From Geopsychrobacter electrodiphilus DSM 16401 (GTDB lineage Bacteria > Desulfobacterota > Desulfuromonadia > Desulfuromonadales > Geopsychrobacteraceae), in the NCBI RefSeq assembly GCF_000384395.1, contig NZ_ARWE01000001.1, forward strand, positions 2,320,894 to 2,384,893: a stretch of DNA of 64,000 nt. The letters run 5' to 3'. The translations under genes and the position numbers were made by a program. Below, piece by piece: positions 1 through 64,000 of this stretch (the first letter of the stretch is position 1; each line of letters starts with the position of its first letter). A model generated the notes under the pieces. The model had not been told where the DNA came from. It was given only the letters and a program-made list of their open reading frames with translations, and searched no databases.

Positions 1-467
1 GGCCCAATACAGGGGGTCCAGCCGGCCGCGAAAGCGATGCCGACAATCAGTGTGCCGATGAATCCCGAAGGTTTGTTTCTGAGCTGAAAACGGTGCTCAC
101 CCAGCAACACACCAAAATGAAACAGGCCACTCAAATGAACCCCGAACAAAAAAATCAACACCCCGCCAATCTTCTGCAGCCAACCTAAACCCTCGCGCAG
201 ATGCATTTGAAAGGTTGCCGAAGCCATGCCTGCAAGAGCGCCCAACGAAATAAATACAAGTGAAAATCCGGCAACAAACACCAGAGAGTGCGCCAGGATA
301 GTCATCCTTACCTTAGCGCTGGCATGGGCGTCACTCAACTGACCAAAGGAGAGACCGGAGATATAGGTGAGATAGCTCGGAATCAGTGGCAACACACAGG
401 GAGAAAAAAAAGAAAGGACCCCGGCGTAAAATGCGACCCAAAGGGTAATATCGGCTGCGGCATGCAT
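1..467 (-). CDS. ccdA: CcdA-type thiol:disulfide interchange membrane protein (partial)
   Basis: Cut by the left edge of the window; only the first ~155 residues are visible. Inner-membrane protein of the CcdA/DsbD-beta family, which carries electrons from cytoplasmic thioredoxin to periplasmic thiol proteins such as the TlpA/ResA protein encoded just upstream. Seen: an N-terminal hydrophobic segment with the family motif FFSPCVLPLIPSY (first redox cysteine), further membrane spans, and the second conserved cysteine in the stretch GWTPCIG at the window edge. The ATG at 467 lies 7 bases after the stop of the thioredoxin-like gene, so the two are co-transcribed. The Cys pair and gene order make the call firm; the length of the missing C-terminus is unknown. 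Confidence 0.9.
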   Translation of the reverse strand, partial: MHAAADITLWVAFYAGVLSFFSPCVLPLIPSYLTYISGLSFGQLSDAHASAKVRMTILAHSLVFVAGFSLVFISLGALAGMASATFQMHLREGLGWLQKIGGVLIFLFGVHLSGLFHFGVLLGEHRFQLRNKPSGFIGTLIVGIAFAAGWTPCIG

Positions 468-473
468 ATCTGG

Positions 474-995
474 TCAGCCTTTGAGCATAAAATGAAGCAG
501 GTTATAATGGGGGCCACCCATCCAGGGAACGGCACCAATGACTTTTTTCACTACGACGCCGTTGCGATCGATAATAAACGATTCAGGAAACTGAAAGACG
601 CCGTAAAGGTTCTGAACCTTGCCGCTATCGTCGAGCAGAATCGGAAATTGGTAGGGGGATTCCTTGAGAAACTTTGCAACGTTACTCCGCCCCTCTTTTT
701 CGACATTAATCGCCAGCAGTACCAGTCCATCATCCTTGAAGGTTTGATGCATGACTTCCATTGAGGGCATTTCACGCCGACAGGGAGGGCACCAGGTCGC
801 CCAGAAGTTGACGATGACAACCTTACCACGTAGTTGCGAGAGGCTGACCTTTTCCCCTTGCATGTTTTCAAGGGTGAAGTCTGGGGCTATGTCGCCAACG
901 GTAACCGCCCGGGGTGCTTCCTGAGGGCGTTCACTCCAGGCAATGGCCATCAGAGGCATACTCAGGATCAGCAGCAGTAAAAACAGTTTTTTCAT
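474..995 (-). CDS. TlpA/ResA-family periplasmic thioredoxin-like protein
   Basis: 173 aa. Starts with a lysine-led hydrophobic signal sequence (about residues 1-20), so it is exported or membrane-tethered. The mature part is an AhpC/TSA-TlpA thioredoxin fold: APDFTL near residue 38, the redox site WATWCPPCR near residues 67-75, and a cis-Pro region near FPESFII. Family members reduce apocytochrome c cysteines or other periplasmic disulfides using electrons from CcdA, which is the next gene. This fits a genome carrying multihaem cytochromes. It is 16 bases downstream of the HtrA-type protease gene, so it may be read from the same message. Whether it acts in cytochrome maturation or general reduction cannot be told from sequence. 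Confidence 0.88.
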   Translation of the reverse strand: MKKLFLLLLILSMPLMAIAWSERPQEAPRAVTVGDIAPDFTLENMQGEKVSLSQLRGKVVIVNFWATWCPPCRREMPSMEVMHQTFKDDGLVLLAINVEKEGRSNVAKFLKESPYQFPILLDDSGKVQNLYGVFQFPESFIIDRNGVVVKKVIGAVPWMGGPHYNLLHFMLKG

Positions 996-1011
996 GCAGA
1001 AACGTCCTTAG

Positions 1012-2328
1012 TTACTGTGGCAACTGTAGAAGATACCCACGGTTGTCACGCACGACTAGAAAGGTGAGAGGTTCACGTCCGATCAGTGACGCCATAAGAT
1101 GTCTGAAATTATCTGGATCTCCAACCTTTCGGTGGGCAATCTCGACGATGCGGTCACCCGGTTCAATTCCGGCATGAGAGGCAGCCGATTTTGCCTCAAC
1201 CGAAGTGATCAACATTTCCTCACGCCCAAGTTGAAAACCCAGGCCGAAGACTTGCCGAGTATAAGCCATCAGATAATCATCGGACAAGGGGGCGAGGGTA
1301 ACTTCGCAAGAGAGCCGATTTAACCCGCGCAGAACGCCTAGTGTTACCCGACTCCCCGGTGGATAGGTGGCCAACTGGGCATTCAACTCATCTATATCAG
1401 ACAGGCTGATGCCATTAACTGACTGAATCACATCCGCAACGTGTAAGCCGCCCACTTTCGCCGGAGATTTCTCGAGAAAATCGACCAACAGCACGCCACG
1501 ATTGCCGTCCTGGGGCATAAATGAATCGCCGACTTCGCCCGGGATAATCCCCAGATACACCGGTCGCACCTGGCCATAATCGATCAATTCCTTGAGAACG
1601 CGCTTGATCACATCAGCCGGAATTGAAAATCCGATCCCCTGTGCCTGACGGGCGATGGCGGTATTAATGCCGATCAGTTCTCCATTGATATTGATCAATG
1701 GGCCACCCGAATTACCTGGATTGATCAACGCGTCTGATTGAATAAAAACCGAAGAGAAACCCTTTTCAAGCTCAATACGTCGCGCCACCGAGCTGATGAC
1801 GCCGGTTGTGATTGAATGCCCTAATCCCAACGGATTGCCTATGGCAATAACGGTTTCACCAAGCATCAGGTCGTCAGATCGCGCGGGCCGCAAATAAGGC
1901 CAGTCCCCTTTTCCGGAAATCTGCAGTACCGCCAGATCAAGTCGCTCATCAATCCCGACAAGCTGCGCCTCCATCTCATCACTATGGTCAGGCAGCGCAA
2001 CATAGATTTTAGACGCCTTGGCAACAACATGAGCGTTGGTCAGGACATGTCCCCTGGCATCAATGATCACCCCCGAACCGAGTGATTGTTTTGTCATCGT
2101 GGAAGGCGGCAGCTGATCGCGAAAAAATTGTTCAAAAAATGAATCGCCAAACCCGAAGGGGGTATCGTTACGTCGTTGCACCTGTTCGGTGCGGATATTT
2201 ACCACCGCCCGACGTGCCAGTGCAACGGCTTTGACCACCGGTGTTTCCCGCTCGGCGGCCTGCCCGGCTGTAACGAGGAGCAGCAGAAGCCAGAGCAGAG
2301 CAAAAATACTAGTTCTGATGGATGTCAT
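1012..2328 (-). CDS. DegP/DegQ/HtrA-type periplasmic serine protease
   Basis: 438 aa. Signal peptide about residues 1-23 (ALLWLLLLLVTAGQA). Trypsin-like domain with the complete triad: His in LTNAHVV, Asp in DERLDLAVLQI and Ser in NPGNSGGPL. Two PDZ domains follow (VYLGIIPG onward, and VFGLGFQLG onward). Members degrade or chaperone misfolded envelope proteins. The start was set at the ATG preceded by GGAAAAAT, because this is where the signal peptide begins; a longer in-frame extension lacks signal-peptide character. The start overlaps the 3' end of the sigma54 regulator gene by 20 bases, suggesting translational coupling in a kinase-regulator-protease operon and possible envelope-stress control. 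DegP and DegQ cannot be separated by eye. Confidence 0.92.
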   Translation of the reverse strand: MTSIRTSIFALLWLLLLLVTAGQAAERETPVVKAVALARRAVVNIRTEQVQRRNDTPFGFGDSFFEQFFRDQLPPSTMTKQSLGSGVIIDARGHVLTNAHVVAKASKIYVALPDHSDEMEAQLVGIDERLDLAVLQISGKGDWPYLRPARSDDLMLGETVIAIGNPLGLGHSITTGVISSVARRIELEKGFSSVFIQSDALINPGNSGGPLININGELIGINTAIARQAQGIGFSIPADVIKRVLKELIDYGQVRPVYLGIIPGEVGDSFMPQDGNRGVLLVDFLEKSPAKVGGLHVADVIQSVNGISLSDIDELNAQLATYPPGSRVTLGVLRGLNRLSCEVTLAPLSDDYLMAYTRQVFGLGFQLGREEMLITSVEAKSAASHAGIEPGDRIVEIAHRKVGDPDNFRHLMASLIGREPLTFLVVRDNRGYLLQLPQ

Positions 2329-3655
2329 ATTTTTCCAATCTATAGAGCAGTGTGTGCCGTGGGATACGTAAGAATTCGGCAGCTTTCGATTTATTCCAGT
2401 TGCACTTCTGCAGCGCCTGGACCACCGCCTCACGTTCAAGATCTTCCAGCGAATAACCTTCGTCCGGCAAATTAAGCACACCGTTCACTGCTCCACTCTT
2501 GCGGCTGATCCGCGCGGGGAGATCATCGATCCGCAAACAATCGTCCTGACGCAGAATGAGCATCTGCTCGACGAGGTTCTCCATTTCGCGCACATTGCCT
2601 GGCCAGGCGTAATGTTTGAGCTTGTCGACGACCTCTTTGTCGATCACCACCGTCGAACTGGCTTCGTGTTTACGCAGAAAGAAATCAAGCAGCAGCGGGA
2701 TATCCCCTTCACGCTCGCGCAGGGGGGGCAACTGGAGCGGCACAACTGCCAGACGATAATACAGATCCTCGCGGAAGCGGCCCTCTTCCATTTCGACTTC
2801 AAGATCACGATTGCTCGCGGCGATCACCCGTACATCAACAGATTCCGTCACCCCGCCAACCGGCTCAAATTCCTGTTCCTGCAGGGCGCGCAGCAGTTTG
2901 GGCTGCAACTCTAAAGGGAGTTCACCGATCTCATCCAGAAACAGCGTACCGCCATTCGCGAGAGAAAACTTCCCCTGACGATCCTTAATCGCTCCGGTAA
3001 AAGAGCCTTTAATATGTCCAAAAAGTTCGCTTTCGATGAGGTCCTTCGGGATAGCCGCGCAGTTCACCGCAACAAAGGGACCTGCCGCACACTCGGAGAG
3101 TCGATGCATGGCACGAGCAATAACTTCCTTGCCGGTGCCACTCTCGCCCCCCAACAGCACGGAGGCCTGACTCGCCGCGACCTTTTCGACCCGCTGCATC
3201 AACAGCTTCATGGCCTTTGACTTGCCGATAATCTCATGCCCGCCCTGCGCTTCAAGGGCGGACTTCAACTGCCGGTTTTCGCGTCGCAACCCGCGAAATT
3301 CGAAGGCCTTGGCCACGGCCAGTACCAACTGGTCACGGCTGAAAGGTTTGGTGACGTAGTCATGGGCGCCCATCTTTATCGCCTCGACCGCATTTTCAAC
3401 TGAGCTGAAGGCGGTCATCATCAGGACCAGCGCATCGGCCTCGAGAGATTTGATCTTCTCCAGCACCTCATAACCGCTTATGCCCGGCATCTGGACATCG
3501 GTAATCACCATTGGCGGGCGATGGCGCTGAAACAGGGCCAGCCCTTCATCCCCGGTCCCCGCTGACAAAACCTGGTACCCGGCCTGTTCAAGGGTAAATT
3601 CAACGACACGTCGCAAAGACACATCATCATCAATGATAAGAATCTGTTTTTTCAT
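2309..3655 (-). CDS. NtrC-family sigma54-dependent response regulator
   Basis: 448 aa. Receiver domain (about 1-120) with the acidic pocket in IIDDD and phospho-acceptor Asp in VITDVQMPG. Sigma54-interaction AAA domain (about 135-375): Walker A GESGTGKE, a GSFTGA loop (a Ser variant of the usual GAFTGA that contacts sigma54), Walker B LFLDEIGELP, and the PLREREGDIP region. Fis-type HTH at the C-terminus (NKSKAAEFLRIPRHTLLYRLEKY). The ATG at 3655 is chosen because AGGAGAAG stands directly upstream. Overlaps the kinase gene by 26 bases and the protease gene by 20, so kinase, regulator and protease form one unit. Targets are unknown; a role in envelope stress is inferred only from context. Confidence 0.93.
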   Translation of the reverse strand: MKKQILIIDDDVSLRRVVEFTLEQAGYQVLSAGTGDEGLALFQRHRPPMVITDVQMPGISGYEVLEKIKSLEADALVLMMTAFSSVENAVEAIKMGAHDYVTKPFSRDQLVLAVAKAFEFRGLRRENRQLKSALEAQGGHEIIGKSKAMKLLMQRVEKVAASQASVLLGGESGTGKEVIARAMHRLSECAAGPFVAVNCAAIPKDLIESELFGHIKGSFTGAIKDRQGKFSLANGGTLFLDEIGELPLELQPKLLRALQEQEFEPVGGVTESVDVRVIAASNRDLEVEMEEGRFREDLYYRLAVVPLQLPPLREREGDIPLLLDFFLRKHEASSTVVIDKEVVDKLKHYAWPGNVREMENLVEQMLILRQDDCLRIDDLPARISRKSGAVNGVLNLPDEGYSLEDLEREAVVQALQKCNWNKSKAAEFLRIPRHTLLYRLEKYDIHQN

Positions 3656-4796
3656 GTTCTTCTCCTGCAAACGCAGCAAGCCGTAACTTCAGGGTAAAGG
3701 TTGTCCCCTGCCCTGGGTTACTTTCGACTTTGATCCGTCCGCCAGCATTTTCAACGATCCGACTGGTAATCGCAAGACCAAGACCGGTTCCCTCCTGCTT
3801 GGTGGTAAAGAAGGGGTTAAAGATCCGCTCGATATTCTCTTTTGGAATCCCTGGCCCGTTATCAATAAATCGGCAGACCACCCATTTTTCATCGCTTTCA
3901 GCCGCAACGTGCAACTGCCCACCATTGGGCATGGCCTGCACGGCGTTGAGAATCAGGTTGAGAAAAACCTGTTTAAACTGACTTGCCCCTCCTTCGGTTT
4001 CAGGCAGATCTGGGATCTCGGTGACTATATTCACCCGTGCCTTGCGCGCCTGGACTTCCGTCAAATGCAAAACGTCACGCAGGGTCTCCGCCGGCAAGAA
4101 GCTGACGCGATCAACTGGTTCGGGGCGCACGAAGCGAAGGAAATCCTCCAGCACCTGATTCAGGCGGTCGACCTCCTTGACCAGAATCGCTGTAAATTCA
4201 GCGTATTTATGTTCAGGCGGAAAGGCATCACGCAAAATTTCGGCCGTCCCGCGAATAGAACCCAGGGGGTTGCGGATTTCATGGGCCATGCCAGCGGAAA
4301 GTTCGCCCAGGGCGGTCAATCGGTCAGCACGGCGCAATTGATCTTCGATCTCAATGATCAAATCCGCCTGCTCGCGCAGCTTGGCAAAACTACCCGCCAG
4401 CCTGGCAGCTGACTCCTCGGCCCGCAGTCGCTGTTGATGTTCCCGGGAGGCGAGTGAACCGGTGATAATCCCGATGATATTAAACAACAGAATCTCGAGG
4501 TATTGCTCTGGATGTCCCCCGGGGAGCCGACCCCACTGAAAAACAACATGAGGCGCGTACATGACGGAGACCAGCAGTGCCGTCCCGAATCCGCCGCGCA
4601 AACCAAACCAGATCCCCCCAAGGATGACCGGAATGTAGTAGAGGCGGCGGAACACATCATGGGCCTCGGCACGAGCTGTCGCCGTCAGATAATGCAGCGA
4701 AGTGATCGCAACTACCATCGACAGCAGCAACAGCAGACGCAACAACGTTTGTCGTTTAATGGAAATATTATTCAAACGAGAGATGAGCCCCGGCAT
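3630..4796 (-). CDS. Membrane sensor histidine kinase, partner of the sigma54 regulator
   Basis: 388 aa. The N-terminal ~120 residues are hydrophobic with several membrane spans (LLRLLLLLSMVVAITSLHYL, YIPVILGGIWFGL, ALLVSVMYAPHVVF, LLFNIIGIITGSL) and no large periplasmic domain, so it probably senses something in or near the membrane. A short coiled linker leads to HisKA with the phospho-acceptor His in MAHEIRNPLGSI, followed by an HATPase domain with N box (NLILNAVQAM), G1 (DNGPGIP) and G2 (GTGLGLAI). The ATG at 4796 is preceded by AGGATT. Overlaps the response-regulator gene, which is therefore its cognate partner with good confidence. The signal is not identifiable. Confidence 0.92.
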   Translation of the reverse strand: MPGLISRLNNISIKRQTLLRLLLLLSMVVAITSLHYLTATARAEAHDVFRRLYYIPVILGGIWFGLRGGFGTALLVSVMYAPHVVFQWGRLPGGHPEQYLEILLFNIIGIITGSLASREHQQRLRAEESAARLAGSFAKLREQADLIIEIEDQLRRADRLTALGELSAGMAHEIRNPLGSIRGTAEILRDAFPPEHKYAEFTAILVKEVDRLNQVLEDFLRFVRPEPVDRVSFLPAETLRDVLHLTEVQARKARVNIVTEIPDLPETEGGASQFKQVFLNLILNAVQAMPNGGQLHVAAESDEKWVVCRFIDNGPGIPKENIERIFNPFFTTKQEGTGLGLAITSRIVENAGGRIKVESNPGQGTTFTLKLRLAAFAGEEHEKTDSYH

Positions 4797-4978
4797 GCAA
4801 TCCTAGCCTTCTGTTCGACGTACTAAAAAAGAGGAAGAGTGAGTAACGGCCACCCTGAGCACCGTGTAGAATATCCTACGTCCTGCCAGTTTATTTGTCC
4901 AGAACCCGCCAAGATTTCAGGGTTTTTATTGGCGCCGAACAATTTCTGGGTTATTCTCCGATTTCAAATGGAGGCTGC

Positions 4979-5923
4979 ATGACACTATTTTTTGAAACAA
5001 TAAGAATCGTCCTGCCGGTTTTTCTGGTGATCGGTCTTGGCTACCTGCTGCGCCGCCTGGGGCTGTTTGACGATGCCTTTACCCGCCAGACGAATCGTCT
5101 GGTCTATCTGGTCTTTTTACCGATACTGCTGTTTTACAAGATTTCGCAGGCCGATTTCGTCACCTATTTTAATGGCCCCCTGGTTATCGGTTCGTCGCTG
5201 GCGATCGCCTGCCTGTTCAGTATCAGTTACGCCTACGGCTATCTGCGCAAATACCCGCCAGCCAGCCTCGGCAGTTTCTGTCAAGGGAGCTTTCGTGGCA
5301 ACCTTGCCTACGTCGGCCTTGCGCTCTGCCTGAACGCCTATGGTGAATCTGGGCTGACCCGCGCCAGTATTCTGATGGGTTTTTTGGTGCCGGTCCTCAA
5401 TTTCTTCGCCATCATCGCCCTGATCCTGCCCCAGCGCAAAAGTGATTCAGGCGGACCGAAACAGAACTGGCTGCGCGAGATTCTGCTTAACCCCTTAATC
5501 CTCGCTTCATTCATCGGGATCGTCTGGAGTTATTTCAGATTACCAGTCCCGATCATCATCAAGAGCAGCCTTGGCATTGTCGCAGGGTTGACCCTCCCTC
5601 TGGCATTGCTGGCGATTGGTGGTTCCTTCTCACTGCAACGCCTCAAGGGGGATCTCAAATCGGCCAGCATCGCGACCTTCTTCAAGTTGCTCGGCATGCC
5701 GCTGGTCGCCGGTTTGCTCCTTATCGCTGCGGGCGTTCAAGGGGTTGATCTCGGCATTGGAATTTTACTGGCCGGCACCCCGGCGGCAACCGCCACGTAC
5801 ATCATGGCGCATCAGATGAAAGCTGATGCCGAACTGGCCGGGTCCATCGTCATGCTTTCGACTCTGGCCTCGGCTGTCAGCTACACCCTGCTGCTGATCC
5901 TGTTACGACATAACGGCCTATGA
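4979..5923 (+). CDS. AEC-family (auxin efflux carrier/malonate-type) transporter
   Basis: 314 aa, about ten hydrophobic spans in two sets of five, with a short loop around residues 150-165 (QRKSDSGGPKQNW). Typical family features: an opening like IVLPVFLVIGLGYLLRRLGLFDD, a central FRGNLAYVGLAL segment, and a C-terminal GTPAATATYIMAHQM segment. Members move organic acids or amphipathic anions across the inner membrane; the substrate cannot be assigned. The ATG at 4979 has GGAGG six to seven bases upstream; an earlier in-frame start would add a polar leader unlike the family. Its stop overlaps the next gene's start as ATGA, so they are coupled. Confidence 0.88.
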   Translation: MTLFFETIRIVLPVFLVIGLGYLLRRLGLFDDAFTRQTNRLVYLVFLPILLFYKISQADFVTYFNGPLVIGSSLAIACLFSISYAYGYLRKYPPASLGSFCQGSFRGNLAYVGLALCLNAYGESGLTRASILMGFLVPVLNFFAIIALILPQRKSDSGGPKQNWLREILLNPLILASFIGIVWSYFRLPVPIIIKSSLGIVAGLTLPLALLAIGGSFSLQRLKGDLKSASIATFFKLLGMPLVAGLLLIAAGVQGVDLGIGILLAGTPAATATYIMAHQMKADAELAGSIVMLSTLASAVSYTLLLILLRHNGL

Positions 5924-6555
5924 AGATAACTACTGAACCTGAAAAAAATTCGGCTGGTCTCGGTCGGACCGACTTTCGCCCCCTCGACATTGGCCGCGCT
6001 CTGACGGTTCTTCCCCCCGGCGAAATCGCAGCGCGCGGGCGGATACCTTTATGGATGGAACGCGGAGCATTCGGCTCTGGAGAACACGAAACCACGCATA
6101 ACTGCCTCGAGCTTCTCAGTCAACTGACGCTGTCACCCGTCGACAAGATTCTCGATCTCGGCAGCGGTACCGGCATCCTGAGTATCGCTGCGCTACTCCT
6201 GGGTGCTGGACGAGCCTGGTGCGTTGATATCGAACAGGGCGCCATTGCAGCATGCCAAAGAAACGCCGTATTAAATGGCGTCGAGGAGAACATCGAGCAT
6301 TGTCAGGGCACGCTTTCCAGCCTGGGGCAAGGCAATTTCGACCTCGGCCTCGCCAATATCTACGGCGATATCCTGCTGCAGGTGGCCGATGACCTTGCCA
6401 GCCGCATTCGCCCCGGCGGCAAACTGCTCCTCTCCGGAATGCTCTGGGAATACAATTTCGACGTGCGCTCCCGTTATCAAAAACTCGGCTACCAGCTGCT
6501 CGAAAATCGAATGCACACGGAATTCAGCACAATGCTTTTACAGCGGCAAGGTTAG
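5920..6555 (+). CDS. PrmA-like SAM-dependent methyltransferase (short form)
   Basis: 211 aa. Contains the catalytic domain of ribosomal protein L11 methyltransferase: substrate-loop signature AFGSGEHETTHNCLELL, SAM-binding motif I ILDLGSGTGILSIAA, acidic motif CVDIE, ANIYGDILLQVADDLASRIRPGGKLLLSGML and a final stretch matching PrmA. PrmA proteins are near 290 aa with an N-terminal substrate-recognition domain; that domain is missing here, leaving only about 50 residues before motif I. The target may therefore be another protein or small molecule rather than L11. Coupled by an ATGA overlap to the AEC transporter gene and followed by a strong terminator. Confidence 0.8.
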   Translation: MKITTEPEKNSAGLGRTDFRPLDIGRALTVLPPGEIAARGRIPLWMERGAFGSGEHETTHNCLELLSQLTLSPVDKILDLGSGTGILSIAALLLGAGRAWCVDIEQGAIAACQRNAVLNGVEENIEHCQGTLSSLGQGNFDLGLANIYGDILLQVADDLASRIRPGGKLLLSGMLWEYNFDVRSRYQKLGYQLLENRMHTEFSTMLLQRQG

Positions 6556-6575
6556 CTTCATACCCCTTACCAAAT

Positions 6576-6610
6576 AAAAGGCCCCGGCGACAGAAGCACC
6601 GGGGCCTTTT
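6576..6610. terminator. Bidirectional intrinsic terminator
   Basis: Perfect 12-bp inverted repeat AAAAGGCCCCGG / CCGGGGCCTTTT with an 11-base loop. The A-run on one side and T-run on the other make it work on both strands, between the convergent methyltransferase (+) and SPFH lipoprotein (-) genes. Confidence 0.9.
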
Positions 6611-6633
6611 AGCTCATCACCTGCCAGAAATTG

Positions 6634-7716
6634 TTACTGTTTCTGCGTGGTCTCCTGTTTCTGCGTGGTCTCCTGTTTCTGCGTGGTCTCCTGTTTCTGC
6701 GCGGACAGGGACTTAACCCCCATCACATTGATCAGATCGTTGATGTTAGTGGTCTTCAGGTTCATCCCACCTTCAGACATCGGCAGCAGGAGAATCTTTT
6801 TACCCTGCAACGCCTCGGCGACCTGCAGCTTGACCATGGTTTCACCACCTGAACCGGCAAGCGCCTTGTTCATCTGCTCGATACCGCGCGCTTCAGCTTT
6901 ACCCTCGGCAGTAATGGCATCGGCCAGATACTGCTGCTGTGCATAATAAGCATCCGCCTCGATCTTCGCTTTTTTGAAAACACCATCGGCGTCAGCGATC
7001 ACCTTATTGACCTCCCCTTTGGCCGCTTCGAGTTCTTTGCGGTATTCCTCAAGGGCCGCATGCTGGGCCGATTTATTTTTTTCGGCCATCTGATCGGCGA
7101 TTTTCTTATCCTCAATTGCCCGCTGATAATCGGCCACGAAACGATAATCCTTGGTCAGGACCTTCTCGACGATGATGCCGTAGGGGCCGAGGATCTTCTG
7201 CATAGTCTCCTTGACGAGGTCAGCTTTCTCGCGCCGCCGATCACTGATATAAAATTCTTCGGTCGTGAGTTCACCAAAGATATCACGGGGTTTGCTGCGC
7301 GCAACGGTACGCACCACCTTGTCGCGTAACTCTTTATCGCTGCTGGCGACATTTTGCAGAATATAGGGGGCCATCTTCGGATCGATGCGATAAGCGATGA
7401 TCAAATCAAGGCTGATATCGTTACCATCAATGGTCTTGAACAACACGTCATCTTTGGTATTGCGGTCACCACGCCGCACCTCTGCGGTCATCTCCAAGTT
7501 CTGTAGCTTGGTATCGAAAGTATTCCAGTCATTAATAAACGGCAGAAAGATTGTCGTCGAGCCTGGGGGATAAATCTTATCTTCAACCCCTTTCTCACCA
7601 AACAGGGAAAACTTGACCGTGCGAACACCGACCTCTGTCTTACCGGTGCTATAGAGCACACAACCGGAAAGGAAAAAGCTCGGCAACAGAATTAGAATCA
7701 GGATAAGCTTTTTCAT
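6634..7716 (-). CDS. SPFH/band-7 domain lipoprotein (HflC-like member of a pair)
   Basis: 360 aa. N-terminal lipoprotein signal with lipobox LSGC (Cys about residue 19), unusual because most SPFH proteins carry a plain membrane anchor. SPFH domain about residues 30-210 (VGVRTVKFSLFGEKGV onward, with LTTEEFYISDRR and IIVEKVLTKDY), then a charged Ala/Glu/Lys-rich coiled coil (about 205-275) typical of ring-forming stomatin/prohibitin/HflKC proteins. The C-terminus ends in repeats of QETTQK encoded by an 18-bp tandem repeat. ATG preceded by GGGAGG; overlaps the other SPFH gene by ATGA, so the two probably form a hetero-oligomer. No protease gene is directly adjacent, but a rhomboid gene lies divergently upstream. 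Confidence 0.88.
   Translation of the reverse strand: MKKLILILILLPSFFLSGCVLYSTGKTEVGVRTVKFSLFGEKGVEDKIYPPGSTTIFLPFINDWNTFDTKLQNLEMTAEVRRGDRNTKDDVLFKTIDGNDISLDLIIAYRIDPKMAPYILQNVASSDKELRDKVVRTVARSKPRDIFGELTTEEFYISDRRREKADLVKETMQKILGPYGIIVEKVLTKDYRFVADYQRAIEDKKIADQMAEKNKSAQHAALEEYRKELEAAKGEVNKVIADADGVFKKAKIEADAYYAQQQYLADAITAEGKAEARGIEQMNKALAGSGGETMVKLQVAEALQGKKILLLPMSEGGMNLKTTNINDLINVMGVKSLSAQKQETTQKQETTQKQETTQKQ
6637..6701. repeat. 18-bp coding tandem repeat, three full units and one partial
   Basis: Unit CTGTTTCTGCGTGGTCTC repeated at 6637-6654, 6655-6672 and 6673-6690, with an 11-base partial copy from 6691. It is in frame and encodes the QETTQK repeats at the C-terminus of the SPFH lipoprotein. 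The exact copies suggest recent slippage or expansion, so copy number may vary between strains. Confidence 0.92.
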
Positions 7717-8819
7717 TTTTTTCCTCCCTGGCGTACATCAAACAATTTGAGAGTCTTATCAAGGTTAAGTGGATTAACCCCGTTCGTGCCGTCACTCGGC
7801 AGCACGATCACGTCAAGTCCCTTGTAGACGTCAGCCATTTTGAGTCCGACCATACGATCGGCGCCCTCCCCTTGCAGTGCGGCATTTTTCAGCTTAACCT
7901 TTTGTGCTTCAGAGAGCTTAACCAACAGGTCGGCTTCGGCATTTTTAGTCCGCACATAGCGATCTTTTTCGGCGACCCGTTTGGTAACATAGGCCTGACC
8001 GTTCTCCATCTCAACCGCAACGATGACCTTCCCTTCCTGCACGATTTTTTTCAGCTTGGCCTCTTCGATGGCCGCCCGTCCTTCGGCCTGATTTTTGAAA
8101 ACCAACTGATCCTGAAGCTTTTTCGCTTCGATATTCTTCTGGATCTCATCGCTGTAACGGAAATAGCGCACCAAAACCTGCACGACCTCAATCCCTTTCG
8201 GTTTGAGCTCAACGTTAAGCAGATCTTTCGCTCGCTCGGTCTTGGCGACGCGCATCGGACTGTTATAAAACTGTTCGGTCGTCAGCTCACCCAACGTCGC
8301 CTTGAGTGCCGGTTCGGTCTTGGGAATGATGCCGTTGTCCTCAAACAGTCGACCCGGTCCGATGGTGGTAAACACCTTGTAGGGATCGATCAGCTTATAG
8401 ATGATCGAGACATCGACATCGACAAAGAAACCATCCGATGTCTGGATATGGGCCGCACGCTCGATGCGTGCGAAGCGCGATGCGCTGCGGGGAGAATTAG
8501 TCAATTCCAGCACTTGAAGATCTCGCGGCAGGGCATCCATCTCCTGGATCCCGGGAATCACAAACTGTAATCCAGGCCCGTAAACCTCATGCTGAATACC
8601 CTTGTTGGTACCGAAACGATCAATTTTGATACCGTATTCATTAGGGTGTACATAGACAAAAGCCAACTTAAAAACCAGAAACACAAAAACTAACAGCAAG
8701 GGCAAATACTTTGCCTTGCCGAAAATCTTATTGAAGCGCCCAAAGGACGCTTGTATCTGAGCCTTTCTCCGCAACAACTCTTCCATGTCGACGACGTTCG
8801 AACCTTTATTGTAGTCCAT
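7713..8819 (-). CDS. SPFH/band-7 domain membrane protein (HflK-like member of a pair)
   Basis: 368 aa. A short cytoplasmic N-terminus with MEELLRRKAQIQ, one membrane span (about 39-57, YLPLLLVFVFLVFKLAFVY), then the SPFH domain (YGIKIDRFGTNKGIQHEVYGPGLQFVIPG through LKPKGIEVVQVLVRYFRYSDEIQ) and a coiled-coil tail rich in Glu/Lys/Ala to about residue 320. Orientation and architecture match HflK/prohibitin-like proteins that form large membrane rings. GGAGATAAG precedes the ATG. First gene of the two-gene minus-strand SPFH operon, whose second gene overlaps by four bases. A function in membrane compartmentation or protease control is family knowledge, not shown here. Confidence 0.88.
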   Translation of the reverse strand: MDYNKGSNVVDMEELLRRKAQIQASFGRFNKIFGKAKYLPLLLVFVFLVFKLAFVYVHPNEYGIKIDRFGTNKGIQHEVYGPGLQFVIPGIQEMDALPRDLQVLELTNSPRSASRFARIERAAHIQTSDGFFVDVDVSIIYKLIDPYKVFTTIGPGRLFEDNGIIPKTEPALKATLGELTTEQFYNSPMRVAKTERAKDLLNVELKPKGIEVVQVLVRYFRYSDEIQKNIEAKKLQDQLVFKNQAEGRAAIEEAKLKKIVQEGKVIVAVEMENGQAYVTKRVAEKDRYVRTKNAEADLLVKLSEAQKVKLKNAALQGEGADRMVGLKMADVYKGLDVIVLPSDGTNGVNPLNLDKTLKLFDVRQGGKK

Positions 8820-9052
8820 CTTATCTCCTGTTAGAGGATTTTCGACCCGAGGGGTCTTTCGTGTTCACAGATTCACACAGAGTCTGACACCCAAAATAGC
8901 AGGGTAAAAAAACACGCAAAAAAGAGAGCTTACCAGAATTGACTCAAAAGTCTGCCGAAATCGACTGCCAGAGTTAAACAACAGATATTGCCGCGAACGA
9001 TAAACTGGGCTAGGGTTATCGGCAACTTCGCTTCACAGACAAAGGAGTTCTC

Positions 9053-9781
9053 TTGAACAGTCACAGCTTCCAGACATTTTTTCGCCGTAATTCATTGCGT
9101 GGCCATTCATTGGTACAGATTCTGATTTATATCAATCTCGGACTTTTCACCTTGATGGTGCTACACGGCACTATTTTAGGTTTGCAGATGCAGGCGATCC
9201 TTAACCCACCGACTCAACTTTTAGTCCATTGGGGTGCGCAGTTCTGGCCACTGGTAGTGCAGAAAAACCAGTGGTGGCGTTGTCTCACCTATGCCTACAC
9301 CCACGGCGGCCTGATGCATATCGGCTTCAATATGCTGGTCCTCTACCAGATCGGCCCCATGATTGAAGAGGAGATCGGCTGGCGACGATTTTTCACACTC
9401 TACACCCTCTGCGGACTGCTGGCGACTTTCGCCGGATATTTCTGGCATCCGATGGTGGTAGTAGTCGGTGCTTCCGGCGCGATTTTCGGGCTGATCGGCT
9501 TTTCGGTCAGTTATTACCACCGCATGGGCGGTGCGCGCGCGATCCAACATCGCAACTTCATGTTTCAGTGGGCGGTGATGGCATTTGTGTTCGGCCTGGT
9601 GGTCGGTGCCGATAACGCCGCACACCTTGGCGGTCTATTGACTGGCGCGGCCTTCGGCTGGATGGTCCCCACCAGTGTTCGGGGACAGCGCGGGACAGAG
9701 CCTCTGTTTAAAGTTCTGGCCTGGACCTGTGTGGTTTTGACCGCCATCAGCATTCTTGCGATCCCCTTCAGCTGGGCGTAA
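9053..9781 (+). CDS. Rhomboid-family intramembrane serine protease
   Basis: 242 aa with about six membrane spans. Catalytic Ser in GASGAIFGLIGF (span 4) and catalytic His in NAAHLGGLLTGAAFGW (span 6); HIGFNMLVLYQIGPMIEEEIG supplies the conserved His/Asn of span 2. Rhomboids cut membrane proteins within the bilayer. The start is a TTG at 9053, selected because AAGGAG stands five bases upstream and no in-frame ATG fits. Divergent from the SPFH operon across a 233-bp gap, and followed four bases later by the YbaK-type gene. Adjacency to SPFH genes suggests a shared theme of membrane-protein quality control. Confidence 0.92.
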   Translation: MNSHSFQTFFRRNSLRGHSLVQILIYINLGLFTLMVLHGTILGLQMQAILNPPTQLLVHWGAQFWPLVVQKNQWWRCLTYAYTHGGLMHIGFNMLVLYQIGPMIEEEIGWRRFFTLYTLCGLLATFAGYFWHPMVVVVGASGAIFGLIGFSVSYYHRMGGARAIQHRNFMFQWAVMAFVFGLVVGADNAAHLGGLLTGAAFGWMVPTSVRGQRGTEPLFKVLAWTCVVLTAISILAIPFSWA

Positions 9782-9784
9782 ACG

Positions 9785-10273
9785 ATGGCCAAAGAAAAAT
9801 ACCCCATGACTCAGGCGATCCGTCAGCTGCGGCAGCAGCAGATCGAATTCGTCCCCCGTCCTTACAAATATGAGGAACGTGGCGGGACCGAAACCAGCGC
9901 GCGCGAACTGGGGGTCGATGAACATCTGGTGATCAAGACTCTGGTGATGGAAGATGAGCAGAAACAGGCCCTGATCGTGTTAATGCATGGCGACCGCGAG
10001 GTTTCCCTCAAAAATCTGGCGCGTCAGATCGACGTCAAACAGATTAACCCCTGCGCACCAAAAACTGCCGATGCTCTGACCGGCTACCAGACCGGCGGGA
10101 TCTCCCCCTTCGGTACGCGTAAACCCCTGCCGGTCTATATTGAGAAATCGATCCTTGCTCTGGAGAAAATCTACATCAACGGCGGCAAAAGGGGGTTTCT
10201 GATCGAGATCAAGCCAACGGACCTGCTAAGGGGATTGAAACCAACCGAAGTCGAAGTGGGAATTCAGGGATGA
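9785..10273 (+). CDS. YbaK/EbsC-type aminoacyl-tRNA deacylase
   Basis: 162 aa, the full length of the YbaK/EbsC family. Seen: ARELGVDEHLVIKTLVM near the N-terminus with the conserved Lys, the SLKNLARQIDVK segment, and the hallmark GGISPFGTRKPLPVYIEKS followed by INGGKRGFLIEI. YbaK proteins hydrolyse mischarged Cys-tRNA(Pro) and related products as trans-editing factors in the cytoplasm. Four bases downstream of the rhomboid gene, so probably co-transcribed. Substrate specificity within the INS superfamily cannot be fixed by eye, but the motif set is closest to YbaK. Confidence 0.9.
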   Translation: MAKEKYPMTQAIRQLRQQQIEFVPRPYKYEERGGTETSARELGVDEHLVIKTLVMEDEQKQALIVLMHGDREVSLKNLARQIDVKQINPCAPKTADALTGYQTGGISPFGTRKPLPVYIEKSILALEKIYINGGKRGFLIEIKPTDLLRGLKPTEVEVGIQG

Positions 10274-10301
10274 GTGGCGAATGGTAACGAATAACCAGAA
10301 G

Positions 10302-11861
10302 TTAGAGCCCTGCAAGCAAGGAGCTTCGATCAACCGGATCGATCTGATCGCGGCTTAAAAATTCGACTGCATACCCCTCATAAAGCTTTTCATCAATAAA
10401 CAACTGGAACAGTTCGGGATCAACCCGACCGGCATCGACCATTTCACGCATAATTTTTAACGCCTGACTCAGACTATTGCCTTTTTTATAGGGGCGACTG
10501 CTTGCGCTCACAGATTCAAAGAGGTCCGCAAATCCGAGTATCCGCGCCTGCATCAGCATTTGATCGCTCTGCAGTCCGCTCGGGAAACCCTGCCCATTGT
10601 GGGATTCATGGTGGGCCGCGGCAATCTCGGGAACCTGCAGCAACCCTTCAGGAAAAGAGAGCATATCAAGCATATTAATGGTCGAAACCACATGTTGGTT
10701 GATCAACTCCCGCTCGGCGTCTGTGATTGTCCCACGTAGCACCATCAGATTTTCAGCTTCATCGTCAGTCAGGACCGGCATCTCTTCTCCCTGACTATCA
10801 ATCCAGCGATACCCTGCAGCGATCTCACGGACCCGGAGAGTTTCTTTGTCTGTCAGGGAGTTCCAGCCACGATTACAATCCGCCAGAAAACGTAGATCAT
10901 CGAGCATCGGTCTCGCATCCATGGGCCTTTGCGGTAATTCCACAGGCCCCGCAGCCTCACCTTTGCGCAGTTGCGCAATTTCAAGATCACGTCGCAGAAT
11001 TTCGAACCGGGTGCGTACCAGATCGAAGCGATCGATGGTCCGCTCGAGTTTCGTTGCCTTGTCGGTCACCTGAATCGGCATCACCAGCTTACCGATGTCA
11101 TGCAGCCAGGCAGCAACCTCAAGTTCGTAGAGTTCGGCATCTGTGAACCTTAGGTCCCGAAACGCAGGCGACATGCTCCGGTTGATGGCGCGCGCCAGAA
11201 TCATGGTGAGAACCGGAACCCGTCGACAATGATCATTGGCATAGGGTGACTTTTCATCAATGGCGCTGCCGATCAACTGGACCAGCGACTCAAACAGATC
11301 GCTCTGTTCACGTCGGAAGTTTATCAGTTTCAGGACAGAAGTTGCCTGTTGCATCAGGATAGAAGCGGCCGTCTGTTCGACATGGGAGAAACCGGCCCCC
11401 ACTTCTTTATGGCTCATGCGAATCAGTTCAATGACCTGTCGGACAGGCTTACCAGGTTCCGTCAGTGGAAGCAGCAGGCAGGAGGAGACCTGACGCCCAT
11501 GGGCAATTTCAACTGACCGCAGGTGGGAGAAATCGAACTGACCGGACCGAACCGGATCATGACAGCAGAGGCTCTTGTGCTGCAGCACCACCTCTTCGAG
11601 CACCGTCTGCTGTCCGGCACCCTGAGAACGAGCGCTCCAGTCAAATTCGAATGGAATTGGCGTGGCCTGAAAGGCCTCAGGTGGAAAGGAATGAACAGCG
11701 CGCCAATTTTGCGTGGTCACCGGTTGCAGCATGACCGCCAGATCGCCACCACAGACCTGACATAACTCGGCGAGCAAAATCTGCTCGGCGGCTTGAGTCT
11801 CCACCGCCCCTGCAAGCGCAACCGAGGCCTGCTGTAATTTTAATAAAAGATCTGCATTCAC
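10302..11861 (-). CDS. GAF-like/HD-GYP protein, probable c-di-GMP phosphodiesterase
   Basis: 519 aa. Residues 1-180 resemble a GAF sensory domain. The HD-GYP domain starts near residue 200: EKSPYANDHCRRVP, metal-binding HD in AAWLHDIGKL, then AAHHESHNGQGFPSGL, matching the GYP signature with Phe for Tyr. Between HDIGK and the next conserved His (INQHVVSTI) are about 130 residues, far more than in a compact HD-GYP domain, so there is an insertion. HD-GYP enzymes hydrolyse cyclic di-GMP. The start is GTG at 11861; the nearby Shine-Dalgarno sits in a hairpin with a GCGA tetraloop. Convergent with the YbaK gene. Activity is likely but untested given the Phe and the insertion. Confidence 0.85.
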   Translation of the reverse strand: MNADLLLKLQQASVALAGAVETQAAEQILLAELCQVCGGDLAVMLQPVTTQNWRAVHSFPPEAFQATPIPFEFDWSARSQGAGQQTVLEEVVLQHKSLCCHDPVRSGQFDFSHLRSVEIAHGRQVSSCLLLPLTEPGKPVRQVIELIRMSHKEVGAGFSHVEQTAASILMQQATSVLKLINFRREQSDLFESLVQLIGSAIDEKSPYANDHCRRVPVLTMILARAINRSMSPAFRDLRFTDAELYELEVAAWLHDIGKLVMPIQVTDKATKLERTIDRFDLVRTRFEILRRDLEIAQLRKGEAAGPVELPQRPMDARPMLDDLRFLADCNRGWNSLTDKETLRVREIAAGYRWIDSQGEEMPVLTDDEAENLMVLRGTITDAERELINQHVVSTINMLDMLSFPEGLLQVPEIAAAHHESHNGQGFPSGLQSDQMLMQARILGFADLFESVSASSRPYKKGNSLSQALKIMREMVDAGRVDPELFQLFIDEKLYEGYAVEFLSRDQIDPVDRSSLLAGL

Positions 11862-11878
11862 AAAAGGATCGCTCCTTT
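11862..11878 (-). promoter_or_regulatory. Hairpin enclosing the ribosome binding site of the HD-GYP gene
   Basis: On the minus strand AAAGGA-GCGA-TCCTTT forms a perfect 6-bp stem capped by a GNRA-type tetraloop. The 5' arm is the Shine-Dalgarno sequence of the GTG-started gene, so folding would hide it. No ligand or temperature response is known; it may simply lower translation. Confidence 0.4.
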
Positions 11879-12134
11879 AATAAACCCGCTTATGACCCAT
11901 CACAGATAAGTCTAGCGGCCTGCTCGGCAAATGCAAGAAACCGCTCTCAAGACAAATTTCAGGACTGAAACGACGTGAGCCAGAATCTGAAAATTTCACC
12001 TAAAATGGATATTACCTGCTTCTTTAACCCTGGTCTTTTTAAATTTTATATTTGGGATCTCAACAGAATCGCCGAAAGGATGCTAGCATTGAACATAATT
12101 AAGGCCTTTGCCCCTCTCCGCCTGGAGGTCTAAA

Positions 12135-13190
12135 ATGAACCAGGAAGTCACGAGCAGCCTGCTTCACCGGGCCCACCTGAAAACCCTGTTTAAAAGATCC
12201 TTTCTTGTTTTTCTGATCCTCTTTATTGCCTATACCTGCATCGCTCTGTTCTACGCCAGCCGCACCATCTACAAGGTACGACGCAACTACGCAATCATAG
12301 TTGAAACCCTCTCAGGTGAACGGATTGCCGTCACCGAGGTCGGCTGGCATCTGCGGCTGCCGATCTTTACCCGCATTGAACTGGAAGTCCCGCTGATGAA
12401 TCAGGAGCTGTACCTTGGCGCCTCGGCCAGCCCCAAACAAATAATGTCAAAGGGGAATGTGGCCCTCTGGACCAGCGCGATGATGACCTACCGGATTCAT
12501 GACCTTGAACGCTGGGGTATTGAAAATCGTTCACCTGAAATCCTGCTTCAGAACGACTTTGACGGTCTGGTCAAGGATGTAATGCAGGGGGAAACAATCA
12601 ACGCGCTGATCTCGGACCGCGAGCGGATCAAGGAACAGATCTATCGCACCCTGAAAAATAGTCCGCTCAACGATGGGGGGCTGACCCTTGAAGAAAAGTA
12701 TGGAATCACCATAGTCTCCTTCGTCCTGCGCGACACCAGCTACGGAGAAAAGCTGGCAGCCGCGAGTGAAGAAAAGAAACGCCGTGAGTTGATCGCCGAA
12801 GCCGAAAACTATGCCGCCGACCTTGAAGCCAGCCGCACGCGTAAACTCTACACCGCGTACCAGGAATCGATCCGCGATATGCGTAAAGCGCTGGAGCTCG
12901 ATCCGCGCAGCGACCCCTATCTATTCGACTTCCTCAACCAACAGAAGTGGGCGGCGGCTTATGAGAAGAACCAGCAGGGACAGAACACCTTCGTGCTGAA
13001 CAACAGTGGTGCAACCACCGGCCTCACCCTGACACCCCCGAACCAGAAGAATGAGAAACTCTCGGAGTTATCCGGTGCGCAGATATCTGCGCCACCTCAA
13101 CAACGGCCTAGGACCAGCCATGCCTCAGACACGCAAAACACGCTCACAGGTCTACGTCAGCCTGTCGGAACAACGAATCAGGCAGATTGA
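12135..13190 (+). CDS. SPFH/band-7-like membrane protein paired with an AAA-Lon protease
   Basis: 351 aa. One N-terminal membrane span (about 24-42, SFLVFLILFIAYTCIALFY), then an SPFH-like domain (VRRNYAIIVETLSGERIAVTEVGWHLRLPIFTRIELEVPLMNQELYLG; VALWTSAMMTYRIHDLERWGI; ISDRERIKEQIYRTL; YGITIVSFVLRDTSY) and a helical Glu/Ala/Arg-rich stretch (about 205-255). The C-terminal ~70 residues are low in hydrophobics and rich in Gln/Thr/Pro. It is diverged from the SPFH pair at 6.6-8.8 kb. The ATG at 12135 has GGAGG six bases before it. Its 3' end overlaps the next gene by 71 bases, so the two are coupled. By analogy with HflKC and FtsH it may scaffold the downstream protease; this is inference. Confidence 0.82.
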   Translation: MNQEVTSSLLHRAHLKTLFKRSFLVFLILFIAYTCIALFYASRTIYKVRRNYAIIVETLSGERIAVTEVGWHLRLPIFTRIELEVPLMNQELYLGASASPKQIMSKGNVALWTSAMMTYRIHDLERWGIENRSPEILLQNDFDGLVKDVMQGETINALISDRERIKEQIYRTLKNSPLNDGGLTLEEKYGITIVSFVLRDTSYGEKLAAASEEKKRRELIAEAENYAADLEASRTRKLYTAYQESIRDMRKALELDPRSDPYLFDFLNQQKWAAAYEKNQQGQNTFVLNNSGATTGLTLTPPNQKNEKLSELSGAQISAPPQQRPRTSHASDTQNTLTGLRQPVGTTNQAD

Positions 13191-16100
13191 AGAACTGGTC
13201 GAAAACTGGGGAATGGAGACCAGTCGTTTTGTTCTGCGCCGTCTGCGCCAGCACGATCCGAGCCGCTCTCTGAGCCAACGCCTCGGCCTGAGACTGCGCC
13301 GTATCTATAAACCACCCAGGCGCGACTTCAGTTTTCTGCGCGACCCGCGCAAATTGAACGACTGGCACCAGCGCTTCGAGGTCGCCGGATCGCAGGACGC
13401 CAGTGCCGCCTGGAACCGGATTTTGACCAAGGAACTTGACCCCGAAGACTTTCATTATCTCACCTATCTCCTCGAACGCATAACCATTGACACCTTCGTC
13501 CCGCCCGAAATTCACGAGATCTTCGACAAACTCTATCAGAGCTATATCCTCAAAAAATACAGCGAGGACCCCAAGGTGCCACGCGCACCTCTGGTGTTGG
13601 TGATTGGTAACTCGGGGAGCGGCAAAAGCGCGACCGTCAAGCAGGCGATTGAGGAAGTTTTCTTTAGTTCCGAGGTTAAACCGGTTATCGATCTGCAGGT
13701 CAAGCGTGAAGAAGTCATGGCCCACCAACCGATCTGGCGCAGCCTCGAAGAGGTTGACCCCGAGCTGGCGATGCGTATTGAAAGGCGTAGAAAACGGAGT
13801 CGCCTCAGGTTTTTTTCACGCCTGCCGCTGATTCGCTACCTGTTCCGCAATCTGATCAGTGCCGCCCTTTCGACTCTCGACGAAGAGGGACTCAAGGTTG
13901 ACTACGCCGAAATCACCCCCAATGATTATCAGACAGCCTGGGCAGGTGAGCCGGGCAACTACCTGCGCAAAGCGATGGGTCACCCACGCAAACTTGCGGT
14001 CAGGCATCTGGAAGAGGCCCACAGCGCCTTCGGACGTCCCGATCAACTAAGCAGTGTCAAGGGACAGCAGAGCTCCCTGGTCGATGCCGCCAATATCATC
14101 ATCGATGAAATCATTCATGGTCAACGCGATTGCATTATGATCGCCACCACAGACCAGCCAGAGCAGCTCGATCCGGCAATCTACCGGCGCTTCGTAGAGC
14201 GCGGTCTGGTGATCGACCTGAACGAAACCTGGCAAAACCCGGACAACCTGAGGCAGGTGGTCTGCCTCGAACTGCGCCGAAAACTGCACCCGATCCATTC
14301 CGACGATCCACGTCCTCAGCCACTAAGCGAAGAGGAGATTGATCAGACGATCACCAAACTCTATCCTATCTTCCGCCAACGCAGCCTGCGCATCACCCCC
14401 GCCTATGTCCGCCGCCTGATCGCCGAGGTGATCAGCATACATGGCCGCTTCAGCGCCGCCTGCCTGGATGACCAGCTGCTGGTGCGCGATGCCCTGAAGT
14501 CAGTGGCGCGCAATACCTTTGGCACACTCTACCAGCGCCTGGTGGGGCTGATGGATCGCAGCATCGCCTGGCAAGAATATATCGGCGGGATCAAAAATGA
14601 ATTCTCAGAGATGGCAAATAACGCCCTCTTCTACAATGTCAGCGAAGAGAAAGGCGTAGTATTGACCGGCCCACCGGGCTCAGGCAAAACCTTCATGGTT
14701 CGCGCCTGGCTGGGAGACAACCACGACGTACAGGATTTATCGGTCAACCTCGCCGATTTAAACGACCCGACCCGACCCCTCGAAGGAATGGTTGCCAATC
14801 TTGAAGCGGTCTATGACATCGCCAAAATGATCTCACCGGCGATGGTCTTCTTTGACGAAGGGGATGCGATCGCTCCACGGCGCTCGCCTCAGGGTGGGAG
14901 CCCCTATGACAAGGTGACCAATAAATTTCTATCGATCATCGACGGTGAATCGTCCCTCAACCGTGTTTTCACAGTTTTAACCACCAACCGGCTCGACATT
15001 CTCGATCCGGCGCTGATCAGAAGCAAGCGTCTCAAGGTGTTGAATGTCACCGGCCAACTGCGTGACGAGGACGGGCAGCGGATTATCCTGAAAGAGATGG
15101 CCGATCTGCCACTGGAAGAGGGTTTATCGGCTGTAGAGATCACGCGTCAGGCCCGCACCCTGTGTGAGACCCCGGCCGATTTTGCTGCATTTGCCGAGAA
15201 GGTTCGAACCCTGCGCAAAACCGAGATTGAGGTCACCGACAAACTCCTGCGCGTCACAGAACAGCCACACGAGGAGAGGGTGCGTTTTGTCCGCTTCAAC
15301 TACAAAATCCTGCTCGGTTTACTTGAAGGGATATCCCCCCAATCGTCACTCCTGATGAAGGCACGGCAGGGCGAGGACGCCCTCCTGTCGCGACTGGATG
15401 AGGTCATCGAACGGATCCGTCGACTCAAGGCCGAGAAGAATTTCCCGATCAGCAGCTGGCATCTGCAAAACGCCCGTCAGCAGTTGGCCGGAAGTCCCAT
15501 GCGCAAAGGAAAACAGCAACTTGATGAATTTTTAGAGACCGAACTATCCCAGGAACCGCAGATTGGTTTTGTGGTCGGGGTGGGCGCCAACGACACCTGC
15601 GGGGTGCTTCTGCCGATCGCCTCATCGCTGATTTATCGCATTCATCCGCAAAAGATCCTGGTAACCGGCGCAGTTTCCTCAACAGCGGCGGGTGCGGCAG
15701 AACTGGATATGGCCGTGCAGATGACAAACCAAAGCGCCTGTGAAGCCCTGACTCTGGTTGAAAACTATCTCGGCTCGCTGCAGCCGGAGCGTAATCTCAC
15801 CAGAATCCTCGGAGAATTCCTCGACGGATACACCCTGCATCATCAACTGCTGTCAGCGTCATATAATGTCGGCGGCCCCTCAGCCGGTTTCGCACTGGCA
15901 ATCAACACACTATCGGTTTTGCTGCAACTCCCGGTTTTAAACGATTTCGGCATCACGGGCGCCCCTTGGATCAAAGGCGCACGTAAAGGAGAAGTCGGAG
16001 CCTCTGTACTGATCGGTGGACATCACAAAAAAACCGAAAAAGTCCTGCAATATCTGCAACGCATGTACATGCCACAGCAGAATTATAATGATATGGAACC

Positions 16101-16428
16101 GGACGTCCTTGATGCCTACCGTGCCATCGGTAAGGATGTCATCGGTGTGCGCAGTTTTTCGGCGCTGGTCCCCGAAGTCTTCGACTTTGGTTCGAACCAT
16201 CTCCAAGAATTACAGCTCTTTTTTGCGGAGCGCCGCGATCTTGCGCGCTCCCCCCTCGACCTGGAGTCCCTATCGACAGACCGCGCAAAACAGGCTGAAA
16301 AAAGCTCCCATTTGAGACAGTTATGCGAGAAAGTCATCATTGAGCGCATCCTGGAGATCGAAAAATCCTTATCCAGTCAACACCGCAATCACCTCAATCT
16401 GAACAACCTCTTCTCCCCTCAGGCATAA
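13120..16428 (+). CDS. Large double-AAA protein with C-terminal Lon-type protease domain
   Basis: 1102 aa, no membrane span. First AAA module: Walker A GNSGSGKS at about 163-170, a variant Walker B LAVRHLEEAH (292-301, LEE in place of DE) and sensor-like IATTDQPEQLDPAIYRRF. A basic patch (219-250, rich in Arg with FFSRLPLIRYLFRNL) might touch the membrane. Second AAA module: Walker A GPPGSGKT at 517-524, Walker B MVFFDEGDA at 575-583, sensor 1 LTTNRLDILDPALIRSKRLKVL. The C-terminal domain is Lon-like: Ser921 in GGPSAG and Lys971, four residues after the GG of IGGHHKK, the same offset as the catalytic Lys in E. coli Lon; Ser-Lys spacing is 50 against 43 there. I do not recognise a named family with this order. 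The start overlaps the SPFH gene and has AGGA upstream. Confidence 0.85.
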   Translation: MPQTRKTRSQVYVSLSEQRIRQIEELVENWGMETSRFVLRRLRQHDPSRSLSQRLGLRLRRIYKPPRRDFSFLRDPRKLNDWHQRFEVAGSQDASAAWNRILTKELDPEDFHYLTYLLERITIDTFVPPEIHEIFDKLYQSYILKKYSEDPKVPRAPLVLVIGNSGSGKSATVKQAIEEVFFSSEVKPVIDLQVKREEVMAHQPIWRSLEEVDPELAMRIERRRKRSRLRFFSRLPLIRYLFRNLISAALSTLDEEGLKVDYAEITPNDYQTAWAGEPGNYLRKAMGHPRKLAVRHLEEAHSAFGRPDQLSSVKGQQSSLVDAANIIIDEIIHGQRDCIMIATTDQPEQLDPAIYRRFVERGLVIDLNETWQNPDNLRQVVCLELRRKLHPIHSDDPRPQPLSEEEIDQTITKLYPIFRQRSLRITPAYVRRLIAEVISIHGRFSAACLDDQLLVRDALKSVARNTFGTLYQRLVGLMDRSIAWQEYIGGIKNEFSEMANNALFYNVSEEKGVVLTGPPGSGKTFMVRAWLGDNHDVQDLSVNLADLNDPTRPLEGMVANLEAVYDIAKMISPAMVFFDEGDAIAPRRSPQGGSPYDKVTNKFLSIIDGESSLNRVFTVLTTNRLDILDPALIRSKRLKVLNVTGQLRDEDGQRIILKEMADLPLEEGLSAVEITRQARTLCETPADFAAFAEKVRTLRKTEIEVTDKLLRVTEQPHEERVRFVRFNYKILLGLLEGISPQSSLLMKARQGEDALLSRLDEVIERIRRLKAEKNFPISSWHLQNARQQLAGSPMRKGKQQLDEFLETELSQEPQIGFVVGVGANDTCGVLLPIASSLIYRIHPQKILVTGAVSSTAAGAAELDMAVQMTNQSACEALTLVENYLGSLQPERNLTRILGEFLDGYTLHHQLLSASYNVGGPSAGFALAINTLSVLLQLPVLNDFGITGAPWIKGARKGEVGASVLIGGHHKKTEKVLQYLQRMYMPQQNYNDMEPDVLDAYRAIGKDVIGVRSFSALVPEVFDFGSNHLQELQLFFAERRDLARSPLDLESLSTDRAKQAEKSSHLRQLCEKVIIERILEIEKSLSSQHRNHLNLNNLFSPQA

Positions 16429-16629
16429 CGGGAAGCTCTCTTTGTTACCCCCTGCAATCCATGATAAAGAACAAATCCTGTTGGGTTATCCGCAGACAAG
16501 AAACGGATTTTGGGTGTAAAAGGTTGACAATTCCGAACAACATTAGCAATATACAATATTCTTGTCCCATTAAAGAGATAAAGACAAATTCAGCAACAAA
16601 TCAGGGGGGGGAGACTGAGAACTGAACCA

Positions 16630-17490
16630 ATGGCGGCTCGCAAAAAAATGGGTGAAATCCTCGTTGACGCGGGGTTAATCAAACCGGAAACACTGCGGCA
16701 GGCGCTGCAGAATCAACGCGGCACCGGCAAACGCCTAGGTCAGGTACTTGAAGAGATGGACGTTATCCTCGAAGAGGACATTGCCGCGGCTCTCGGCCGT
16801 CAATTTGGGGTGCGCCTGGTCAAGGGGATATCGCGCTTCAATTACCCCCCGGCGATCCTGAAACTGGTCTCTCCCGAAGAAGCCCTGGCACGCTTCATCT
16901 TCCCGCTGAAGGTCGAAAAGAAAACCCTTTACCTGGCAATGGCCAACCCGCTTGATCTGGACACCGCCCAGGAGGTCGGTTTTCGTAACGGCCTGCAGGT
17001 TGTCCCCTGCGTAACGACTCCCGAAGAAATCAAATCTGCAATCAACCGCCACCTGCTTGCGGTCGAAAAAAAGCATCAGGTAAAGGACCGCTGGTGGACG
17101 GTGCTCATCGTTGATGACCAGGAGATGGTCCAGTTGATGATTGAGGTGACGCTGAAAAAGCAGGGTTATGAAATATTAAAAGCGAACAACGGCGCCGAAG
17201 GGTTACGCCTTGCACTGCAGGAAAAGCCGCATTTGATCCTGACCGACACCCTGATGCCACGCATGGATGGTGTCGAAATGTTCCGTAACATCAAAGCCAA
17301 CCGTCAGATTGCCCATATCCCGGTTATCGCCCTGTCAGCCAAGGCGACACCCGAAGAAGAAGCCCGCTTACTTGACTACGGTTATTTCGATTTCATGGCC
17401 AAACCGATCAATCCGGTCCGCCTGGTGGCCAGGATTAAACGCGCACTCACACAATGCTACGGTGACACTCCTCCCCAAAGTACAAAATGA
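16630..17490 (+). CDS. MshEN-type domain fused to a response-regulator receiver
   Basis: 286 aa. Residues 1-140 match the N-terminal domain of type II secretion/MshE ATPases: two tandem motifs, KMGEILVDAGLIKPETLRQA and KRLGQVLEEMDVILEEDIAA, of the kind that binds cyclic di-GMP in MshE, followed by FPLKVEKKTLYLAMANPLD. Residues 155-280 are a CheY-like receiver (VLIVDDQEMV, phospho-acceptor Asp in LILTDTLMPRMDG, Ser/Ala in ALSAKAT, Lys in FMAKPINP). No ATPase part, so it is a stand-alone sensor or adaptor. A TTGACA at 16524-16529 upstream may be a -35, but the -10 match is weak. The Shine-Dalgarno is also poor (a G-run about 18 bases before the ATG), so the start is less sure. Confidence 0.85.
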   Translation: MAARKKMGEILVDAGLIKPETLRQALQNQRGTGKRLGQVLEEMDVILEEDIAAALGRQFGVRLVKGISRFNYPPAILKLVSPEEALARFIFPLKVEKKTLYLAMANPLDLDTAQEVGFRNGLQVVPCVTTPEEIKSAINRHLLAVEKKHQVKDRWWTVLIVDDQEMVQLMIEVTLKKQGYEILKANNGAEGLRLALQEKPHLILTDTLMPRMDGVEMFRNIKANRQIAHIPVIALSAKATPEEEARLLDYGYFDFMAKPINPVRLVARIKRALTQCYGDTPPQSTK

Positions 17491-17588
17491 TCCGACTTAT
17501 ACCTGCCTGTTTTTGTTCAACAAAAAACCGATCCTGAATCAATTAGCTTCAGATTGCCTCCGTCCATTTTCAGCAAACAACTTAAAAA

Positions 17589-18407
17589 TTAAAGGTAGCG
17601 TTCGAGCAGCTTAAGGCCCTCAAGTGCTCCAAGGTTAATACTGCAATGCCCACCGCTAATCTGCGGTTCACGTGGGTTTATGCGGATGACAGACACACCG
17701 GGCTGTCGGCCGAGATCTTCACTCATGCGGCGGATGGTCGGAATCGCACTGCCGGCCCCCATTTCTATAACTGCCAGCTTTTTGCCGCTTAATTTGGAAA
17801 GAAAACGACTAAAGCGATCTTCTTGTGCGCTGGTTCGATCAGACAACCAGGAATAATCGCCGAACATCAGAATATTCGGGCGGGCAACTCCACCGCAATT
17901 TGGGCAAGCTGCTGAACGGTGCGCCCGCATGGTGCTAATATCGATCACGAAATCCAGTTCATTGGGCCAGACATCATGGCAACAGGGCTCGATACATTGC
18001 AGGTAATGAATGGACCCGTGCACCTCGAGTACCGTCCGCTCGTCGAAGCCGGCTTTCTGAAATTGCCCATCCACATTGGAGGTCACGACAAAAGAGTCCA
18101 GATTGAAGCGTTCGATCCAATCGAGCAGCAGCTGAAAACCGGCATGGGGTTCGGTCTGACGGTAGAGGTTGGTTCGATGCCCGTAGAATCCCCAGCCGAA
18201 GAGCGGATCCTGCTCAAAATGACGTGGATTGGCCGCATCGATAAAACTGAGCCCTAGAGAGGCATACATCGGATAGGCCTGCCAGAATCCCTGGTCACCA
18301 CGGAAATCGGGCAATCCCGAATCGACTCCCATCCCGGCACCCGCAGTGATTATCAGAGCATCCGCCTGCGCAATCAAGCGGGCCGCTGCCGCATAGTCAC
18401 ACCTCAC
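17589..18407 (-). CDS. Sir2-family NAD-dependent protein deacylase
   Basis: 272 aa. NAD-binding motifs ITAGAGMGVDSGLPDFRGDQGFW near the N-terminus and TSNVDGQFQKAGF mid-protein; the catalytic His is in EVHGSIHYLQC; zinc-site cysteines appear as CIEPCC and CPNCGG, followed by ARPNILMFGD. Removes acyl groups from lysines with NAD as co-substrate. The first motif has MGVDSG where many sirtuins have SGxSxSGIP, so it belongs to a diverged bacterial subgroup. The start is a GTG at 18407 with GAGGAG about six bases upstream. It follows the M24 peptidase gene closely and is probably the last gene of a three-gene minus-strand operon with the acyl-CoA synthetase. Confidence 0.87.
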   Translation of the reverse strand: MRCDYAAAARLIAQADALIITAGAGMGVDSGLPDFRGDQGFWQAYPMYASLGLSFIDAANPRHFEQDPLFGWGFYGHRTNLYRQTEPHAGFQLLLDWIERFNLDSFVVTSNVDGQFQKAGFDERTVLEVHGSIHYLQCIEPCCHDVWPNELDFVIDISTMRAHRSAACPNCGGVARPNILMFGDYSWLSDRTSAQEDRFSRFLSKLSGKKLAVIEMGAGSAIPTIRRMSEDLGRQPGVSVIRINPREPQISGGHCSINLGALEGLKLLERYL

Positions 18408-18422
18408 TCATCACTCCTCACG

Positions 18423-19613
18423 CTACAATTCAACCAACTGTTCATCCGAATAGGTCAGACGTCGCAGACCATCGGCTTCGACCCAGAAGGTGTTTTCGAT
18501 ACCGACCGCCCCTTCACCGACAAAGACGGCTTTGGGTTCAAAGGCGAAGCACATCTTCTCTTCGAGCAGTTGGTCATCGAAACCACGAGCAATAAAAGGG
18601 AATTCATCAATCTCGACGCCGATGCCGTGACCGATGAACGAGACCTGCGCCCCGGCGTTCCCCATGAAATGGTCCTTGTAGCCCAATTCAACGGCAAAAT
18701 CGTAACACTGCTGATAAATATCCCCCCAGGCAACCCCGGGGCGGGTAATTTCTGCCAGCCGTTGCTGCACGCGGCGCATATCCTCATATGCCTTTCCCAG
18801 TTTGGCCGGCAGTTTGCCGACCACGAAGGTGCGGGTCATATCGACCATATAGCCATCAAACGCCGCAACAAAATCAACGATAATCGGCTCATTCGGTGCA
18901 ATCTTCTTGTAGCTGGCCCCCTGGCCTATGGAGGAGTTTAATCCTAGTCCGCCCAGCGGCGCATCCAGATACGCCGGCACCGCAGCATCGGCGCCCGAAA
19001 ACATATGTCCATAGAAGAGTTCAGAGTTGAAGCTCCGAAACCGGGTGACCCCCTGATGCCCTTCCTTGCGCGCCAGAAACTCAAGTTCGGCTGAAACTTC
19101 AAGATCGGTTTTACCGACCTGAATCACCTCTTTGGCGCGTTGATAGATCTTGTCCATCAGCAAGCCACAATCCTTCATTATCGCAATTTCATAATCTGAC
19201 TTGATCGCCTTGACCCGGCGGATGAGCGGGGTGATATCACAGTGTTCACCCCCACCCAGCGCCTTATGCCAGCGTTCAAAGATAGCAACCGGTAACACAT
19301 CCAGTTCGAATCCGGCCTTGTGCGGCAGGGGGATATTGTGATCATTCAATGCCCCGGCAACGCCCTTCAAGCTCGCCAATGGAGCTATCTGCTTCAGGCC
19401 CGATTCCATCCGTGCACGACCAAAATCTTTGCGCACCAGGTAGAGCGGCTCGCCGCTGGCCGGGATATAACAAACTCCCTGCTGAATTGAGCCAGTAAAG
19501 TAAAACAGGTCGGCATTCTGCAACAGCACGGCGCCATCGACACCCTGCTGAGACATCAACTGTTGCAGGCGGGCGGTGCGCAGGTCCAGTTCGGATTTCG
19601 GGGTTATTCTCAC
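18423..19613 (-). CDS. M24-family Xaa-Pro aminopeptidase/creatinase-like metallopeptidase
   Basis: 396 aa. N-terminal creatinase-like domain (about 1-150), then the pita-bread M24 domain. Metal-ligand positions are visible: Asp in [11 protein letters not shown] and in YMVDMTRTF, His in [16 protein letters not shown], Glu in [10 protein letters not shown] and in GIENTFWV. Such enzymes cut Xaa-Pro dipeptides or N-terminal residues, or act on other C-N bonds; the substrate is not fixed. Its start overlaps the stop of the acyl-CoA synthetase gene as ATGA. All ligands appear intact, so activity is expected. Confidence 0.88.
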
Positions 19614-21274
19614 GCGCGTTTCCTTTCGACGACGGAATCGTCAGTAATCAGCTTGAGGTCATAGATAGCTTGCTCACGGAGTTTGAATTTTTGGATCTTA
19701 CCGCTGGCGGTCATCGGGTAGCTGTCGACAAAGGTCACGTAACGCGGCACCTTGTAACGCGCTATCTCTCCCCGACAGAAATCGCGAATCTCATCGGCGC
19801 TACACTCAACCCCCTCCTTCAGCTTGATTGCCGCCATCACCTGTTCACCATACTTCGGGTCAGGAACGCCATAAACCTGGACGTCGGCAACTTTCGGGTG
19901 GCGATAAAGAAATTCTTCGATTTCGCGCGGATAGATATTTTCGCCGCCACGGATAATCATATTCTTGATCCGACCGGTGATTTTGCAATAACCATGAGCG
20001 TCCATCACTGCCAGGTCCCCGGTATGCAACCAGCCCTCGGCGTCGATCGCGTGGGCGGTGGCATCCGGCAACTTATAGTACCCTCTCATCACCAGATAGC
20101 CCCGGGTGCAGAGTTCACCCTGTTCTTCATGCGGAAGTTCGACCCCGGTTTCAATATCCACAATTTTCACTTCAACATTGGGCAGGGCGCACCCGACACT
20201 GGCCACACGCAATTCCAACGGATCCTGGGTACGGGTCTGGGTGATCACCGGCGAGGCTTCGGTCTGACCGTAGGCGATGGTGATCTCGGAGCAGTTCATG
20301 TCATGGATCACACGCCGCATCACCTCGGTCGGACAGGGTGAGCCGGCCATGATACCCGTACGCAAGGAACTTAAATCAAACTCGCCAAACTGCGGATGAT
20401 CCAGTTCGGCGATAAACATGGTCGGCACACCATGCACCGCCGTACAGCGTTCAGATTCGATGGTCCTGAGCACCTGCAAAGGTTCAAAAACCTCGATCGG
20501 GATCATCGCCGCGCCGTGGGTGACGCAAGCCATCACCCCCAGGACACAACCGAAGCAATGGAAAAACGGTACCGGGATACAGAGGCGGTCCAGACTGTTA
20601 AAATCCATACAGCGTCCGATATTGAAGCCGTTATTGATTATATTATGATGGGTCAGCATCACCCCTTTGGGAAATCCGGTGGTCCCGGAGGTGTATTGCA
20701 TGTTGATAACATCATCTTCACTGAGCGAGGCTTCAACCTGTTCAAGTTCAGACAGGCTGACCTTTGCGGCGCCAGCGCGCATCTGCTTATAGGAAAGAAG
20801 CTCGGCAGGACAATCATCGCCCAAAAAGACCACATGTTTCAATTCAGGGAGCTTCTCGTATGTCGCCCCTCCCTGCTCCAGCCCAGGAACCACACGGTGA
20901 ATAATCTCGAGGTAATCGACCCCCTTGAATTCCCCCACCATGAACAACGCCCTGGCATCGGACTGACGCAGGATAAACTCCAACTCTGTCGCCTGATAGC
21001 TGGTGTTGATCGTCACCAACACCGCGCCAATCTTGGCTGTAGCAAACTGCAAAATTACCCACTCAGGCACGTTCGAAGCCCAGAGCGCAACGTGATCCCC
21101 TTTGCCGAGCCCCATCTGCAGCAGGCCACGCGCGACCAGATCGGTCTCCTCGTCCAGTTGCTGCCAGCTGTAGCGCAACCCACGGTCGGCATATACCAGG
21201 GCATCCTGTCCCGCAAAGCGCCCTGCAACCGTCCCCATCAGTTCTCCCATTGTAGCGTGAATTGTCTCTGTCAT
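19610..21274 (-). CDS. AMP-forming acyl-CoA synthetase (fatty-acid/medium-chain type)
   Basis: 554 aa. ANL-superfamily adenylation enzyme: P-loop-like A3 motif [19 protein letters not shown]5 region [12 protein letters not shown]7/A8 [42 protein letters not shown] and the terminal catalytic-Lys motif [13 protein letters not shown]. Activates a carboxylic acid to its CoA thioester for beta-oxidation or lipid use. The ATG at 21274 has AAGGTGG upstream; a GTG 51 bases earlier would add a poorly conserved leader. First gene of the minus-strand operon with the M24 peptidase and the sirtuin. Chain-length specificity is unknown. Sirtuins are known to control acyl-CoA synthetases by lysine deacylation in other bacteria, so the co-operon is suggestive. 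Confidence 0.92.
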
Positions 21275-21645
21275 TGATCCACCTTTCGCGTACGCCTCAA
21301 CCCTGAGGTCATCGTTTGTGTTCACTTCAACTTCTTGTATGCTATTTTGTCCAAACTCAAGCGGCTGGTAAAGAGAGAATTTTTTACCCTATTTTGCTGA
21401 TTATTTTTTATGCAAAAGGCTACATCCTAGAGAGCGCATGGACCCGGCAAACAAACTCACCCTGTTTTCACAATTCTATCCACAGCAACTGTGTACAGTG
21501 TGCACATTCACTTATAAGATTGCTTTTTATCAACATGATCAACTTTTGGGTTTCAACCAATTGCAAAGAGCCAAGGCTGGGGCAGGCAAACGAGGCTAAG
21601 TGGCTTAAAAACCGTGAGGTTAACTTAATTCAGTGATTTATTTTA

Positions 21646-21676
21646 TTGACTAAATAACATCAAACTCTGTTATAAA
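21646..21676 (+). promoter_or_regulatory. Candidate sigma70 promoter for the cytochrome gene
   Basis: TTGACT (21646-21651) and TATAAA (21671-21676) with 19-base spacing, or 17-18 if the -10 is read one or two bases earlier. If used, the cytochrome mRNA has a leader of about 300 bases, long enough for RNA-level control. Confidence 0.4.
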
Positions 21677-21721
21677 TAAATAAATTATTCTTCTCTACTC
21701 GAAGCAGTATCCCCGTTTTTT

Positions 21722-21931
21722 ATAAAAGCGCGCCGAAAACTAAATGGAGTAGCAGAACTGTTCCAGAATCTCTGGTACCGGTTCCATGCTTACCTGTCCG
21801 ATCCGTCGTCTACTGACTTAACACAACTACAACTCCAGGCGCAGATTCGTAATTCAGACCCTCGGATGAGATACCGCATGGTGACAGACGGCACTATTTA
21901 TCAGGGCAGGAGAACTAACACTGAAGATTAG
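21722..21931 (+). pseudogene. Protein-like reading frame without a start codon
   Basis: About 69 sense codons ending in TAG, with protein-like composition (LFQNLWYRFHAYLSD, then RNSDPRMRYRMVTDGTIY). There is no ATG/GTG/TTG with a ribosome site at its head and a stop lies shortly upstream in the same frame, so it could be the tail of a decayed gene. It lies inside the predicted leader of the cytochrome gene. No family recognised; it may be chance. Confidence 0.25.
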
Positions 21932-21984
21932 CTGATCTTATAAATTTCCATTTCATCCTGCGTCAAATTCATCAGGGAGCAACC

Positions 21985-23484
21985 ATGAATATTTCGAAAC
22001 TTTTCATCGTTGGAGCGATTCTAACTGCGATCATTACTGGCTGCTCCGGCTCTAATGAGAGTAATGGCAATGGCGCTCCCGCGGCAACCAGCAATGTCCA
22101 TTCTCCCAACAACCTCAATCCGGCTGAGACTGCGTTCCACGGCCTCGAGGCGAAGGCGCAGGGGCTCGATACCTGTAAAATCTGCCATGGCGTAGACCTG
22201 CTTGGATCTGCGAATATTCCAGGATGTAATCGTTGCCATTTCAGCTTGACTGATTTCACCCGCAAGACCCCCGTGGACTCAAATTGGACCCACGGAACCA
22301 TCCCCCATAATCAACTTATATCCTTTGGTGAAACCTGTAACGCCTGCCACACAGCGTTACGTCAATACCCCGGTCAAGGTCCAAATCAATGTCACGATTG
22401 CCACATTGGTGCTACCCACCCCCTGGGTCAGGCATGGGTAGATAGTGCCAGCCAGACCTTCCATGGCACGGCGGCACTGGCAGATGTTAACAGCTGCAAG
22501 GCTTGTCATGGTCAGGATCTATTAGGCGGCGCGGCCGGTGTTAGTTGCGACAAGTGCCATTTCGGACCAACCGGTAGCAGAGTACCCGTTGGTGTCACCT
22601 GGGTACATGGCACTTCTCATGCGCCTTTAGGTAGCTACGGGGCCACGTGCAACCAGTGCCATACCCTGACAAGACAATACCGAAGCCTGCCCAACCTCTG
22701 TCATGATTGCCATGTACATACCAAAGATGGCTCCTACCTGTCCCCAGCACTCCACGGCCCTGATGCCAAGGGGTCAGCTGCTTTTCCAAATGGCCTTCTG
22801 GACTGTCAGTCCTGCCACGGTACCTCGGGTGGTGTCGGCTCCAGCCCCTCATTTACCGTGGGAATTGGCGGTCAAGGCTGTGAAGCCTGCCACAACCTTG
22901 GAACTGCACACCCCTCTCAGGCGTTAAATGAAAATATCCGTTGGTACGATGCCGTGCCGGGAGATCCGTCAGTCAACCCTGATGCCAATTGGGGGACCAC
23001 ACATGATAATTATGGTGGATCAAGCAATGCGGAAAACGCTTGTTTCCTCTGCCATGATGTTGAGAAGCCTCTCCCTGGCCAGCTCCCGTCTACAGGTATG
23101 CCCTGCAAGACTTGTCACGTCAGTGACCCAACGGGTGCTACAAAAGGGGAATGCATCACCTGTCATGGGAACCCACCTGATGGGGCTACAGTTCCAAATC
23201 GGATGGGACGTCACAACCGCATCGGCCATCAGAATCAGGTAGCCTGCAACGTCTGTCACACCAATAACGGGCCAGATTCTCAAGATGGTGTAATTGATGA
23301 TCCTCTGGCGTACCGGCACTTTACGATGCCAAGAGTTCAACCACCCGTGGGGTTCAGTCGCGCAGATCTGGAATCTGTTCCCAATACAGCGCCACAAAGT
23401 ATGACAATCACAGTAGATCCCAGCAATGTCACTTGCACGGGGAGTTGTCACGGCCAACCCCACTCAGGGGCAACCTGGTATTAA
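21985..23484 (+). CDS. Multihaem c-type cytochrome lipoprotein
   Basis: 499 aa. Lipoprotein signal with lipobox ITGC near residue 20, so a membrane-anchored periplasmic or surface protein. Fourteen CXXCH haem-binding motifs run from about residue 60 to 420 (for example CKICH, CNRCH, CNACH, CHDCH, CFLCH, CITCH, CNVCH), plus one CX3CH motif (CTGSCH) near the C-terminus at 23434-23451. Spacings repeat in blocks (HGTA..CKxCHGxDLLG...CxxCHF), pointing to internal duplication. Such proteins conduct electrons to extracellular acceptors or partners in metal-reducing bacteria. The ATG has AGGGAG upstream. No other cytochrome or porin gene is adjacent, so the partner is not evident. Confidence 0.93.
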   Translation: MNISKLFIVGAILTAIITGCSGSNESNGNGAPAATSNVHSPNNLNPAETAFHGLEAKAQGLDTCKICHGVDLLGSANIPGCNRCHFSLTDFTRKTPVDSNWTHGTIPHNQLISFGETCNACHTALRQYPGQGPNQCHDCHIGATHPLGQAWVDSASQTFHGTAALADVNSCKACHGQDLLGGAAGVSCDKCHFGPTGSRVPVGVTWVHGTSHAPLGSYGATCNQCHTLTRQYRSLPNLCHDCHVHTKDGSYLSPALHGPDAKGSAAFPNGLLDCQSCHGTSGGVGSSPSFTVGIGGQGCEACHNLGTAHPSQALNENIRWYDAVPGDPSVNPDANWGTTHDNYGGSSNAENACFLCHDVEKPLPGQLPSTGMPCKTCHVSDPTGATKGECITCHGNPPDGATVPNRMGRHNRIGHQNQVACNVCHTNNGPDSQDGVIDDPLAYRHFTMPRVQPPVGFSRADLESVPNTAPQSMTITVDPSNVTCTGSCHGQPHSGATWY

Positions 23485-23724
23485 TTCCAGTTATTTTGAT
23501 CCGGAGATAATATTTCACACCCCAATGTGGAAGGATATAAATGTAATAAATCATATGAGATAAACAACGGGGCGAACAGATCAGACTTGCTCCGTTGTAG
23601 TGAAATAAAATGGTATTGAAGCGTGGAACTACAAATGAAAGTTCACCAAAAAGGAACAACAGCACCTAACGGAGAAACAGAGCCGGGAAATGGGCTTGCA
23701 ACAGGTAAATGCACAGCGGGATAG

Positions 23725-24468
23725 TTACTCGAACGTCACATCAGACTGTGCGAAATAGGTCGCCAGCCTCTGTTGTTGTTCAGGGCTGATATCGACAAAT
23801 TCAACACCCATCCCATGAGGGAGGTTTGGTTTTTTCATCCAGTCAGGATGGTTCACCCAGGCGACGCGCCCGCGACAACTGAGGGGGGGATGTCCATCAG
23901 GAATTTCCATTTTCACGCTCAGCCAGGTATCGATCGAAAGATGCGCCTCGGAGGCCAGAAACAACCCACCGACACCAGCATTGACCGTATATTGCTGAAA
24001 CAGACGCTCCTGACGCAATCCGAAATGCACCAGCAGGCGCACGGTAAAGCGTGGGGTCAAACGCTCAACCAGTGACAACTGCGTGCGACTGGCGCGTATA
24101 AAATCATCACGCCGTACCGGTTTATACAAAATATCATCACAGCAAACGGCACGACAGAGATCAATATCGCCGCTACTCCCCTGCTGTACGACCATAACAA
24201 CCGGAACATTGGCTGTCTCGGGGTTTGCCTTAATCCGGCGGCAGACTTCATCACCGTTCATCCCCGACATATACAAATCAAGAAAAACCAGATCGGGTTT
24301 CTCTGCTGTCACCAGGCGCAAGGCCTCAACCCCATTACTGGCGGTAAAAATATGGAACTGCTCACGACTGAAGAAGGTCTTTTGCAATTCGACAAACAAC
24401 TCGACATCATCAACCAACAAAATCTTGAACCGCCTTTTAGGCACGGTAATAAGCGCAGCTGACATCAT
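23725..24468 (-). CDS. Response-regulator receiver fused to a PilZ domain
   Basis: 247 aa. Receiver domain about 13-130 (ILLVDDVELF, phospho-acceptor Asp in LVFLDLYMSGMNG, Lys in ILYKPVRRDD; the usual Thr/Ser region reads VVMVVQQGSSG). PilZ-like domain about 135-245: RxxxR in PRFTVRLLV and a second motif NAGVGG where the consensus D/NxSxxG has Ser, here Gly. PilZ domains bind cyclic di-GMP; the Ser-to-Gly change leaves binding uncertain. GGAGG lies upstream of the paired ATGs. It stands alone between intergenic gaps and is likely single-gene. Probably links phosphorylation to c-di-GMP output such as motility or polysaccharide control. Confidence 0.87.
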   Translation of the reverse strand: MMSAALITVPKRRFKILLVDDVELFVELQKTFFSREQFHIFTASNGVEALRLVTAEKPDLVFLDLYMSGMNGDEVCRRIKANPETANVPVVMVVQQGSSGDIDLCRAVCCDDILYKPVRRDDFIRASRTQLSLVERLTPRFTVRLLVHFGLRQERLFQQYTVNAGVGGLFLASEAHLSIDTWLSVKMEIPDGHPPLSCRGRVAWVNHPDWMKKPNLPHGMGVEFVDISPEQQQRLATYFAQSDVTFE

Positions 24469-24573
24469 GTTGTAAACCTCCAGCAGTTTTTTAGGAGAGC
24501 CCTATCTAGTTTACATTCAATCTGCTTGTCCGTCATGTTTTTGATGGGTTGCCTGTCCCAGGAGTTATTCAAT

Positions 24574-25095
24574 CTACCCCGGTCTACCAGGCGCATCACT
24601 TACCGCACAATCAGAAGGGTCCCCTTTAAGCTTGGCGAGTGCGTGCGGCAGGGCGGGTAGCAATACCTCAAGATTCTCTCTGGCAGCCTTTGGGCTGCCG
24701 GGAAGATTGACGATCAGCGAATTGGTCCTGACCCCGACAAGGGCCCGCGACAGCATGGCATGAGGTGTTTTGAGCAGACTGGCCGCACGCATCGCTTCGG
24801 CCATACCGGGGACCTGATAATCAAGCACCCTGGCAGTCGCCTGCGGGGTGACATCACGCGGAGTCAAGCCTGTCCCACCCGTGGTCAGGATCAGATCAAG
24901 TCGGACCTCATCGACCCAACGGCACAGAGTCAGCTCAATCGTTGCAACATCGTCAGGGATCACCTGATAGCAGACCACATCCCCAAGGTGACTCACCATT
25001 TCACCAATCAACACCCCGCTGGTATCTTCGCGCTCCCCCCGTGACCCCTTATCCGACAGAGTCAATACTCCGATAGAAAATTTATCTTTCTGCAT
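24574..25095 (-). CDS. MogA/MoaB-type molybdopterin adenylyltransferase-like protein
   Basis: 173 aa. MoCF_biosynth domain: IGVLTLSDKGSRGEREDTSG at the N-terminus, LILTTGGTGLTPRDVTPQAT in the middle and NSLIVNLPGSPKAARENLEVLLPALPHAL at the C-terminus. MogA adenylates molybdopterin before metal insertion; MoaB paralogues are similar. ATG at 25095 chosen because GAGG then lies six bases upstream; the ATG two codons earlier sits directly on it. Next to an unrelated helical protein 26 bases upstream. No other Mo-cofactor genes are in the window. Confidence 0.9.
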   Translation of the reverse strand: MQKDKFSIGVLTLSDKGSRGEREDTSGVLIGEMVSHLGDVVCYQVIPDDVATIELTLCRWVDEVRLDLILTTGGTGLTPRDVTPQATARVLDYQVPGMAEAMRAASLLKTPHAMLSRALVGVRTNSLIVNLPGSPKAARENLEVLLPALPHALAKLKGDPSDCAVSDAPGRPG

Positions 25096-25121
25096 AATCA
25101 TCCTCAGCGCTCAAACTCGGT

Positions 25122-26156
25122 TCAATGTTTTTTAGTCATCAGCATGCGTCTGGCATTGTTTACGATTGCCTGTGAAACGTTACGACTTTTAGCCAGATCT
25201 TTAATATCTCTCTCTGTCAGAAAGGACATGAAACGCATAGCACTTTGTAAAGGGGTTCGCGGGTGTTCGATCAGCGCTTTTTTCATATCGTAATTTTTGA
25301 GCCACTCGCGATTCAACAAGATAGTGCGAATCAGTTCATCATTACTGGCGCGATTTTTAGCGACCATCAACACTTCAGCTTCAGTTATCCGTGGATTTTT
25401 CAATACGGCTGAGCAGACCAGTTTATTCGCTTCGCGGACCAGCAACGAACGCCACTCCTTGTCCCCAGTCAGCGCCATTTTTATTTTCTCTGAGACCGGC
25501 ATATCCAGCAGTTCTTGATATTTGGAAAGACCGGACTCAGCAACCTCGCTGAGAACCTCCGTTTCTTCATCAGCTTCCGCTTCCTCTTCAACCGAAGAAA
25601 CTGCAGCGCCTTTATTCTTCGCTTTTAGAGTAACAGGTTCAGTAACAACCTCTTCTTTCCACCCGAGTTGAATCTTCAGGACCTTATCAACATTTGGATT
25701 GTTGATAATCAGCAACCTTAAAGCTTTGTCCTTGCGGATCGCCGTATCATTTCGCGCGACCAGGTCCAGGACATGCCCGGATGCGTTTTCTGCAACAAAA
25801 TGGAGTGTTTTCAGCCCAACCATCCGGTTGGTTAACAAGGGCTCCATGACCTCCATATTTTTATAATGAAGGCGACCCAGGAGGTCGAGGACTTCAGGGT
25901 GGATCTCGGTCTGAGAACAAACCGTTTTCAAGATTCCCGGAGAGAGTTCTTTCAAGGTTTTGAGCGCTTCGGCTCGCAATTCCTGGTCTTCTCCATGATA
26001 AAAAATAAAAAGAACTGTCACCAGATTCGGGCCCGACATGGGCAAGGCGCCTCTCGCCGCGGCGAGACGAACAGCGCGCCCCCCCCACTGCTTCATTATC
26101 TTTGCGACAGCCGCCGGTACTTTAAATTTGATATTTTTATCGTCGTCACTACTCAA
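25122..26156 (-). CDS. Unrecognised helical-repeat-like cytoplasmic protein
   Basis: 344 aa, no signal peptide or membrane span. Predominantly helical by composition. Two regions, about 10-170 and 205-344, contain short helix-turn-helix blocks (for example LVTVLFIFYHGEDQELRAEALKTL, DNDTAIRKDKALRLLIINNPNVDKVL-like, LRTILLNREWLKNYDMKKALIEHPRTPLQSA) reminiscent of HEAT/DUF2336-type repeats, separated by an acidic Glu-rich linker (about 185-205). Starts with TTG at 26156 with GAGGG about nine bases upstream; no in-frame ATG is better. Sits between the SPOR-protein and MogA-type genes on the same strand, likely in one transcript. I do not recognise the function; a scaffold role is only a guess from the repeat look. 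Confidence 0.7.
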   Translation of the reverse strand: MSSDDDKNIKFKVPAAVAKIMKQWGGRAVRLAAARGALPMSGPNLVTVLFIFYHGEDQELRAEALKTLKELSPGILKTVCSQTEIHPEVLDLLGRLHYKNMEVMEPLLTNRMVGLKTLHFVAENASGHVLDLVARNDTAIRKDKALRLLIINNPNVDKVLKIQLGWKEEVVTEPVTLKAKNKGAAVSSVEEEAEADEETEVLSEVAESGLSKYQELLDMPVSEKIKMALTGDKEWRSLLVREANKLVCSAVLKNPRITEAEVLMVAKNRASNDELIRTILLNREWLKNYDMKKALIEHPRTPLQSAMRFMSFLTERDIKDLAKSRNVSQAIVNNARRMLMTKKH

Positions 26157-26202
26157 ACTGAATTACCCTCAATCTCTCTCTTTGTAAAAACTCCGATAGA
26201 TC

Positions 26203-27093
26203 TTAACTGTTCGAGACGACCTTCGGCGCCAGCACCCCTTTTTTCTTCAATTTATCCGCCACTTTCAATGCCTCATCACGCGTTGCAAAGCTGCCAAATG
26301 TCAGGGTAGTCCGGGGAAGAGCGACGCTAACCGAGGACTCTACAGTCCGAATGCCCTCCGCAAAAAGATAATCGGCATCACGCCGCGCCATATCAAGCGA
26401 CAAGTAAGAGCCTGCGTAAAGAGCAAACTTTCCCGCTTCAGCGACGATAAAGGCACCGGCTATTTTGGGAAGAATTTCGGCAAGTCGTTTTTCCGCCATG
26501 GCCTTCGTGTCAAATCGATTCAGCAGCAGGCGAGTCATCTTGTGCTCTTCATTTATACTGGTGCGTGTGGTTTTGTACCCCATTTTTTCAATCTGGCTGA
26601 TCGCCTTATTTAATTTATCTGAATACAAATAACGCCCACTAGCAAGGACATATGCTGGGGTTCCTACTGCTTTGGCAGGCGCTACAACCATAGGAACTGG
26701 ATCTACTTCAGGGTTAGAAGCGGCAACCCTGGGGGGGGAAGGTTCAACTGAGGCTAACTTCTCGACTGGAACAATCTCGACCTTGACTCCCTCCTCCAGG
26801 GGAATTACAGGGCTATCTGGTCTATTTATTTTAATTACTGAGGTTAAGGCCCCCGACGTTGCAGACGGCTCTACATCAACAATATATTGGCCCAACAAAT
26901 AATAAATGACGCAACCCATCACCACCACCAGCATTAAAAACAACAGCAGTTTTACACCCCGGCTCTTTGATGAGGGCCGCTCCCCGACAACCAGTTCTGG
27001 GGAGATGGCAGTATGTTCGGAGGCCCGATCCACAAAGTCAGATGACCGGGGTGTTTCGTCAGTAGATCTCTGACCGATCTCTTCTTGAGACAT
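26203..27093 (-). CDS. Single-pass membrane protein with C-terminal SPOR-like repeats
   Basis: 296 aa. Cytoplasmic N-terminus of about 50 residues, one membrane span (about 51-73, LLLFLMLVVVMGCVIYYLLG), a Pro/Val/Glu-rich periplasmic linker, and a C-terminal region with SPOR-like character: YVLASGRYLYSDKLNKAISQIEKMGYKTTRT and FALYAGSYLSLDMARRDADYLFAEGIRTVESS, then FGSFATRDEALKVADKLKKKGV. SPOR domains bind denuded peptidoglycan glycans at the division site, so a cell-envelope or division role is likely. The ATG at 27093 follows GGAG by eight bases; an upstream ATG lacks a ribosome site. 73 bases downstream of the EF-G-like gene. Confidence 0.85.
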   Translation of the reverse strand: MSQEEIGQRSTDETPRSSDFVDRASEHTAISPELVVGERPSSKSRGVKLLLFLMLVVVMGCVIYYLLGQYIVDVEPSATSGALTSVIKINRPDSPVIPLEEGVKVEIVPVEKLASVEPSPPRVAASNPEVDPVPMVVAPAKAVGTPAYVLASGRYLYSDKLNKAISQIEKMGYKTTRTSINEEHKMTRLLLNRFDTKAMAEKRLAEILPKIAGAFIVAEAGKFALYAGSYLSLDMARRDADYLFAEGIRTVESSVSVALPRTTLTFGSFATRDEALKVADKLKKKGVLAPKVVSNS

Positions 27094-27166
27094 TTCTCTA
27101 ACTCCTTGATGAAACGCCGGAATTTGCTTTAGACAGCTGACCGTTTTCAACCCTCGACAACGGAGA

Positions 27167-29242
27167 TTAAACTGTTTTCAGGTCTGCCAAAATCTTGGCC
27201 GCCTGATGAGAAGGCACCTCTTCATATTTATCAAACTCCATTGAAAACATTCCTCGATCAGAGGTCAATGAGCGCAGTTCGGGCGCATAGCGCAGGACTT
27301 CGGCCATGGGAACCTCGGCTTTTATCATCTGGGCATTAGCTTGAGGTTCAACACCGTTCACCTTTCCACGGCGTGAAGTCAAATCTCCGATCACATCGCC
27401 CATACAATCGTCAGGCACAGTTACTTCTAAATTCATAATCGGCTCGAGCAAGGTCGGTTTACAGCTCTCAATCGCCTTTTTATAGGCCATTGACCCAGCG
27501 ACCTTGAATGCCATTTCGGAGGAATCGACTGAATGATGTGACCCGTCGAAAAGGGTTACACGCACATCGACCATCTGGCTGCCGGTCAAGGGGCCCTTTT
27601 TCATCGCCTCTATAACCCCTTTTTCGACAGCCGGAATATAATTGCGCGGCACCACTCCACCGACAACCTTGTCGACGAACTCGAAACCGCCTCCTTGGGA
27701 CAAAGGCTCGACCTTGAGCCACACGTCACCGTACTGACCGCGACCTCCCGACTGTTTTTTATATTTACCCTGGACTTCGGCGTTGCTGCGAATTGTTTCA
27801 CGATAGGGGACCTTCGGTTCTTTCAAACTCACATCAGCGCCATATTTCCTTTTGAGGCGTTCGACTGCGACCTCAAGATGAACCTGCCCCATGCCGGAAA
27901 GCACCATTTCATGAGTCTCTTCATCACGCACCACGCGCAGGGTCGGATCTTCTTCCATCAATTTATGCAGCCCGGTATAAATCTTATCTTCCTCCCCCTT
28001 TTTAGCCGGCAAAAGCGCAAAGGAGATGATCGGCTTTAGCGGCACCAGGGGCTCATAAAGAACAGGGGCCTGGAGATCACAGAGGGTATCGCCAGTGGCG
28101 GTGTACTTCAGCTTTGGCAGTGCAACAATTTCACCGGCTACCGCAGACTCAATGTCCTGCTGTTCTTTCCCAGCCATGCGAAAGATGTGCCCGACCCGCT
28201 CTTTTTCGTCACGCAACGGATTCAGTACGACCGTATCAGTTTTCAAGGTCCCGGAATAGACACGGGCAAAGCTCAACTTTCCGGCATAAGGGTCATTGAT
28301 CGTCTTGAAGACCATCGCCGAAAACGGTGCATCCTCACTCGGTTGGCGTTCGACAATTTCCTCGGACCCCGGCAGGGTCCCAAGCTGGACCCCCTTGTCG
28401 ACAGGTGAGGGCAGACAGGCGACAATGTAGTCGAGCAATTGCCGCACCCCGATGTTGGCCAGGGCGCTTCCGCAAAATACCGGGGTAAAGACACCAGTCA
28501 AGGTCCCTTCGCGCAAGCCGAGCAATAAATCAGCTTCACTGAGCGTTTCCGTTTCGAGATACTTCTCCATCAGCTCATCATCAGCTTCGGCTACAGTTTC
28601 AACCAGTTGCAGATGTAAACGCTGGGCTTCGTCCAAGAGTTCAGCGGGAATATCGACCTCTTTAAATGCACCTGATTCGTTAAACTCGTAGAGCCGGGCA
28701 CGCATTTTCACCAGATCAATCGTCCCGCGAAATTCTGCTTCGGCTCCAATCGGCATGGTCACAATCGCACTGCGCACACCGAGGGATTTTTCCATGTCGT
28801 CGACGGCCTTGAGAAAATCGGCCCGATCCCGATCCATCTTATTGACAAATGCAATCCGCGGAACTTCAAATTTGTCACACCATTCCCAGATCTTACGCGT
28901 CTGGGACTTCACTCCCGAGATCGCCGAAACGATCACTACGGCTCCCCCCAGAACGCGCAGACAGCGATGAGTGTCGTGTAAAAAGTTGCTGACCCCCGGA
29001 GTATCGACAATGTTCAGGTTGTGGCCCTTCCAGACACAGTGGTTCAGGCTGGCACTCAGGGTCATGGCGCGCTTGATCTCTTCCTCTTCAAAATCCATGA
29101 CAGAGGAACCATCAATCACTTTACCGAGTTTTTTGGTCACCCCGGTGTCAAAGAGCATCGCCTCGACCAGAGAGGTCTTGCCTGCACTGTTATGAGCAAC
29201 AATGCCAAAATTTCGTAATGTCGCCGTATCGTATTTGCCCAT
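27167..29242 (-). CDS. Elongation factor G-like GTPase (EF-G paralogue)
   Basis: 691 aa, the full five-domain EF-G length. GTPase motifs: G1 AHNSAGKTSL (canonical EF-G has AHIDAGKTT), G3 VDTPGVSNF, G4 NKMDRDRADF. Later domains include GQVHLEVAVERLKRKYG, the domain IV region KYKKQSGGRGQYGDVWLKVEP and the domain V region SLTSDRGMFSMEFDKYEEVP. These features fit the second EF-G class (EF-G2/EF-G-like) rather than the main translocase, which usually lies in the str operon with rpsL/rpsG/tuf; none of those is here. Its role may be in ribosome recycling, stress translation or redundancy. Long intergenic space upstream, so it has its own promoter. Confidence 0.9.
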   Translation of the reverse strand: MGKYDTATLRNFGIVAHNSAGKTSLVEAMLFDTGVTKKLGKVIDGSSVMDFEEEEIKRAMTLSASLNHCVWKGHNLNIVDTPGVSNFLHDTHRCLRVLGGAVVIVSAISGVKSQTRKIWEWCDKFEVPRIAFVNKMDRDRADFLKAVDDMEKSLGVRSAIVTMPIGAEAEFRGTIDLVKMRARLYEFNESGAFKEVDIPAELLDEAQRLHLQLVETVAEADDELMEKYLETETLSEADLLLGLREGTLTGVFTPVFCGSALANIGVRQLLDYIVACLPSPVDKGVQLGTLPGSEEIVERQPSEDAPFSAMVFKTINDPYAGKLSFARVYSGTLKTDTVVLNPLRDEKERVGHIFRMAGKEQQDIESAVAGEIVALPKLKYTATGDTLCDLQAPVLYEPLVPLKPIISFALLPAKKGEEDKIYTGLHKLMEEDPTLRVVRDEETHEMVLSGMGQVHLEVAVERLKRKYGADVSLKEPKVPYRETIRSNAEVQGKYKKQSGGRGQYGDVWLKVEPLSQGGGFEFVDKVVGGVVPRNYIPAVEKGVIEAMKKGPLTGSQMVDVRVTLFDGSHHSVDSSEMAFKVAGSMAYKKAIESCKPTLLEPIMNLEVTVPDDCMGDVIGDLTSRRGKVNGVEPQANAQMIKAEVPMAEVLRYAPELRSLTSDRGMFSMEFDKYEEVPSHQAAKILADLKTV

Positions 29243-29398
29243 ACTCGCTCCTTTGCCTCATCGAAAAAGGGGATAGCAGGAAGACGCTGTTTTTCAGATA
29301 TCAACCTGCCAGACGGATATCAATCGACTACAATCACACATCATTAAGGGGAGATTACCATTCGTACTGAGTTAGAGCTGCTTGTACCAATTTTACTG

Positions 29399-30163
29399 TT
29401 AAAGGTTTCGCTCATACAGGATACGCAGCCCCTCAAGGGTCAAAAAGGGTTCGATACTGTCGATCATGGCACTGGCTCCGGCGATTGAAGCGGCCAGACC
29501 GCCTGTCGCTATCACCATAAGTGGCTGACCAAGTTCTTGCCGCATACGGGTAACAATCCCCTCAACCAGACCGACATAGCCGAAAAAGATGCCTGCCTGA
29601 ATGCTGTTAACCGTATTCTTGGCCACCACCTGCGGCGGGCGGGAAAATTCAACCCGCGGCAGTTTGCTGGCGCGGGCAAAGAGAGCATCTGCAGAGATCC
29701 CGATCCCCGGGGCGATTGCCCCTCCCTGGTATTCACCGGCTGCCGAAATGACATCAAAGGTGGTTGCAGTACCAAAATCAACGACGATCATGCCGCAGTG
29801 CCATTTGTCGTAAGCCGCAACGGCGTTGACAATCCGATCGGCTCCGACCTCTTTAGGGTTATCATAGAGGATCGGCATCCCGGTTTTAACTCCCGGGCCG
29901 ACCACCAATGGGACCAGCTTAAAATACTTGCGGCAGAGAGCTTCGAGGCTGTTGAGCATCGGGGGGACAACACAAGAGATCATAACCGCGGAAAGCTGAT
30001 CAAATTTCATCCCGGCCAGATTAAAAAGGTTATGTACCAGCATCGCATATTCATCAACCGTACGATCCTTGTCGGTCGCAATACGCCAATCACTCACCAG
30101 CTCCTTGCCAAGATAGGCCCCCATCACCGTATTACTATTTCCAACGTCAATTACCAGTAGCAT
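29399..30163 (-). CDS. coaX: Type III pantothenate kinase
   Basis: 254 aa. ASKHA-fold kinase that makes 4-phosphopantothenate, the first step of CoA synthesis. Seen: N-terminal phosphate loop [14 protein letters not shown], the [32 protein letters not shown] stretch, [14 protein letters not shown] with the catalytic-site Asp, and [17 protein letters not shown]. All match CoaX. Lies downstream of the biotin ligase gene on the same strand with a 69-base gap; a birA-coaX pairing is common in this bacterial group. Confidence 0.95.
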
Positions 30164-30232
30164 CGTATCAACTCCGCAAACATCGTTTACCCGCAGTGAT
30201 CGTGGGATAAAAACCGCAGATTCGGCGAAACC

Positions 30233-31225
30233 TCAACCTTTGGCTTGCATCCCGATCGGCTTAACATCCCCCGCCAGAACCCGCTCCACACTCCCATCAG
30301 GCAGAAATAATTTCAAAGCACCGTCCGGCTCCAGGCCACCGACAACCCCCGAAATAATACGCGCACCGAGATCAACCTCAACCTGACGATCCAGGAGATC
30401 GAACAGGGCTTCCCAGCGACGACGCAGGGGAGAGAAGCCCTGAGCTAAGAACTCGAGATAAAGCTCATCAATACGCTGCAACATCAACCGAACCAGGGGC
30501 AGGCGCGGCTGCACAGCACCCATCTCTATCCGCACCGAAGTTGCTGGATAACGCAGGTCAGCGGGAAATTGGGCGGCGGTCATATTGACGTTGATCCCCA
30601 CCCCCATCACCAGCGCGTGAATCTGTTCTGTTTCGGCGCTGAGTTCGTTCAAAAGCCCGGCAATCTTGCGTCCCCCAACCAGAATATCGTTCGGCCATTT
30701 CACTCGGGCATTCAGGCTATAGAGGGCGTTCAAGGTTTCCGCTGCGGCGACGGCGGTCAGGAATGTTAACTGTGGCGCTTGCCGAGGTGAGATTGGCGGC
30801 CGCAAAAGAATGGAGCAATAAACATTGACGCCAGCTGGAGACGTCCAGCAGCGCCCCATACGACCACGCCCCGCAGTCTGCGCATCGGCCAGCACGACCA
30901 GACCTTCAGGAGCACCATCGACGGCCAACTGCTGAGTCAGTTGATTAGTCGAAGCAATCTCGGAGGTGCAATGGACTTTTCGACCAATCAGGCTCGTCCC
31001 AAGCTCAGCGCTTATGTCTGCAGACAGCAGGAGGTCAGGGGATTCAAGTAACCGATATCCGCGAGAACGACGCGCTTCAATCTCAAAGCCAAGCTCTCGT
31101 AACTGCTCAACCTGTTTCCAGACAGCAGCGCGTGAGATCTGCAAGACGCTGCAGATCTCACGACCCGAGATATAGTCTCCGAGCCGTTGGCGAAATAACT
31201 GTATAATCTGCTCTCGTGAGGTCAA
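30233..31225 (-). CDS. birA: Biotin-[acetyl-CoA-carboxylase] ligase with N-terminal HTH
   Basis: 330 aa. N-terminal winged HTH (about 1-60: LFRQRLGDYISGREICSVLQISRAAVWKQVEQLRELGFEI), so it may also repress biotin genes. Catalytic domain: TNQLTQQLAVDGAPEGLVVLADAQTAGRGRMGRCWTSPAG (the GRGRxGR biotinyl-AMP loop), then VKWPNDILVGGRKIAGLLNE and MGVGINVN. Activates biotin and attaches it to carboxylase carrier proteins. The start is a TTG at 31225 with AGGAG immediately upstream; a longer TTG-led version would begin inside a less conserved stretch. Between nadC and coaX. Confidence 0.93.
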   Translation of the reverse strand: MTSREQIIQLFRQRLGDYISGREICSVLQISRAAVWKQVEQLRELGFEIEARRSRGYRLLESPDLLLSADISAELGTSLIGRKVHCTSEIASTNQLTQQLAVDGAPEGLVVLADAQTAGRGRMGRCWTSPAGVNVYCSILLRPPISPRQAPQLTFLTAVAAAETLNALYSLNARVKWPNDILVGGRKIAGLLNELSAETEQIHALVMGVGINVNMTAAQFPADLRYPATSVRIEMGAVQPRLPLVRLMLQRIDELYLEFLAQGFSPLRRRWEALFDLLDRQVEVDLGARIISGVVGGLEPDGALKLFLPDGSVERVLAGDVKPIGMQAKG

Positions 31226-31290
31226 ATTAGCTCCTGGCAGGAGTTCAGGGCACAGGCCAAACGACAACTCCCGGGATTGCAATGGGGAGC

Positions 31291-32115
31291 TTAGTCAAAC
31301 AACATTGAGATATCGGCGGCCTTGACCGAATGGGTTAAGGCTCCAACTGAAATAATATCAACCCCAGTGGAGGCGATGTCAGCAACCGTCTCAAGATTGA
31401 CACCACCCGAGGCTTCTATCAAAGCCTGTCCGGCGATCCGCTCCACCGCCTGACGCAGTTCATCAAAAGTCATGTTGTCAAGCATAATAATATCGGCACC
31501 TGCAGTCAGAGCCTGTTCGACTTCATCAAGGTTACGCGTTTCGATTTCGATCTTGAGGGTGTGTGGTACCTTCTGCTTGGCACGACTGATTGCCTCGGCA
31601 ATCCCACCGGCTGCGGCAATATGATTCTCTTTAATCAACACCCCATCGAACAAACCGATCCGGTGATTGCGCCCGCCCCCCATCCGTACCGAATATTTAT
31701 CCAAAACTCTCAGCCCTGGTACGGTCTTGCGCGTATCGACAATAACCGCCTTGGTCCCGGAGACCGCGGCGACATATTGACTGGTGAGGCTGGCGATGGC
31801 ACTCATGCGCTGCAGCAGATTTAACGCAACCCTCTCGCCTTTAAGCAGGCCAGCAGCTGAGCCCCGCAGCCAGGCAATAACCTCCCCTTTGCGCACCCTG
31901 CACCCATCCTGCAGCAGTTTTTCATAGGCAATCGCAGGGTCAACCGTTTTAAAAACCTGCCCGGCGACATCCAACCCCGCCAACACAAAATCTTCTTTAG
32001 CGACCAGTTCCGCGCGGACAATAGTGTCCGACGCGACTGTCACTTCGGTCGTGATATCACCCAGCCCGATATCTTCCTCAAGCGCAGTCTGAATAATTCT
32101 TTGGATAGCAAACAT
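31291..32115 (-). CDS. nadC: Nicotinate-nucleotide pyrophosphorylase (quinolinate phosphoribosyltransferase)
   Basis: 274 aa. Converts quinolinate and PRPP to nicotinate mononucleotide in de novo NAD synthesis. Motifs: IIQTALEEDIGLGDITTE at the N-terminus, GERVALNLLQRMSAIASLT, VIVDTRKTVPGLRVLDKYSVRMGGGRNHRIGLFDGVLIKENHI (substrate site), IEIETRNLDEVEQAL, IMLDNMT and the C-terminal EASGGVNLETVADIASTGVDIISVGALTHS. The ATG at 32115 has GGAG seven bases upstream; an ATG 21 bases earlier lacks one. First gene of the nadC-birA-coaX cofactor operon. Confidence 0.95.
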   Translation of the reverse strand: MFAIQRIIQTALEEDIGLGDITTEVTVASDTIVRAELVAKEDFVLAGLDVAGQVFKTVDPAIAYEKLLQDGCRVRKGEVIAWLRGSAAGLLKGERVALNLLQRMSAIASLTSQYVAAVSGTKAVIVDTRKTVPGLRVLDKYSVRMGGGRNHRIGLFDGVLIKENHIAAAGGIAEAISRAKQKVPHTLKIEIETRNLDEVEQALTAGADIIMLDNMTFDELRQAVERIAGQALIEASGGVNLETVADIASTGVDIISVGALTHSVKAADISMLFD

Positions 32116-32302
32116 TGGTGAACTCCGCAAACCCATAATTTTACAGGACAGTTTCTCATTTTTAAGTTACTATTTTATAACACAGCGCCCAGAGACCCGC
32201 AACTGATATTCCGGTCCCTTTCCACAGGAAATCTCCTTTACATTTCGACCACTTGTGATAAAAGTGGGTCTCGACTTATGACCTTAATCCGTGGAGTCAA
32301 CC

Positions 32303-33202
32303 ATGAAAAAACTTGGATACTTAAGCCTGATGCTGCTCCTTGCGAGTTGTGTCAGCCAGGGCACATTCGATCTAAAAGCCAACGAGGCAACCCAGCTGAG
32401 CCAGAACTTGGCAGAGGCAAACAATCGAATCAAGACCCTTGAAACCCTGAAACAACAAGGAGACACCGAGATCTCAGGGCTGAACACCAAACTGATCGCC
32501 CAACTCAAGAAAAACTCGGAATTGCAGCAAACTCTTTTAAACGAGCGCGCCGATCTCGATCGCAGTCAACAAACCTTCAGCAGCCGGCAAGAACAAATGC
32601 AGGAACAACTCCAGGAGATGAATCAGAACAACCAGGAACTACTGACCAGCATTGCGCAGCTTCAGCAGGAACAGAATCAACTTAAAGAGCAGGTTGCAGC
32701 CGAACGCAAGGCGCGTGACGAGAAGGTCGCAAGTCTGAAGAACACCTACGACCAGCTGGTTGGCGCGCTGGAGCAGGAAATTAAACGTGGAGAGTTGACC
32801 ATTACCAATCTCAAAGGGAAATTGTCGGTAAATCTGCCGAATAAAATTCTCTTCGATTCAGGCAAGACCGAAGTGCGCCCGGAGGGGAAAAAAGTCCTGC
32901 GCAGTCTCGGCGACATCATGACAAAATTCCCCGACAAGGCATTGCTGGTTGAAGGTCATACTGATAATGTCCAGATCAGCAGTCGACTCAAAGAAACCTA
33001 CCCCACAAACTGGGAACTCTCCACTGCGCGAGCCAACAGCGTAGTGCATGTGCTGCAAGACGAGGTCGGTCTCCCGGGAGAGCGCCTGGTCGCTGCCGGG
33101 TACAGTGAATACAGACCCGTGGCAGACAACAGCACCGCAGAGGGCAGGGCTTTCAATCGACGCATTCAGATTCAGCTGGTACCAATGCCCGGAACCGAGT
33201 AA
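32303..33202 (+). CDS. OmpA-family lipoprotein with coiled-coil stalk
   Basis: 299 aa. Lipobox LASC at about residues 14-17 (MKKLGYLSLMLLLASC), then a long coiled coil (about 25-150, rich in Gln/Glu/Leu) and a C-terminal OmpA/MotB peptidoglycan-binding domain (about 175-295): KILFDSGKTEVRPEGKKVL, LVEGHTDNVQIS, NWELSTARANSVVHVL, GYSEYRPVADN and AFNRRIQIQLVP. It would tether the outer membrane to the wall with the coiled coil as spacer. ATG at 32303 with GGAG upstream. Divergent from nadC; the next feature downstream is the cobalamin promoter only 3 bases after its stop, so transcripts may overlap. Confidence 0.92.
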   Translation: MKKLGYLSLMLLLASCVSQGTFDLKANEATQLSQNLAEANNRIKTLETLKQQGDTEISGLNTKLIAQLKKNSELQQTLLNERADLDRSQQTFSSRQEQMQEQLQEMNQNNQELLTSIAQLQQEQNQLKEQVAAERKARDEKVASLKNTYDQLVGALEQEIKRGELTITNLKGKLSVNLPNKILFDSGKTEVRPEGKKVLRSLGDIMTKFPDKALLVEGHTDNVQISSRLKETYPTNWELSTARANSVVHVLQDEVGLPGERLVAAGYSEYRPVADNSTAEGRAFNRRIQIQLVPMPGTE

Positions 33203-33204
33203 AC

Positions 33205-33234
33205 TTGACAGCCTGAAGCCGGCCGCCTTATATA
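33205..33234 (+). promoter_or_regulatory. Sigma70-type promoter of the cobalamin operon
   Basis: Perfect -35 TTGACA (33205-33210) and an A+T -10 (TTATAT at 17-base or TATATA at 18-base spacing, 33228-33234). Transcription would start about 33240, just before the B12 riboswitch, which supports the assignment. Confidence 0.72.
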
Positions 33235-33239
33235 GGTAC

Positions 33240-33395
33240 GTCGAAGAAATTAAAATGCCCGGTCAAGGGAAGAGGGGTGAGAATCCCCCGCGGACCCGCC
33301 GCTGTAAGCGAGGACTGAAAGGCCAGACGCCACTGATTTTTTTTCGGGAAGGCGGCCATTTCGGGATGATACGCGAGCCAGAAGACCTGCCGGAC
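33240..33395 (+). ncRNA. Cobalamin (adenosyl-/hydroxocobalamin) riboswitch
   Basis: Matches the class signature in order: GGGAAGAGGGGTGAGAATCC, a CGCGGACCCGCCGCTGTAAGCG stretch (paraphrased ends), GCCACTG before a U-run, CGGGAAGG, and the B12 box GAGCCAGAAGACCTGCC at about 33375-33391. Lies between the operon promoter and a terminator-like hairpin, upstream of cbiK and B12-transporter genes. High cobalamin would turn the operon down. Boundaries are approximate. Confidence 0.93.
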
Positions 33396-33463
33396 ATGAA
33401 GATTCAGAAATCTCCCCGGGTTATAGGGAGTCTGGAATAATCGCTGCGCTTCCAAAACGGATG

Positions 33464-33506
33464 AAGCCCACAGATTGCTTGAATGAGCAATCTGTGGGCT
33501 TTTTTA
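33464..33506 (+). terminator. Rho-independent terminator, likely the riboswitch output
   Basis: 16-bp stem AAGCCCACAGATTGCT / AGCAATCTGTGGGCTT with a short loop around GAAT and a T-run (33500-33505), positioned between the aptamer and cbiK. It would stop transcription when B12 is bound, with read-through otherwise; the competing antiterminator was not mapped. Confidence 0.82.
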
Positions 33507-33543
33507 TGGGCGCGCTTGAACTCTTACTCCGCTTGAGGCCATT

Positions 33544-34518
33544 ATGCTAGCAGCACGTTTAATCATTCCCCTTGTCATACTGCTCTTCCCCTTCTCGGAT
33601 GCTCTCGCCATGAAACATGCTCCTGAAAAAACGGCCATCGCCATCGCCTCATTCGGCACCACCTACCCAGCAGCGGTCGATGCTCTGCTGGCGATTATGC
33701 ACGACGTTGAGGTCAATTATCCGAACATCCCGGTGCGGATGGCTTTCACCTCGAACATTATCCGGAATAAATGGCATGACCGCGCCGAGGACAAGGCGTA
33801 TCGTACGGCGCATCCAGATGTTCCGAATAACTTCTATCGAATCAAGAGTCTGCTCGGCACCCTGGCAGACCTGCAGGATCAAGGATATAAAACCATCGTG
33901 GTCCAACCGACTCATTTGACTGACGGCGAAGAATTTCAGGACGTTCAGGCCTACATTAATGGGCTGCTTTCGATCAGCACCCTTAAAGATCATTGGCGGC
34001 CATTCGACAAGATCACCCTTGGTCGGCCTCTGATGGGGATATGGGGAGAAAAACATCCATACCGAGTGGACCTGCAGAGTTTTACCGCGGCACTTGCTGC
34101 CGATGTCGCCCTGGCACAAGCCGCTGGGGCAGACCTGGTTTACATGGGACACGGCAACCAGCATCTGTCGACGGGACTCTATTACGAACTTGAAGAGCTG
34201 ATGAACCAGCGCTACCCGCAGGTTAAAACGCGTATTGGCACGGTTGAGGGTCATCCTGGTTTCAGCGATGTGCTGGACAAACTACGCCTGTCCAACACTA
34301 AAAAAGTGCTACTCAAACCGCTGATGGTAGTCGCGGGAGACCACGCCAGCAAGGACATGGCCGGGAACAGTCCGGTTTCATGGAAGTCACAACTTGAAGC
34401 CGCGGGGATAACCGTGACGCCGGTGATGCAGGGGCTGGGCAACAACCCAGCCGTACGCCAGCTGTTTATCGATCATCTGCAGGACGCCGCCACGGAGGCC
34501 GGGATTGACTTGCACTGA
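33544..34518 (+). CDS. cbiK: CbiK-type sirohydrochlorin cobaltochelatase, periplasmic form
   Basis: 324 aa. Begins with a signal peptide (about residues 1-22, MLAARLIIPLVILLFPFSDALA), as in the periplasmic CbiK of sulfate reducers, whereas cytoplasmic CbiK lacks one. The chelatase fold has the family opening IAIASFGTTYPAA and conserved histidines at H124 (QPTHLTDGEEF), H203 (MGHGNQH) and H237 (EGHPGF), the likely metal-site residues. Inserts Co into sirohydrochlorin, or may handle haem or cobalt in the periplasm. First gene after the B12 riboswitch. ATG preceded by GAGG. Overlaps the next gene by 14 bases. Confidence 0.9.
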   Translation: MLAARLIIPLVILLFPFSDALAMKHAPEKTAIAIASFGTTYPAAVDALLAIMHDVEVNYPNIPVRMAFTSNIIRNKWHDRAEDKAYRTAHPDVPNNFYRIKSLLGTLADLQDQGYKTIVVQPTHLTDGEEFQDVQAYINGLLSISTLKDHWRPFDKITLGRPLMGIWGEKHPYRVDLQSFTAALAADVALAQAAGADLVYMGHGNQHLSTGLYYELEELMNQRYPQVKTRIGTVEGHPGFSDVLDKLRLSNTKKVLLKPLMVVAGDHASKDMAGNSPVSWKSQLEAAGITVTPVMQGLGNNPAVRQLFIDHLQDAATEAGIDLH

Positions 34519-35368
34519 TTGCCCCGAAATTCTGGTCAGAGACTTGAGACGTTCGTTCGGAAAGGTCGCGGCGGTGGACGGCATCGACCTCCATCTTAAG
34601 GCCGGAGAACTCTTCGCCTTTCTCGGACCCAACGGTGCAGGCAAGACCACCACCATTAACATGCTGACCGGCCTGCTGCGCCCCGACAGTGGACTGATCT
34701 GCTATCAGGGCGAGCTCTTTACCCGCTCTTCGCTCGCGGTGCGCAAACGAATCGGCGTCGTCCCGCAGCACAACAACCTCGACCGCGAACTAACCGCGGC
34801 CGAGAACCTACAAGTTCATGGCCGCCTGTTCGGGATGAGCGGCCCCAGTATCACCAGCCGGGTTGAGGTCTGCCTCGAGCTGGCCGGCCTGCTGGATAAA
34901 CGCGACACTCCGGCCCAGAAACTCTCCGGTGGAATGAAGCGCAAACTCGTCATCGCTCGGGCCCTGCTTCACGAACCATCTATCCTGTTTCTCGACGAAC
35001 CGACCGCCGGACTCGACCCTCACAGCCGACGCAGAATCTGGGCCTTTTTACGCCGGATCAATCAGGAACAAAACTGCACCCTATTCTTGACCACCCACTA
35101 CATCGAAGAAGCCGAGCAGCTGGCAGAACGGGTCTGTTTTATCGACCAGGGGCAGATCATCGCCGAAGGATCACCGCAAGCGTTGCGTGAGCAGACCGGC
35201 CGCTTTGTCCTTGATATTTACAACCAGGAAGATGTCATCAACGAATTTTTTAATGAACGCGCGGAAGCCATGCTCCGTCTCAAACAGATAGACAGCGCGG
35301 TGCGTATCCGTGAAACAACCCTTGAGGATGTCTTCCTGCAGCTGACCGGCAAGAGGATCGAACCCTGA
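34505..35368 (+). CDS. ABC transporter ATPase of ABC-2 type
   Basis: 287 aa. Walker A GPNGAGKTTT, signature LSGGMKRKL, Walker B ILFLDEPTAGLD and switch His in TTHYIEEAEQLA; N- and C-terminal regions of DrrA/CcmA-like exporters. TTG start at 34505 has GGAGG six bases upstream and overlaps the cbiK stop. Works with the ABC-2 permease that follows (TGATG overlap). Lying in the B12 riboswitch operon suggests a cobalamin, corrinoid or cobalt-linked substrate, but no family evidence fixes it. Confidence 0.88.
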   Translation: MTCTDCPEILVRDLRRSFGKVAAVDGIDLHLKAGELFAFLGPNGAGKTTTINMLTGLLRPDSGLICYQGELFTRSSLAVRKRIGVVPQHNNLDRELTAAENLQVHGRLFGMSGPSITSRVEVCLELAGLLDKRDTPAQKLSGGMKRKLVIARALLHEPSILFLDEPTAGLDPHSRRRIWAFLRRINQEQNCTLFLTTHYIEEAEQLAERVCFIDQGQIIAEGSPQALREQTGRFVLDIYNQEDVINEFFNERAEAMLRLKQIDSAVRIRETTLEDVFLQLTGKRIEP

Positions 35369-36108
35369 TGCTCCATGGTGCACGTGGCATATTCTGGCGT
35401 GAAATTTTGATTTTACGCCGCAAGTTTCTCAAGACCTTATTCGCCTCGGCGGTCTCGCCGGCGCTGTTTCTACTCGCCTTCGGTTTTGGCGTGGGGCGTG
35501 GCGCATCGGTCGGCGGCCACGACTACTTAAGTTTTCTGCTTCCTGGGCTTTTAACCATGGCGAGCATGAACCAGAGCTACGCCATCGCCACCGAGATCAA
35601 TATCTCACGCTTTTACTTCAAGGTCTTCGAAGAGTACCTGATCGCCCCTTTTAGCCGTTGGCAGATCGTGCTCGGCGAAATGGGGTATGGCATCGTCCGT
35701 GGCCTGATCCCGGTCGCCATTATTGCCATCTACAGCCTGCTGTGCGGAGTGAACCTGCATTTCGGCCCCGGTTTTTTCCTCGCACTACTGCTGCATTTGG
35801 CAATCTTCTCCCTGCTCGGAGTGCTGGCGGCAATGATCGTACGCAGTCACGCCGACCAGGCCACCGTCAACGCCTTTCTGATCACCCCGATGATGTTTCT
35901 GTCTGGAACCTTCTTCCCGGTCGACCAGATGCCCCTGCCAATCAAGGTGGTTGCCAGCCTCTTTCCCCTGACCTACACAACACGCCTGATTCGTGCCACC
36001 CTGCTCCAGAATGGAGACACCAGCGCCCTGCTTTATCTGCTGCTGGCAGCGATGGTGGTCATCCTCTTCTGGTTGACCAACCGAATCATCGAAAGGGTCG
36101 AGGCATGA
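35368..36108 (+). CDS. ABC-2 type permease
   Basis: 246 aa, six membrane spans (LFASAVSPALFLLAFGFGVG first; FFLALLLHLAIFSLLG and LLYLLLAAMVVILFWL near the end) and the ABC-2 signature MMFLSGTFFPVDQMPLPIKVVASLFPLTYTTRLIRA. Starts by a TGATG overlap with the ATPase gene and ends in an ATGA overlap with the BtuC-like permease gene, so it belongs to the same B12-controlled operon. ABC-2 pairs usually export; what they carry here is unknown. Confidence 0.87.
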   Translation: MLHGARGIFWREILILRRKFLKTLFASAVSPALFLLAFGFGVGRGASVGGHDYLSFLLPGLLTMASMNQSYAIATEINISRFYFKVFEEYLIAPFSRWQIVLGEMGYGIVRGLIPVAIIAIYSLLCGVNLHFGPGFFLALLLHLAIFSLLGVLAAMIVRSHADQATVNAFLITPMMFLSGTFFPVDQMPLPIKVVASLFPLTYTTRLIRATLLQNGDTSALLYLLLAAMVVILFWLTNRIIERVEA

Positions 36109-37055
36109 AACGGCTACTCTTCAGCCTGCTTGCAGTGTCCTTTGTCATAGCTCTTTTCAGCGGCGCCACTGCGATCAACCCTTTGCACATGAGCGAAACA
36201 GAGCGAGAGATCTTATTCAGCCTGCGTCTGCCACGTGTGCTCTTTTCGGCGGTAATCGGCGGCATGCTCGCGCTCTCAGGGAGCGTTTATCAGCTCACCC
36301 TCAAGAACCCGCTGGCCGACAGTTTCACCACCGGCACCGCCAGTTCGGCGGCGATTGGTGCAGTCTTTGGGATTGCCTTGGGGCTACCACTGCCGCTGGT
36401 CCCCGTGCTGGCACTTATGACCGGGCTGTGCGGCCTGCTCCTGGTCTATCGCCTGTCGGTCAGCGGCGGTGTCATCAACCCAGTGACCATGATCCTCGCC
36501 GGAGTGGTGGTAAATATCGTCGCCTCGGCATTGATCAGCTTCAGTAAGTTCTATTTTGAGGAGAGCCTCTCCTCCATCGTCTTCTGGCTGATGGGCGGTT
36601 TCTTCATTGTCGACTGGACGCGTCTGGGCGTCTGCACCCTACTGCTGGTCATCAGTTTCGTGCTCCTGCAGCGCATCGGTCTGCAATTGAACTTGCTCGC
36701 TTTTGATGAAGCCTCGGCATGCACCATGGGGGTGAATGTCGCACGACTGCGCGCCTTCAGTTTTGTGCTGGCAACCCTGCTGGTGGCTGTGGCCGTCAGT
36801 CATACCGGCATTATCGGCTTCGTCGGCCTGATCACACCCCATATCGCCCGCAGCATCTACGGCAGCGACATGAAACGCAATATGGCCGCTTCGACCCTGC
36901 TCGGCGCCATGCTGCTAATGCTGGCAGATGCCGGGGCGCGCTCCATCATCCCCGGCGGAGCCGAACTCCCGGTCGGCATTATTACCGCGCTGTTAGGGGG
37001 TATTTTCTTTCTTTATCTGCTGCGCACCCGACGCGAAAGGCTCTGGCATGGCTGA
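36105..37055 (+). CDS. FecCD/BtuC-type ABC importer permease
   Basis: 316 aa with about nine to ten membrane spans. Family signatures: LRLPRVLFSAVIGGMLALSGSVYQLTLKNPLADSFTTG (the arginine-rich opening of BtuC/FhuB) and GFVGLITPHIAR near residue 240, the cytoplasmic loop that meets the ATPase. Starts at 36105 with an ATGA overlap; a much longer in-frame extension runs through the preceding permease gene and is not real. Carries corrinoid or siderophore across the inner membrane; the riboswitch makes cobalamin most likely. Ends eight bases into the next gene. Confidence 0.93.
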   Translation: MKRLLFSLLAVSFVIALFSGATAINPLHMSETEREILFSLRLPRVLFSAVIGGMLALSGSVYQLTLKNPLADSFTTGTASSAAIGAVFGIALGLPLPLVPVLALMTGLCGLLLVYRLSVSGGVINPVTMILAGVVVNIVASALISFSKFYFEESLSSIVFWLMGGFFIVDWTRLGVCTLLLVISFVLLQRIGLQLNLLAFDEASACTMGVNVARLRAFSFVLATLLVAVAVSHTGIIGFVGLITPHIARSIYGSDMKRNMAASTLLGAMLLMLADAGARSIIPGGAELPVGIITALLGGIFFLYLLRTRRERLWHG

Positions 37056-37782
37056 ACTGAGCCTCAATAATCTGACATTTACCCGTGGGGGGTTCAGCCT
37101 GCAGCTGCCGCCACTCAAGGTAGCGCCTGGCGAAAAGCTGGCGATTCTGGGGGAGAACGGTTCGGGCAAGAGCACCCTGCTGCAACTCTTGACCGGGCTG
37201 CTCGATGGGCGAGGAAAAATCTGCTACAACCAACGGGCTCTGCAAAAAATTTCGGTTCTCGAGCGGGCGCGCCTGTTCGCCATGCTGCCGCAACAGACAC
37301 AGGTAATCTTCCCTTTTTCGGTCTTCGAGGTGGTGCTCTTCGGCCGTTTCGCCCAGACCGATGGCCGTCAGCCGTCCGAGGCGGATCGCGAGCACACCCG
37401 TGAACTGCTCGCAAAACTCGACCTGACAGAACGCTCCGAACGGCGTTTCAACCAGCTTTCAGGCGGAGAACAACGACGAGTGATGCTGGCGCGCGCACTC
37501 AACCAGCAGGCACCAATTCTTTTTCTTGACGAACCGAACGCCAGCCTTGATGTCCGCCACAGCCTCGAGGTCATCGACTATCTCTGCAAAACGGAGCAGA
37601 CTGTCATTGCCCCGGTGCATGACATTAATCTGGCCGCGCGTTTTTTTAAACGCTTCTGGCTACTCAAACAGGGGCGCCTGCTGGCCGATGTCAGCCGCGA
37701 CCAATTAACCTGTGCCCTACTCTCGGAGACTTACGATGTTCAGGTATCTGCTGCTGCTGACAATTTTTCTTTTTCTTGCTGA
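37048..37782 (+). CDS. BtuD/FecE-type ABC importer ATPase
   Basis: 244 aa. Walker A GENGSGKST, Q-loop MLPQQTQV, signature QLSGGEQRRVMLAR, Walker B ILFLDEPNASLD (DEPN in place of DEPT) and switch His in APVHDINLAA. Matches the importer ATPases that partner FecCD permeases. The ATG at 37048 overlaps the BtuC-like stop by eight bases, and its 3' end overlaps the binding-protein gene by 47 bases, so the three are tightly coupled. Powers corrinoid uptake by inference from context. Confidence 0.91.
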   Translation: MAELSLNNLTFTRGGFSLQLPPLKVAPGEKLAILGENGSGKSTLLQLLTGLLDGRGKICYNQRALQKISVLERARLFAMLPQQTQVIFPFSVFEVVLFGRFAQTDGRQPSEADREHTRELLAKLDLTERSERRFNQLSGGEQRRVMLARALNQQAPILFLDEPNASLDVRHSLEVIDYLCKTEQTVIAPVHDINLAARFFKRFWLLKQGRLLADVSRDQLTCALLSETYDVQVSAAADNFSFSC

Positions 37783-38518
37783 ACCAGCTTTCGCCCGGCG
37801 CATCGTCGTTTTGGCTCCGGCCGCTGGCGATATTCTGCTCAAACTCGGGCTCGCCGACCAGGTGGTCGGAATAACCAGAAGCCTTGAGGAATTTCCACAG
37901 GCGCTCAAAGTCGGGTCCCACATCAAACCGAATGTCGAACTGATTATGAGCTTAAAGCCCGATCTGCTGATCATCTCCTCAAACCGTTTTTTCAGCGAGC
38001 AGATGAGTGCCAGTATTGGCGCGCAAACCTTCGTCTATAACCCGAAGACCCTGGCCGAAGTTCTGCTACAAACTGAAGAGCTCGGACACCAGACCGGACG
38101 CGAAGTAGCAGCGGAGGAACTGACCCACAGCCTGCGCAAAAAGCTGCACGGGCTCAAAATGCTGCCGTCGAAGCCAAAGGTGATTTTCGAAATCAGCGCC
38201 CTCCCCTTAAGCGTCGCCGGACAGAGTAATATTGTCAGCAACATCATACGCGCCGCCGGTGGCGAACCGGTTAATTTCGGCAATCGCAAAATCATCAAGC
38301 TCGGCAGTGAAGCGATCATCGCCAGCCATCCAGACCTCTACATCTACCAGACAGGCCCGATGAATCAGAATCCGACCCCACCCAAAGAACGTGGTGACTA
38401 CCGCCTCTTGACCTGCAAATATCTGCATGTCGACCAGCTCCAATGGTCACGCGCGAACAGCAGCAGCTTTGACCGTGTGCTGGACTTGAACTCTATTCTG
38501 GCCAGCAGCCAGCAGTAA
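37736..38518 (+). CDS. Periplasmic binding protein of BtuF/FepB type
   Basis: 260 aa. Signal peptide about residues 1-20 (MFRYLLLLTIFLFLAEPAFA). Class III binding-protein fold: RIVVLAPAAGDILLKLGLADQVVGIT, VGSHIKPNVELIMSLKPDLLIIS and a C-terminal SHPDLYIYQTG region. ATG at 37736 with GGAG upstream, chosen over an earlier in-frame codon that spoils the signal peptide. Completes a BtuCDF-like set, though the usual BtuF order places it elsewhere; it captures corrinoid or siderophore for the permease. Confidence 0.88.
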   Translation: MFRYLLLLTIFLFLAEPAFARRIVVLAPAAGDILLKLGLADQVVGITRSLEEFPQALKVGSHIKPNVELIMSLKPDLLIISSNRFFSEQMSASIGAQTFVYNPKTLAEVLLQTEELGHQTGREVAAEELTHSLRKKLHGLKMLPSKPKVIFEISALPLSVAGQSNIVSNIIRAAGGEPVNFGNRKIIKLGSEAIIASHPDLYIYQTGPMNQNPTPPKERGDYRLLTCKYLHVDQLQWSRANSSSFDRVLDLNSILASSQQ

Positions 38519-38526
38519 GGAATCTT

Positions 38527-39276
38527 ATGCCATCGGTTCAAGCCCAGCCGGGCCACTTCTACGCCATCGGCATCGGCCCCGGCGCCAGCGATCTTTTGAC
38601 CGTCCGCGCCGTAAATCTGATCGAATCCAGCGACATTATCCTTTCCCCCCAGGCTGAGGGCACGAATCGCTCTCTGGCGCTGGCGGCGATCGGACCTTAT
38701 CTGAAAAACCAGCAGATTAAGACCATCAATTATCAGATGAAAAGGGATGGCCAATCGACCCAGGATCGCTGGGATGCGGTGGCACAGGAGGTGCTGAGTG
38801 ACTGCGGTGCCGGCAAATCGGTGACAATGATCACGATCGGCGATCCGCTGATCTTCGCCACTACCAGTTACTTGCTGCAAGGCCTTGAAGCTGGGATGGA
38901 TAAATGTAAAATTCAGGTTGTACCAGGCATCAGCGCCTTCCAGATTGCCGCCAGCCGTTTTCACGATGCGCTGACCCTGCAGGAAGACCGGCTTATGCTG
39001 ATGTCGGCCACCGACCTTGCCGCGGTCGAAGCCGCGCTTATCCATTGTGAAACGCTGATACTCTACAAGGCTGGCGGCGTGATCAACGAGCTGCTGGCCC
39101 TGCTCTCAAAGCATGATCTGCTGGCAGCGGCACGCTTGGTCAGTTGCGCCGAGCAGGGCGCAGGCGAACTGGTGGTTGAGGATTTATCCCGCTTCTCACC
39201 TGAGTCACTGAGTTACATGACGACAATGATAATCCATTGCGGCAGACGAAACTGGCACGACCACGTCCTGGCCTGA
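38527..39276 (+). CDS. cbiL: Precorrin-2/cobalt-factor II C20-methyltransferase
   Basis: 249 aa. SAM-dependent tetrapyrrole methylase of the CobI/CbiL type: FYAIGIGPGASDLLTVRAVNLIESSDII (SAM loop), ITIGDPLIFATTSYLL and VPGISAFQIAAS, with a C-terminal AARLVSCAEQ segment. Methylates C20 of the corrin precursor. In a riboswitch operon that also encodes CbiK, the anaerobic cobalt-early route is implied, so cbiL fits better than cobI. AAGGAATC lies before the ATG. Other cbi genes are not in the window. Confidence 0.87.
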   Translation: MPSVQAQPGHFYAIGIGPGASDLLTVRAVNLIESSDIILSPQAEGTNRSLALAAIGPYLKNQQIKTINYQMKRDGQSTQDRWDAVAQEVLSDCGAGKSVTMITIGDPLIFATTSYLLQGLEAGMDKCKIQVVPGISAFQIAASRFHDALTLQEDRLMLMSATDLAAVEAALIHCETLILYKAGGVINELLALLSKHDLLAAARLVSCAEQGAGELVVEDLSRFSPESLSYMTTMIIHCGRRNWHDHVLA

Positions 39277-39289
39277 CACAGGAGAACCG

Positions 39290-40222
39290 ATGAGAATCTG
39301 CCTTTTATTATGGATGTTGGCGCTGATGATGACACCCTTAAGTGCCGGCGCCGAAACGTCAATCTCAGCAACGGACGCGGAACTCTCGGCGACTCCATCA
39401 GAATTAAGTAACCCTGCCGACCTGCGGATCGATGAACGGCGCCAGACCGACAAAAAATTGGCACAGCATCCGCTCTCGCTGGTCTCACACAAGCCGAATT
39501 ACCTGATCGGAAGCTATTACCTCAGTAAACCGCAGACAGCACCTTTTGAAGCCCAGTTTCCTGGCAATGATATCACCATCGAACCCCTTGAACTCAAATT
39601 CCAGCTCAGCCTCAAAACCCTTTTAATCTCCAACCTGCTCGGACAGACCGGCGATCTGTGGGTTGGCTACACCAATCGCAGTTTCTGGCAAGCCTTCAAC
39701 TCCAAGCGATCCTCCCCTTTTCGTGAAACCAATCATGAACCCGAAGCATGGTTCGACTTTGCCACCGACCGGACCCTCGGTGACCTGCGCTTTAAGGGGC
39801 TCAACCTCGGCATGGTCCACCAGTCGAACGGGCAATGGGGAGCTGTCTCGCGCAGCTGGAACCGCATTTACAGCCTCTTCATGTTTCAGCGGAAGAGTCT
39901 CTATTTTGCCTTCAAGCCCTGGTGGCGAATCCCCGAATCGCGCGTCGATGATGATAATCCCGATATCGAAAAGTATCTGGGTAACTTCGAATTCTACGCC
40001 CTCAAAGAGTGGAAGGATCAGACCCTGGGGATTATGCTGCGCAACAACCTACGCCTAAATCAAGACAACCACGGGGCGGTGCAACTCGACTACACCTTCT
40101 CGCTGCACAACCAGCTGCGAGGCTACATTCAATGGTTTTACGGCTACGGAGAGAGTCTGATTGACTACAACCACGAAGTAAACACTCTGGGTATCGGCCT
40201 GATGCTCTCAAACTGGCTTTAA
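39290..40222 (+). CDS. pldA: Outer-membrane phospholipase A
   Basis: 310 aa. Signal peptide about residues 1-20 (LLLWMLALMMTPLSAGA). Beta-barrel with the active site of OMPLA: MVHQSNGQWGAVSRSWNRIY carries the catalytic His, Ser and Asn (HxSNG...SRSWNR). Family members are calcium-dependent, dimer-activated lipases that remove misplaced phospholipid from the outer leaflet. GGAG stands upstream of the ATG. Follows cbiL by 13 bases and could be the last gene of the B12 operon, which would be an odd placement for a lipase. Confidence 0.91.
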   Translation: MRICLLLWMLALMMTPLSAGAETSISATDAELSATPSELSNPADLRIDERRQTDKKLAQHPLSLVSHKPNYLIGSYYLSKPQTAPFEAQFPGNDITIEPLELKFQLSLKTLLISNLLGQTGDLWVGYTNRSFWQAFNSKRSSPFRETNHEPEAWFDFATDRTLGDLRFKGLNLGMVHQSNGQWGAVSRSWNRIYSLFMFQRKSLYFAFKPWWRIPESRVDDDNPDIEKYLGNFEFYALKEWKDQTLGIMLRNNLRLNQDNHGAVQLDYTFSLHNQLRGYIQWFYGYGESLIDYNHEVNTLGIGLMLSNWL

Positions 40223-40306
40223 GCTCTTGAGTGATTACCAGAACATGATATTATCAGCCGCGAAAACACCTGCCGGCGACATTTTTTGTGTTTAAAGGAA
40301 ACTGAC

Positions 40307-41503
40307 ATGCAAGACAAAAATTTTGATCACGATGACGAACAGAGCAACGAAGATTTTGCAGCAATGCTTGAGGAGAGTCTCGGAAGCACCACGCGGCTTG
40401 AACTGGGGCAGAAAACCGATGCGACAATTTTGCAGATCGGACCAGACTGGATGTTCCTCGATATTGGTCAAAAAGGCGAAGGGGTTCTCGCCGTCCATGA
40501 ATTTCAAAATGAAGATGGCGAACTGACTGTTGCCGTCGGCGACCGAATCTCGGCCTACTTTGTCTCGCGCGAAGGGGGTGAAATGCGTTTTACCACCCGC
40601 ATAGGCGGGGGGAGCAAGGGAAACGAGCAACTCGAAGAAGCCTGGCGCAGCGGGATACCGGTTGAGGGCCGGGTCGAAAAGGAGATCAAGGGGGGCTATG
40701 AGGTCAAACTCCCCGGTAATATTCGCGCCTTCTGCCCCTATTCACAGATCAGCCTGCGTCGTCTGGAAAAACCCGAAGAGGTAATCGACAAAACCTTCCC
40801 CTTCAAAATCACTCAATTTGAAGAACAGGGGCGTAACGTCGTGATCTCTCGCCGCGACCTGCTTGAAGAGGAGCGTCGTGAACAGCGAGATGCACTGAAA
40901 GAAACCCTTAAGGAAGGGATGAGGGTTCAAGGTGAAATAACCTCTCTGCGTGACTTCGGCGCCTTTGTCGATATCGGTGGCATTGAAGGGCTGCTGCCAA
41001 TTTCCGAAATTGCCTACGGCCGTATCGAAGATATTAACGACATTTTAAGGATTGGACAAAGGCTGGAACTGGTGATCAAACGCATCGACTGGGCCGAAAA
41101 TAAATTCTCCTTCAGCCTGCGCGACACCCTGGCCGACCCCTGGGCCGGAGTCCCGACCAAATACCCGGCAGGAGCCCAAATTTCCGGCAAGGTTTCGCGC
41201 CTGACCGAGTTCGGCGCCTTCATCACCTTGGAAGAAGGGATTGACGGGCTGGTGCATATTTCCAAACTTGGGGAAGGGCGACGTATCAATCATCCGCGTG
41301 AAGTTCTTTCCCTGGGTCAGGATTTGGGGGTGACAGTTGAAAAAGTCGACCTTGAGCAACGCCGCATCTCTCTGGTACCAGCCGGAACTGAACTCGAATC
41401 AGAAGAGAAGTCGTATACTGATCAATCAGTCATTGCAGGAATGGGGACTTTTGCAGATTTGCTGCGGTCAAACCCAAAGGGTAAAAGGCAAAAACAGCAA
41501 TGA
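40307..41503 (+). CDS. RNA-binding protein with four S1 domains
   Basis: 398 aa. Acidic N-terminus (DHDDEQSNEDF), then four S1-like OB folds: about 35-100 (GQKTDATILQIGPDWMFLDIGQKGEGVL), 117-190 (GRVEKEIKGGYEVKLPGNIRAFCPYSQ), 205-275 (GMRVQGEITSLRDFGAFVDIGGIEGLLP) and 290-365 (GAQISGKVSRLTEFGAFITLEEGIDGLVHIS). Domains 3 and 4 have the classical FGAF motif; 1 and 2 are diverged. Smaller than ribosomal protein S1 (which has six), so it is an S1-like mRNA- or RNase-associated factor. The ATG at 40307 has AAAGGAAA upstream. Single gene; no clear partner. Confidence 0.88.
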   Translation: MQDKNFDHDDEQSNEDFAAMLEESLGSTTRLELGQKTDATILQIGPDWMFLDIGQKGEGVLAVHEFQNEDGELTVAVGDRISAYFVSREGGEMRFTTRIGGGSKGNEQLEEAWRSGIPVEGRVEKEIKGGYEVKLPGNIRAFCPYSQISLRRLEKPEEVIDKTFPFKITQFEEQGRNVVISRRDLLEEERREQRDALKETLKEGMRVQGEITSLRDFGAFVDIGGIEGLLPISEIAYGRIEDINDILRIGQRLELVIKRIDWAENKFSFSLRDTLADPWAGVPTKYPAGAQISGKVSRLTEFGAFITLEEGIDGLVHISKLGEGRRINHPREVLSLGQDLGVTVEKVDLEQRRISLVPAGTELESEEKSYTDQSVIAGMGTFADLLRSNPKGKRQKQQ

Positions 41504-41751
41504 TCTGACCCCTTCATGCTTTATTAACCCTGAGAAGAGCCCTCCGGCAACGCCAAACACAGATTAATTCTTTGTAGAACACCATAAAGCGGTGGGGTTA
41601 GCCTGAACACCACAAACAGAGGATAGCATAGGCGGACGATTTTTTAGGAATAATGACAATATAGAAAAATACATCAGTAAGCAGGGCAATATTCGTTTGT
41701 CAAAAAATCCAGTAATAGTATGTTTTTTCTATCTTTTCATAAGTAAACCCT

Positions 41752-41757
41752 TATAAT
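41752..41757 (+). promoter_or_regulatory. Candidate -10 element before the pseudokinase gene
   Basis: Perfect TATAAT about 35 bases before the GTG start of the pseudokinase gene; no good -35 lies 16-18 bases upstream, so an activator may be needed or the match may be chance. The 288 bases before it otherwise show no gene. Confidence 0.35.
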
Positions 41758-41791
41758 GTGAGGACACATTAAAGGGACAAAGGACCAAAAA

Positions 41792-43768
41792 GTGTTAAAA
41801 CTCGATAGACAATTCGGTTTGTATGTCATCAGGGAGCCTTTGGCGATGAGCTCGTCAAAGGCCTGCTGCCGTGCAGAAGACCCATTCTTCGACCGTGATG
41901 TCATATTGAAACTGGTTGGACCTGACGAAGTTGGGTCCCGCGAAAATCTGGATCGCCTCAGCCCGTATCTAGATTCACTTGCAGGGCTGGAACACCCAGC
42001 GATTGCACCTGTTTACGACAGCGGCATTGAAGGCGACGCCTGCTATTTCACGACAGTTTACTATCCAGACGGCTGCCTTGCGGACCAATTGAAACAGCCA
42101 ATGAATATCGGCAAAGGGCTACGGATCATTCTGCAGCTCAGCAGCGCCCTGGCCTATGCCTATAGTGAAGGGTTTGAGCAGGGTAAACTTTCGCTCAAAG
42201 ATATCTTTTTCTCAAGCGATGGACATGCTGTAATTGCCGATTTCGGTGTTGCAGCGACCATTACACGCTTAAAACAAAAGAACCCCTTGTCTGCTCATGA
42301 TGACCCTGATGGCGCAAGAATTGAGACTCTCAAATGCTTGGGGGATATTCTGGTCAAGCTATTGCTTGGGCCGGGGGCCAAATCCGATGCAGTCTCAACA
42401 ACGCTACTCGGACAATCCCATGGCAAACCCATCATAGATTTAACAACTGATCTACTGGGTCTTGGTTCGCACGAAATCAAGAGCTTTGAAGATCTGCTGG
42501 TGCGCCTCAGGAGTTTAGCTTTACTTAGCACTGATGACGGTATTAACGATTATGTCGAATATGTCGAACAAACAAATTCCTCCAGCCTGACCAACACCAA
42601 ATCTGGAACAAATCCCGTCATTACCCCATCGCAAAGACAGCTTGAAATAAAGGAGGCCGTCTATGCTAAAGGGGAAATCCGTCGGTTGGTCGCTGAAAAA
42701 AATAAATTACAGGTAATTTTACAACGCGCCGTCAACTATAAAAAACATGCTGAGCAAAAGATCGAAGCAAGCACCAACGCTCTTAAAGAAGCTAAAAAAG
42801 CTGAGAAGAAAGCCCTTGTTGATGCAAAACTTGCCCTGGAGCAACTTTCAGGGCACCGTCCGCCCCATTGGCATCCTGCCCTCTGGCTGGCGGGTGGAGT
42901 CTTGGCAGGCTCACTAATCACCGGCAGTTATAACTACTTCCGGGCGTCTGACCAGCAGCCGCAGCTCCAAGCCCAAAACCCGGCTCAGCAGGCGGTGCCG
43001 TCCACACCCGTGCCGCCCCAAACTCCAGTGCTGCAACCAACTCAGGACCAAGTTGTCGCCATCCAACCCGAAATCATGCCCGGCGCCGTTACTCCCGAGG
43101 TACAGGAACCGGTGCAAGAAACAACTAAACTCTGGTGGCCTGCCGGTGATGAATTTGATGCCACCGCAGCCGTTCCTCTAGAAATGACAGTGAAGGTGGA
43201 AAGACTCGTTCTAACCAATGCTTCGCCTAAAAAGGGAATCCATGATACGCAACAAGCATTCCCGCTTTCTGCTTCAACTGACATTCCAAACAAAGCTCCA
43301 CGTCAAAACTTTAAAACACTAAATAACACGGAACCCTGGTGGCCTGCTGGAAATGAATTTGATCCGCCGGCAGAATATTCAGCTGGATCCTGTCCGGACG
43401 TTGTATGTGTTGTCAAGAATTGGGCAAAGGCATGGTCAAACAAGGATCTAGAGGGCTACTTCTCTTTCTACAGCGAAGATTATCGCCCTGAACCTGGTAG
43501 ATCTCTTGATGAATGGCACAGAATGCGGCTAGAACGCTTAAGTCGGCCACAATGGATCAAAGTCATGATTGAAGATTTACAGATACGACCTATCGGAGTA
43601 GATCGTGTGCAAATCAAACTGAAACAGATCTATAGCTCTGATTATTATCAGGATCAGATTTTAAAATCGCTGAATCTCGTAAAAGAGAATGGTCAGTGGC
43701 GCATTCTGACGGAGCGTTCGCTTGGCGCTCTTAACCCTGCGAACAGTAGCGATATGGTGGGTGGTTAA
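41792..43768 (+). CDS. Transmembrane protein-kinase-like protein (probable pseudokinase)
   Basis: 658 aa. Residues 1-260 look like a Ser/Thr kinase domain: K40 in RDVILKLV (the ATP-binding Lys), a DFG at 150-152 (VIADFGVAAT), but the catalytic loop HRDLKxxN is replaced by KLSLKDIF (132-139), so the catalytic Asp and the Asn are gone. Then a Lys/Glu/Ala coiled coil (about 285-350), one membrane span (about 364-382, LWLAGGVLAGSLITGSYNYF), a Pro/Gln-rich linker, and two copies of WWPAGxEFD (from 448 and 516). The final ~120 residues (VCVVKNWAKAWSNKDLEGYFSFYSEDY onward) resemble an NTF2-like domain. GTG start with AAAGGA upstream. Likely a signalling scaffold from cytoplasm to periplasm. Confidence 0.78.
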   Translation: MLKLDRQFGLYVIREPLAMSSSKACCRAEDPFFDRDVILKLVGPDEVGSRENLDRLSPYLDSLAGLEHPAIAPVYDSGIEGDACYFTTVYYPDGCLADQLKQPMNIGKGLRIILQLSSALAYAYSEGFEQGKLSLKDIFFSSDGHAVIADFGVAATITRLKQKNPLSAHDDPDGARIETLKCLGDILVKLLLGPGAKSDAVSTTLLGQSHGKPIIDLTTDLLGLGSHEIKSFEDLLVRLRSLALLSTDDGINDYVEYVEQTNSSSLTNTKSGTNPVITPSQRQLEIKEAVYAKGEIRRLVAEKNKLQVILQRAVNYKKHAEQKIEASTNALKEAKKAEKKALVDAKLALEQLSGHRPPHWHPALWLAGGVLAGSLITGSYNYFRASDQQPQLQAQNPAQQAVPSTPVPPQTPVLQPTQDQVVAIQPEIMPGAVTPEVQEPVQETTKLWWPAGDEFDATAAVPLEMTVKVERLVLTNASPKKGIHDTQQAFPLSASTDIPNKAPRQNFKTLNNTEPWWPAGNEFDPPAEYSAGSCPDVVCVVKNWAKAWSNKDLEGYFSFYSEDYRPEPGRSLDEWHRMRLERLSRPQWIKVMIEDLQIRPIGVDRVQIKLKQIYSSDYYQDQILKSLNLVKENGQWRILTERSLGALNPANSSDMVGG

Positions 43769-44101
43769 AAGTTATTCACCGGATTTACGGTCTGCATTTC
43801 AACTCTAAAACCATAATGTTCAACACTCCAACGCATCCTGAAACAATTCGTCCTTCCCCCTCTATCCCGCCACGTGACCAATTCCTCCGCAACGGCCTAC
43901 ACGTTTCACCGGAGTCATTGGGACCGACGGGAGTTAACTTTCCAGAGCAACAGCAACACACTATCTTTTTTTAGAGAACCAGTCGGAGCGGGAACCAGAA
44001 TTTCGCAAAACCGCAGATGATATTAAACCCCAAGGAACTACTGATTGGTACTGTCCGCCCAAGCCCGTTACTGGTTCATTGCACAGATGAAAAGGCTCCC
44101 T
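43769..44101. other. 333-bp gap between convergent genes, no clear feature
   Basis: No terminator with a strong stem and no known RNA. It contains one open reading frame of 52 codons (43816-43974) without a ribosome site. Otherwise nothing recognised. Confidence 0.5.
43816..43974 (+). CDS. Possible small hypothetical protein (52 aa)
   Basis: ATG to TAG frame with peptide MFNTPTHPETIRPSPSIPPR at its head and a Phe-Phe end. No Shine-Dalgarno and no known family. Most likely chance; listed because it is the only frame in the gap. Confidence 0.15.
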   Translation: MFNTPTHPETIRPSPSIPPRDQFLRNGLHVSPESLGPTGVNFPEQQQHTIFF

Positions 44102-44737
44102 TTATTGATTTTGTCTAAGGACCTCAGCGCAGTGTGGACAACCATCTTGTTCGGGATTTAGCATCATCGTTTCGCGCAAAAACATTATGGCCTCATTCAA
44201 ACGCCCCACCTTGCCACCAAATCCGGTTTGAAAACGACGCGCCATCTGCTCGTCTTCAAACGTCAAAACAGATGGATGACAACACGGGGCAGCAACACTG
44301 CCGAGCAAGAAAAATGAATTTTGAGCGGCATGCAACTTTCCTGTCAAATAGTCAGCGGTTAAGGCCATCATAATATTATCGCCAAAAAGAATGTGAGCCG
44401 AAATTCCACAATGCGCGCAACATGCCTGGCGTTGTTCGCCCTTTTTCCCTGTTAAAGTATAAAGCAGGTGTTGTGTCGAGGGGCGCGTGCAGATCAAACA
44501 TTCCCCTTGTCGACTTTCTGGAAAACTCGTCACATCCCCTGCGTTTTGCCTCGAATCAGCCGACTGAACAGCACCGCCATGTATTCTCTTCAAAAAGCCC
44601 TTCTCTTCAAGCAACACAAGATCTCGATGGATCGTCATTTTCGAGACCTGAAAATTCTCGGCTAAATCAACGACCTGAAGATTTCCAGCAGCCTGCAACT
44701 TTGCCAGAATCAGCTTCTGTCTTTCACTCGAAGTCAT
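44102..44737 (-). CDS. DeoR-type HTH regulator fused to a NosL-like domain
   Basis: 211 aa. Residues 1-60 are a DeoR-family winged HTH (RQKLILAKLQAAGNLQVVDLAENFQVSKMTIHRDLVLLEEKGFLKRIHGG). The rest lacks the sugar-phosphate domain of DeoR proteins. Instead it is Cys/His-rich (CLIC, CCAHCG, APCCHP, CPHC) and its segment FFLLGSVAAPCCHPSVLTFEDEQMARRFQTGFGGKVGRLNEAI follows the pattern of NosL, a periplasmic Cu(I)-binding protein. A cytosolic metal sensor with Cys-His ligands is therefore likely. GAGGACAG precedes the ATG; the palindrome AATGTACATT lies just upstream. Divergent from a copper-type TonB receptor gene, the probable target. The NosL resemblance is by eye only. Confidence 0.75.
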   Translation of the reverse strand: MTSSERQKLILAKLQAAGNLQVVDLAENFQVSKMTIHRDLVLLEEKGFLKRIHGGAVQSADSRQNAGDVTSFPESRQGECLICTRPSTQHLLYTLTGKKGEQRQACCAHCGISAHILFGDNIMMALTADYLTGKLHAAQNSFFLLGSVAAPCCHPSVLTFEDEQMARRFQTGFGGKVGRLNEAIMFLRETMMLNPEQDGCPHCAEVLRQNQ

Positions 44738-44747
44738 CTGTCCTCAC

Positions 44748-44757
44748 AATGTACATT
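44748..44757. promoter_or_regulatory. Palindrome AATGTACATT at the regulator start
   Basis: Perfect 10-bp palindrome 10 bases before the ATG of the HTH-NosL gene, overlapping the leader. Could be an autoregulatory operator; not tested against other sites. Confidence 0.35.
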
Positions 44758-44842
44758 CATTTGTTAGCATAAAAACAAAAGATGTTGCATGTCATAAACT
44801 TATTGCTATATTTTACCTGAATTACAACATCAGTGGTTATTA

Positions 44843-44903
44843 GTTGACCAAATAATAACATAAATTGTTTATCTATCCTCATAATATTAGCGAAATGGTC
44901 AAC
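44843..44903. promoter_or_regulatory. Inverted repeat GTTGACCA / TGGTCAAC in the divergent promoter region
   Basis: Two 8-bp half-sites (44843-44850 and 44896-44903) in inverted orientation about 45 bases apart, A+T-rich between. TTGACC in the first could be a -35. Spacing suits a looping or paired operator for a regulator of the TonB receptor gene. Confidence 0.35.
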
Positions 44904-44969
44904 AATTCGATTTAGCACGATCAACCCCTTAGCCAGGAAAAATCCACGCACCCCAGCAGGAGGGATCAC

Positions 44970-47045
44970 ATGTTTTACGTCCACAAATCTGTCATGGCAA
45001 CAATATTACTTTTAATAGTAGTTGTCAGCCCTGCATTTTCCGCAACAACAATGCTAGAGGATATCAACGTTCGCGCAGATCGACAGGTACCCACTGAAGA
45101 ATCCTTGACCATTCGCGAAGTCATGGAAAGTCCTGCGCGAGACCTTGGTGAAGCCCTTGAATCCATACCGGGACTAAACAGTGTTAATAAGGGTGCCATT
45201 GCGAATGATATTGTCCTGCGCGGCCTGCAAGGCGATGATATCAACGTATTTCTCGATGGCGTCCGACTGTATGGTGGCTGCCCGTCTAGAATGGACCCCC
45301 CCTCATTTCATTTTGATTTTGCAGAGGTCGAACAGATCAAGGTGATTAAGGGCCCCTATGACCTCGAAAACCCGGGAAGCATGGGCGGCATGGTTAACGC
45401 CATCACAAAACAGCCACAACCAGGACCAGCTGCAAACCTGAGTCTTACTCTTGGATCATTCAGCCTTTTAGACTCCTCTGCAACCGCATCTATGGCATCA
45501 GAAACTGGTGATTTATTGGGTGGATATGCCTATAAATCCTCTCACTCTCCAATGGATGGCGATGGAAAACGACAGCTGGAGGTTTATGCACCAGGGACCC
45601 CTCACAGCTATATCATTGACCTAGATTCAGACGCGTACAAAATTCACACGGCCTGGATCAAAGGTGGTTACAACTTTCAAAGTAATGTCCGCAGTGAACT
45701 CGGCTACTCCTACCAGGACGCGGAAAATGTCCTTTATCCCTACCTGTTCATGGATGCAGAGTATGACCGCACTCATCGTGTGAACTGGACGTTAAAAGCT
45801 GACAAGTTGGATGCAGCCGTTGACGCGGTGGACTTTCAACTCTACTGGAATCAGGTTGAACATCTGATGCACGACAAATTTCGGACCTCTTCAACAAATC
45901 CAATGGTCGCAGTAAATAACAAAACATACAGTATGCAGACAGATTCAAGCACCTCGGTCTATGGAGCAAAAGCAAAAGGGGACTGGTTGATTGGCTCAGG
46001 CAAACTGACGACAGGCATCGACTACTACTACCGCAACTGGGATGCCACCAACGAAGCATTGTTTGGAACATATGTGCCCCAACCCATGCTGCCAGATATC
46101 GACGTCAATAATTTTGGCGCTTTCGCTGAATATTCTCAGCCACTCGCCCATTCTTTCAAATTGAAAGGTGGGACACGGATAGACTACACAATCGCAGAAG
46201 CAAATGCGTTGACCCAAGCCCGACTCGACAGCCTCTATGTGACAAATGTTTCTGGGTCGAACCTGAAGAACAAAAACGACTTCACCAATGCAAGTGGCAA
46301 TATTCAGCTAGCCTGGCAGGTCATTCCGGAACTGGAGCTCTTCAGCGGGATCGGACTGGGAACACGCACCCCTGACCCGCAAGAACTTTATATCGGCCTT
46401 AACAGAGGGAGTATGGGGCCAAGCTGGCTCGGCAATCCAAATCTGGGTTCAACACTTAACCGTCAAATTGATTTCGGAGCAAAGATCACCGGCGAAAACT
46501 TTTTTCTGAATGCCTCAGCCTTCTACAGTGCGCTGCAAGACTACATTACCTTGACGGAGGACATCGTCGTATCAACAGGCAACAGCGCCAAAACCTACCA
46601 GAATGTCGATGCCACCCTCTGGGGCGGAGAACTCAGTTCACAACTTGCCCTGCCAATGGATTTCTATTTACGAGGGAGCCTCGCCTATGTCCGAGGTGAG
46701 AATAAAGATAAAAACCAGCCCCTCGCAGAAACTCCACCCTTGAATGGTTCGGTCAGTGTCCGTTGGGATAATGACAGTTATTTTGCAGAGGTCACCGAAC
46801 GCTTTGCCGCAGGCCAGGATCGCGTCGACTCTGACCTGCAGGAACAGACAACTGCAGGCTGGGCTGTCACTGACGTCAAAGCTGGCGCAAATTGGGAGAA
46901 TTGGTCACTGGCAGCTGGCGTCAACAATATCTTTAATATCTACTATTTCACCCATCTGTCATACCAGCGAGACCCCTTTGCTTCTGGCGTCAAGGTTCCC
47001 GAAGTTGGGGCATTCGCCTATGCAACCCTGAGTTACAATTTTTAA
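44970..47045 (+). CDS. TonB-dependent outer-membrane receptor, OprC/NosA copper type
   Basis: 691 aa. Signal peptide about residues 1-24 (MATILLLIVVVSPAFSA), then the plug domain (LGEALESIPGLNSVNKGAIANDIVLRGLQGDDINVFLDGVRLYGG) and a 22-strand barrel ending in ATLSYNF. Within the plug, GGCPSRMDPPS gives a C104-x3-M108 pair matching the CxxxM copper site of Pseudomonas OprC and NosA. Members take up copper for periplasmic enzymes. The TonB box is near TTMLEDINV. Followed by a tonB gene four bases after its stop. Control by the divergent HTH-NosL regulator is inferred. The other barrel Met ligands were not checked. Confidence 0.88.
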   Translation: MFYVHKSVMATILLLIVVVSPAFSATTMLEDINVRADRQVPTEESLTIREVMESPARDLGEALESIPGLNSVNKGAIANDIVLRGLQGDDINVFLDGVRLYGGCPSRMDPPSFHFDFAEVEQIKVIKGPYDLENPGSMGGMVNAITKQPQPGPAANLSLTLGSFSLLDSSATASMASETGDLLGGYAYKSSHSPMDGDGKRQLEVYAPGTPHSYIIDLDSDAYKIHTAWIKGGYNFQSNVRSELGYSYQDAENVLYPYLFMDAEYDRTHRVNWTLKADKLDAAVDAVDFQLYWNQVEHLMHDKFRTSSTNPMVAVNNKTYSMQTDSSTSVYGAKAKGDWLIGSGKLTTGIDYYYRNWDATNEALFGTYVPQPMLPDIDVNNFGAFAEYSQPLAHSFKLKGGTRIDYTIAEANALTQARLDSLYVTNVSGSNLKNKNDFTNASGNIQLAWQVIPELELFSGIGLGTRTPDPQELYIGLNRGSMGPSWLGNPNLGSTLNRQIDFGAKITGENFFLNASAFYSALQDYITLTEDIVVSTGNSAKTYQNVDATLWGGELSSQLALPMDFYLRGSLAYVRGENKDKNQPLAETPPLNGSVSVRWDNDSYFAEVTERFAAGQDRVDSDLQEQTTAGWAVTDVKAGANWENWSLAAGVNNIFNIYYFTHLSYQRDPFASGVKVPEVGAFAYATLSYNF

Positions 47046-47049
47046 AATC

Positions 47050-47850
47050 ATGAACATTGAGGAGCTAAGCCCTCACAGAACACAGCCCCTGGAACATCCA
47101 TGGGGCCGGGCCTTCTGTTATTCGTTGTTAATACATGCCGGGGTGATAATAGCCTTGGCACTGCATGTCAGTATGCCAGTCCCACCGATGAACCTGCCAA
47201 AAGCGATCAAGGTGGATCTGATCTCAATACCAGCAGTTCCGAAGGTTCGACAAAAATCCCTTCCGCGAGCAGTTATCCAGAAGCCGGTTTTGCCACAACC
47301 GATTATAAGACCGCGACCCATCATCCAACAAAAGACCGAACAGCTACCACAGCCTGCTGTCAGCCTGAAGCAAAATCCGGAAACAATTCCTCGTCAAATA
47401 ACACCGCCCAAACTTGAGTTTAAAAGACCTGCAACAGATAAAATAGAGCAAAGTCCTCCGATCAACCCGCTGCTCACCTCGACTAAAGATATACCCGTGC
47501 TGTCTCCAGCTGAGGCGCCAATCGACAGCCCGTTGACACCAATGACTTCTGCGCAAAGTGACAGCCTGCAAAGCTATTCAAACTTGATCAGACAACGCAT
47601 CGACAGGGTAAAACGCTACCCCTTAATGGCGCGCAAGGCAGGTAAACAGGGGAAAGTTATGGTTGAGTTTAGTGTCGATCGGCAGGGGAAACTACTTGAA
47701 AGCCGGATTTTAACCGGCTGTGGGACCAAAGTTCTTGACGACGCAGCCCTTAAGGCGCTGACCCGCGCCAGCCCTTTTCCTCAACTGCCTGACGACTTAC
47801 CGAGTCCGCACAAATTCAGCATACAGATCAATTTTTTTCTGGGAAGCTGA
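47050..47850 (+). CDS. TonB energy-transducing protein
   Basis: 266 aa. One N-terminal anchor (about 21-38, AFCYSLLIHAGVIIALAL), a long Pro/Lys/Gln-rich periplasmic linker (about 60-170), and the C-terminal TonB domain: RQRIDRVKRYPLMARKAGKQGKVMVEFSVDRQGKLLESRI and DDAALKALTRASPFPQLPDDL. Carries proton-motive energy to the neighbouring receptor. Ribosome site is weak, four bases after the receptor stop, so translation is probably coupled. No ExbB/ExbD genes in the window; it must use ones encoded elsewhere. Ends at a terminator. Confidence 0.93.
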   Translation: MNIEELSPHRTQPLEHPWGRAFCYSLLIHAGVIIALALHVSMPVPPMNLPKAIKVDLISIPAVPKVRQKSLPRAVIQKPVLPQPIIRPRPIIQQKTEQLPQPAVSLKQNPETIPRQITPPKLEFKRPATDKIEQSPPINPLLTSTKDIPVLSPAEAPIDSPLTPMTSAQSDSLQSYSNLIRQRIDRVKRYPLMARKAGKQGKVMVEFSVDRQGKLLESRILTGCGTKVLDDAALKALTRASPFPQLPDDLPSPHKFSIQINFFLGS

Positions 47851-47882
47851 GGAGCCATTGCCATACCAATCACCAGAGAGCC

Positions 47883-47919
47883 AGAGAGGGCAGGATGACG
47901 ATCTCACCCTGCCCTCTCT
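47883..47919. terminator. Intrinsic terminator between tonB and nfu
   Basis: Perfect 12-bp stem AGAGAGGGCAGG / CCTGCCCTCTCT with a 13-base loop and a short T-run on the plus strand; the minus-strand side lacks a clear T-run. Serves tonB, and may serve nfu. Confidence 0.7.
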
Positions 47920-47945
47920 TTATCTCCAATTGGTACAAATCAATA

Positions 47946-48170
47946 TCAGCGGACCTGGACAACTTCCTTGACCGCCGGAATTTGCTGCATCAGGGTCTTT
48001 TCGATACCCATTTTCAAAGTCATGGTTGACATTGGACAAGAGCCACAGGCTCCGGTCAGGCGCACACTCACAACGCCCTCAGCGGAGACATCAACCAACT
48101 CAACATCACCACCGTCAGCCTGCAGCGCGGGGCGGACCTGATTCAAAACTTCTTCAACCTGTGCTTTCAT
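47946..48170 (-). CDS. NifU C-terminal domain (Nfu-type) Fe-S carrier
   Basis: 74 aa: [56 protein letters not shown]. Whole protein equals the NifU C-terminal domain with the CxxC (CGSC) that ligates a transient 4Fe-4S cluster in dimers. Transfers clusters to apoproteins, useful in a cytochrome- and Fe-S-rich cell. Single small gene, no adjacent isc genes. Confidence 0.92.
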
Positions 48171-48257
48171 CTGGCATTTCCTCTCAAAATATCGGTAAAA
48201 GAAACCTTCCTGGTAATAAATATAACCCGATTGTTATTAAACCGGCAAGACAAGATG

Positions 48258-49430
48258 TCAGATCCCCGCGGGCAAACCGATTGCGCGTATGGGACGTGCG
48301 CACAGCAACTCAATATTGCCGAGGCCCTTCCCTTGTACCAGAACCTTAAAACTTTCCCCCATACCACCGTCCGGCAGAATCAAATTTTTCAAGGTCAGAC
48401 GTAGAGCTTGAGCCCGCTTCGGATCGATCTCAAGGGCCTGGAGCCGAATCAACTCTTCCAGAAATCCGAGCCCCAGCAAAAAACGATATTGCTCGCTAAA
48501 ATAAAGCGTCTTAAGCCCGTGCTCTTCGCCGATTTTTTCTAACAGGGTAAAGTTGACATGTGCCGTCATATCCTGACAGCCAATATACTGATAAGGATTG
48601 TCACTGGATTGATGTCGATGGTAACAGAGCAGTGTTCCAGCCCGACGCCAGGGAGCCAGCAGTTCAGCTGCCGGATAGCCATAATCGATAGTCAATACTG
48701 CACCGCACACCAGTCGCTGAGCGACCTGAGCCATCCAGTCGAGTGCCGCAAGATTGACTTCGGCGCGATTCCCCTCAACCAGAGGATTCCCGGATAGCTC
48801 AAAATAATCATTCAAACGTGAATCAGTCAAAGGAGCTAATTCTTCGACGAAGCCCTCATCTATACAATTAACCAGAACCTCCTGCAGAACGTTATCCTGT
48901 TTTTCGACGACATGAACCGGAAAGGCATCAACCAGTTCATTGCTCAAAAAGCAACCTGTAAAAGGCTCCAGCTCTGAGAGTTCACACCAGATAACGCGAC
49001 CAGCTGTTACATGGCTGGCGAGATTTTGTTTTTGTTTCTGCCGGTGATCGGTGCTGATCTCGATAATTCGATATTCGAGTTGCACATAGAGTTCAGGTGT
49101 TTCTGAGGCCAGGGCATCTAGAAGGTCGAGACATAGATAACCTTCGCCAGCCCCCTGCTCAACGAGAGTAAACGGACCCTTCCCCATATGCTGCCAGAGT
49201 TGAACAATCTGGCGAGCAATCAAACGCCCGAACAGAGAATGAACACTCGAAGAGGTGAAGAAATCGCCCTGCTTGCCGATGCGGGTCCGGGTGGAGGTGT
49301 AATACCCATACCGCGGATGATAGAGGCAAAGCTCCATATAGCGCGCAAAGCTAATGGGTCCCCGTCGATCAATTTCTTGAACGATTTCTGCGCGAAGGTC
49401 TGCATTTTCTACGTTATCAAGATCGGACAT
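48258..49430 (-). CDS. MidA/NDUFAF7-family SAM-dependent methyltransferase
   Basis: 390 aa. DUF185 signatures: GPISFARYMELCLYHPRYGYYTS at the start, then GKQGDFFTSSSVHSLFGRLIARQIVQLW, LVEQGAGEGYLCLDLLDAL (SAM motif I), NELVDAFPVHVVE and LTIDYGYPAAELLAPWRRAGTLLCYHRHQ. In mitochondria the homologue methylates an arginine of a complex I subunit; the bacterial target is open. The ATG at 49430 begins right at the conserved region; longer in-frame leaders are not family-like. Lies 88 bases from the rhodanese gene on the same strand. Confidence 0.88.
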   Translation of the reverse strand: MSDLDNVENADLRAEIVQEIDRRGPISFARYMELCLYHPRYGYYTSTRTRIGKQGDFFTSSSVHSLFGRLIARQIVQLWQHMGKGPFTLVEQGAGEGYLCLDLLDALASETPELYVQLEYRIIEISTDHRQKQKQNLASHVTAGRVIWCELSELEPFTGCFLSNELVDAFPVHVVEKQDNVLQEVLVNCIDEGFVEELAPLTDSRLNDYFELSGNPLVEGNRAEVNLAALDWMAQVAQRLVCGAVLTIDYGYPAAELLAPWRRAGTLLCYHRHQSSDNPYQYIGCQDMTAHVNFTLLEKIGEEHGLKTLYFSEQYRFLLGLGFLEELIRLQALEIDPKRAQALRLTLKNLILPDGGMGESFKVLVQGKGLGNIELLCARPIRAIGLPAGI

Positions 49431-49518
49431 CAAATAATCCACTGCACGATGATTAAAAATGGGGCCCGGAATATAGCGGCCCATCAAAGGCAAAACAAGG
49501 GAGACGATCTTAATGCCT

Positions 49519-49905
49519 TCAGGGGCCGCCCGTAATAACAGGAAAATTTCGCAGTTTCCAGGCCCAGATTCCACCATTCAGATTATAAACCAGAGGGTAC
49601 CCATTGCGTGCCAGATACTCAGCAACCTGCGAGCTTCGCGAGCCGACGGCGCAGTAGACCAAGAGCGGCTGATCCTTCGGGACTTCGGCAATACGCTTCA
49701 ACAAACTATCAATCGGAATCAGATGTGCACCCTCAAGTCGAACTTCAGAATATTCCTGCGGTGTCCGCACATCCAATAGGTATAACTTGGGATTTTCCTT
49801 CAATAACTTCTGAGCGGCTGGAGCATCGATATTCTGGACAACTGAGGCTTGAACTGATGTCAGACACAAGAAGACAAGCAATAGGGCAAAAAGGACTTTT
49901 TTCAT
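49519..49905 (-). CDS. Exported rhodanese-domain protein
   Basis: 128 aa. Signal peptide about 1-20 (MKKVLFALLLVFLCLTSVQA), then a single rhodanese domain with LYLLDVRTPQEYSEVRLEGAHLIPI and the active-site loop VYCAVGSRSSQVAEYL (Cys, then GSR). Periplasmic single-domain rhodaneses handle sulfane sulfur or are redox carriers. Upstream of the MidA-type gene on the same strand. Confidence 0.92.
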   Translation of the reverse strand: MKKVLFALLLVFLCLTSVQASVVQNIDAPAAQKLLKENPKLYLLDVRTPQEYSEVRLEGAHLIPIDSLLKRIAEVPKDQPLLVYCAVGSRSSQVAEYLARNGYPLVYNLNGGIWAWKLRNFPVITGGP

Positions 49906-50068
49906 CGCAACAAAACTCCCATGGGAAAAGTATTTTCAAGCAGTGTATTCAACTTTCCCCATGTTGACTACCCCTAAGTCGCAAGGCTTGAATTGAAGGT
50001 CAAATCATGCCATCATGCCCCGTTAAATTGTGTCAACCCGACTTACAAAAATGCCGGAATGAGTGACA

Positions 50069-51037
50069 ATGAAAATCAATCGGGGTATCGCCCTGGAAAT
50101 GGCCCGTATAACAGAAGCCGCTGCGGTCATGTCGGGTCGCTGGGTTGGACGTGGCAATAAACTTGCCGCTGATGCTGCAGCCACCACCGCCATGCGTGAC
50201 ACCCTGAACGGCATGGAGATTGATGGCACCGTGGTTATAGGTGAAGGGGAAATGGACGAAGCTCCGATGCTCTACATCGGCGAGCGGTTGGGCTTGGGTG
50301 GTCTCAAGCTGGACATAGCCGTTGACCCCTTGGAAGGAACCACCATTTGCGCCAACGGCACAAATGGCGCAATTGCGACGATCGCCATGGCTCCACCGGG
50401 CGGATTTCTCCACGCACCGGATATGTACATGGATAAAATCATCACCGGGCCGGCAGGGCACGGTGCGGTAGATATCAGCAAAAGTGCGGGAGAAAATGCC
50501 TTACTCTTGGCACGATCCAAGGGCTGCGATGTGCGGGATCTGACCATAGTACTGCTCAACCGGCCCCGGCACAAAAAAGCAATCGACGAGCTGCGGAACG
50601 TTGGATCCCGTATTCAGCTGATCGAAGATGGTGATGTTGCTCCAGCCGTCGCTACGGGTATCGAGGGGAGCGGCATCGACATGGTTTTGGGAATCGGTGG
50701 TGCCCCTGAAGGCGTTCTAACCGCGGCTGCAGTCCGTTGCTTTGGCGGATTCATGCAGGGCCGTCTGGTGTTTACCAGTGACGAGGAGAAGGATCGGGCG
50801 AGGAGCATGGGAATCGACGCCCTTGACCAAACCTATTCAGCCGACGAACTTGCCAAAGGTGAAGTCTTTTTTGCGGCGACCGGAGTCACCAACGGTGATC
50901 TGGTTCGCGGTGTGCGCTATTTTGCAGGAGGTGCACGGACCCACACCGTCGTCATGCGGTCGGCAAGTCGCACTATCCGTTTCATCGAAACCCTGCATTA
51001 CTTTGATTATAAGCCCGGCTACACTGCAGAAGCATGA
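50069..51037 (+). CDS. glpX: Class II fructose-1,6-bisphosphatase
   Basis: 322 aa. GlpX signatures: KINRGIALEMARITEAAA, VVIGEGEMDEAPMLYIGERLG, VDPLEGTTICANGTNGAIATIA (metal and phosphate site), GIGGAPEGVLTAAA and TGVTNGDLVRGVRYF. Dephosphorylates fructose-1,6-bisphosphate in gluconeogenesis. A GTG two codons earlier (50063) is an alternative start; GGA lies before both. Stop is 93 bases from the kinase-like gene; possible shared transcript. Confidence 0.93.
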   Translation: MKINRGIALEMARITEAAAVMSGRWVGRGNKLAADAAATTAMRDTLNGMEIDGTVVIGEGEMDEAPMLYIGERLGLGGLKLDIAVDPLEGTTICANGTNGAIATIAMAPPGGFLHAPDMYMDKIITGPAGHGAVDISKSAGENALLLARSKGCDVRDLTIVLLNRPRHKKAIDELRNVGSRIQLIEDGDVAPAVATGIEGSGIDMVLGIGGAPEGVLTAAAVRCFGGFMQGRLVFTSDEEKDRARSMGIDALDQTYSADELAKGEVFFAATGVTNGDLVRGVRYFAGGARTHTVVMRSASRTIRFIETLHYFDYKPGYTAEA

Positions 51038-51130
51038 ACGCACTAGAGTAAGTAACACCTTTGGTATCTGTGCATTTGACACATCGAACCCTGACCAGAA
51101 CCTGAGTCAGGCAGACTGGAGAAATGAAAG

Positions 51131-51958
51131 ATGGCGATCATCACAATTTCCCGTGAAATGGGGAGCGGCGGCATCCCAATCGCGCAGAAAGCAGCTCAAA
51201 AGCTCGGTTATCGTCTAATTGACGGTGAAACCATTGAAAAGATTGCGCCGCAGTATGGCCTAACGCGAGAAGTCTTGTCCCAGATCGACGAAAAGCCACC
51301 CGCTTTTATTGCACATCTGGACCGACAGATCGAACTAGGAATGAACCGCATCCAACTGATCGTGCTGGAGCAGGCCCTCGAGGGCAATGTCATTATTTAT
51401 GGCCGGGGAGGACAAGACCTCTTAAAAGGGGCCGATAATGTCCTTCGCGTTCGTGTGATTGCTCCCTTCGACCTGCGCGTTGAACGCTGGGCCGAACGTG
51501 AATGGATTGATCCCGATTTAGCTTATAGTCTGGTTCGCAAAAGCGACCAACAACGTGCGGGCTTCATTAAATACTATCATGACCGCAACTGGGAAGATCC
51601 TCTCCACTACGATCTAACCATCAACACGGCTAAAATCAGTGAAGAAACCGCGGTCCGTCAGATCATGTCCGGGGTGAAGGATGAAAATCTGCTGCAGCTG
51701 AAATCCCAGTCAAAACAACGATTACACGATTTAATCATCCAGAAAAAAATCCAGATCGCACGCTTGGCAGACGAGCGGATCGAAGATCTGACCTTTCAGA
51801 TAACGGTCAACAAGGGACATGTCATTATGGAAGGACATGTCTACAGTGAAACTGAAAAACTTGCAGCTATTGATGGCGCAAAGGCAACCCCTGGCGTGAC
51901 CAAGGTCACCGCCAATCTCAGAGTTGTCGGCTATCGATCAGCCCCAATGGAACTTTAA
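51131..51958 (+). CDS. Cytidylate-kinase-like protein with C-terminal BON domain
   Basis: 275 aa. N-terminal ~180 residues resemble the cytidylate kinase-like (CMK2) family: IITISREMGSGGIPIAQKAAQKLGYRLIDGETIEKIA with a Gly-rich GSGG loop rather than a full GxxGxGK[ST], GNVIIYGRGGQDLLK, VRVIAPFDLRVERWAEREW and YDLTINTAKISEE. About residues 195-270 form a BON-like domain (IQIARLADERIEDLTFQITVNKGHVIMEGHVYSETEKLAAIDGAKATPGVTKVTANLRVV). BON domains bind membranes or phospholipid and usually sit in envelope proteins; no signal peptide is present here. The fusion is unusual and the substrate unknown. Confidence 0.82.
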   Translation: MAIITISREMGSGGIPIAQKAAQKLGYRLIDGETIEKIAPQYGLTREVLSQIDEKPPAFIAHLDRQIELGMNRIQLIVLEQALEGNVIIYGRGGQDLLKGADNVLRVRVIAPFDLRVERWAEREWIDPDLAYSLVRKSDQQRAGFIKYYHDRNWEDPLHYDLTINTAKISEETAVRQIMSGVKDENLLQLKSQSKQRLHDLIIQKKIQIARLADERIEDLTFQITVNKGHVIMEGHVYSETEKLAAIDGAKATPGVTKVTANLRVVGYRSAPMEL

Positions 51959-52032
51959 TTTTATTCAAATCAGAATAAACCTCCAGCTTTAATAAAAAAA
52001 ACCAAAAGAACAAGGTTCAGGAGAGGTTCAAA

Positions 52033-52779
52033 ATGTCAGGACACAGTAAATGGGCGAACATAAAACACCGCAAAGGCGCCCAGGATGCTAAACGAGGCAA
52101 GATTTTTACTAAACTTATTAAAGAGATCACGATCGCAGCCCGCATCGGGGGCGGAGATCTTGAGTCCAATTCACGCTTACGTCTGGCGGTCGACAAGGCC
52201 AAACAGGGAAATATGCCGAAAGACAATATCGACCGCGCTATCAAAAAAGGAACCGGCGATCTCGACGGCGTTGTCTATGAAGAAGGAACTTTCGAAGGTT
52301 ATGGCGCTGGTGGCGTTGCCGTGATTGTCGAATTCATGACCGATAACCGCACCCGAACCGTTGCGGATGTCCGCCACGCGTTTAACAAGTATGGTGGCAG
52401 TCTCGGGGTGAGCGGTTCGGTCGCGTTCATGTTCGATCGCAAAGGCCAGATCCTCTTCGATGAAGAATGTGATTTCGATACGATATTTGAAGCGGCCCTT
52501 GAGGCTGGAGCCGAGGATGTTAAAGAAGATGATAGTATGATCGAAGTGCTGACGGACCCTACCGAATTCGAAACCGTCAGGAACGCCCTTACAATGCAAG
52601 GCATTAAATTCCAATCGGCCCAAGTCACCATGATCCCACAAAACATGAGTCAAGTCGCCGGGAAACAAGCAGAGTCCTTGATGAAGATGATTGACGTTCT
52701 CGAGGATAATGACGATGTCCAGAACGTCTATACAAACTTTGACATCTCAGACGAAGAGATGGAGAGGATTATGGGATAA
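52033..52779 (+). CDS. YebC/PmpR-type transcriptional or translational regulator
   Basis: 248 aa. Opens with [41 protein letters not shown] and carries the [31 protein letters not shown] block; full family length. YebC proteins have been described as DNA-binding regulators and, more recently, as ribosome-associated factors that relieve polyproline stalling. Directly upstream of ruvCAB with a terminator-like hairpin between, an order known from many bacteria. Confidence 0.95.
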
Positions 52780-52811
52780 TCGGCTGCTCTCAGCTCAGCA
52801 TCTCAAGATTT

Positions 52812-52848
52812 AAGGCCAAAGGTGCCCTTTTTCCTTTGGCCTTTTCCT
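52812..52848 (+). terminator. Terminator-like hairpin between yebC and ruvC
   Basis: Perfect 11-bp stem AAGGCCAAAGG / CCTTTGGCCTT, 10-base loop, then TTCCTTTT. Only 23 bases before ruvC, so it probably gives partial read-through or ends yebC while ruvC is started nearby. Confidence 0.65.
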
Positions 52849-52870
52849 TTTATCCTTTATTCTCTGCGCT

Positions 52871-53386
52871 ATGAGAATTTTAGGTATCGACCCGGGTAGC
52901 CGGACGACGGGCTACGGCCTTATTGAGCAACAGGGGAACCGACTCCTGCACCTCGACAACGGGGCCATTATCACCCGTAACGGCTCACCGCTGGCGGACC
53001 GCCTCCTGTTGATCTACACCCAGCTCGAAGAATTAATTCAAAAATTTCAACCTGATGCCGTCGCGGTTGAGCAGGTTTTCATGGCCAAAAACGCCGCCTC
53101 GGCTCTCAAACTGGGCCATGCTCGTGGCGTTGCCCTTCTCGCAGGGGTCAGGGCCGGATTACCAGTTGCAGAATATACCGCACTCCAGGTCAAGAGCGCG
53201 GTGGTCGGCTATGGTCAAGCGGCTAAAAGCCAGGTTCAACACATGACCCGCACCCTGCTCTGTCTCCCCGAGATTGCGCAAGAGGATGCTGCAGATGCCC
53301 TTGCGGTAGCCATCTGCCATGCCCATAGTCACAAACTGACAAACCAGATTTTACGCCAGTCTCAACTGCGTGGAGGAAGAGGATGA
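52871..53386 (+). CDS. ruvC: Holliday-junction resolvase RuvC
   Basis: 171 aa. Catalytic acidic residues visible: Asp in [14 protein letters not shown], Glu in [23 protein letters not shown], and the C-terminal Asp pair in [14 protein letters not shown]. Cuts four-way junctions in recombination repair, guided by RuvAB. Overlaps ruvA by ATGA. Confidence 0.96.
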
Positions 53387-53982
53387 TCGCACTTCTAACC
53401 GGCGAAATAACCCAACGCCGAGCTGACGCCATTGTTATCGATGTCGCAGGAGTCGGCTATCGCGTTCAGGTTCCTCTTTCCACTTTCTATGGTCTTCCGG
53501 AGACAGGCAAGGTCTGTTTGCATATTTATACGCATGTGAAAGAAGATGCCATAAGCCTGTTCGGCTTCCTCTCTGCAGAAGAGAAGGATTTCTTCGCGTT
53601 ACTCATATCTGTCTCAGGTGTCGGGCCTAAACTCGCTATCAACATCCTGTCACATATGCCGGCCGGAGAACTTGCAGCGGCACTTATAGAGGACGACATT
53701 GCGCGCCTAACAAGTATCCCCGGCATCGGCAAAAAGAGCGCCGAGCGGCTGGTCCTTGAACTTCGTGAAAAAGCAAAAAACTTCATTAGGGGCAATACTG
53801 GCACCATTAATCTGGCCAAAAAGCCCATCCCATCGGGGGTGCGCGAAGATGCAATCTCAGCGCTGATCAATCTCGGGTACAAAGATAATCTAGCCAATAA
53901 AGCAGTCAATAGCCTTAAATTCGCATCAGATACAGCTCTTGAAGAGATCCTTAAAAATGCCTTGCAGATGCTGCGCAAGTAG
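53383..53982 (+). CDS. ruvA: Holliday-junction branch migration protein RuvA
   Basis: 199 aa. N-terminal OB fold ([31 protein letters not shown]), two helix-hairpin-helix motifs ([17 protein letters not shown] and [19 protein letters not shown]), and the C-terminal domain III ([24 protein letters not shown]). Binds junction DNA as a tetramer and loads RuvB. Starts by an ATGA overlap with ruvC. Confidence 0.96.
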
Positions 53983-54012
53983 ATATAAAGCCGACGTGGA
54001 ATCGAGTTAAAC

Positions 54013-55038
54013 ATGGAAGAGCGCTTAATGTCGGGCCAACCGAAAAACGATGACGAATTATTCGATACTGGCTTGCGCCCGAAAACTTTACAAGAATACA
54101 TTGGCCAAACCAAGGCCAAGAAAAACCTTCAGGTATTTATCGATGCGGCGCGTAAACGTAAAGAAACACTCGATCACGTACTTTTTTACGGCCCCCCCGG
54201 ATTGGGAAAGACCACGCTCGCCAACATTGTTGCGCAGGAGATGGGGGTCGCGATAAAAAGCACATCGGGACCGGTCATTGAAAAAGCGGGGGATCTTGCG
54301 GCGGTTTTGACGAATCTGGAAGAGGGGGATGTGCTGTTTATCGATGAAATTCACCGTTTGTCCCCCGTCGTGGAGGAGATTCTCTATCCGGCAATGGAAG
54401 ATTATCAGCTCGACATCATGATCGGCCAGGGTCCTTCGGCACGCAGCATTAAGCTCGATATCCCACCCTTCACTCTAGTTGGAGCCACGACCCGTGCCGG
54501 TCTTCTCTCGTCCCCCCTGCGAGACCGTTTCGGAGTAATCAGCCGCCTTGAATTCTATACCGATCAGGAGTTGACTCAGATTGTTAACCGTAGCGCACGC
54601 ATCCTCGATATCCCTATTGATGCAGAGGGCGCGGCAGAAATTGCACGACGAAGTCGGGGCACCCCCCGAATTGTCAACCGCTTGCTCCGTCGGGTACGCG
54701 ACTTTGCCGAAGTGGAAGAGGATGGGTTGATCAGTAAAGAAGTTGCTGATCGCTCACTTGGACGTCTCGAAGTCGACCGCAGGGGACTGGATTTCATGGA
54801 CCGCCTGTTGCTCACCACCATCATCGACAAATTCAAAGGTGGCCCTGTTGGTCTTGATACCCTGGCCGCCGCCATTGGCGAAGAACGTGACACCATTGAG
54901 GATGTTATCGAACCGTTTTTGCTCCAGCAAGGGTTTCTCCATCGCACACCACGTGGCCGCGTCGCGACAGAACTCTGCTATCAGCATCTTCAAAAAAATT
55001 CTATAGAGGTTACTCGAACTGGCAACCTCTTCGGCTGA
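54013..55038 (+). CDS. ruvB: Holliday-junction helicase subunit RuvB
   Basis: 341 aa. AAA+ motor: Walker [10 protein letters not shown], Walker [11 protein letters not shown], sensor 1 VGATTRAG and arginine finger region LRDRFG; C-terminal winged helix ([16 protein letters not shown]). Forms hexamers that drive branch migration with RuvA. Start at 54013; a second ATG five codons later is possible. 30 bases downstream of ruvA. Confidence 0.96.
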
Positions 55039-55104
55039 TTGCGCCAATGATCAATACTATGTGAATAATCGCCCTCACTGAGCCGATTAGGCTAAACGGA
55101 AACA

Positions 55105-57402
55105 ATGGCATCAAAAACTCACTTGCAGCTTTTTGCCCAACAACTTGCATCCTGGGCCGAACAGATCATCGAAAATGGCCGCACACCCTTCAGGCGGGTT
55201 GATCTTTTTCACCAACTGCGCACCGAAGCGGGCTCATGCCAGCCTCCCTTAATTTTCTGGATCAACCGGCAAAGCATGATTGCGGGTGGTTTAATCTTTC
55301 TGCCCGAAATGAACAACGACAAACTTTTCATCCGAGAAGCGGCGGCAGCAGCCTCCCTCGGGTTGCGCAACTTCGTTACCTGGGAGTCCGAAACAATCAA
55401 CATCTGGGAGGCCAGTCCTACCGAAAATCGACGGATATCAAGTTTACCCCTGCCCGGGGCCAATGACCCTGCCATTTTCCACCATCGCCTGTATGAAATT
55501 ATCGACCAACTAAAGCTCCTTTCGGTTACCGGCCGCATCGCAGCGCAAGAGGTCTCGCCTTGCTATCTGCTGAATTTGATTGATGAAACACTCAAGCTCT
55601 CTCAACCAGCACTACTTGAACACTGTCGTTTACAACGGAGTGAACAGGCGTCCGTGCTCACGGCGGAAGAAGAAGCCGAAAACTGGAACCGACTCAGTTT
55701 ACTCCGCCTGCTATGCCTTCAACACTGGCAACAGCTCCCGAAACATCTTCCGGTGGAACACTTCTCTTTAACCCTTGCAGAGGCGTTGACTCAACTGCCA
55801 TCTCCTCTCAGAGAGAGCCTGCTAACCCTCACCCCGCTTCCGGACAAAGAACTTCCTACTGAGAGCGTCGTCGCGTTTCATCATCTCATGCTGAGGATTC
55901 AACAGATTGGCTGGAACCAGGGGAAAGGGGCTAAAGGCGTTCTCACCCTTCTCCTTCGAGACTGGTACCCCGATGCAACGGGGGATCCATTAAATAAAGT
56001 GAACCGCCTCCTGTTTCATTCGCAGGAATTGGCGCCGCGCTGCCAAAGTGAGATATCGCATTCTGGAGCTCAACTGGCAGCCAACACCCTCTGGAGGACT
56101 CTGCAGGGTCATGAGCACCCTGTACAAAAACAGGGTGATGCCTTTATTTTCAGCCTCCCATTTGAAGATCAAAGGCTGCATGCCAATTTTTACGGTACAA
56201 TTCGTCCCGAACCCGCTCTCAGGCGCGAGTTGTCAGGCTATCTGCGTTCAAGTTGGCCCAATCGAAAACTAACAATTCCGGGAAACCTTCCTTTTTGGGC
56301 CACTGAAGCTACACATATCCTGGGCTTGACCGTGCCTAATAGTGAAATTGAGCTTCATCTGCCGGATAACTGGCTAACACTCCTCCGTTATTCATTTTTT
56401 ACCGAATTGCTCTTTGCCAACTTTGCCATCAATTCGGTTGAATGTCATGACCACGGTCGGCACCTGCTTAAACTTGCGCGCAGACCGAACGAGGGGCTGA
56501 CAGAATGTAAAATGCTCGACGGCAGCCAAAGGTCCCTTGACCTGGGCCAAGAACCTGAACTGGCCTGTAGCCGTCTACTCTATGCTCTTGAACTCTCGCC
56601 TTTTTTGTTTGAACTCTTCTGTTCTCAACAATTGAAATCTCTGGACATTGAAAGTGAAGAGCTAAATGAGATTGCAGCACTCATCTGTTTCAGCAAGAGC
56701 AGTCTGGGCCAGATGCTTTGGTTTACACAAACAGGCATAGCGCCCCCCGCAGTTGAGCCTTTATTTGTTACCGAAGCGTTAAGATTTGGCTGGTTGATCC
56801 CCGACCTTCTTCACTTGCAGGAATTGAAACGCCTAACAAAAGATCAGCCATCAACGGCAAACCTTGATGTTCTTGTTGCACAACTACTCGACATCCCCCA
56901 CGACGAGAAATTCGCCAATAACCGGCAACCTCAGCAAAACGAATCTCCGTCGAAACCGGCCAACAACGCACTGGGAGAGGATCTTCTGCGTCAACTGGAA
57001 ATTGAGGGGATTCCTCAGTTCCCCCAGACCTATCTATACCGACTAGCCACCGGACCCCTTCAAAGTTACCGTTTTACCCCGCCGCTCTATTTAAAACATG
57101 AGATGCTGGGCCTCTACGAATTGGAGGACGCGCAAGGCAAAAGGTTTCAGGTCACTGGTGAAGAGACCAAGGACGCCCTGCTATTAGCAGGCAACCTCAT
57201 GCTGACTACACTGGAAATCCCTCAGGACCGCCAACAAACCGCGGCAATGATTGATAACTACCGCCAGGATCTGCTCCAGCTACAGGAGAAAATGACCCGA
57301 CTCTGCCACCGCCATATTGCCCAACTACCGGCAGCTCAACGCCTGCAAAAAAAACTCTGGCAGCAATTATCGCTCCCTCCGCTCAAATGGCTTTCCAGTT
57401 GA
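55105..57402 (+). CDS. Large protein of unknown function downstream of ruvB
   Basis: 765 aa, no signal peptide and no membrane span. I recognise no domain. The N-terminal ~130 residues (ASWAEQIIENGRTPFRRVDLFHQL; PPLIFWINRQSMIAGGLIFLPE; GLRNFVTWESETINIWEA) have a restriction-endonuclease-like or type-I-R-like feel but no clear catalytic motif. The rest is mixed helix with repeated LxxLLxL stretches and a Gln/Asn/Pro-rich break near residue 610-630. Starts 66 bases after ruvB, suggesting a shared transcript and a possible link to DNA repair, but this is only context. Length and sequence look like a real gene (no frameshift, steady codon use). Confidence 0.75.
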   Translation: MASKTHLQLFAQQLASWAEQIIENGRTPFRRVDLFHQLRTEAGSCQPPLIFWINRQSMIAGGLIFLPEMNNDKLFIREAAAAASLGLRNFVTWESETINIWEASPTENRRISSLPLPGANDPAIFHHRLYEIIDQLKLLSVTGRIAAQEVSPCYLLNLIDETLKLSQPALLEHCRLQRSEQASVLTAEEEAENWNRLSLLRLLCLQHWQQLPKHLPVEHFSLTLAEALTQLPSPLRESLLTLTPLPDKELPTESVVAFHHLMLRIQQIGWNQGKGAKGVLTLLLRDWYPDATGDPLNKVNRLLFHSQELAPRCQSEISHSGAQLAANTLWRTLQGHEHPVQKQGDAFIFSLPFEDQRLHANFYGTIRPEPALRRELSGYLRSSWPNRKLTIPGNLPFWATEATHILGLTVPNSEIELHLPDNWLTLLRYSFFTELLFANFAINSVECHDHGRHLLKLARRPNEGLTECKMLDGSQRSLDLGQEPELACSRLLYALELSPFLFELFCSQQLKSLDIESEELNEIAALICFSKSSLGQMLWFTQTGIAPPAVEPLFVTEALRFGWLIPDLLHLQELKRLTKDQPSTANLDVLVAQLLDIPHDEKFANNRQPQQNESPSKPANNALGEDLLRQLEIEGIPQFPQTYLYRLATGPLQSYRFTPPLYLKHEMLGLYELEDAQGKRFQVTGEETKDALLLAGNLMLTTLEIPQDRQQTAAMIDNYRQDLLQLQEKMTRLCHRHIAQLPAAQRLQKKLWQQLSLPPLKWLSS

Positions 57403-57460
57403 CTTTATAACCTGCTTCGGGGCAGGCTTGACTTCGCTAAAATCGAACAGGGACAAGCCA

Positions 57461-58003
57461 ATGAACATTTTACTTCATGTCTGTTGTGGAAACTGCGCCA
57501 TCTTCCCGGTGAAAGAGCTCCGCGCACAGAACCATCAACTGACTGGTTTTTTTTTCAATCACAATATCCACCCCTATCAAGAATTTCGTCGTCGCCTTGA
57601 AACGACCATAGAATATGCCCAACAAGTTAAACTCCCTCTCCTGATTGATGACCAGTATCTGCTGGAAGAGTTCCTTGCAAAGGTTTCCTCAGATCCTGCC
57701 CGGCGCTGCAATTATTGTTACAGCTCCCGTCTCATAAAAACCGCCCAACAAGCTGCGGAAGGCGGGTTTGACGCTTTTTCTACGACCCTGCTCTACTCCC
57801 GCTATCAAAATCAAAGTGAGATCATCCGCTTAGGGCATCAACTGGCAGAGGAATACAACCTGACCTTTATCGGACAGGATTTCCGCTCCGGCTGGAATGA
57901 AGGGATCCGGATTTCCAAAGAGATGGGTCTTTACCGGCAACAATATTGTGGCTGTATCTATTCCGAAAAAGATCGCTATCATCCCCGCGCTAATGCTACC
58001 TGA
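57461..58003 (+). CDS. queH: Epoxyqueuosine reductase QueH
   Basis: 180 aa. DUF208 signatures: LLHVCCGNCAIFPVKEL, a central Asp/Tyr-rich block (RRCNYCYSSRLIKTAQQA), and the C-terminal YCGCIYSEKDRY. Conserved cysteines (CC, CxxCY, CGC) bind Fe-S and perform the last step of queuosine synthesis in place of QueG. ATG at 57461 with AGGGA upstream; a longer frame running back into the previous gene is not real. Confidence 0.93.
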   Translation: MNILLHVCCGNCAIFPVKELRAQNHQLTGFFFNHNIHPYQEFRRRLETTIEYAQQVKLPLLIDDQYLLEEFLAKVSSDPARRCNYCYSSRLIKTAQQAAEGGFDAFSTTLLYSRYQNQSEIIRLGHQLAEEYNLTFIGQDFRSGWNEGIRISKEMGLYRQQYCGCIYSEKDRYHPRANAT

Positions 58004-58108
58004 AACATATCTCTCCACGCGAAAGGATTGCCGACTTTCAGTAACCTGCTATTATTTCAGTGACTTCTATACATCACGACATATATCTTGTCTCAAAGGA
58101 GGAGTATG

Positions 58109-58411
58109 ATGATCGACTTTATTGAAAAAACCATTCTGGCGGGTTTTGGAGCATTGTCGCTAACTCAAAAAAAGTCAGAAGAGTTTCTCAAAGAGGCAAG
58201 AGAGCGCGTTGATCTTACTGAAGAAGAAGGGAAACGCCTCTTGTCCCGACTCCAGGAGATCGCGAAAGATAACCAGCAAAGATTTGAAGACCTTGCTCGC
58301 GAAGAGCTAAAAAAAGCGGGTTCACACATGGGCTTTGTCCCTAAGACAGAGTTTGATGCCCTGGCCAAAAAAGTGGCCAAACTCGAAAAAGAACTTAAAA
58401 CCAGATCCTGA
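58109..58411 (+). CDS. Phasin-like small helical protein upstream of UbiB
   Basis: 100 aa, mostly helical: IDFIEKTILAGFGALSLTQKKSEEFLKEARERVDLTEEEGKRLLSRLQEIAKDNQQRF, ending in a Lys/Glu coiled coil. Resembles the PhaF/phasin-type or poly-hydroxyalkanoate granule-associated family, which often precedes a UbiB-type gene. A strong AGGAGG lies upstream; the second ATG gives better spacing than the one directly after it. Probably coats lipid or polymer surfaces, or serves a UbiB-linked role; evidence is modest. Confidence 0.7.
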   Translation: MIDFIEKTILAGFGALSLTQKKSEEFLKEARERVDLTEEEGKRLLSRLQEIAKDNQQRFEDLAREELKKAGSHMGFVPKTEFDALAKKVAKLEKELKTRS

Positions 58412-58429
58412 TCTGATCGGAACTCGCAG

Positions 58430-60121
58430 ATGCTCACCTTCAGCCGGATCAACCGTAATCTGCGTTCGCTAAAACGTTATCGGCAAATTCTGGGCGTACT
58501 GATCAAGTATGGCTTCGGACACATCGTCGAACAGCTGAACATCGATTATTATCTTGAGCTTGGTAAACGTATTGTCTCACTCGGGACACTCTCGCACGAA
58601 CTCGAACGGCTCTCGCAGGCTGAGCGCCTGCGCCTGGCACTTGAGGAACTTGGCCCTACCTTTATCAAGCTCGGCCAACTCCTTTCAACTCGCCCCGATG
58701 TCATCCCGCCAGAATATATCAATGAATTAAAAAAACTGCAGGATTGTGTCCCGGCAGTCTCCACCGAGGAGATCAAAAAACAATTTGAGCGGGAACTGGG
58801 AGCTAAGGCCGATGCGCTATTCCAAAATTTCGACCCGATCCCGTTGGCAACGGCCAGCGTTGCTCAGGTGCACCGTGGGATTCTGAAGAATGGTGAGCAG
58901 GTCGTATTCAAAATCCGGCGGCCTGGCATCCAGCGGGTTATTGAAACCGATGTCGATATCCTGATGGGACTGGCCTATCTGGTGGAGAATCACCTTCCCG
59001 GTGGGGATATGTATGACCCGATTGGCCTTGTCAAAGAATTTCGCCGGACTATAAATCGTGAACTTGATTTCTCGCGCGAGGGGCGCACAATTGAGCGTTT
59101 CTCAAAGAATTTTGCTGACGATGATGCGGTCCGGATTCCTCAGGTCCACTGGGAATATTCGGGTCGCACTGTACTGACGCTGGAATACCTCGCAGGAATT
59201 AAAGTCTCCCATCTGGATGAGTTAATACAGGCGGGTTACGATCTGAAAATAATTGCCCACCGTGGCGCAGCATCTTTTCTGAAACAGGTCTTCGAACACG
59301 GTTTTTTCCATGCCGACCCCCACCCTGGCAATATCTATGTTCTACCCGACAATGTTCTGTGCATTTTCGACTTCGGGATGGTCGGTCGCCTTGATGAGGA
59401 TTTAAAGCTGCAGTTGACCGAACTGCTACTGTCGATTCTGGAACGCGATGTCGATCACATCATTTCACAGCTTCTTTATTCGGGCGACCTGCATGATGAT
59501 TCAAACCTGAAAAACCTCAAAAGGGATCTTTCGGAATTTATCGATGACTATTACGATCTATTACTGCAGGATATCCAAGTTGGAAAATTGCTGATCGATT
59601 TTATTCAGATATTGGCCGATTATCAAATCAAGTTTCCTTCAAATATGATGCTGCTGGCCCGAGCTCTGATTGTGATCGAAGGTCTTGGACGTCAGCTAGA
59701 CCCAACCTTCAACATGATTGATCAGGTACGCCCTTTTGCCGAACGCATCGTAAGAGAACGCTACACCCCGGCTAATGTATCCAAAGATCTCCTTCGCACA
59801 CTTCAGTCCTATCATTCCCTCGGCAAAAGCCTGCCGAAGGACATCAAGGAATTCATCAACCGCATAAACCATAACAAGTTTAAAATTGATCTTGAACATC
59901 GCGGACTTGAGCGTCTGATTACGGATCTTGACAAATCGTCAAACCGGATTTCCTTCAGCTTGGTGATTGCGGCTCTGGTCATCGGCTCATCAATCATCAT
60001 GCAGACCGACAAGGGCCCCATCCTTTTTGGATTTCCGGCTCTCGGCCTCTTGGGCTATTCGATCGCGGGTTTTCTCGGTTTTGCCCTTGCGATCGCCATT
60101 CTCCGTTCTGGTCGAATGTGA
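58430..60121 (+). CDS. UbiB/ABC1-family atypical kinase
   Basis: 563 aa. ABC1 signatures: LGPTFIKLGQLLSTRPDVIPPEYINELKKLQD (KxGQ motif), ASVAQVHRGIL, the kinase-like HADPHPGNI and CIFDFGMVGRLD, and two membrane spans at the C-terminus (SLVIAALVIGSSIIMQT; GLLGYSIAGFLGFALAIAIL). UbiB supports quinone biosynthesis or lipid handling by an unresolved activity. Nineteen bases after the phasin-like gene; no other ubi/men genes nearby. Followed by a 250-bp gap with an inverted repeat. Confidence 0.9.
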   Translation: MLTFSRINRNLRSLKRYRQILGVLIKYGFGHIVEQLNIDYYLELGKRIVSLGTLSHELERLSQAERLRLALEELGPTFIKLGQLLSTRPDVIPPEYINELKKLQDCVPAVSTEEIKKQFERELGAKADALFQNFDPIPLATASVAQVHRGILKNGEQVVFKIRRPGIQRVIETDVDILMGLAYLVENHLPGGDMYDPIGLVKEFRRTINRELDFSREGRTIERFSKNFADDDAVRIPQVHWEYSGRTVLTLEYLAGIKVSHLDELIQAGYDLKIIAHRGAASFLKQVFEHGFFHADPHPGNIYVLPDNVLCIFDFGMVGRLDEDLKLQLTELLLSILERDVDHIISQLLYSGDLHDDSNLKNLKRDLSEFIDDYYDLLLQDIQVGKLLIDFIQILADYQIKFPSNMMLLARALIVIEGLGRQLDPTFNMIDQVRPFAERIVRERYTPANVSKDLLRTLQSYHSLGKSLPKDIKEFINRINHNKFKIDLEHRGLERLITDLDKSSNRISFSLVIAALVIGSSIIMQTDKGPILFGFPALGLLGYSIAGFLGFALAIAILRSGRM

Positions 60122-60158
60122 CCTCCAATACTCCCCGGGAAAATTCTCCGCAACAAGA

Positions 60159-60198
60159 GCAGTAAACACTATCCCTTTTCAGGTGTAGTGTTTACTGC
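60159..60198. repeat. Perfect 13-bp inverted repeat
   Basis: GCAGTAAACACTA / TAGTGTTTACTGC with a 14-base loop in the gap between ubiB-like and lpxC genes. Strong stem but no T-run on the plus strand, so not a standard terminator; could be an operator or a transcript 3' hairpin. Confidence 0.5.
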
Positions 60199-60372
60199 AC
60201 AGTCACCCAAATGTTCGATTAAACCTGCAACACTTATAACGTCAATATCCAAATATTGAATCTCATTTCTCTTTTATTTCAATATGTTAAAAGCATTGAA
60301 CCATATGGCAGGATATTTGCAAATTAGGCAGTCCATGTTTCAAACAACCATAACTCATCTGGATTTCTGGAC

Positions 60373-61302
60373 ATGATTTTGCAACGCACCATAAAGACAC
60401 CTGCTGAAATTACCGGCGTAGGACTTCACTCCGGAGCGACGATCAGACTTCGCATGCGACCGGCTTCGGCCGATACAGGTATTATTTTTCACCGCCGCGA
60501 AGGCGACCGCGTCGTTGCCATTAAGGCGCTAGCGGAAAACGTAGTAGATACACGCCTGGCCACCGTCCTTGGTCGTGACGATCTAAGCGTATCAACGGTC
60601 GAGCACTTTCTGGCCGCCCTCTCCGCCTGCGGTGTCGACAACCTTCACGTTGATATTGATGGTCCCGAAGTTCCAATTCTGGACGGAAGCGCTAGCCCCT
60701 TTGTCAAGATGATTGAGCATGCCGGAATTGAAGGTCTGCCTGCATCCAGGCGCTTTATTGCCATTCGCAAACCGATCAGTATTATTGAAGGTGAAAAACG
60801 GATCAGCATTATCCCATCGCGGTTCTTTCGAATTACCTTCGATATTGCTTTTGAGCATAAAGCGATCGCCCTTCAACAATACAGTATGAAATTTTCAACC
60901 GAAAATTTTCGCAAAGAGATCGCACCGGCACGAACCTTCGGCTTTCTTCATGAAGTTGAATATCTTAAAGCCAATGGCTTGGCGCGTGGTGGTTCACTTA
61001 AAAATGCCGTCGTCATAGATGACAACGGTGTTATGAACCCTGAAGGGTTACGCTATCAGGATGAATTTGTACGCCACAAAATACTCGATTCGTTTGGCGA
61101 TTTCAGCTTGTTAGGTGCACCGATGCTCGGCCACATTCGTGCATTCAAGGCCGGGCATGACCTGAACGCAAAGATGGTGCGCAAAATTCTCGACAGCCCA
61201 GATCATTGGGCCTACGTTGAATTCAGCGATGCGGCAATGCAAGAAGCACAACGCAGGAGTGCTCGTGCCTTTGCCATTGATTTGGCCTGGGACAAGGCAT
61301 AG
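60373..61302 (+). CDS. lpxC: UDP-3-O-acyl-N-acetylglucosamine deacetylase
   Basis: 309 aa. First committed enzyme of lipid A synthesis. Motifs: QRTIKTPAEITGVGLHSG at the start, TVEHFLAALSACGVDNLHVDIDGPEVPILDGSA (first zinc His and catalytic Glu/Asp region), and HKILDSFGDFSLLGAP near the end with the zinc His and Asp. Confirms an outer membrane with lipid A. Single gene, ends at a strong terminator. Confidence 0.96.
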   Translation: MILQRTIKTPAEITGVGLHSGATIRLRMRPASADTGIIFHRREGDRVVAIKALAENVVDTRLATVLGRDDLSVSTVEHFLAALSACGVDNLHVDIDGPEVPILDGSASPFVKMIEHAGIEGLPASRRFIAIRKPISIIEGEKRISIIPSRFFRITFDIAFEHKAIALQQYSMKFSTENFRKEIAPARTFGFLHEVEYLKANGLARGGSLKNAVVIDDNGVMNPEGLRYQDEFVRHKILDSFGDFSLLGAPMLGHIRAFKAGHDLNAKMVRKILDSPDHWAYVEFSDAAMQEAQRRSARAFAIDLAWDKA

Positions 61303-61326
61303 TTTATTACCCAACACACCACCCTT

Positions 61327-61358
61327 AAGGGGCAACCATAACCGGTTGCCCCTTTTTT
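61327..61358 (+). terminator. Intrinsic terminator of lpxC
   Basis: Perfect 11-bp stem AAGGGGCAACC / GGTTGCCCCTT, 6-base loop, then TTTT, 24 bases after the lpxC stop. Confidence 0.9.
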
Positions 61359-61463
61359 ATGGCATTCCTGCGCTCATATTCCATTTTACATTTGCCGGAC
61401 CCGGCTATTTTTAGTAATAATTACATATTGTTCCCGCATCGTTAGATCACTTCAAGGAGAGCC

Positions 61464-63710
61464 ATGTCTCAGGATCTGCAGGATCCAGCGTTACAGGTAA
61501 AAAAAAACAACCGCCGCTATCGTGAATGGTTCCTGCTGGCTGTCGTTGCAACTATTATTGCTTTTTTACCTAAGATTGAAAATCATCTTTTTGAGATTTC
61601 TTCAAAACTGGCACTCTCCAACAGCATCGTTGCGCTCTCATTAATCAACCTGAATGTCCTACTTGTCTTACTCTTTCTTTTTTTAATTTTACGTAATATT
61701 TTCAAATTGTTTATTGAAAGACGTAAGGGAGTTCCTGGCGCCAAACTACGCAGTAAACTTGTCGGGGCTTTCATTGCACTCTCATTGATCCCGACTATGT
61801 TGTTGTTTTTTGTTTCGGCCGGATTTATCACCACCAGTATCGATAACTGGTTCAACCGACAAGTTGATTCAGCTCTTGATGAGTCACTGGAGGTTGCGCT
61901 GACCTACTACCGGAACTCAGAAGCGACTGCCCTTTATTTCGCTGATCAATTAGCCAAGCGAATCAAGCAGGATAAACTTATAAACGAAGAAAACTTGCCA
62001 CAGCTCAAGGCTTTAATTAAAGAGAAACAGGAGGAATATAACTTGGGCATTGTCGAGGTTTTCTCTTCAACCCAAGAGGAATTAGTTCGGGTCGCTAATC
62101 CCAAACTTCCAATTATTGAAATCACCACCGCAAATTCAGATCCAGTTAAAGAAGGCTTACAGGGGAGTAAATTTTCTCAAATTACCCCCGTGGGGAAAGC
62201 TGACCTGATTCGCGGAATTGTTCCGATCTTTTCAAACTGGGACCCCGCCGATATCGTCGGCGTTGTGGTCGTTAACCACTATGTCCCTTATTCTCTTATC
62301 AATAAGATGAAGGAAATTTCAAGTTCCGTTGAACAATACAAGACGACTAAATTGGTCAAGACCCAGATTCAGCAAAGTTACATCGTCGTCTTATTACTTA
62401 TTGCGCTCATTATCATCTTTCTGGCGACATGGTTTGGCTTCCATCTCGCGCGCGGCATCACGGTGCCGATTCAGGACCTCGCGGAAGCAACAAGCCGTGT
62501 CGCCGCTGGCGACTTAGATATTCACCTCGAAACCCGCAGCACCGACGAAATAAGCACACTGGTTACTGCTTTTAACAAGATGACTTCCGACCTCCGAGAA
62601 GGGCGGAGTTTGGTTGAAGAGGCCAACCGGGACCTGCAACGATCGAATATTGAGCTCGAACGACGTCGTAATTATATGGCTATAATTTTAGCCAATGTTA
62701 CGGCAGGGATCATCTCAGTTGATCGCTATGGGCGATTAACTACCGCTAACAAGTCAGCCGAAAAACTTTTGCGCTTTACCGCATCAGAAGTGATTGGGAA
62801 GGATTTCCGTGAAGTCGTTCCAGCCAATTATCTTCCACCAGTGAAAGAACTTCTTAAAGAACTATTTCAAACTGAAAAGGACAGCATCAAACAACAACTC
62901 TCCTTACCTTTTGGCAACGACACCATCACCCTCCTCGTGAATCTTACGACCCTCAAGAACGAGCAAGGGGACTTTATGGGAACAGTTGTTGTATTTGATG
63001 ACTTGACTGGACTCGTCAAAGCACAAAGGATGGCAGCATGGCGGGAGGTCGCCAGACGTATAGCTCACGAAATAAAAAACCCTCTCACCCCGGTACAACT
63101 CTCGGCTCAAAGGTTAAGACGCCGCTATCTTCAACATTTCAGCAAAGAAGATACTGTTTTTGATGAATGTACTCAGATGATTATTACTCAGGTTGATGAA
63201 CTCAAAAAGTTAGTTAATGAGTTTTCAAACTTTGCACGCATGCCAGCAACCAATCCTGCTCCTTGCAACCTCAATGACATTATCGAAGAGACCCTGGTCC
63301 TCTATCAGGAAGGACACAAACAAATCAAATTCAACTTCACTAGAGAGCCAGTGATGCCGACCGCCAATCTGGACCGGGAGCAATTGAAACGTGTTATGAT
63401 CAATCTCATAGAAAATGCGGTCGCAGCCAGTGACAACCAAGGACAAATAGATATCGAAACCTCCTATAACAGCGATTTACAGATCATTACACTATCGGTT
63501 GCTGATCAAGGATGTGGAATCCCCCCCGAAGATAAAGAACGACTATTTGAACCCTATTTTTCGACAAAAAAATCGGGGACGGGCCTTGGATTAGCTATTG
63601 TCTCAACCATCATATCGGACCACAACGGCTACATCCGCGTCCGCAACAACTTCCCGCAAGGAGCGAAGTTTACGATCGAACTCCCTGTGATTAAACCGCA
63701 ATCAACCTGA
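61464..63710 (+). CDS. ntrY: NtrY-type membrane histidine kinase
   Basis: 748 aa. Several N-terminal membrane spans (EWFLLAVVATIIAFLP; VALSLINLNVLLVLLFLFLILRNIF; LVGAFIALSLIPTMLLFFVSAGFI), a periplasmic sensor of about 160 residues, a further span (SYIVVLLLIALIIIFLATWFGF) and HAMP (RGITVPIQDLAEATSRVAAGDLDIHL). Then PAS (about 400-515) and HisKA with the phospho-His at about 535 (RRIAHEIKNPLTPVQLSAQRLRRR), N box LENAVAASD and G boxes DQGCGIPPED and GTGLGLAIV. Partner NtrX follows 12 bases later. NtrYX systems control nitrogen or redox/envelope genes with sigma54; the signal is not evident. Confidence 0.92.
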   Translation: MSQDLQDPALQVKKNNRRYREWFLLAVVATIIAFLPKIENHLFEISSKLALSNSIVALSLINLNVLLVLLFLFLILRNIFKLFIERRKGVPGAKLRSKLVGAFIALSLIPTMLLFFVSAGFITTSIDNWFNRQVDSALDESLEVALTYYRNSEATALYFADQLAKRIKQDKLINEENLPQLKALIKEKQEEYNLGIVEVFSSTQEELVRVANPKLPIIEITTANSDPVKEGLQGSKFSQITPVGKADLIRGIVPIFSNWDPADIVGVVVVNHYVPYSLINKMKEISSSVEQYKTTKLVKTQIQQSYIVVLLLIALIIIFLATWFGFHLARGITVPIQDLAEATSRVAAGDLDIHLETRSTDEISTLVTAFNKMTSDLREGRSLVEEANRDLQRSNIELERRRNYMAIILANVTAGIISVDRYGRLTTANKSAEKLLRFTASEVIGKDFREVVPANYLPPVKELLKELFQTEKDSIKQQLSLPFGNDTITLLVNLTTLKNEQGDFMGTVVVFDDLTGLVKAQRMAAWREVARRIAHEIKNPLTPVQLSAQRLRRRYLQHFSKEDTVFDECTQMIITQVDELKKLVNEFSNFARMPATNPAPCNLNDIIEETLVLYQEGHKQIKFNFTREPVMPTANLDREQLKRVMINLIENAVAASDNQGQIDIETSYNSDLQIITLSVADQGCGIPPEDKERLFEPYFSTKKSGTGLGLAIVSTIISDHNGYIRVRNNFPQGAKFTIELPVIKPQST

Positions 63711-63722
63711 TCAGGACAGCAC

Positions 63723-64000
63723 ATGGAAACCATACTTATAGTTGATGACGAGGAGAGCATCCGCCTCAGTCTTGAAGGTATTTTGCAGGATGAAGGCTAT
63801 CGGACACTTTTTGCCGGCAACGGTGAAGATGCAATTCGAATGGCCCAGGAAGAAGACCCCGATTTAATATTGCTCGATATCTGGATGCCGGGGATAGATG
63901 GTATTGAGGCTTTGTCCAGAATTAAGGAACTCAGACCACATCAGTCAATCATCATGATGAGTGGCCATGGCAATATAGAGACCGCAGTGAAAGCGACTCA
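63723..64000 (+). CDS. ntrX: NtrX-type response regulator (partial)
   Basis: Cut by the right edge; 92 codons visible. Receiver domain begins ILIVDDEESIRLSLEGILQ with phospho-acceptor Asp in ILLDIWMPGIDG and a MMSGHG segment. AGGA precedes the ATG by about six bases, and the start lies 12 bases after ntrY. A sigma54-interaction AAA domain is expected but outside the window. Confidence 0.9.
   Translation, partial: METILIVDDEESIRLSLEGILQDEGYRTLFAGNGEDAIRMAQEEDPDLILLDIWMPGIDGIEALSRIKELRPHQSIIMMSGHGNIETAVKAT

Follow-up and report, generated by a model that had tools for sequence, protein, structure and literature searches.

Two overlapping genes of Geopsychrobacter electrodiphilus DSM 16401 form a two-gene unit that encodes an SPFH membrane protein and a large protein with two AAA modules and a predicted C-terminal Lon (S16) peptidase domain. 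With a probability of roughly 60%, the pair represents an ATP-driven serine protease that is scaffolded by the SPFH protein and acts on membrane-associated proteins, a counterpart of the HflKC-FtsH system without being a member of it. A literature search found no account of this composition and no named family with this architecture, in agreement with a preliminary description of the DNA, which knew of no such system. The genes lie in a window of 64,000 nucleotides (the whole stretch of DNA that was analysed), and the open reading frames confirm the overlapping layout first proposed.

12135..13190, + strand: gene of the SPFH (Band 7) membrane protein, 351 aa, with a Band_7 match and a 28-row family alignment
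13120..16428, + strand: gene of the AAA-AAA-Lon protein, 1102 aa
13120..13190, + strand: overlap of the two genes, 71 bases, with an overlap seen at 25 of 31 loci
12124..12128, + strand: GGAGG, ribosome-binding-like, 5' of the SPFH gene, read directly
13110..13113, + strand: AGGA, ribosome-binding-like, 5' of the AAA-AAA-Lon gene and within the SPFH gene, read directly

The AAA-AAA-Lon gene has an alternative, longer frame from 13051; the ATG at 13120 is taken as its start because similarity to relatives begins there. A heat-shock promoter was rejected, as the window copy is the only one of 31 loci to have the TTGAA...CCC-like pattern upstream, and the pattern is ascribed to chance. Open frames of 1160 and 477 aa, which suggested a fusion of the SPFH protein to an upstream part, are an ordinary SPFH frame or GC-rich shadow frames at the two loci inspected. 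For two Band_7 genes at 6634-8819, the names hflC and hflK were considered and discarded, with no NCBIfam match for either (E ≤0.001).

Both genes are present in 38 of 244 genomes of the class, and in all 38 they are adjacent, on the same strand and with the SPFH gene first, which bears out the genetic coupling proposed from the window. When only the 187 good genomes of this class are counted, both genes occur in 30 and none has one alone. This adjacency and co-occurrence indicate that the two proteins work together. The pair itself is found in nearly all of 33 loci, and the next most common neighbors are found in 12, 10, and 10 of them; a conserved third partner was not found beyond closer relatives. 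In an alternative reading, the pair would serve not general quality control but the regulated cleavage of one or a few particular substrates, as a switch in signalling or envelope stress for which the SPFH protein would be the adaptor. Against this, no third gene for a substrate or a regulator is common to more than 12 of the 33 loci. Such a function is unlikely but would suit the patchy distribution of the pair (12 of 395 genomes of the phylum Desulfobacterota) and its apparent dispensability, which is suggested by three additional LonA-like proteins and an FtsH-sized frame matching AAA2 in the same genome. Patchy presence would also be compatible with a defence or conflict system against phages, and AAA and Lon-like domains are known in defence systems, with BREX BrxL as an example in a passage of PMC10164562. 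This role is highly improbable, as PADLOC returns no family for the SPFH protein and 13 families for the large protein, the best stretches of which all lie in the AAA modules (TRIP13, 2.9e-12; IetA, 1.5e-10; mad8, 1.3e-7); in plasmids and phages no record spans 80% of the query, and viral contigs show no relative.

The pair has so far been found only in Desulfobacterota, the phylum within which whole genomes were sampled, with other phyla thinly searched: 84,980 species were scanned for exact occurrences of six 8-residue patterns of the window protein, a scan that distant relatives would escape. Cultured carriers include Malonomonas rubra DSM 5091 and Desulfofustis glycolicus DSM 9705.

The smaller protein belongs to the SPFH superfamily, as it combines a Band_7 domain (Pfam, residues 47-231, E 1.1e-13) with an N-terminal membrane segment.

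12201..12257, + strand: predicted transmembrane segment of the SPFH protein, residues 23-41, Kyte-Doolittle value 2.56
12921..13004, + strand: conserved QQKW...AYEKN..GQNT region, residues 263-290, after the SPFH coil, mean conservation 0.85 in 28 rows

The membrane segment is present in 28 of 28 rows with a hydropathy of 1.73 to 3.05, and downstream no second segment exceeds 1.01. In the large protein of the window, hydropathy peaks at 1.76, in a segment of the Lon domain directly following Ser921; the maxima of 24 aligned family members range from 1.27 to 2.09. The SPFH protein probably holds the large protein at the cell membrane and is the candidate anchor of the pair. It is not HflK, scoring 17 bits against a cut-off of 159.4 for the NCBIfam model, and the HflC model gives no match at E up to 1. 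The SPFH domain of HflK/C is reported as periplasmic in a passage of PMC2636767; if the same applied here, only the short N-terminal tail could contact a cytoplasmic partner.

The large protein was aligned in 24 rows, comprising the window protein and 23 distinct relatives with 50 to 85% identity to it, a selection among the loci found. The retention of both Walker A motifs, Glu298-Glu299, Asp579-Glu580, Ser921, and Lys971 in every row goes beyond chance. Two AAA modules are present, with Walker A motifs starting at residues 163 and 517 as originally claimed.

13606..13629, + strand: Walker A of AAA1, residues 163-170, GNSGSGKS, with GxSGSGK[ST] in 24 of 24 rows
13675..13893, + strand: basic helical insertion of ~70 residues in AAA1 (~186-258), between Walker A and Walker B, suggested by spacing and a low-confidence model
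14011..14016, + strand: Walker B-like Glu298-Glu299 of AAA1, with [LMVI]EEAH in 24 of 24 rows
14656..15039, + strand: AAA2, classical AAA domain, residues 513-640, PF00004 E 1e-27, with CDC48, PAN, and FtsH models best
14668..14691, + strand: Walker A of AAA2, residues 517-524, GPPGSGKT, in 24 of 24 rows
14854..14859, + strand: Walker B Asp579-Glu580 of AAA2, with FDEG in 24 of 24 rows
15019..15030, + strand: Arg634 and Arg637 of AAA2, with IRSKRL in 24 of 24 rows

AAA2 belongs to the classical AAA type. NCBIfam models for CDC48 (7.7e-22), PAN (4.3e-18), and FtsH (4.4e-18) match this module, and the alignment displays the classical TTNR...LDPALIRSKR region, in which Arg634 and Arg637 are assumed, by analogy with p97, to be candidate arginine-finger positions. 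The AAA2 family profile scores 67 to 80 bits on five FtsH-like proteins and 129 bits (two domains) on one Cdc48-like protein, compared to at most 12.2 bits on eight Lon proteins, where the FtsH- and Cdc48-like targets were chosen by their match to the large protein and the Lons mainly by Lon profiles. On these scores, a Lon-type origin of AAA2 was rejected. The term "double-AAA Lon" used in the preliminary description needs correction, since it understates how unusual a protein with a classical Cdc48/FtsH-type AAA2 is. Two further S16-matching proteins of the genome (L079 and L081) were scored against the AAA2 profile as well. The stretch P-[LIVF]-[ED]-G, presumably the pore loop of AAA2, is without the usual aromatic residue in most rows.

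AAA1 is far more divergent. Its best match is Cdc48 with an E value of 0.001, no better than P-loop matches to UvrA, and a profile comparison with AAA2 reaches 70.6% probability over 90 columns. The distance from Lys169 to Glu299 is 130 residues, compared to 57 from Lys523 to Glu580 in AAA2; EE replaces DE, and T[TS]D stands where AAA2 has TTN. Judged from its sequence, AAA1 appears too diverged for a sure assignment to the classical AAA type, and its weak matches and both replacements suggest that it may not hydrolyse ATP.

Taken as a whole, the large protein resembles a double motor of the Cdc48 kind with a Lon peptidase attached. Its best PDB sequence matches are Cdc48/p97 and Cdc48-like proteins, and the best 50 fold matches listed for the full-length model are all Cdc48/p97, in superpositions with a TM score by query of at most 0.19 and an rmsd above 25 Å. 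The model is poor (pLDDT 61.7), and the proposed ring architecture consequently rests on homology. Pfam matches to the N-terminal region include no Cdc48 N-domain; a ribbon-helix-helix fold of the first 125 residues, suggested by a resemblance seen by eye, receives no support from PDB and Pfam.

Pfam, NCBIfam, PDB-sequence, and fold searches agree in assigning the C-terminal domain to the Lon (S16) peptidases.

15472..16254, + strand: Lon-type (S16) peptidase domain, modelled residues 785-1045, model pLDDT 82, pTM 0.82
15880..15882, + strand: Ser921, predicted nucleophile, in GGPSAG, in 24 of 24 rows and aligned with the Lon serine
16030..16032, + strand: Lys971, predicted general base, in IGGHHKK, in 24 of 24 rows and aligned with the lysine of three LonA rows

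The Lon-like domain foreseen in the preliminary description is recovered by profile search: Lon_C of Pfam matches 24 of 24 family rows (E up to 0.01, best 2.6e-7), with a marginal match for the window protein alone (E 1.9e-4, 21.5 bits against a cut-off of 21.1). A PDB profile search gives Lon in eight of nine rows (best 3.7e-7), and a profile-profile comparison with three LonA proteins (E 3e-6, probability 88%) aligns GPSAG and IGG. The best 50 PDB fold matches listed for the domain model, which was built from an alignment including the three LonA rows, are all Lon. A chance match or misannotation was considered, with the single-sequence score just 0.4 bits above the cut-off, and rejected, as family-wide and structural tests agree. 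Two LonB models of NCBIfam match residues 805-1022 only; the best stretch of the general lon model (residues 611-993, E 1.7e-6) extends into AAA2.

The dyad is intact, with Ser921 and Lys971 invariant in the 24 rows, and the columns of Ser921, Lys971, His907, and Thr946 are identical across 30 family and three LonA rows. The claim that Lys971 has the same offset as in Lon holds in part. The lysine lies four residues past the second G of IGGHHKK, as it does in the IGGLKEK and VGGVKEK of the three LonA rows used for this comparison (the E. coli locus sequence used ends before the lysine). The gap between serine and lysine is 49 residues in 24 of 24 rows and in 30 of 30 family rows of a second alignment, compared to 42 in all three LonA rows; a passage of PMC9569914 gives exactly 42 for LonA and LonB. 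The serine is embedded in [NSA]VGGPSAG in 24 of 24 rows and in [NSAT]VGGPSAG in 30 of 30 family rows. This fits neither PKDGPSA of type A nor [ED]GDSA[ST] of type B, as these signatures appear in a passage of PMC2605481, and only GPSA agrees with type A.

The deviating serine surroundings and the 49-residue gap, together with the best matches of the motor to Cdc48/p97, would suit a mainly Cdc48/NSF-like remodelling machine, which would take SPFH rings apart or pull proteins out of the membrane, with the Lon domain as a structural ring or a rarely cutting one. A dead domain, however, would be expected to have lost its dyad somewhere, whereas all 24 rows retain Ser921 and Lys971, and LonA has His907 and Thr946 in common with the family. 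The mean conservation of the Lon region (0.84) is close to that of AAA2 (0.88) and above that of the linker (0.64), and a mainly remodelling role is considered quite unlikely.

For the favored SPFH-scaffolded protease, a multistep mechanism is proposed. The large protein would assemble as a hexamer into a stacked double-ring motor of the classical, Cdc48-like AAA kind. AAA1 would mainly bind nucleotide and hold or gate the substrate, while AAA2 would hydrolyse ATP and pull the substrate through to a Lon-type chamber at the end of the chain, in which Ser921 and Lys971 would cut the unfolded polypeptide. The SPFH protein, presumably co-translated, has one predicted membrane segment and would form rings of the stomatin/prohibitin kind; it would dock or corral the motor at the inner membrane and in this way hand over to it proteins in or near the membrane. 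The working logic would resemble that of HflKC-FtsH with a different peptidase and a different motor.

A slight preference is also given to a separate class of AAA+ proteases, defined by a Cdc48-like (type-II) double motor, an S16 domain gained independently of the Lon lineage, a dedicated SPFH scaffold, and a third S16 active-centre variant with the 49-residue gap, and giving Desulfobacterota a further membrane-associated degradation system in addition to FtsH and Lon. If true, the combination of a classical double motor with an S16 chamber would mean that motor and peptidase are exchangeable between AAA+ lineages; its active centre lies outside both Lon types. To our knowledge, what SPFH rings do for a protease is still open for HflKC and the prohibitins, and a dedicated, consistently paired SPFH partner would offer a simple two-protein system for this question.

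The pair shares with HflKC-FtsH and prohibitin-m-AAA the combination of SPFH protein(s) with a classical-AAA protease in a membrane setting. In FtsH, a single AAA module is combined with a zinc peptidase and with membrane segments in the same chain; the present pair has two AAA modules and an S16 peptidase in place of the zinc peptidase, and HExxH occurs in none of the 24 rows of the large protein. In contrast to HflKC-FtsH, the SPFH partner is not HflK, and the two genes are one operon-like pair. A C-terminal S16 domain with a Ser-Lys dyad is common to the large protein and to LonA, LonB, LonC, and LonBA. The Lons reviewed in PMC9569914, in the passages describing them, carry a single AAA+ module of their own ahead of the peptidase, and their active centres are of type A or B only; here, the motor beside the peptidase is not of the Lon AAA type, an additional AAA module is present, and dyad gap and serine signature differ. 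The membrane anchors of LonB sit within its own chain according to the same passages, while the candidate anchor here is a separate SPFH protein. Cdc48/p97 has the tandem AAA modules in common and provides the best PDB sequence and fold matches, but the large protein carries its own peptidase and a strongly diverged AAA1 with the ~70-residue insertion. The SPFH-NfeD pairs (Pyrococcus horikoshii PH1510/PH1511, QmcA-YbbJ, and YuaFG) likewise join in one operon an SPFH gene and a partner that possibly has a protease domain. There, the partner is one of the NfeD proteins, which may or may not carry a ClpP-type domain, as described in passages of PMC2636767 and PMC13086221, compared to an AAA protein in the pair from G. 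electrodiphilus.

The SPFH gene and the gene of the AAA-AAA-Lon protein form a real, conserved and unusual pair, which is best read as a predicted membrane-associated AAA+ serine protease. The coordinates and motif positions of the preliminary description are correct on re-reading of the window.

12135-13190, plus strand, SPFH gene (351 aa; Band_7/SPFH domain, E 1.1e-13)
13120-16428, plus strand, AAA-AAA-Lon gene (1102 aa)

The two genes overlap by 71 bases on the same strand, with a ribosome-binding-like sequence at both starts. Their reading frames overlap in 25 of 31 loci (no complete SPFH gene is present in 3 of the 34 loci; in 2 of the 6 nonoverlapping loci the Lon start is assumed and is not a start codon), which fits translational coupling. 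The SPFH protein shows a single hydrophobic segment, located at the N terminus according to hydropathy. The large protein is comprised of an N-terminal region, a diverged first AAA module (AAA1), a well-conserved second one (AAA2), a helical linker and the Lon (S16) domain. The first ∼125 residues show no convincing match in the PDB or Pfam. AAA1 contains a basic, helical insertion of ∼70 residues in the interval from Walker A to Walker B (13675-13893).

The assignment of the C-terminal domain to Lon, proposed in the preliminary description, is borne out by profile searches. Pfam Lon_C matches the window protein marginally (21.5 bits versus a cutoff of 21.1) and is found in all 24 alignment rows scanned, the window protein and 23 relatives, with a best E value of 2.6e-7. 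A profile of residues 785 to 1045 matches nine PDB sequences at E values up to 0.1, eight of which are Lon (best, 3.7e-7) and the ninth a fatty-acid synthase domain (0.0059). In a profile-profile alignment to three LonA proteins from the source genome (E 3e-6; probability, 88%), GPSAG falls on GPSAG and the IGG motifs match up. The AlphaFold2 model of the domain (pLDDT 82; pTM 0.82) retrieves only Lon among the best 50 of 548 Foldseek matches (E up to 10); this model leans somewhat on Lon because its alignment contains 3 LonA rows besides the 30 family rows. Across all 33 rows, Ser921 and Lys971 of the predicted dyad, His907 and Thr946 are identical.

AAA2 is, judged by its sequence, of the classical AAA type. 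Its best NCBIfam models are CDC48, PAN and FtsH, a ranking free of the selection bias that affects the profile comparison below. The match of two LonB models is confined to the peptidase part, and that of the general lon model begins at residue 611, within AAA2. With an AAA2 profile, five FtsH-like proteins, all with HExxH, reach 67 to 80 bits, a plasmid protein of Nostoc that is taken as Cdc48-like reaches 129 bits (two domains), and eight Lon proteins stay at or below 12.2 bits. This comparison favors the FtsH-like and Nostoc proteins, which were chosen by their match to the AAA-AAA-Lon protein. In the genome search, residues 510 to 690 lead to FtsH-sized frames and residues 895 to 1058 to separate Lon-sized frames. 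The full-length model is of low confidence (pLDDT 61.7); its best 50 fold matches shown are all Cdc48/p97 chains, on which it superposes badly (TM by query of 0.19 or less). AAA1 shows a weak relationship to Cdc48 (E 0.001, on a par with its P-loop matches to UvrA) and retains Walker A and an EE pair; it is plausibly a nucleotide-binding ring that hydrolyzes weakly or not at all.

The preliminary description had raised the question of whether the two genes stay adjacent. Among 244 genomes of the class, the AAA-AAA-Lon protein is found in 40 (E up to 1e-60), the SPFH protein in 39 (E up to 1e-20) and both in 38; in all 38 the genes adjoin on the same contig and strand, SPFH first, with −14 to 280 bases between the match ends. 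In the genome with SPFH only (G050), the contig stops 77 bases past the match, and in one of those with Lon only (G541), the match starts 4 bases from the contig start. In the other (G027; 86% complete), different sequence takes the place of the first 410 residues (locus L025, 1-2734), owing to either genuine truncation or faulty assembly. The sequence upstream of this shortened gene resembles a Sir2-type gene by eye. Among 187 genomes that are ≥90% complete and ≤5% contaminated, the same 30 contain each gene. Phylum draws show the Lon protein in 11 of 297 genomes and the SPFH protein in 10 of 294, all ten among the eleven; no probability is attached to these class and phylum counts, since related genomes are not independent. 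The eleventh genome (G351) also has an SPFH neighbor (locus L073) and was probably not drawn in the SPFH sample.

The family occurs in 25 of 60 near genomes with identities of 62% or more, with partial copies in G002, G027 and G056. A scan of named genomes yields 34 loci, titled Geopsychrobacter, Desulfuromonas, Malonomonas, Geobacter and other Desulfuromonadales names as well as Desulforhopalus, Desulfocapsaceae, Desulfofustis and generic Delta- or Proteobacteria, which we take to represent two or more orders of Desulfobacterota. The Lon-domain profile matches 16 of 395 phylum genomes at 1e-7. Twelve of these hold the AAA-AAA-Lon family (E 8.5e-137 or better), and four hold frames of 798 to 823 aa with GPSAG near 1e-8, taken as ordinary Lon; no match in these 395 genomes lies between the two groups. 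No relatives are found in the viral contigs searched, and among plasmid and phage records none spans 80% of the protein. The patchy distribution may reflect either loss or transfer.

Neighbor clusters were compared across 33 loci of unequal length, the window included. SPFH is picked as a called frame in only 24 of the 33 because antisense frames won in the others; tblastn shows it adjoining the Lon gene in complete loci. The next most common cluster, including the response-regulator gene at 16630-17490, occurs in 12 of 33 loci, followed by rhomboid (10), Sir2-type (10), aminoacyl-tRNA editing protein (8), M24 peptidase (8) and Band_7 (6) clusters; one further cluster of 10 consists of antisense shadow frames. 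Clusters beyond the pair are found mainly in closer relatives. Less than 6 kb upstream of the pair lie the following genes:

6634-7716, minus strand, first tandem Band_7 gene
7713-8819, minus strand, second tandem Band_7 gene
9053-9781, rhomboid protease gene

By model, the tandem SPFH genes correspond to neither HflK nor HflC, and no NCBIfam model names them at E values up to 0.001; the first shows a lipoprotein-like beginning by eye. This pair (6634-8819) may merit a separate look. An HD_5 gene (10302-11861) also lies upstream, and the downstream gene 16630-17490 encodes an MshEN domain and a response-regulator receiver domain; we presume its product to be a possible cyclic di-GMP binder. 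Three LonA-like proteins with GPSAG are also encoded in the source genome (C1:1649530, 2856041 and 846120; loci L076 to L078).

In the proposed mechanism, an SPFH ring, a double motor and a Lon chamber would make up one protease. In all 28 rows, the hydrophobic segment of the SPFH protein is preceded by at least as many Lys plus Arg residues as occur in the 20 residues that follow it, and in 25 rows by more; this charge bias weakly hints that the SPFH domain is periplasmic, like that of HflK/C. Such a placement would leave contact with the large protein to the basic N-terminal tail, in which Arg12 is invariant in 28 rows and whose overall conservation is moderate (0.62). As another possibility, AAA1 may reach the membrane through its basic helical insertion. 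The hydropathy of the large protein itself adds some doubt, without altering how likely this reading is.

The family departs from known Lon proteases in several respects. Ser and Lys are separated by 49 residues in all 24 family rows of one alignment and all 30 of another, overlapping one, in contrast to 42 in all 3 LonA rows and exactly 42 in both LonA and LonB according to PMC9569914, which states that no new variant of the active center had been identified. The sequence around Ser921 differs from both signatures, that of LonA and that of LonB, given in PMC2605481. The passage of its architecture table, on 117 proteins, includes Sigma54_activat, Mg_chelatase and PDZ combinations with Lon but no two-AAA form. 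Archaeal LonB carries a membrane-anchoring insertion in the same place as the Walker A-B insertion described here (PMC9569914); the position otherwise matches, but here it lies in the first of two AAA modules. PMC11237479 mentions a two-AAA protein whose N-terminal copy is inactive as well as band-7/AAA operons; unlike here, no Lon domain appears in the passages covered. The preliminary description knew of no system of this composition, and none is recognized among the papers listed by full-text searches of open-licence PubMed Central, a set with only a minority of preprints and of subscription papers. The pair would work like the known SPFH-protease systems and, by the tests made, does not belong to any of them.
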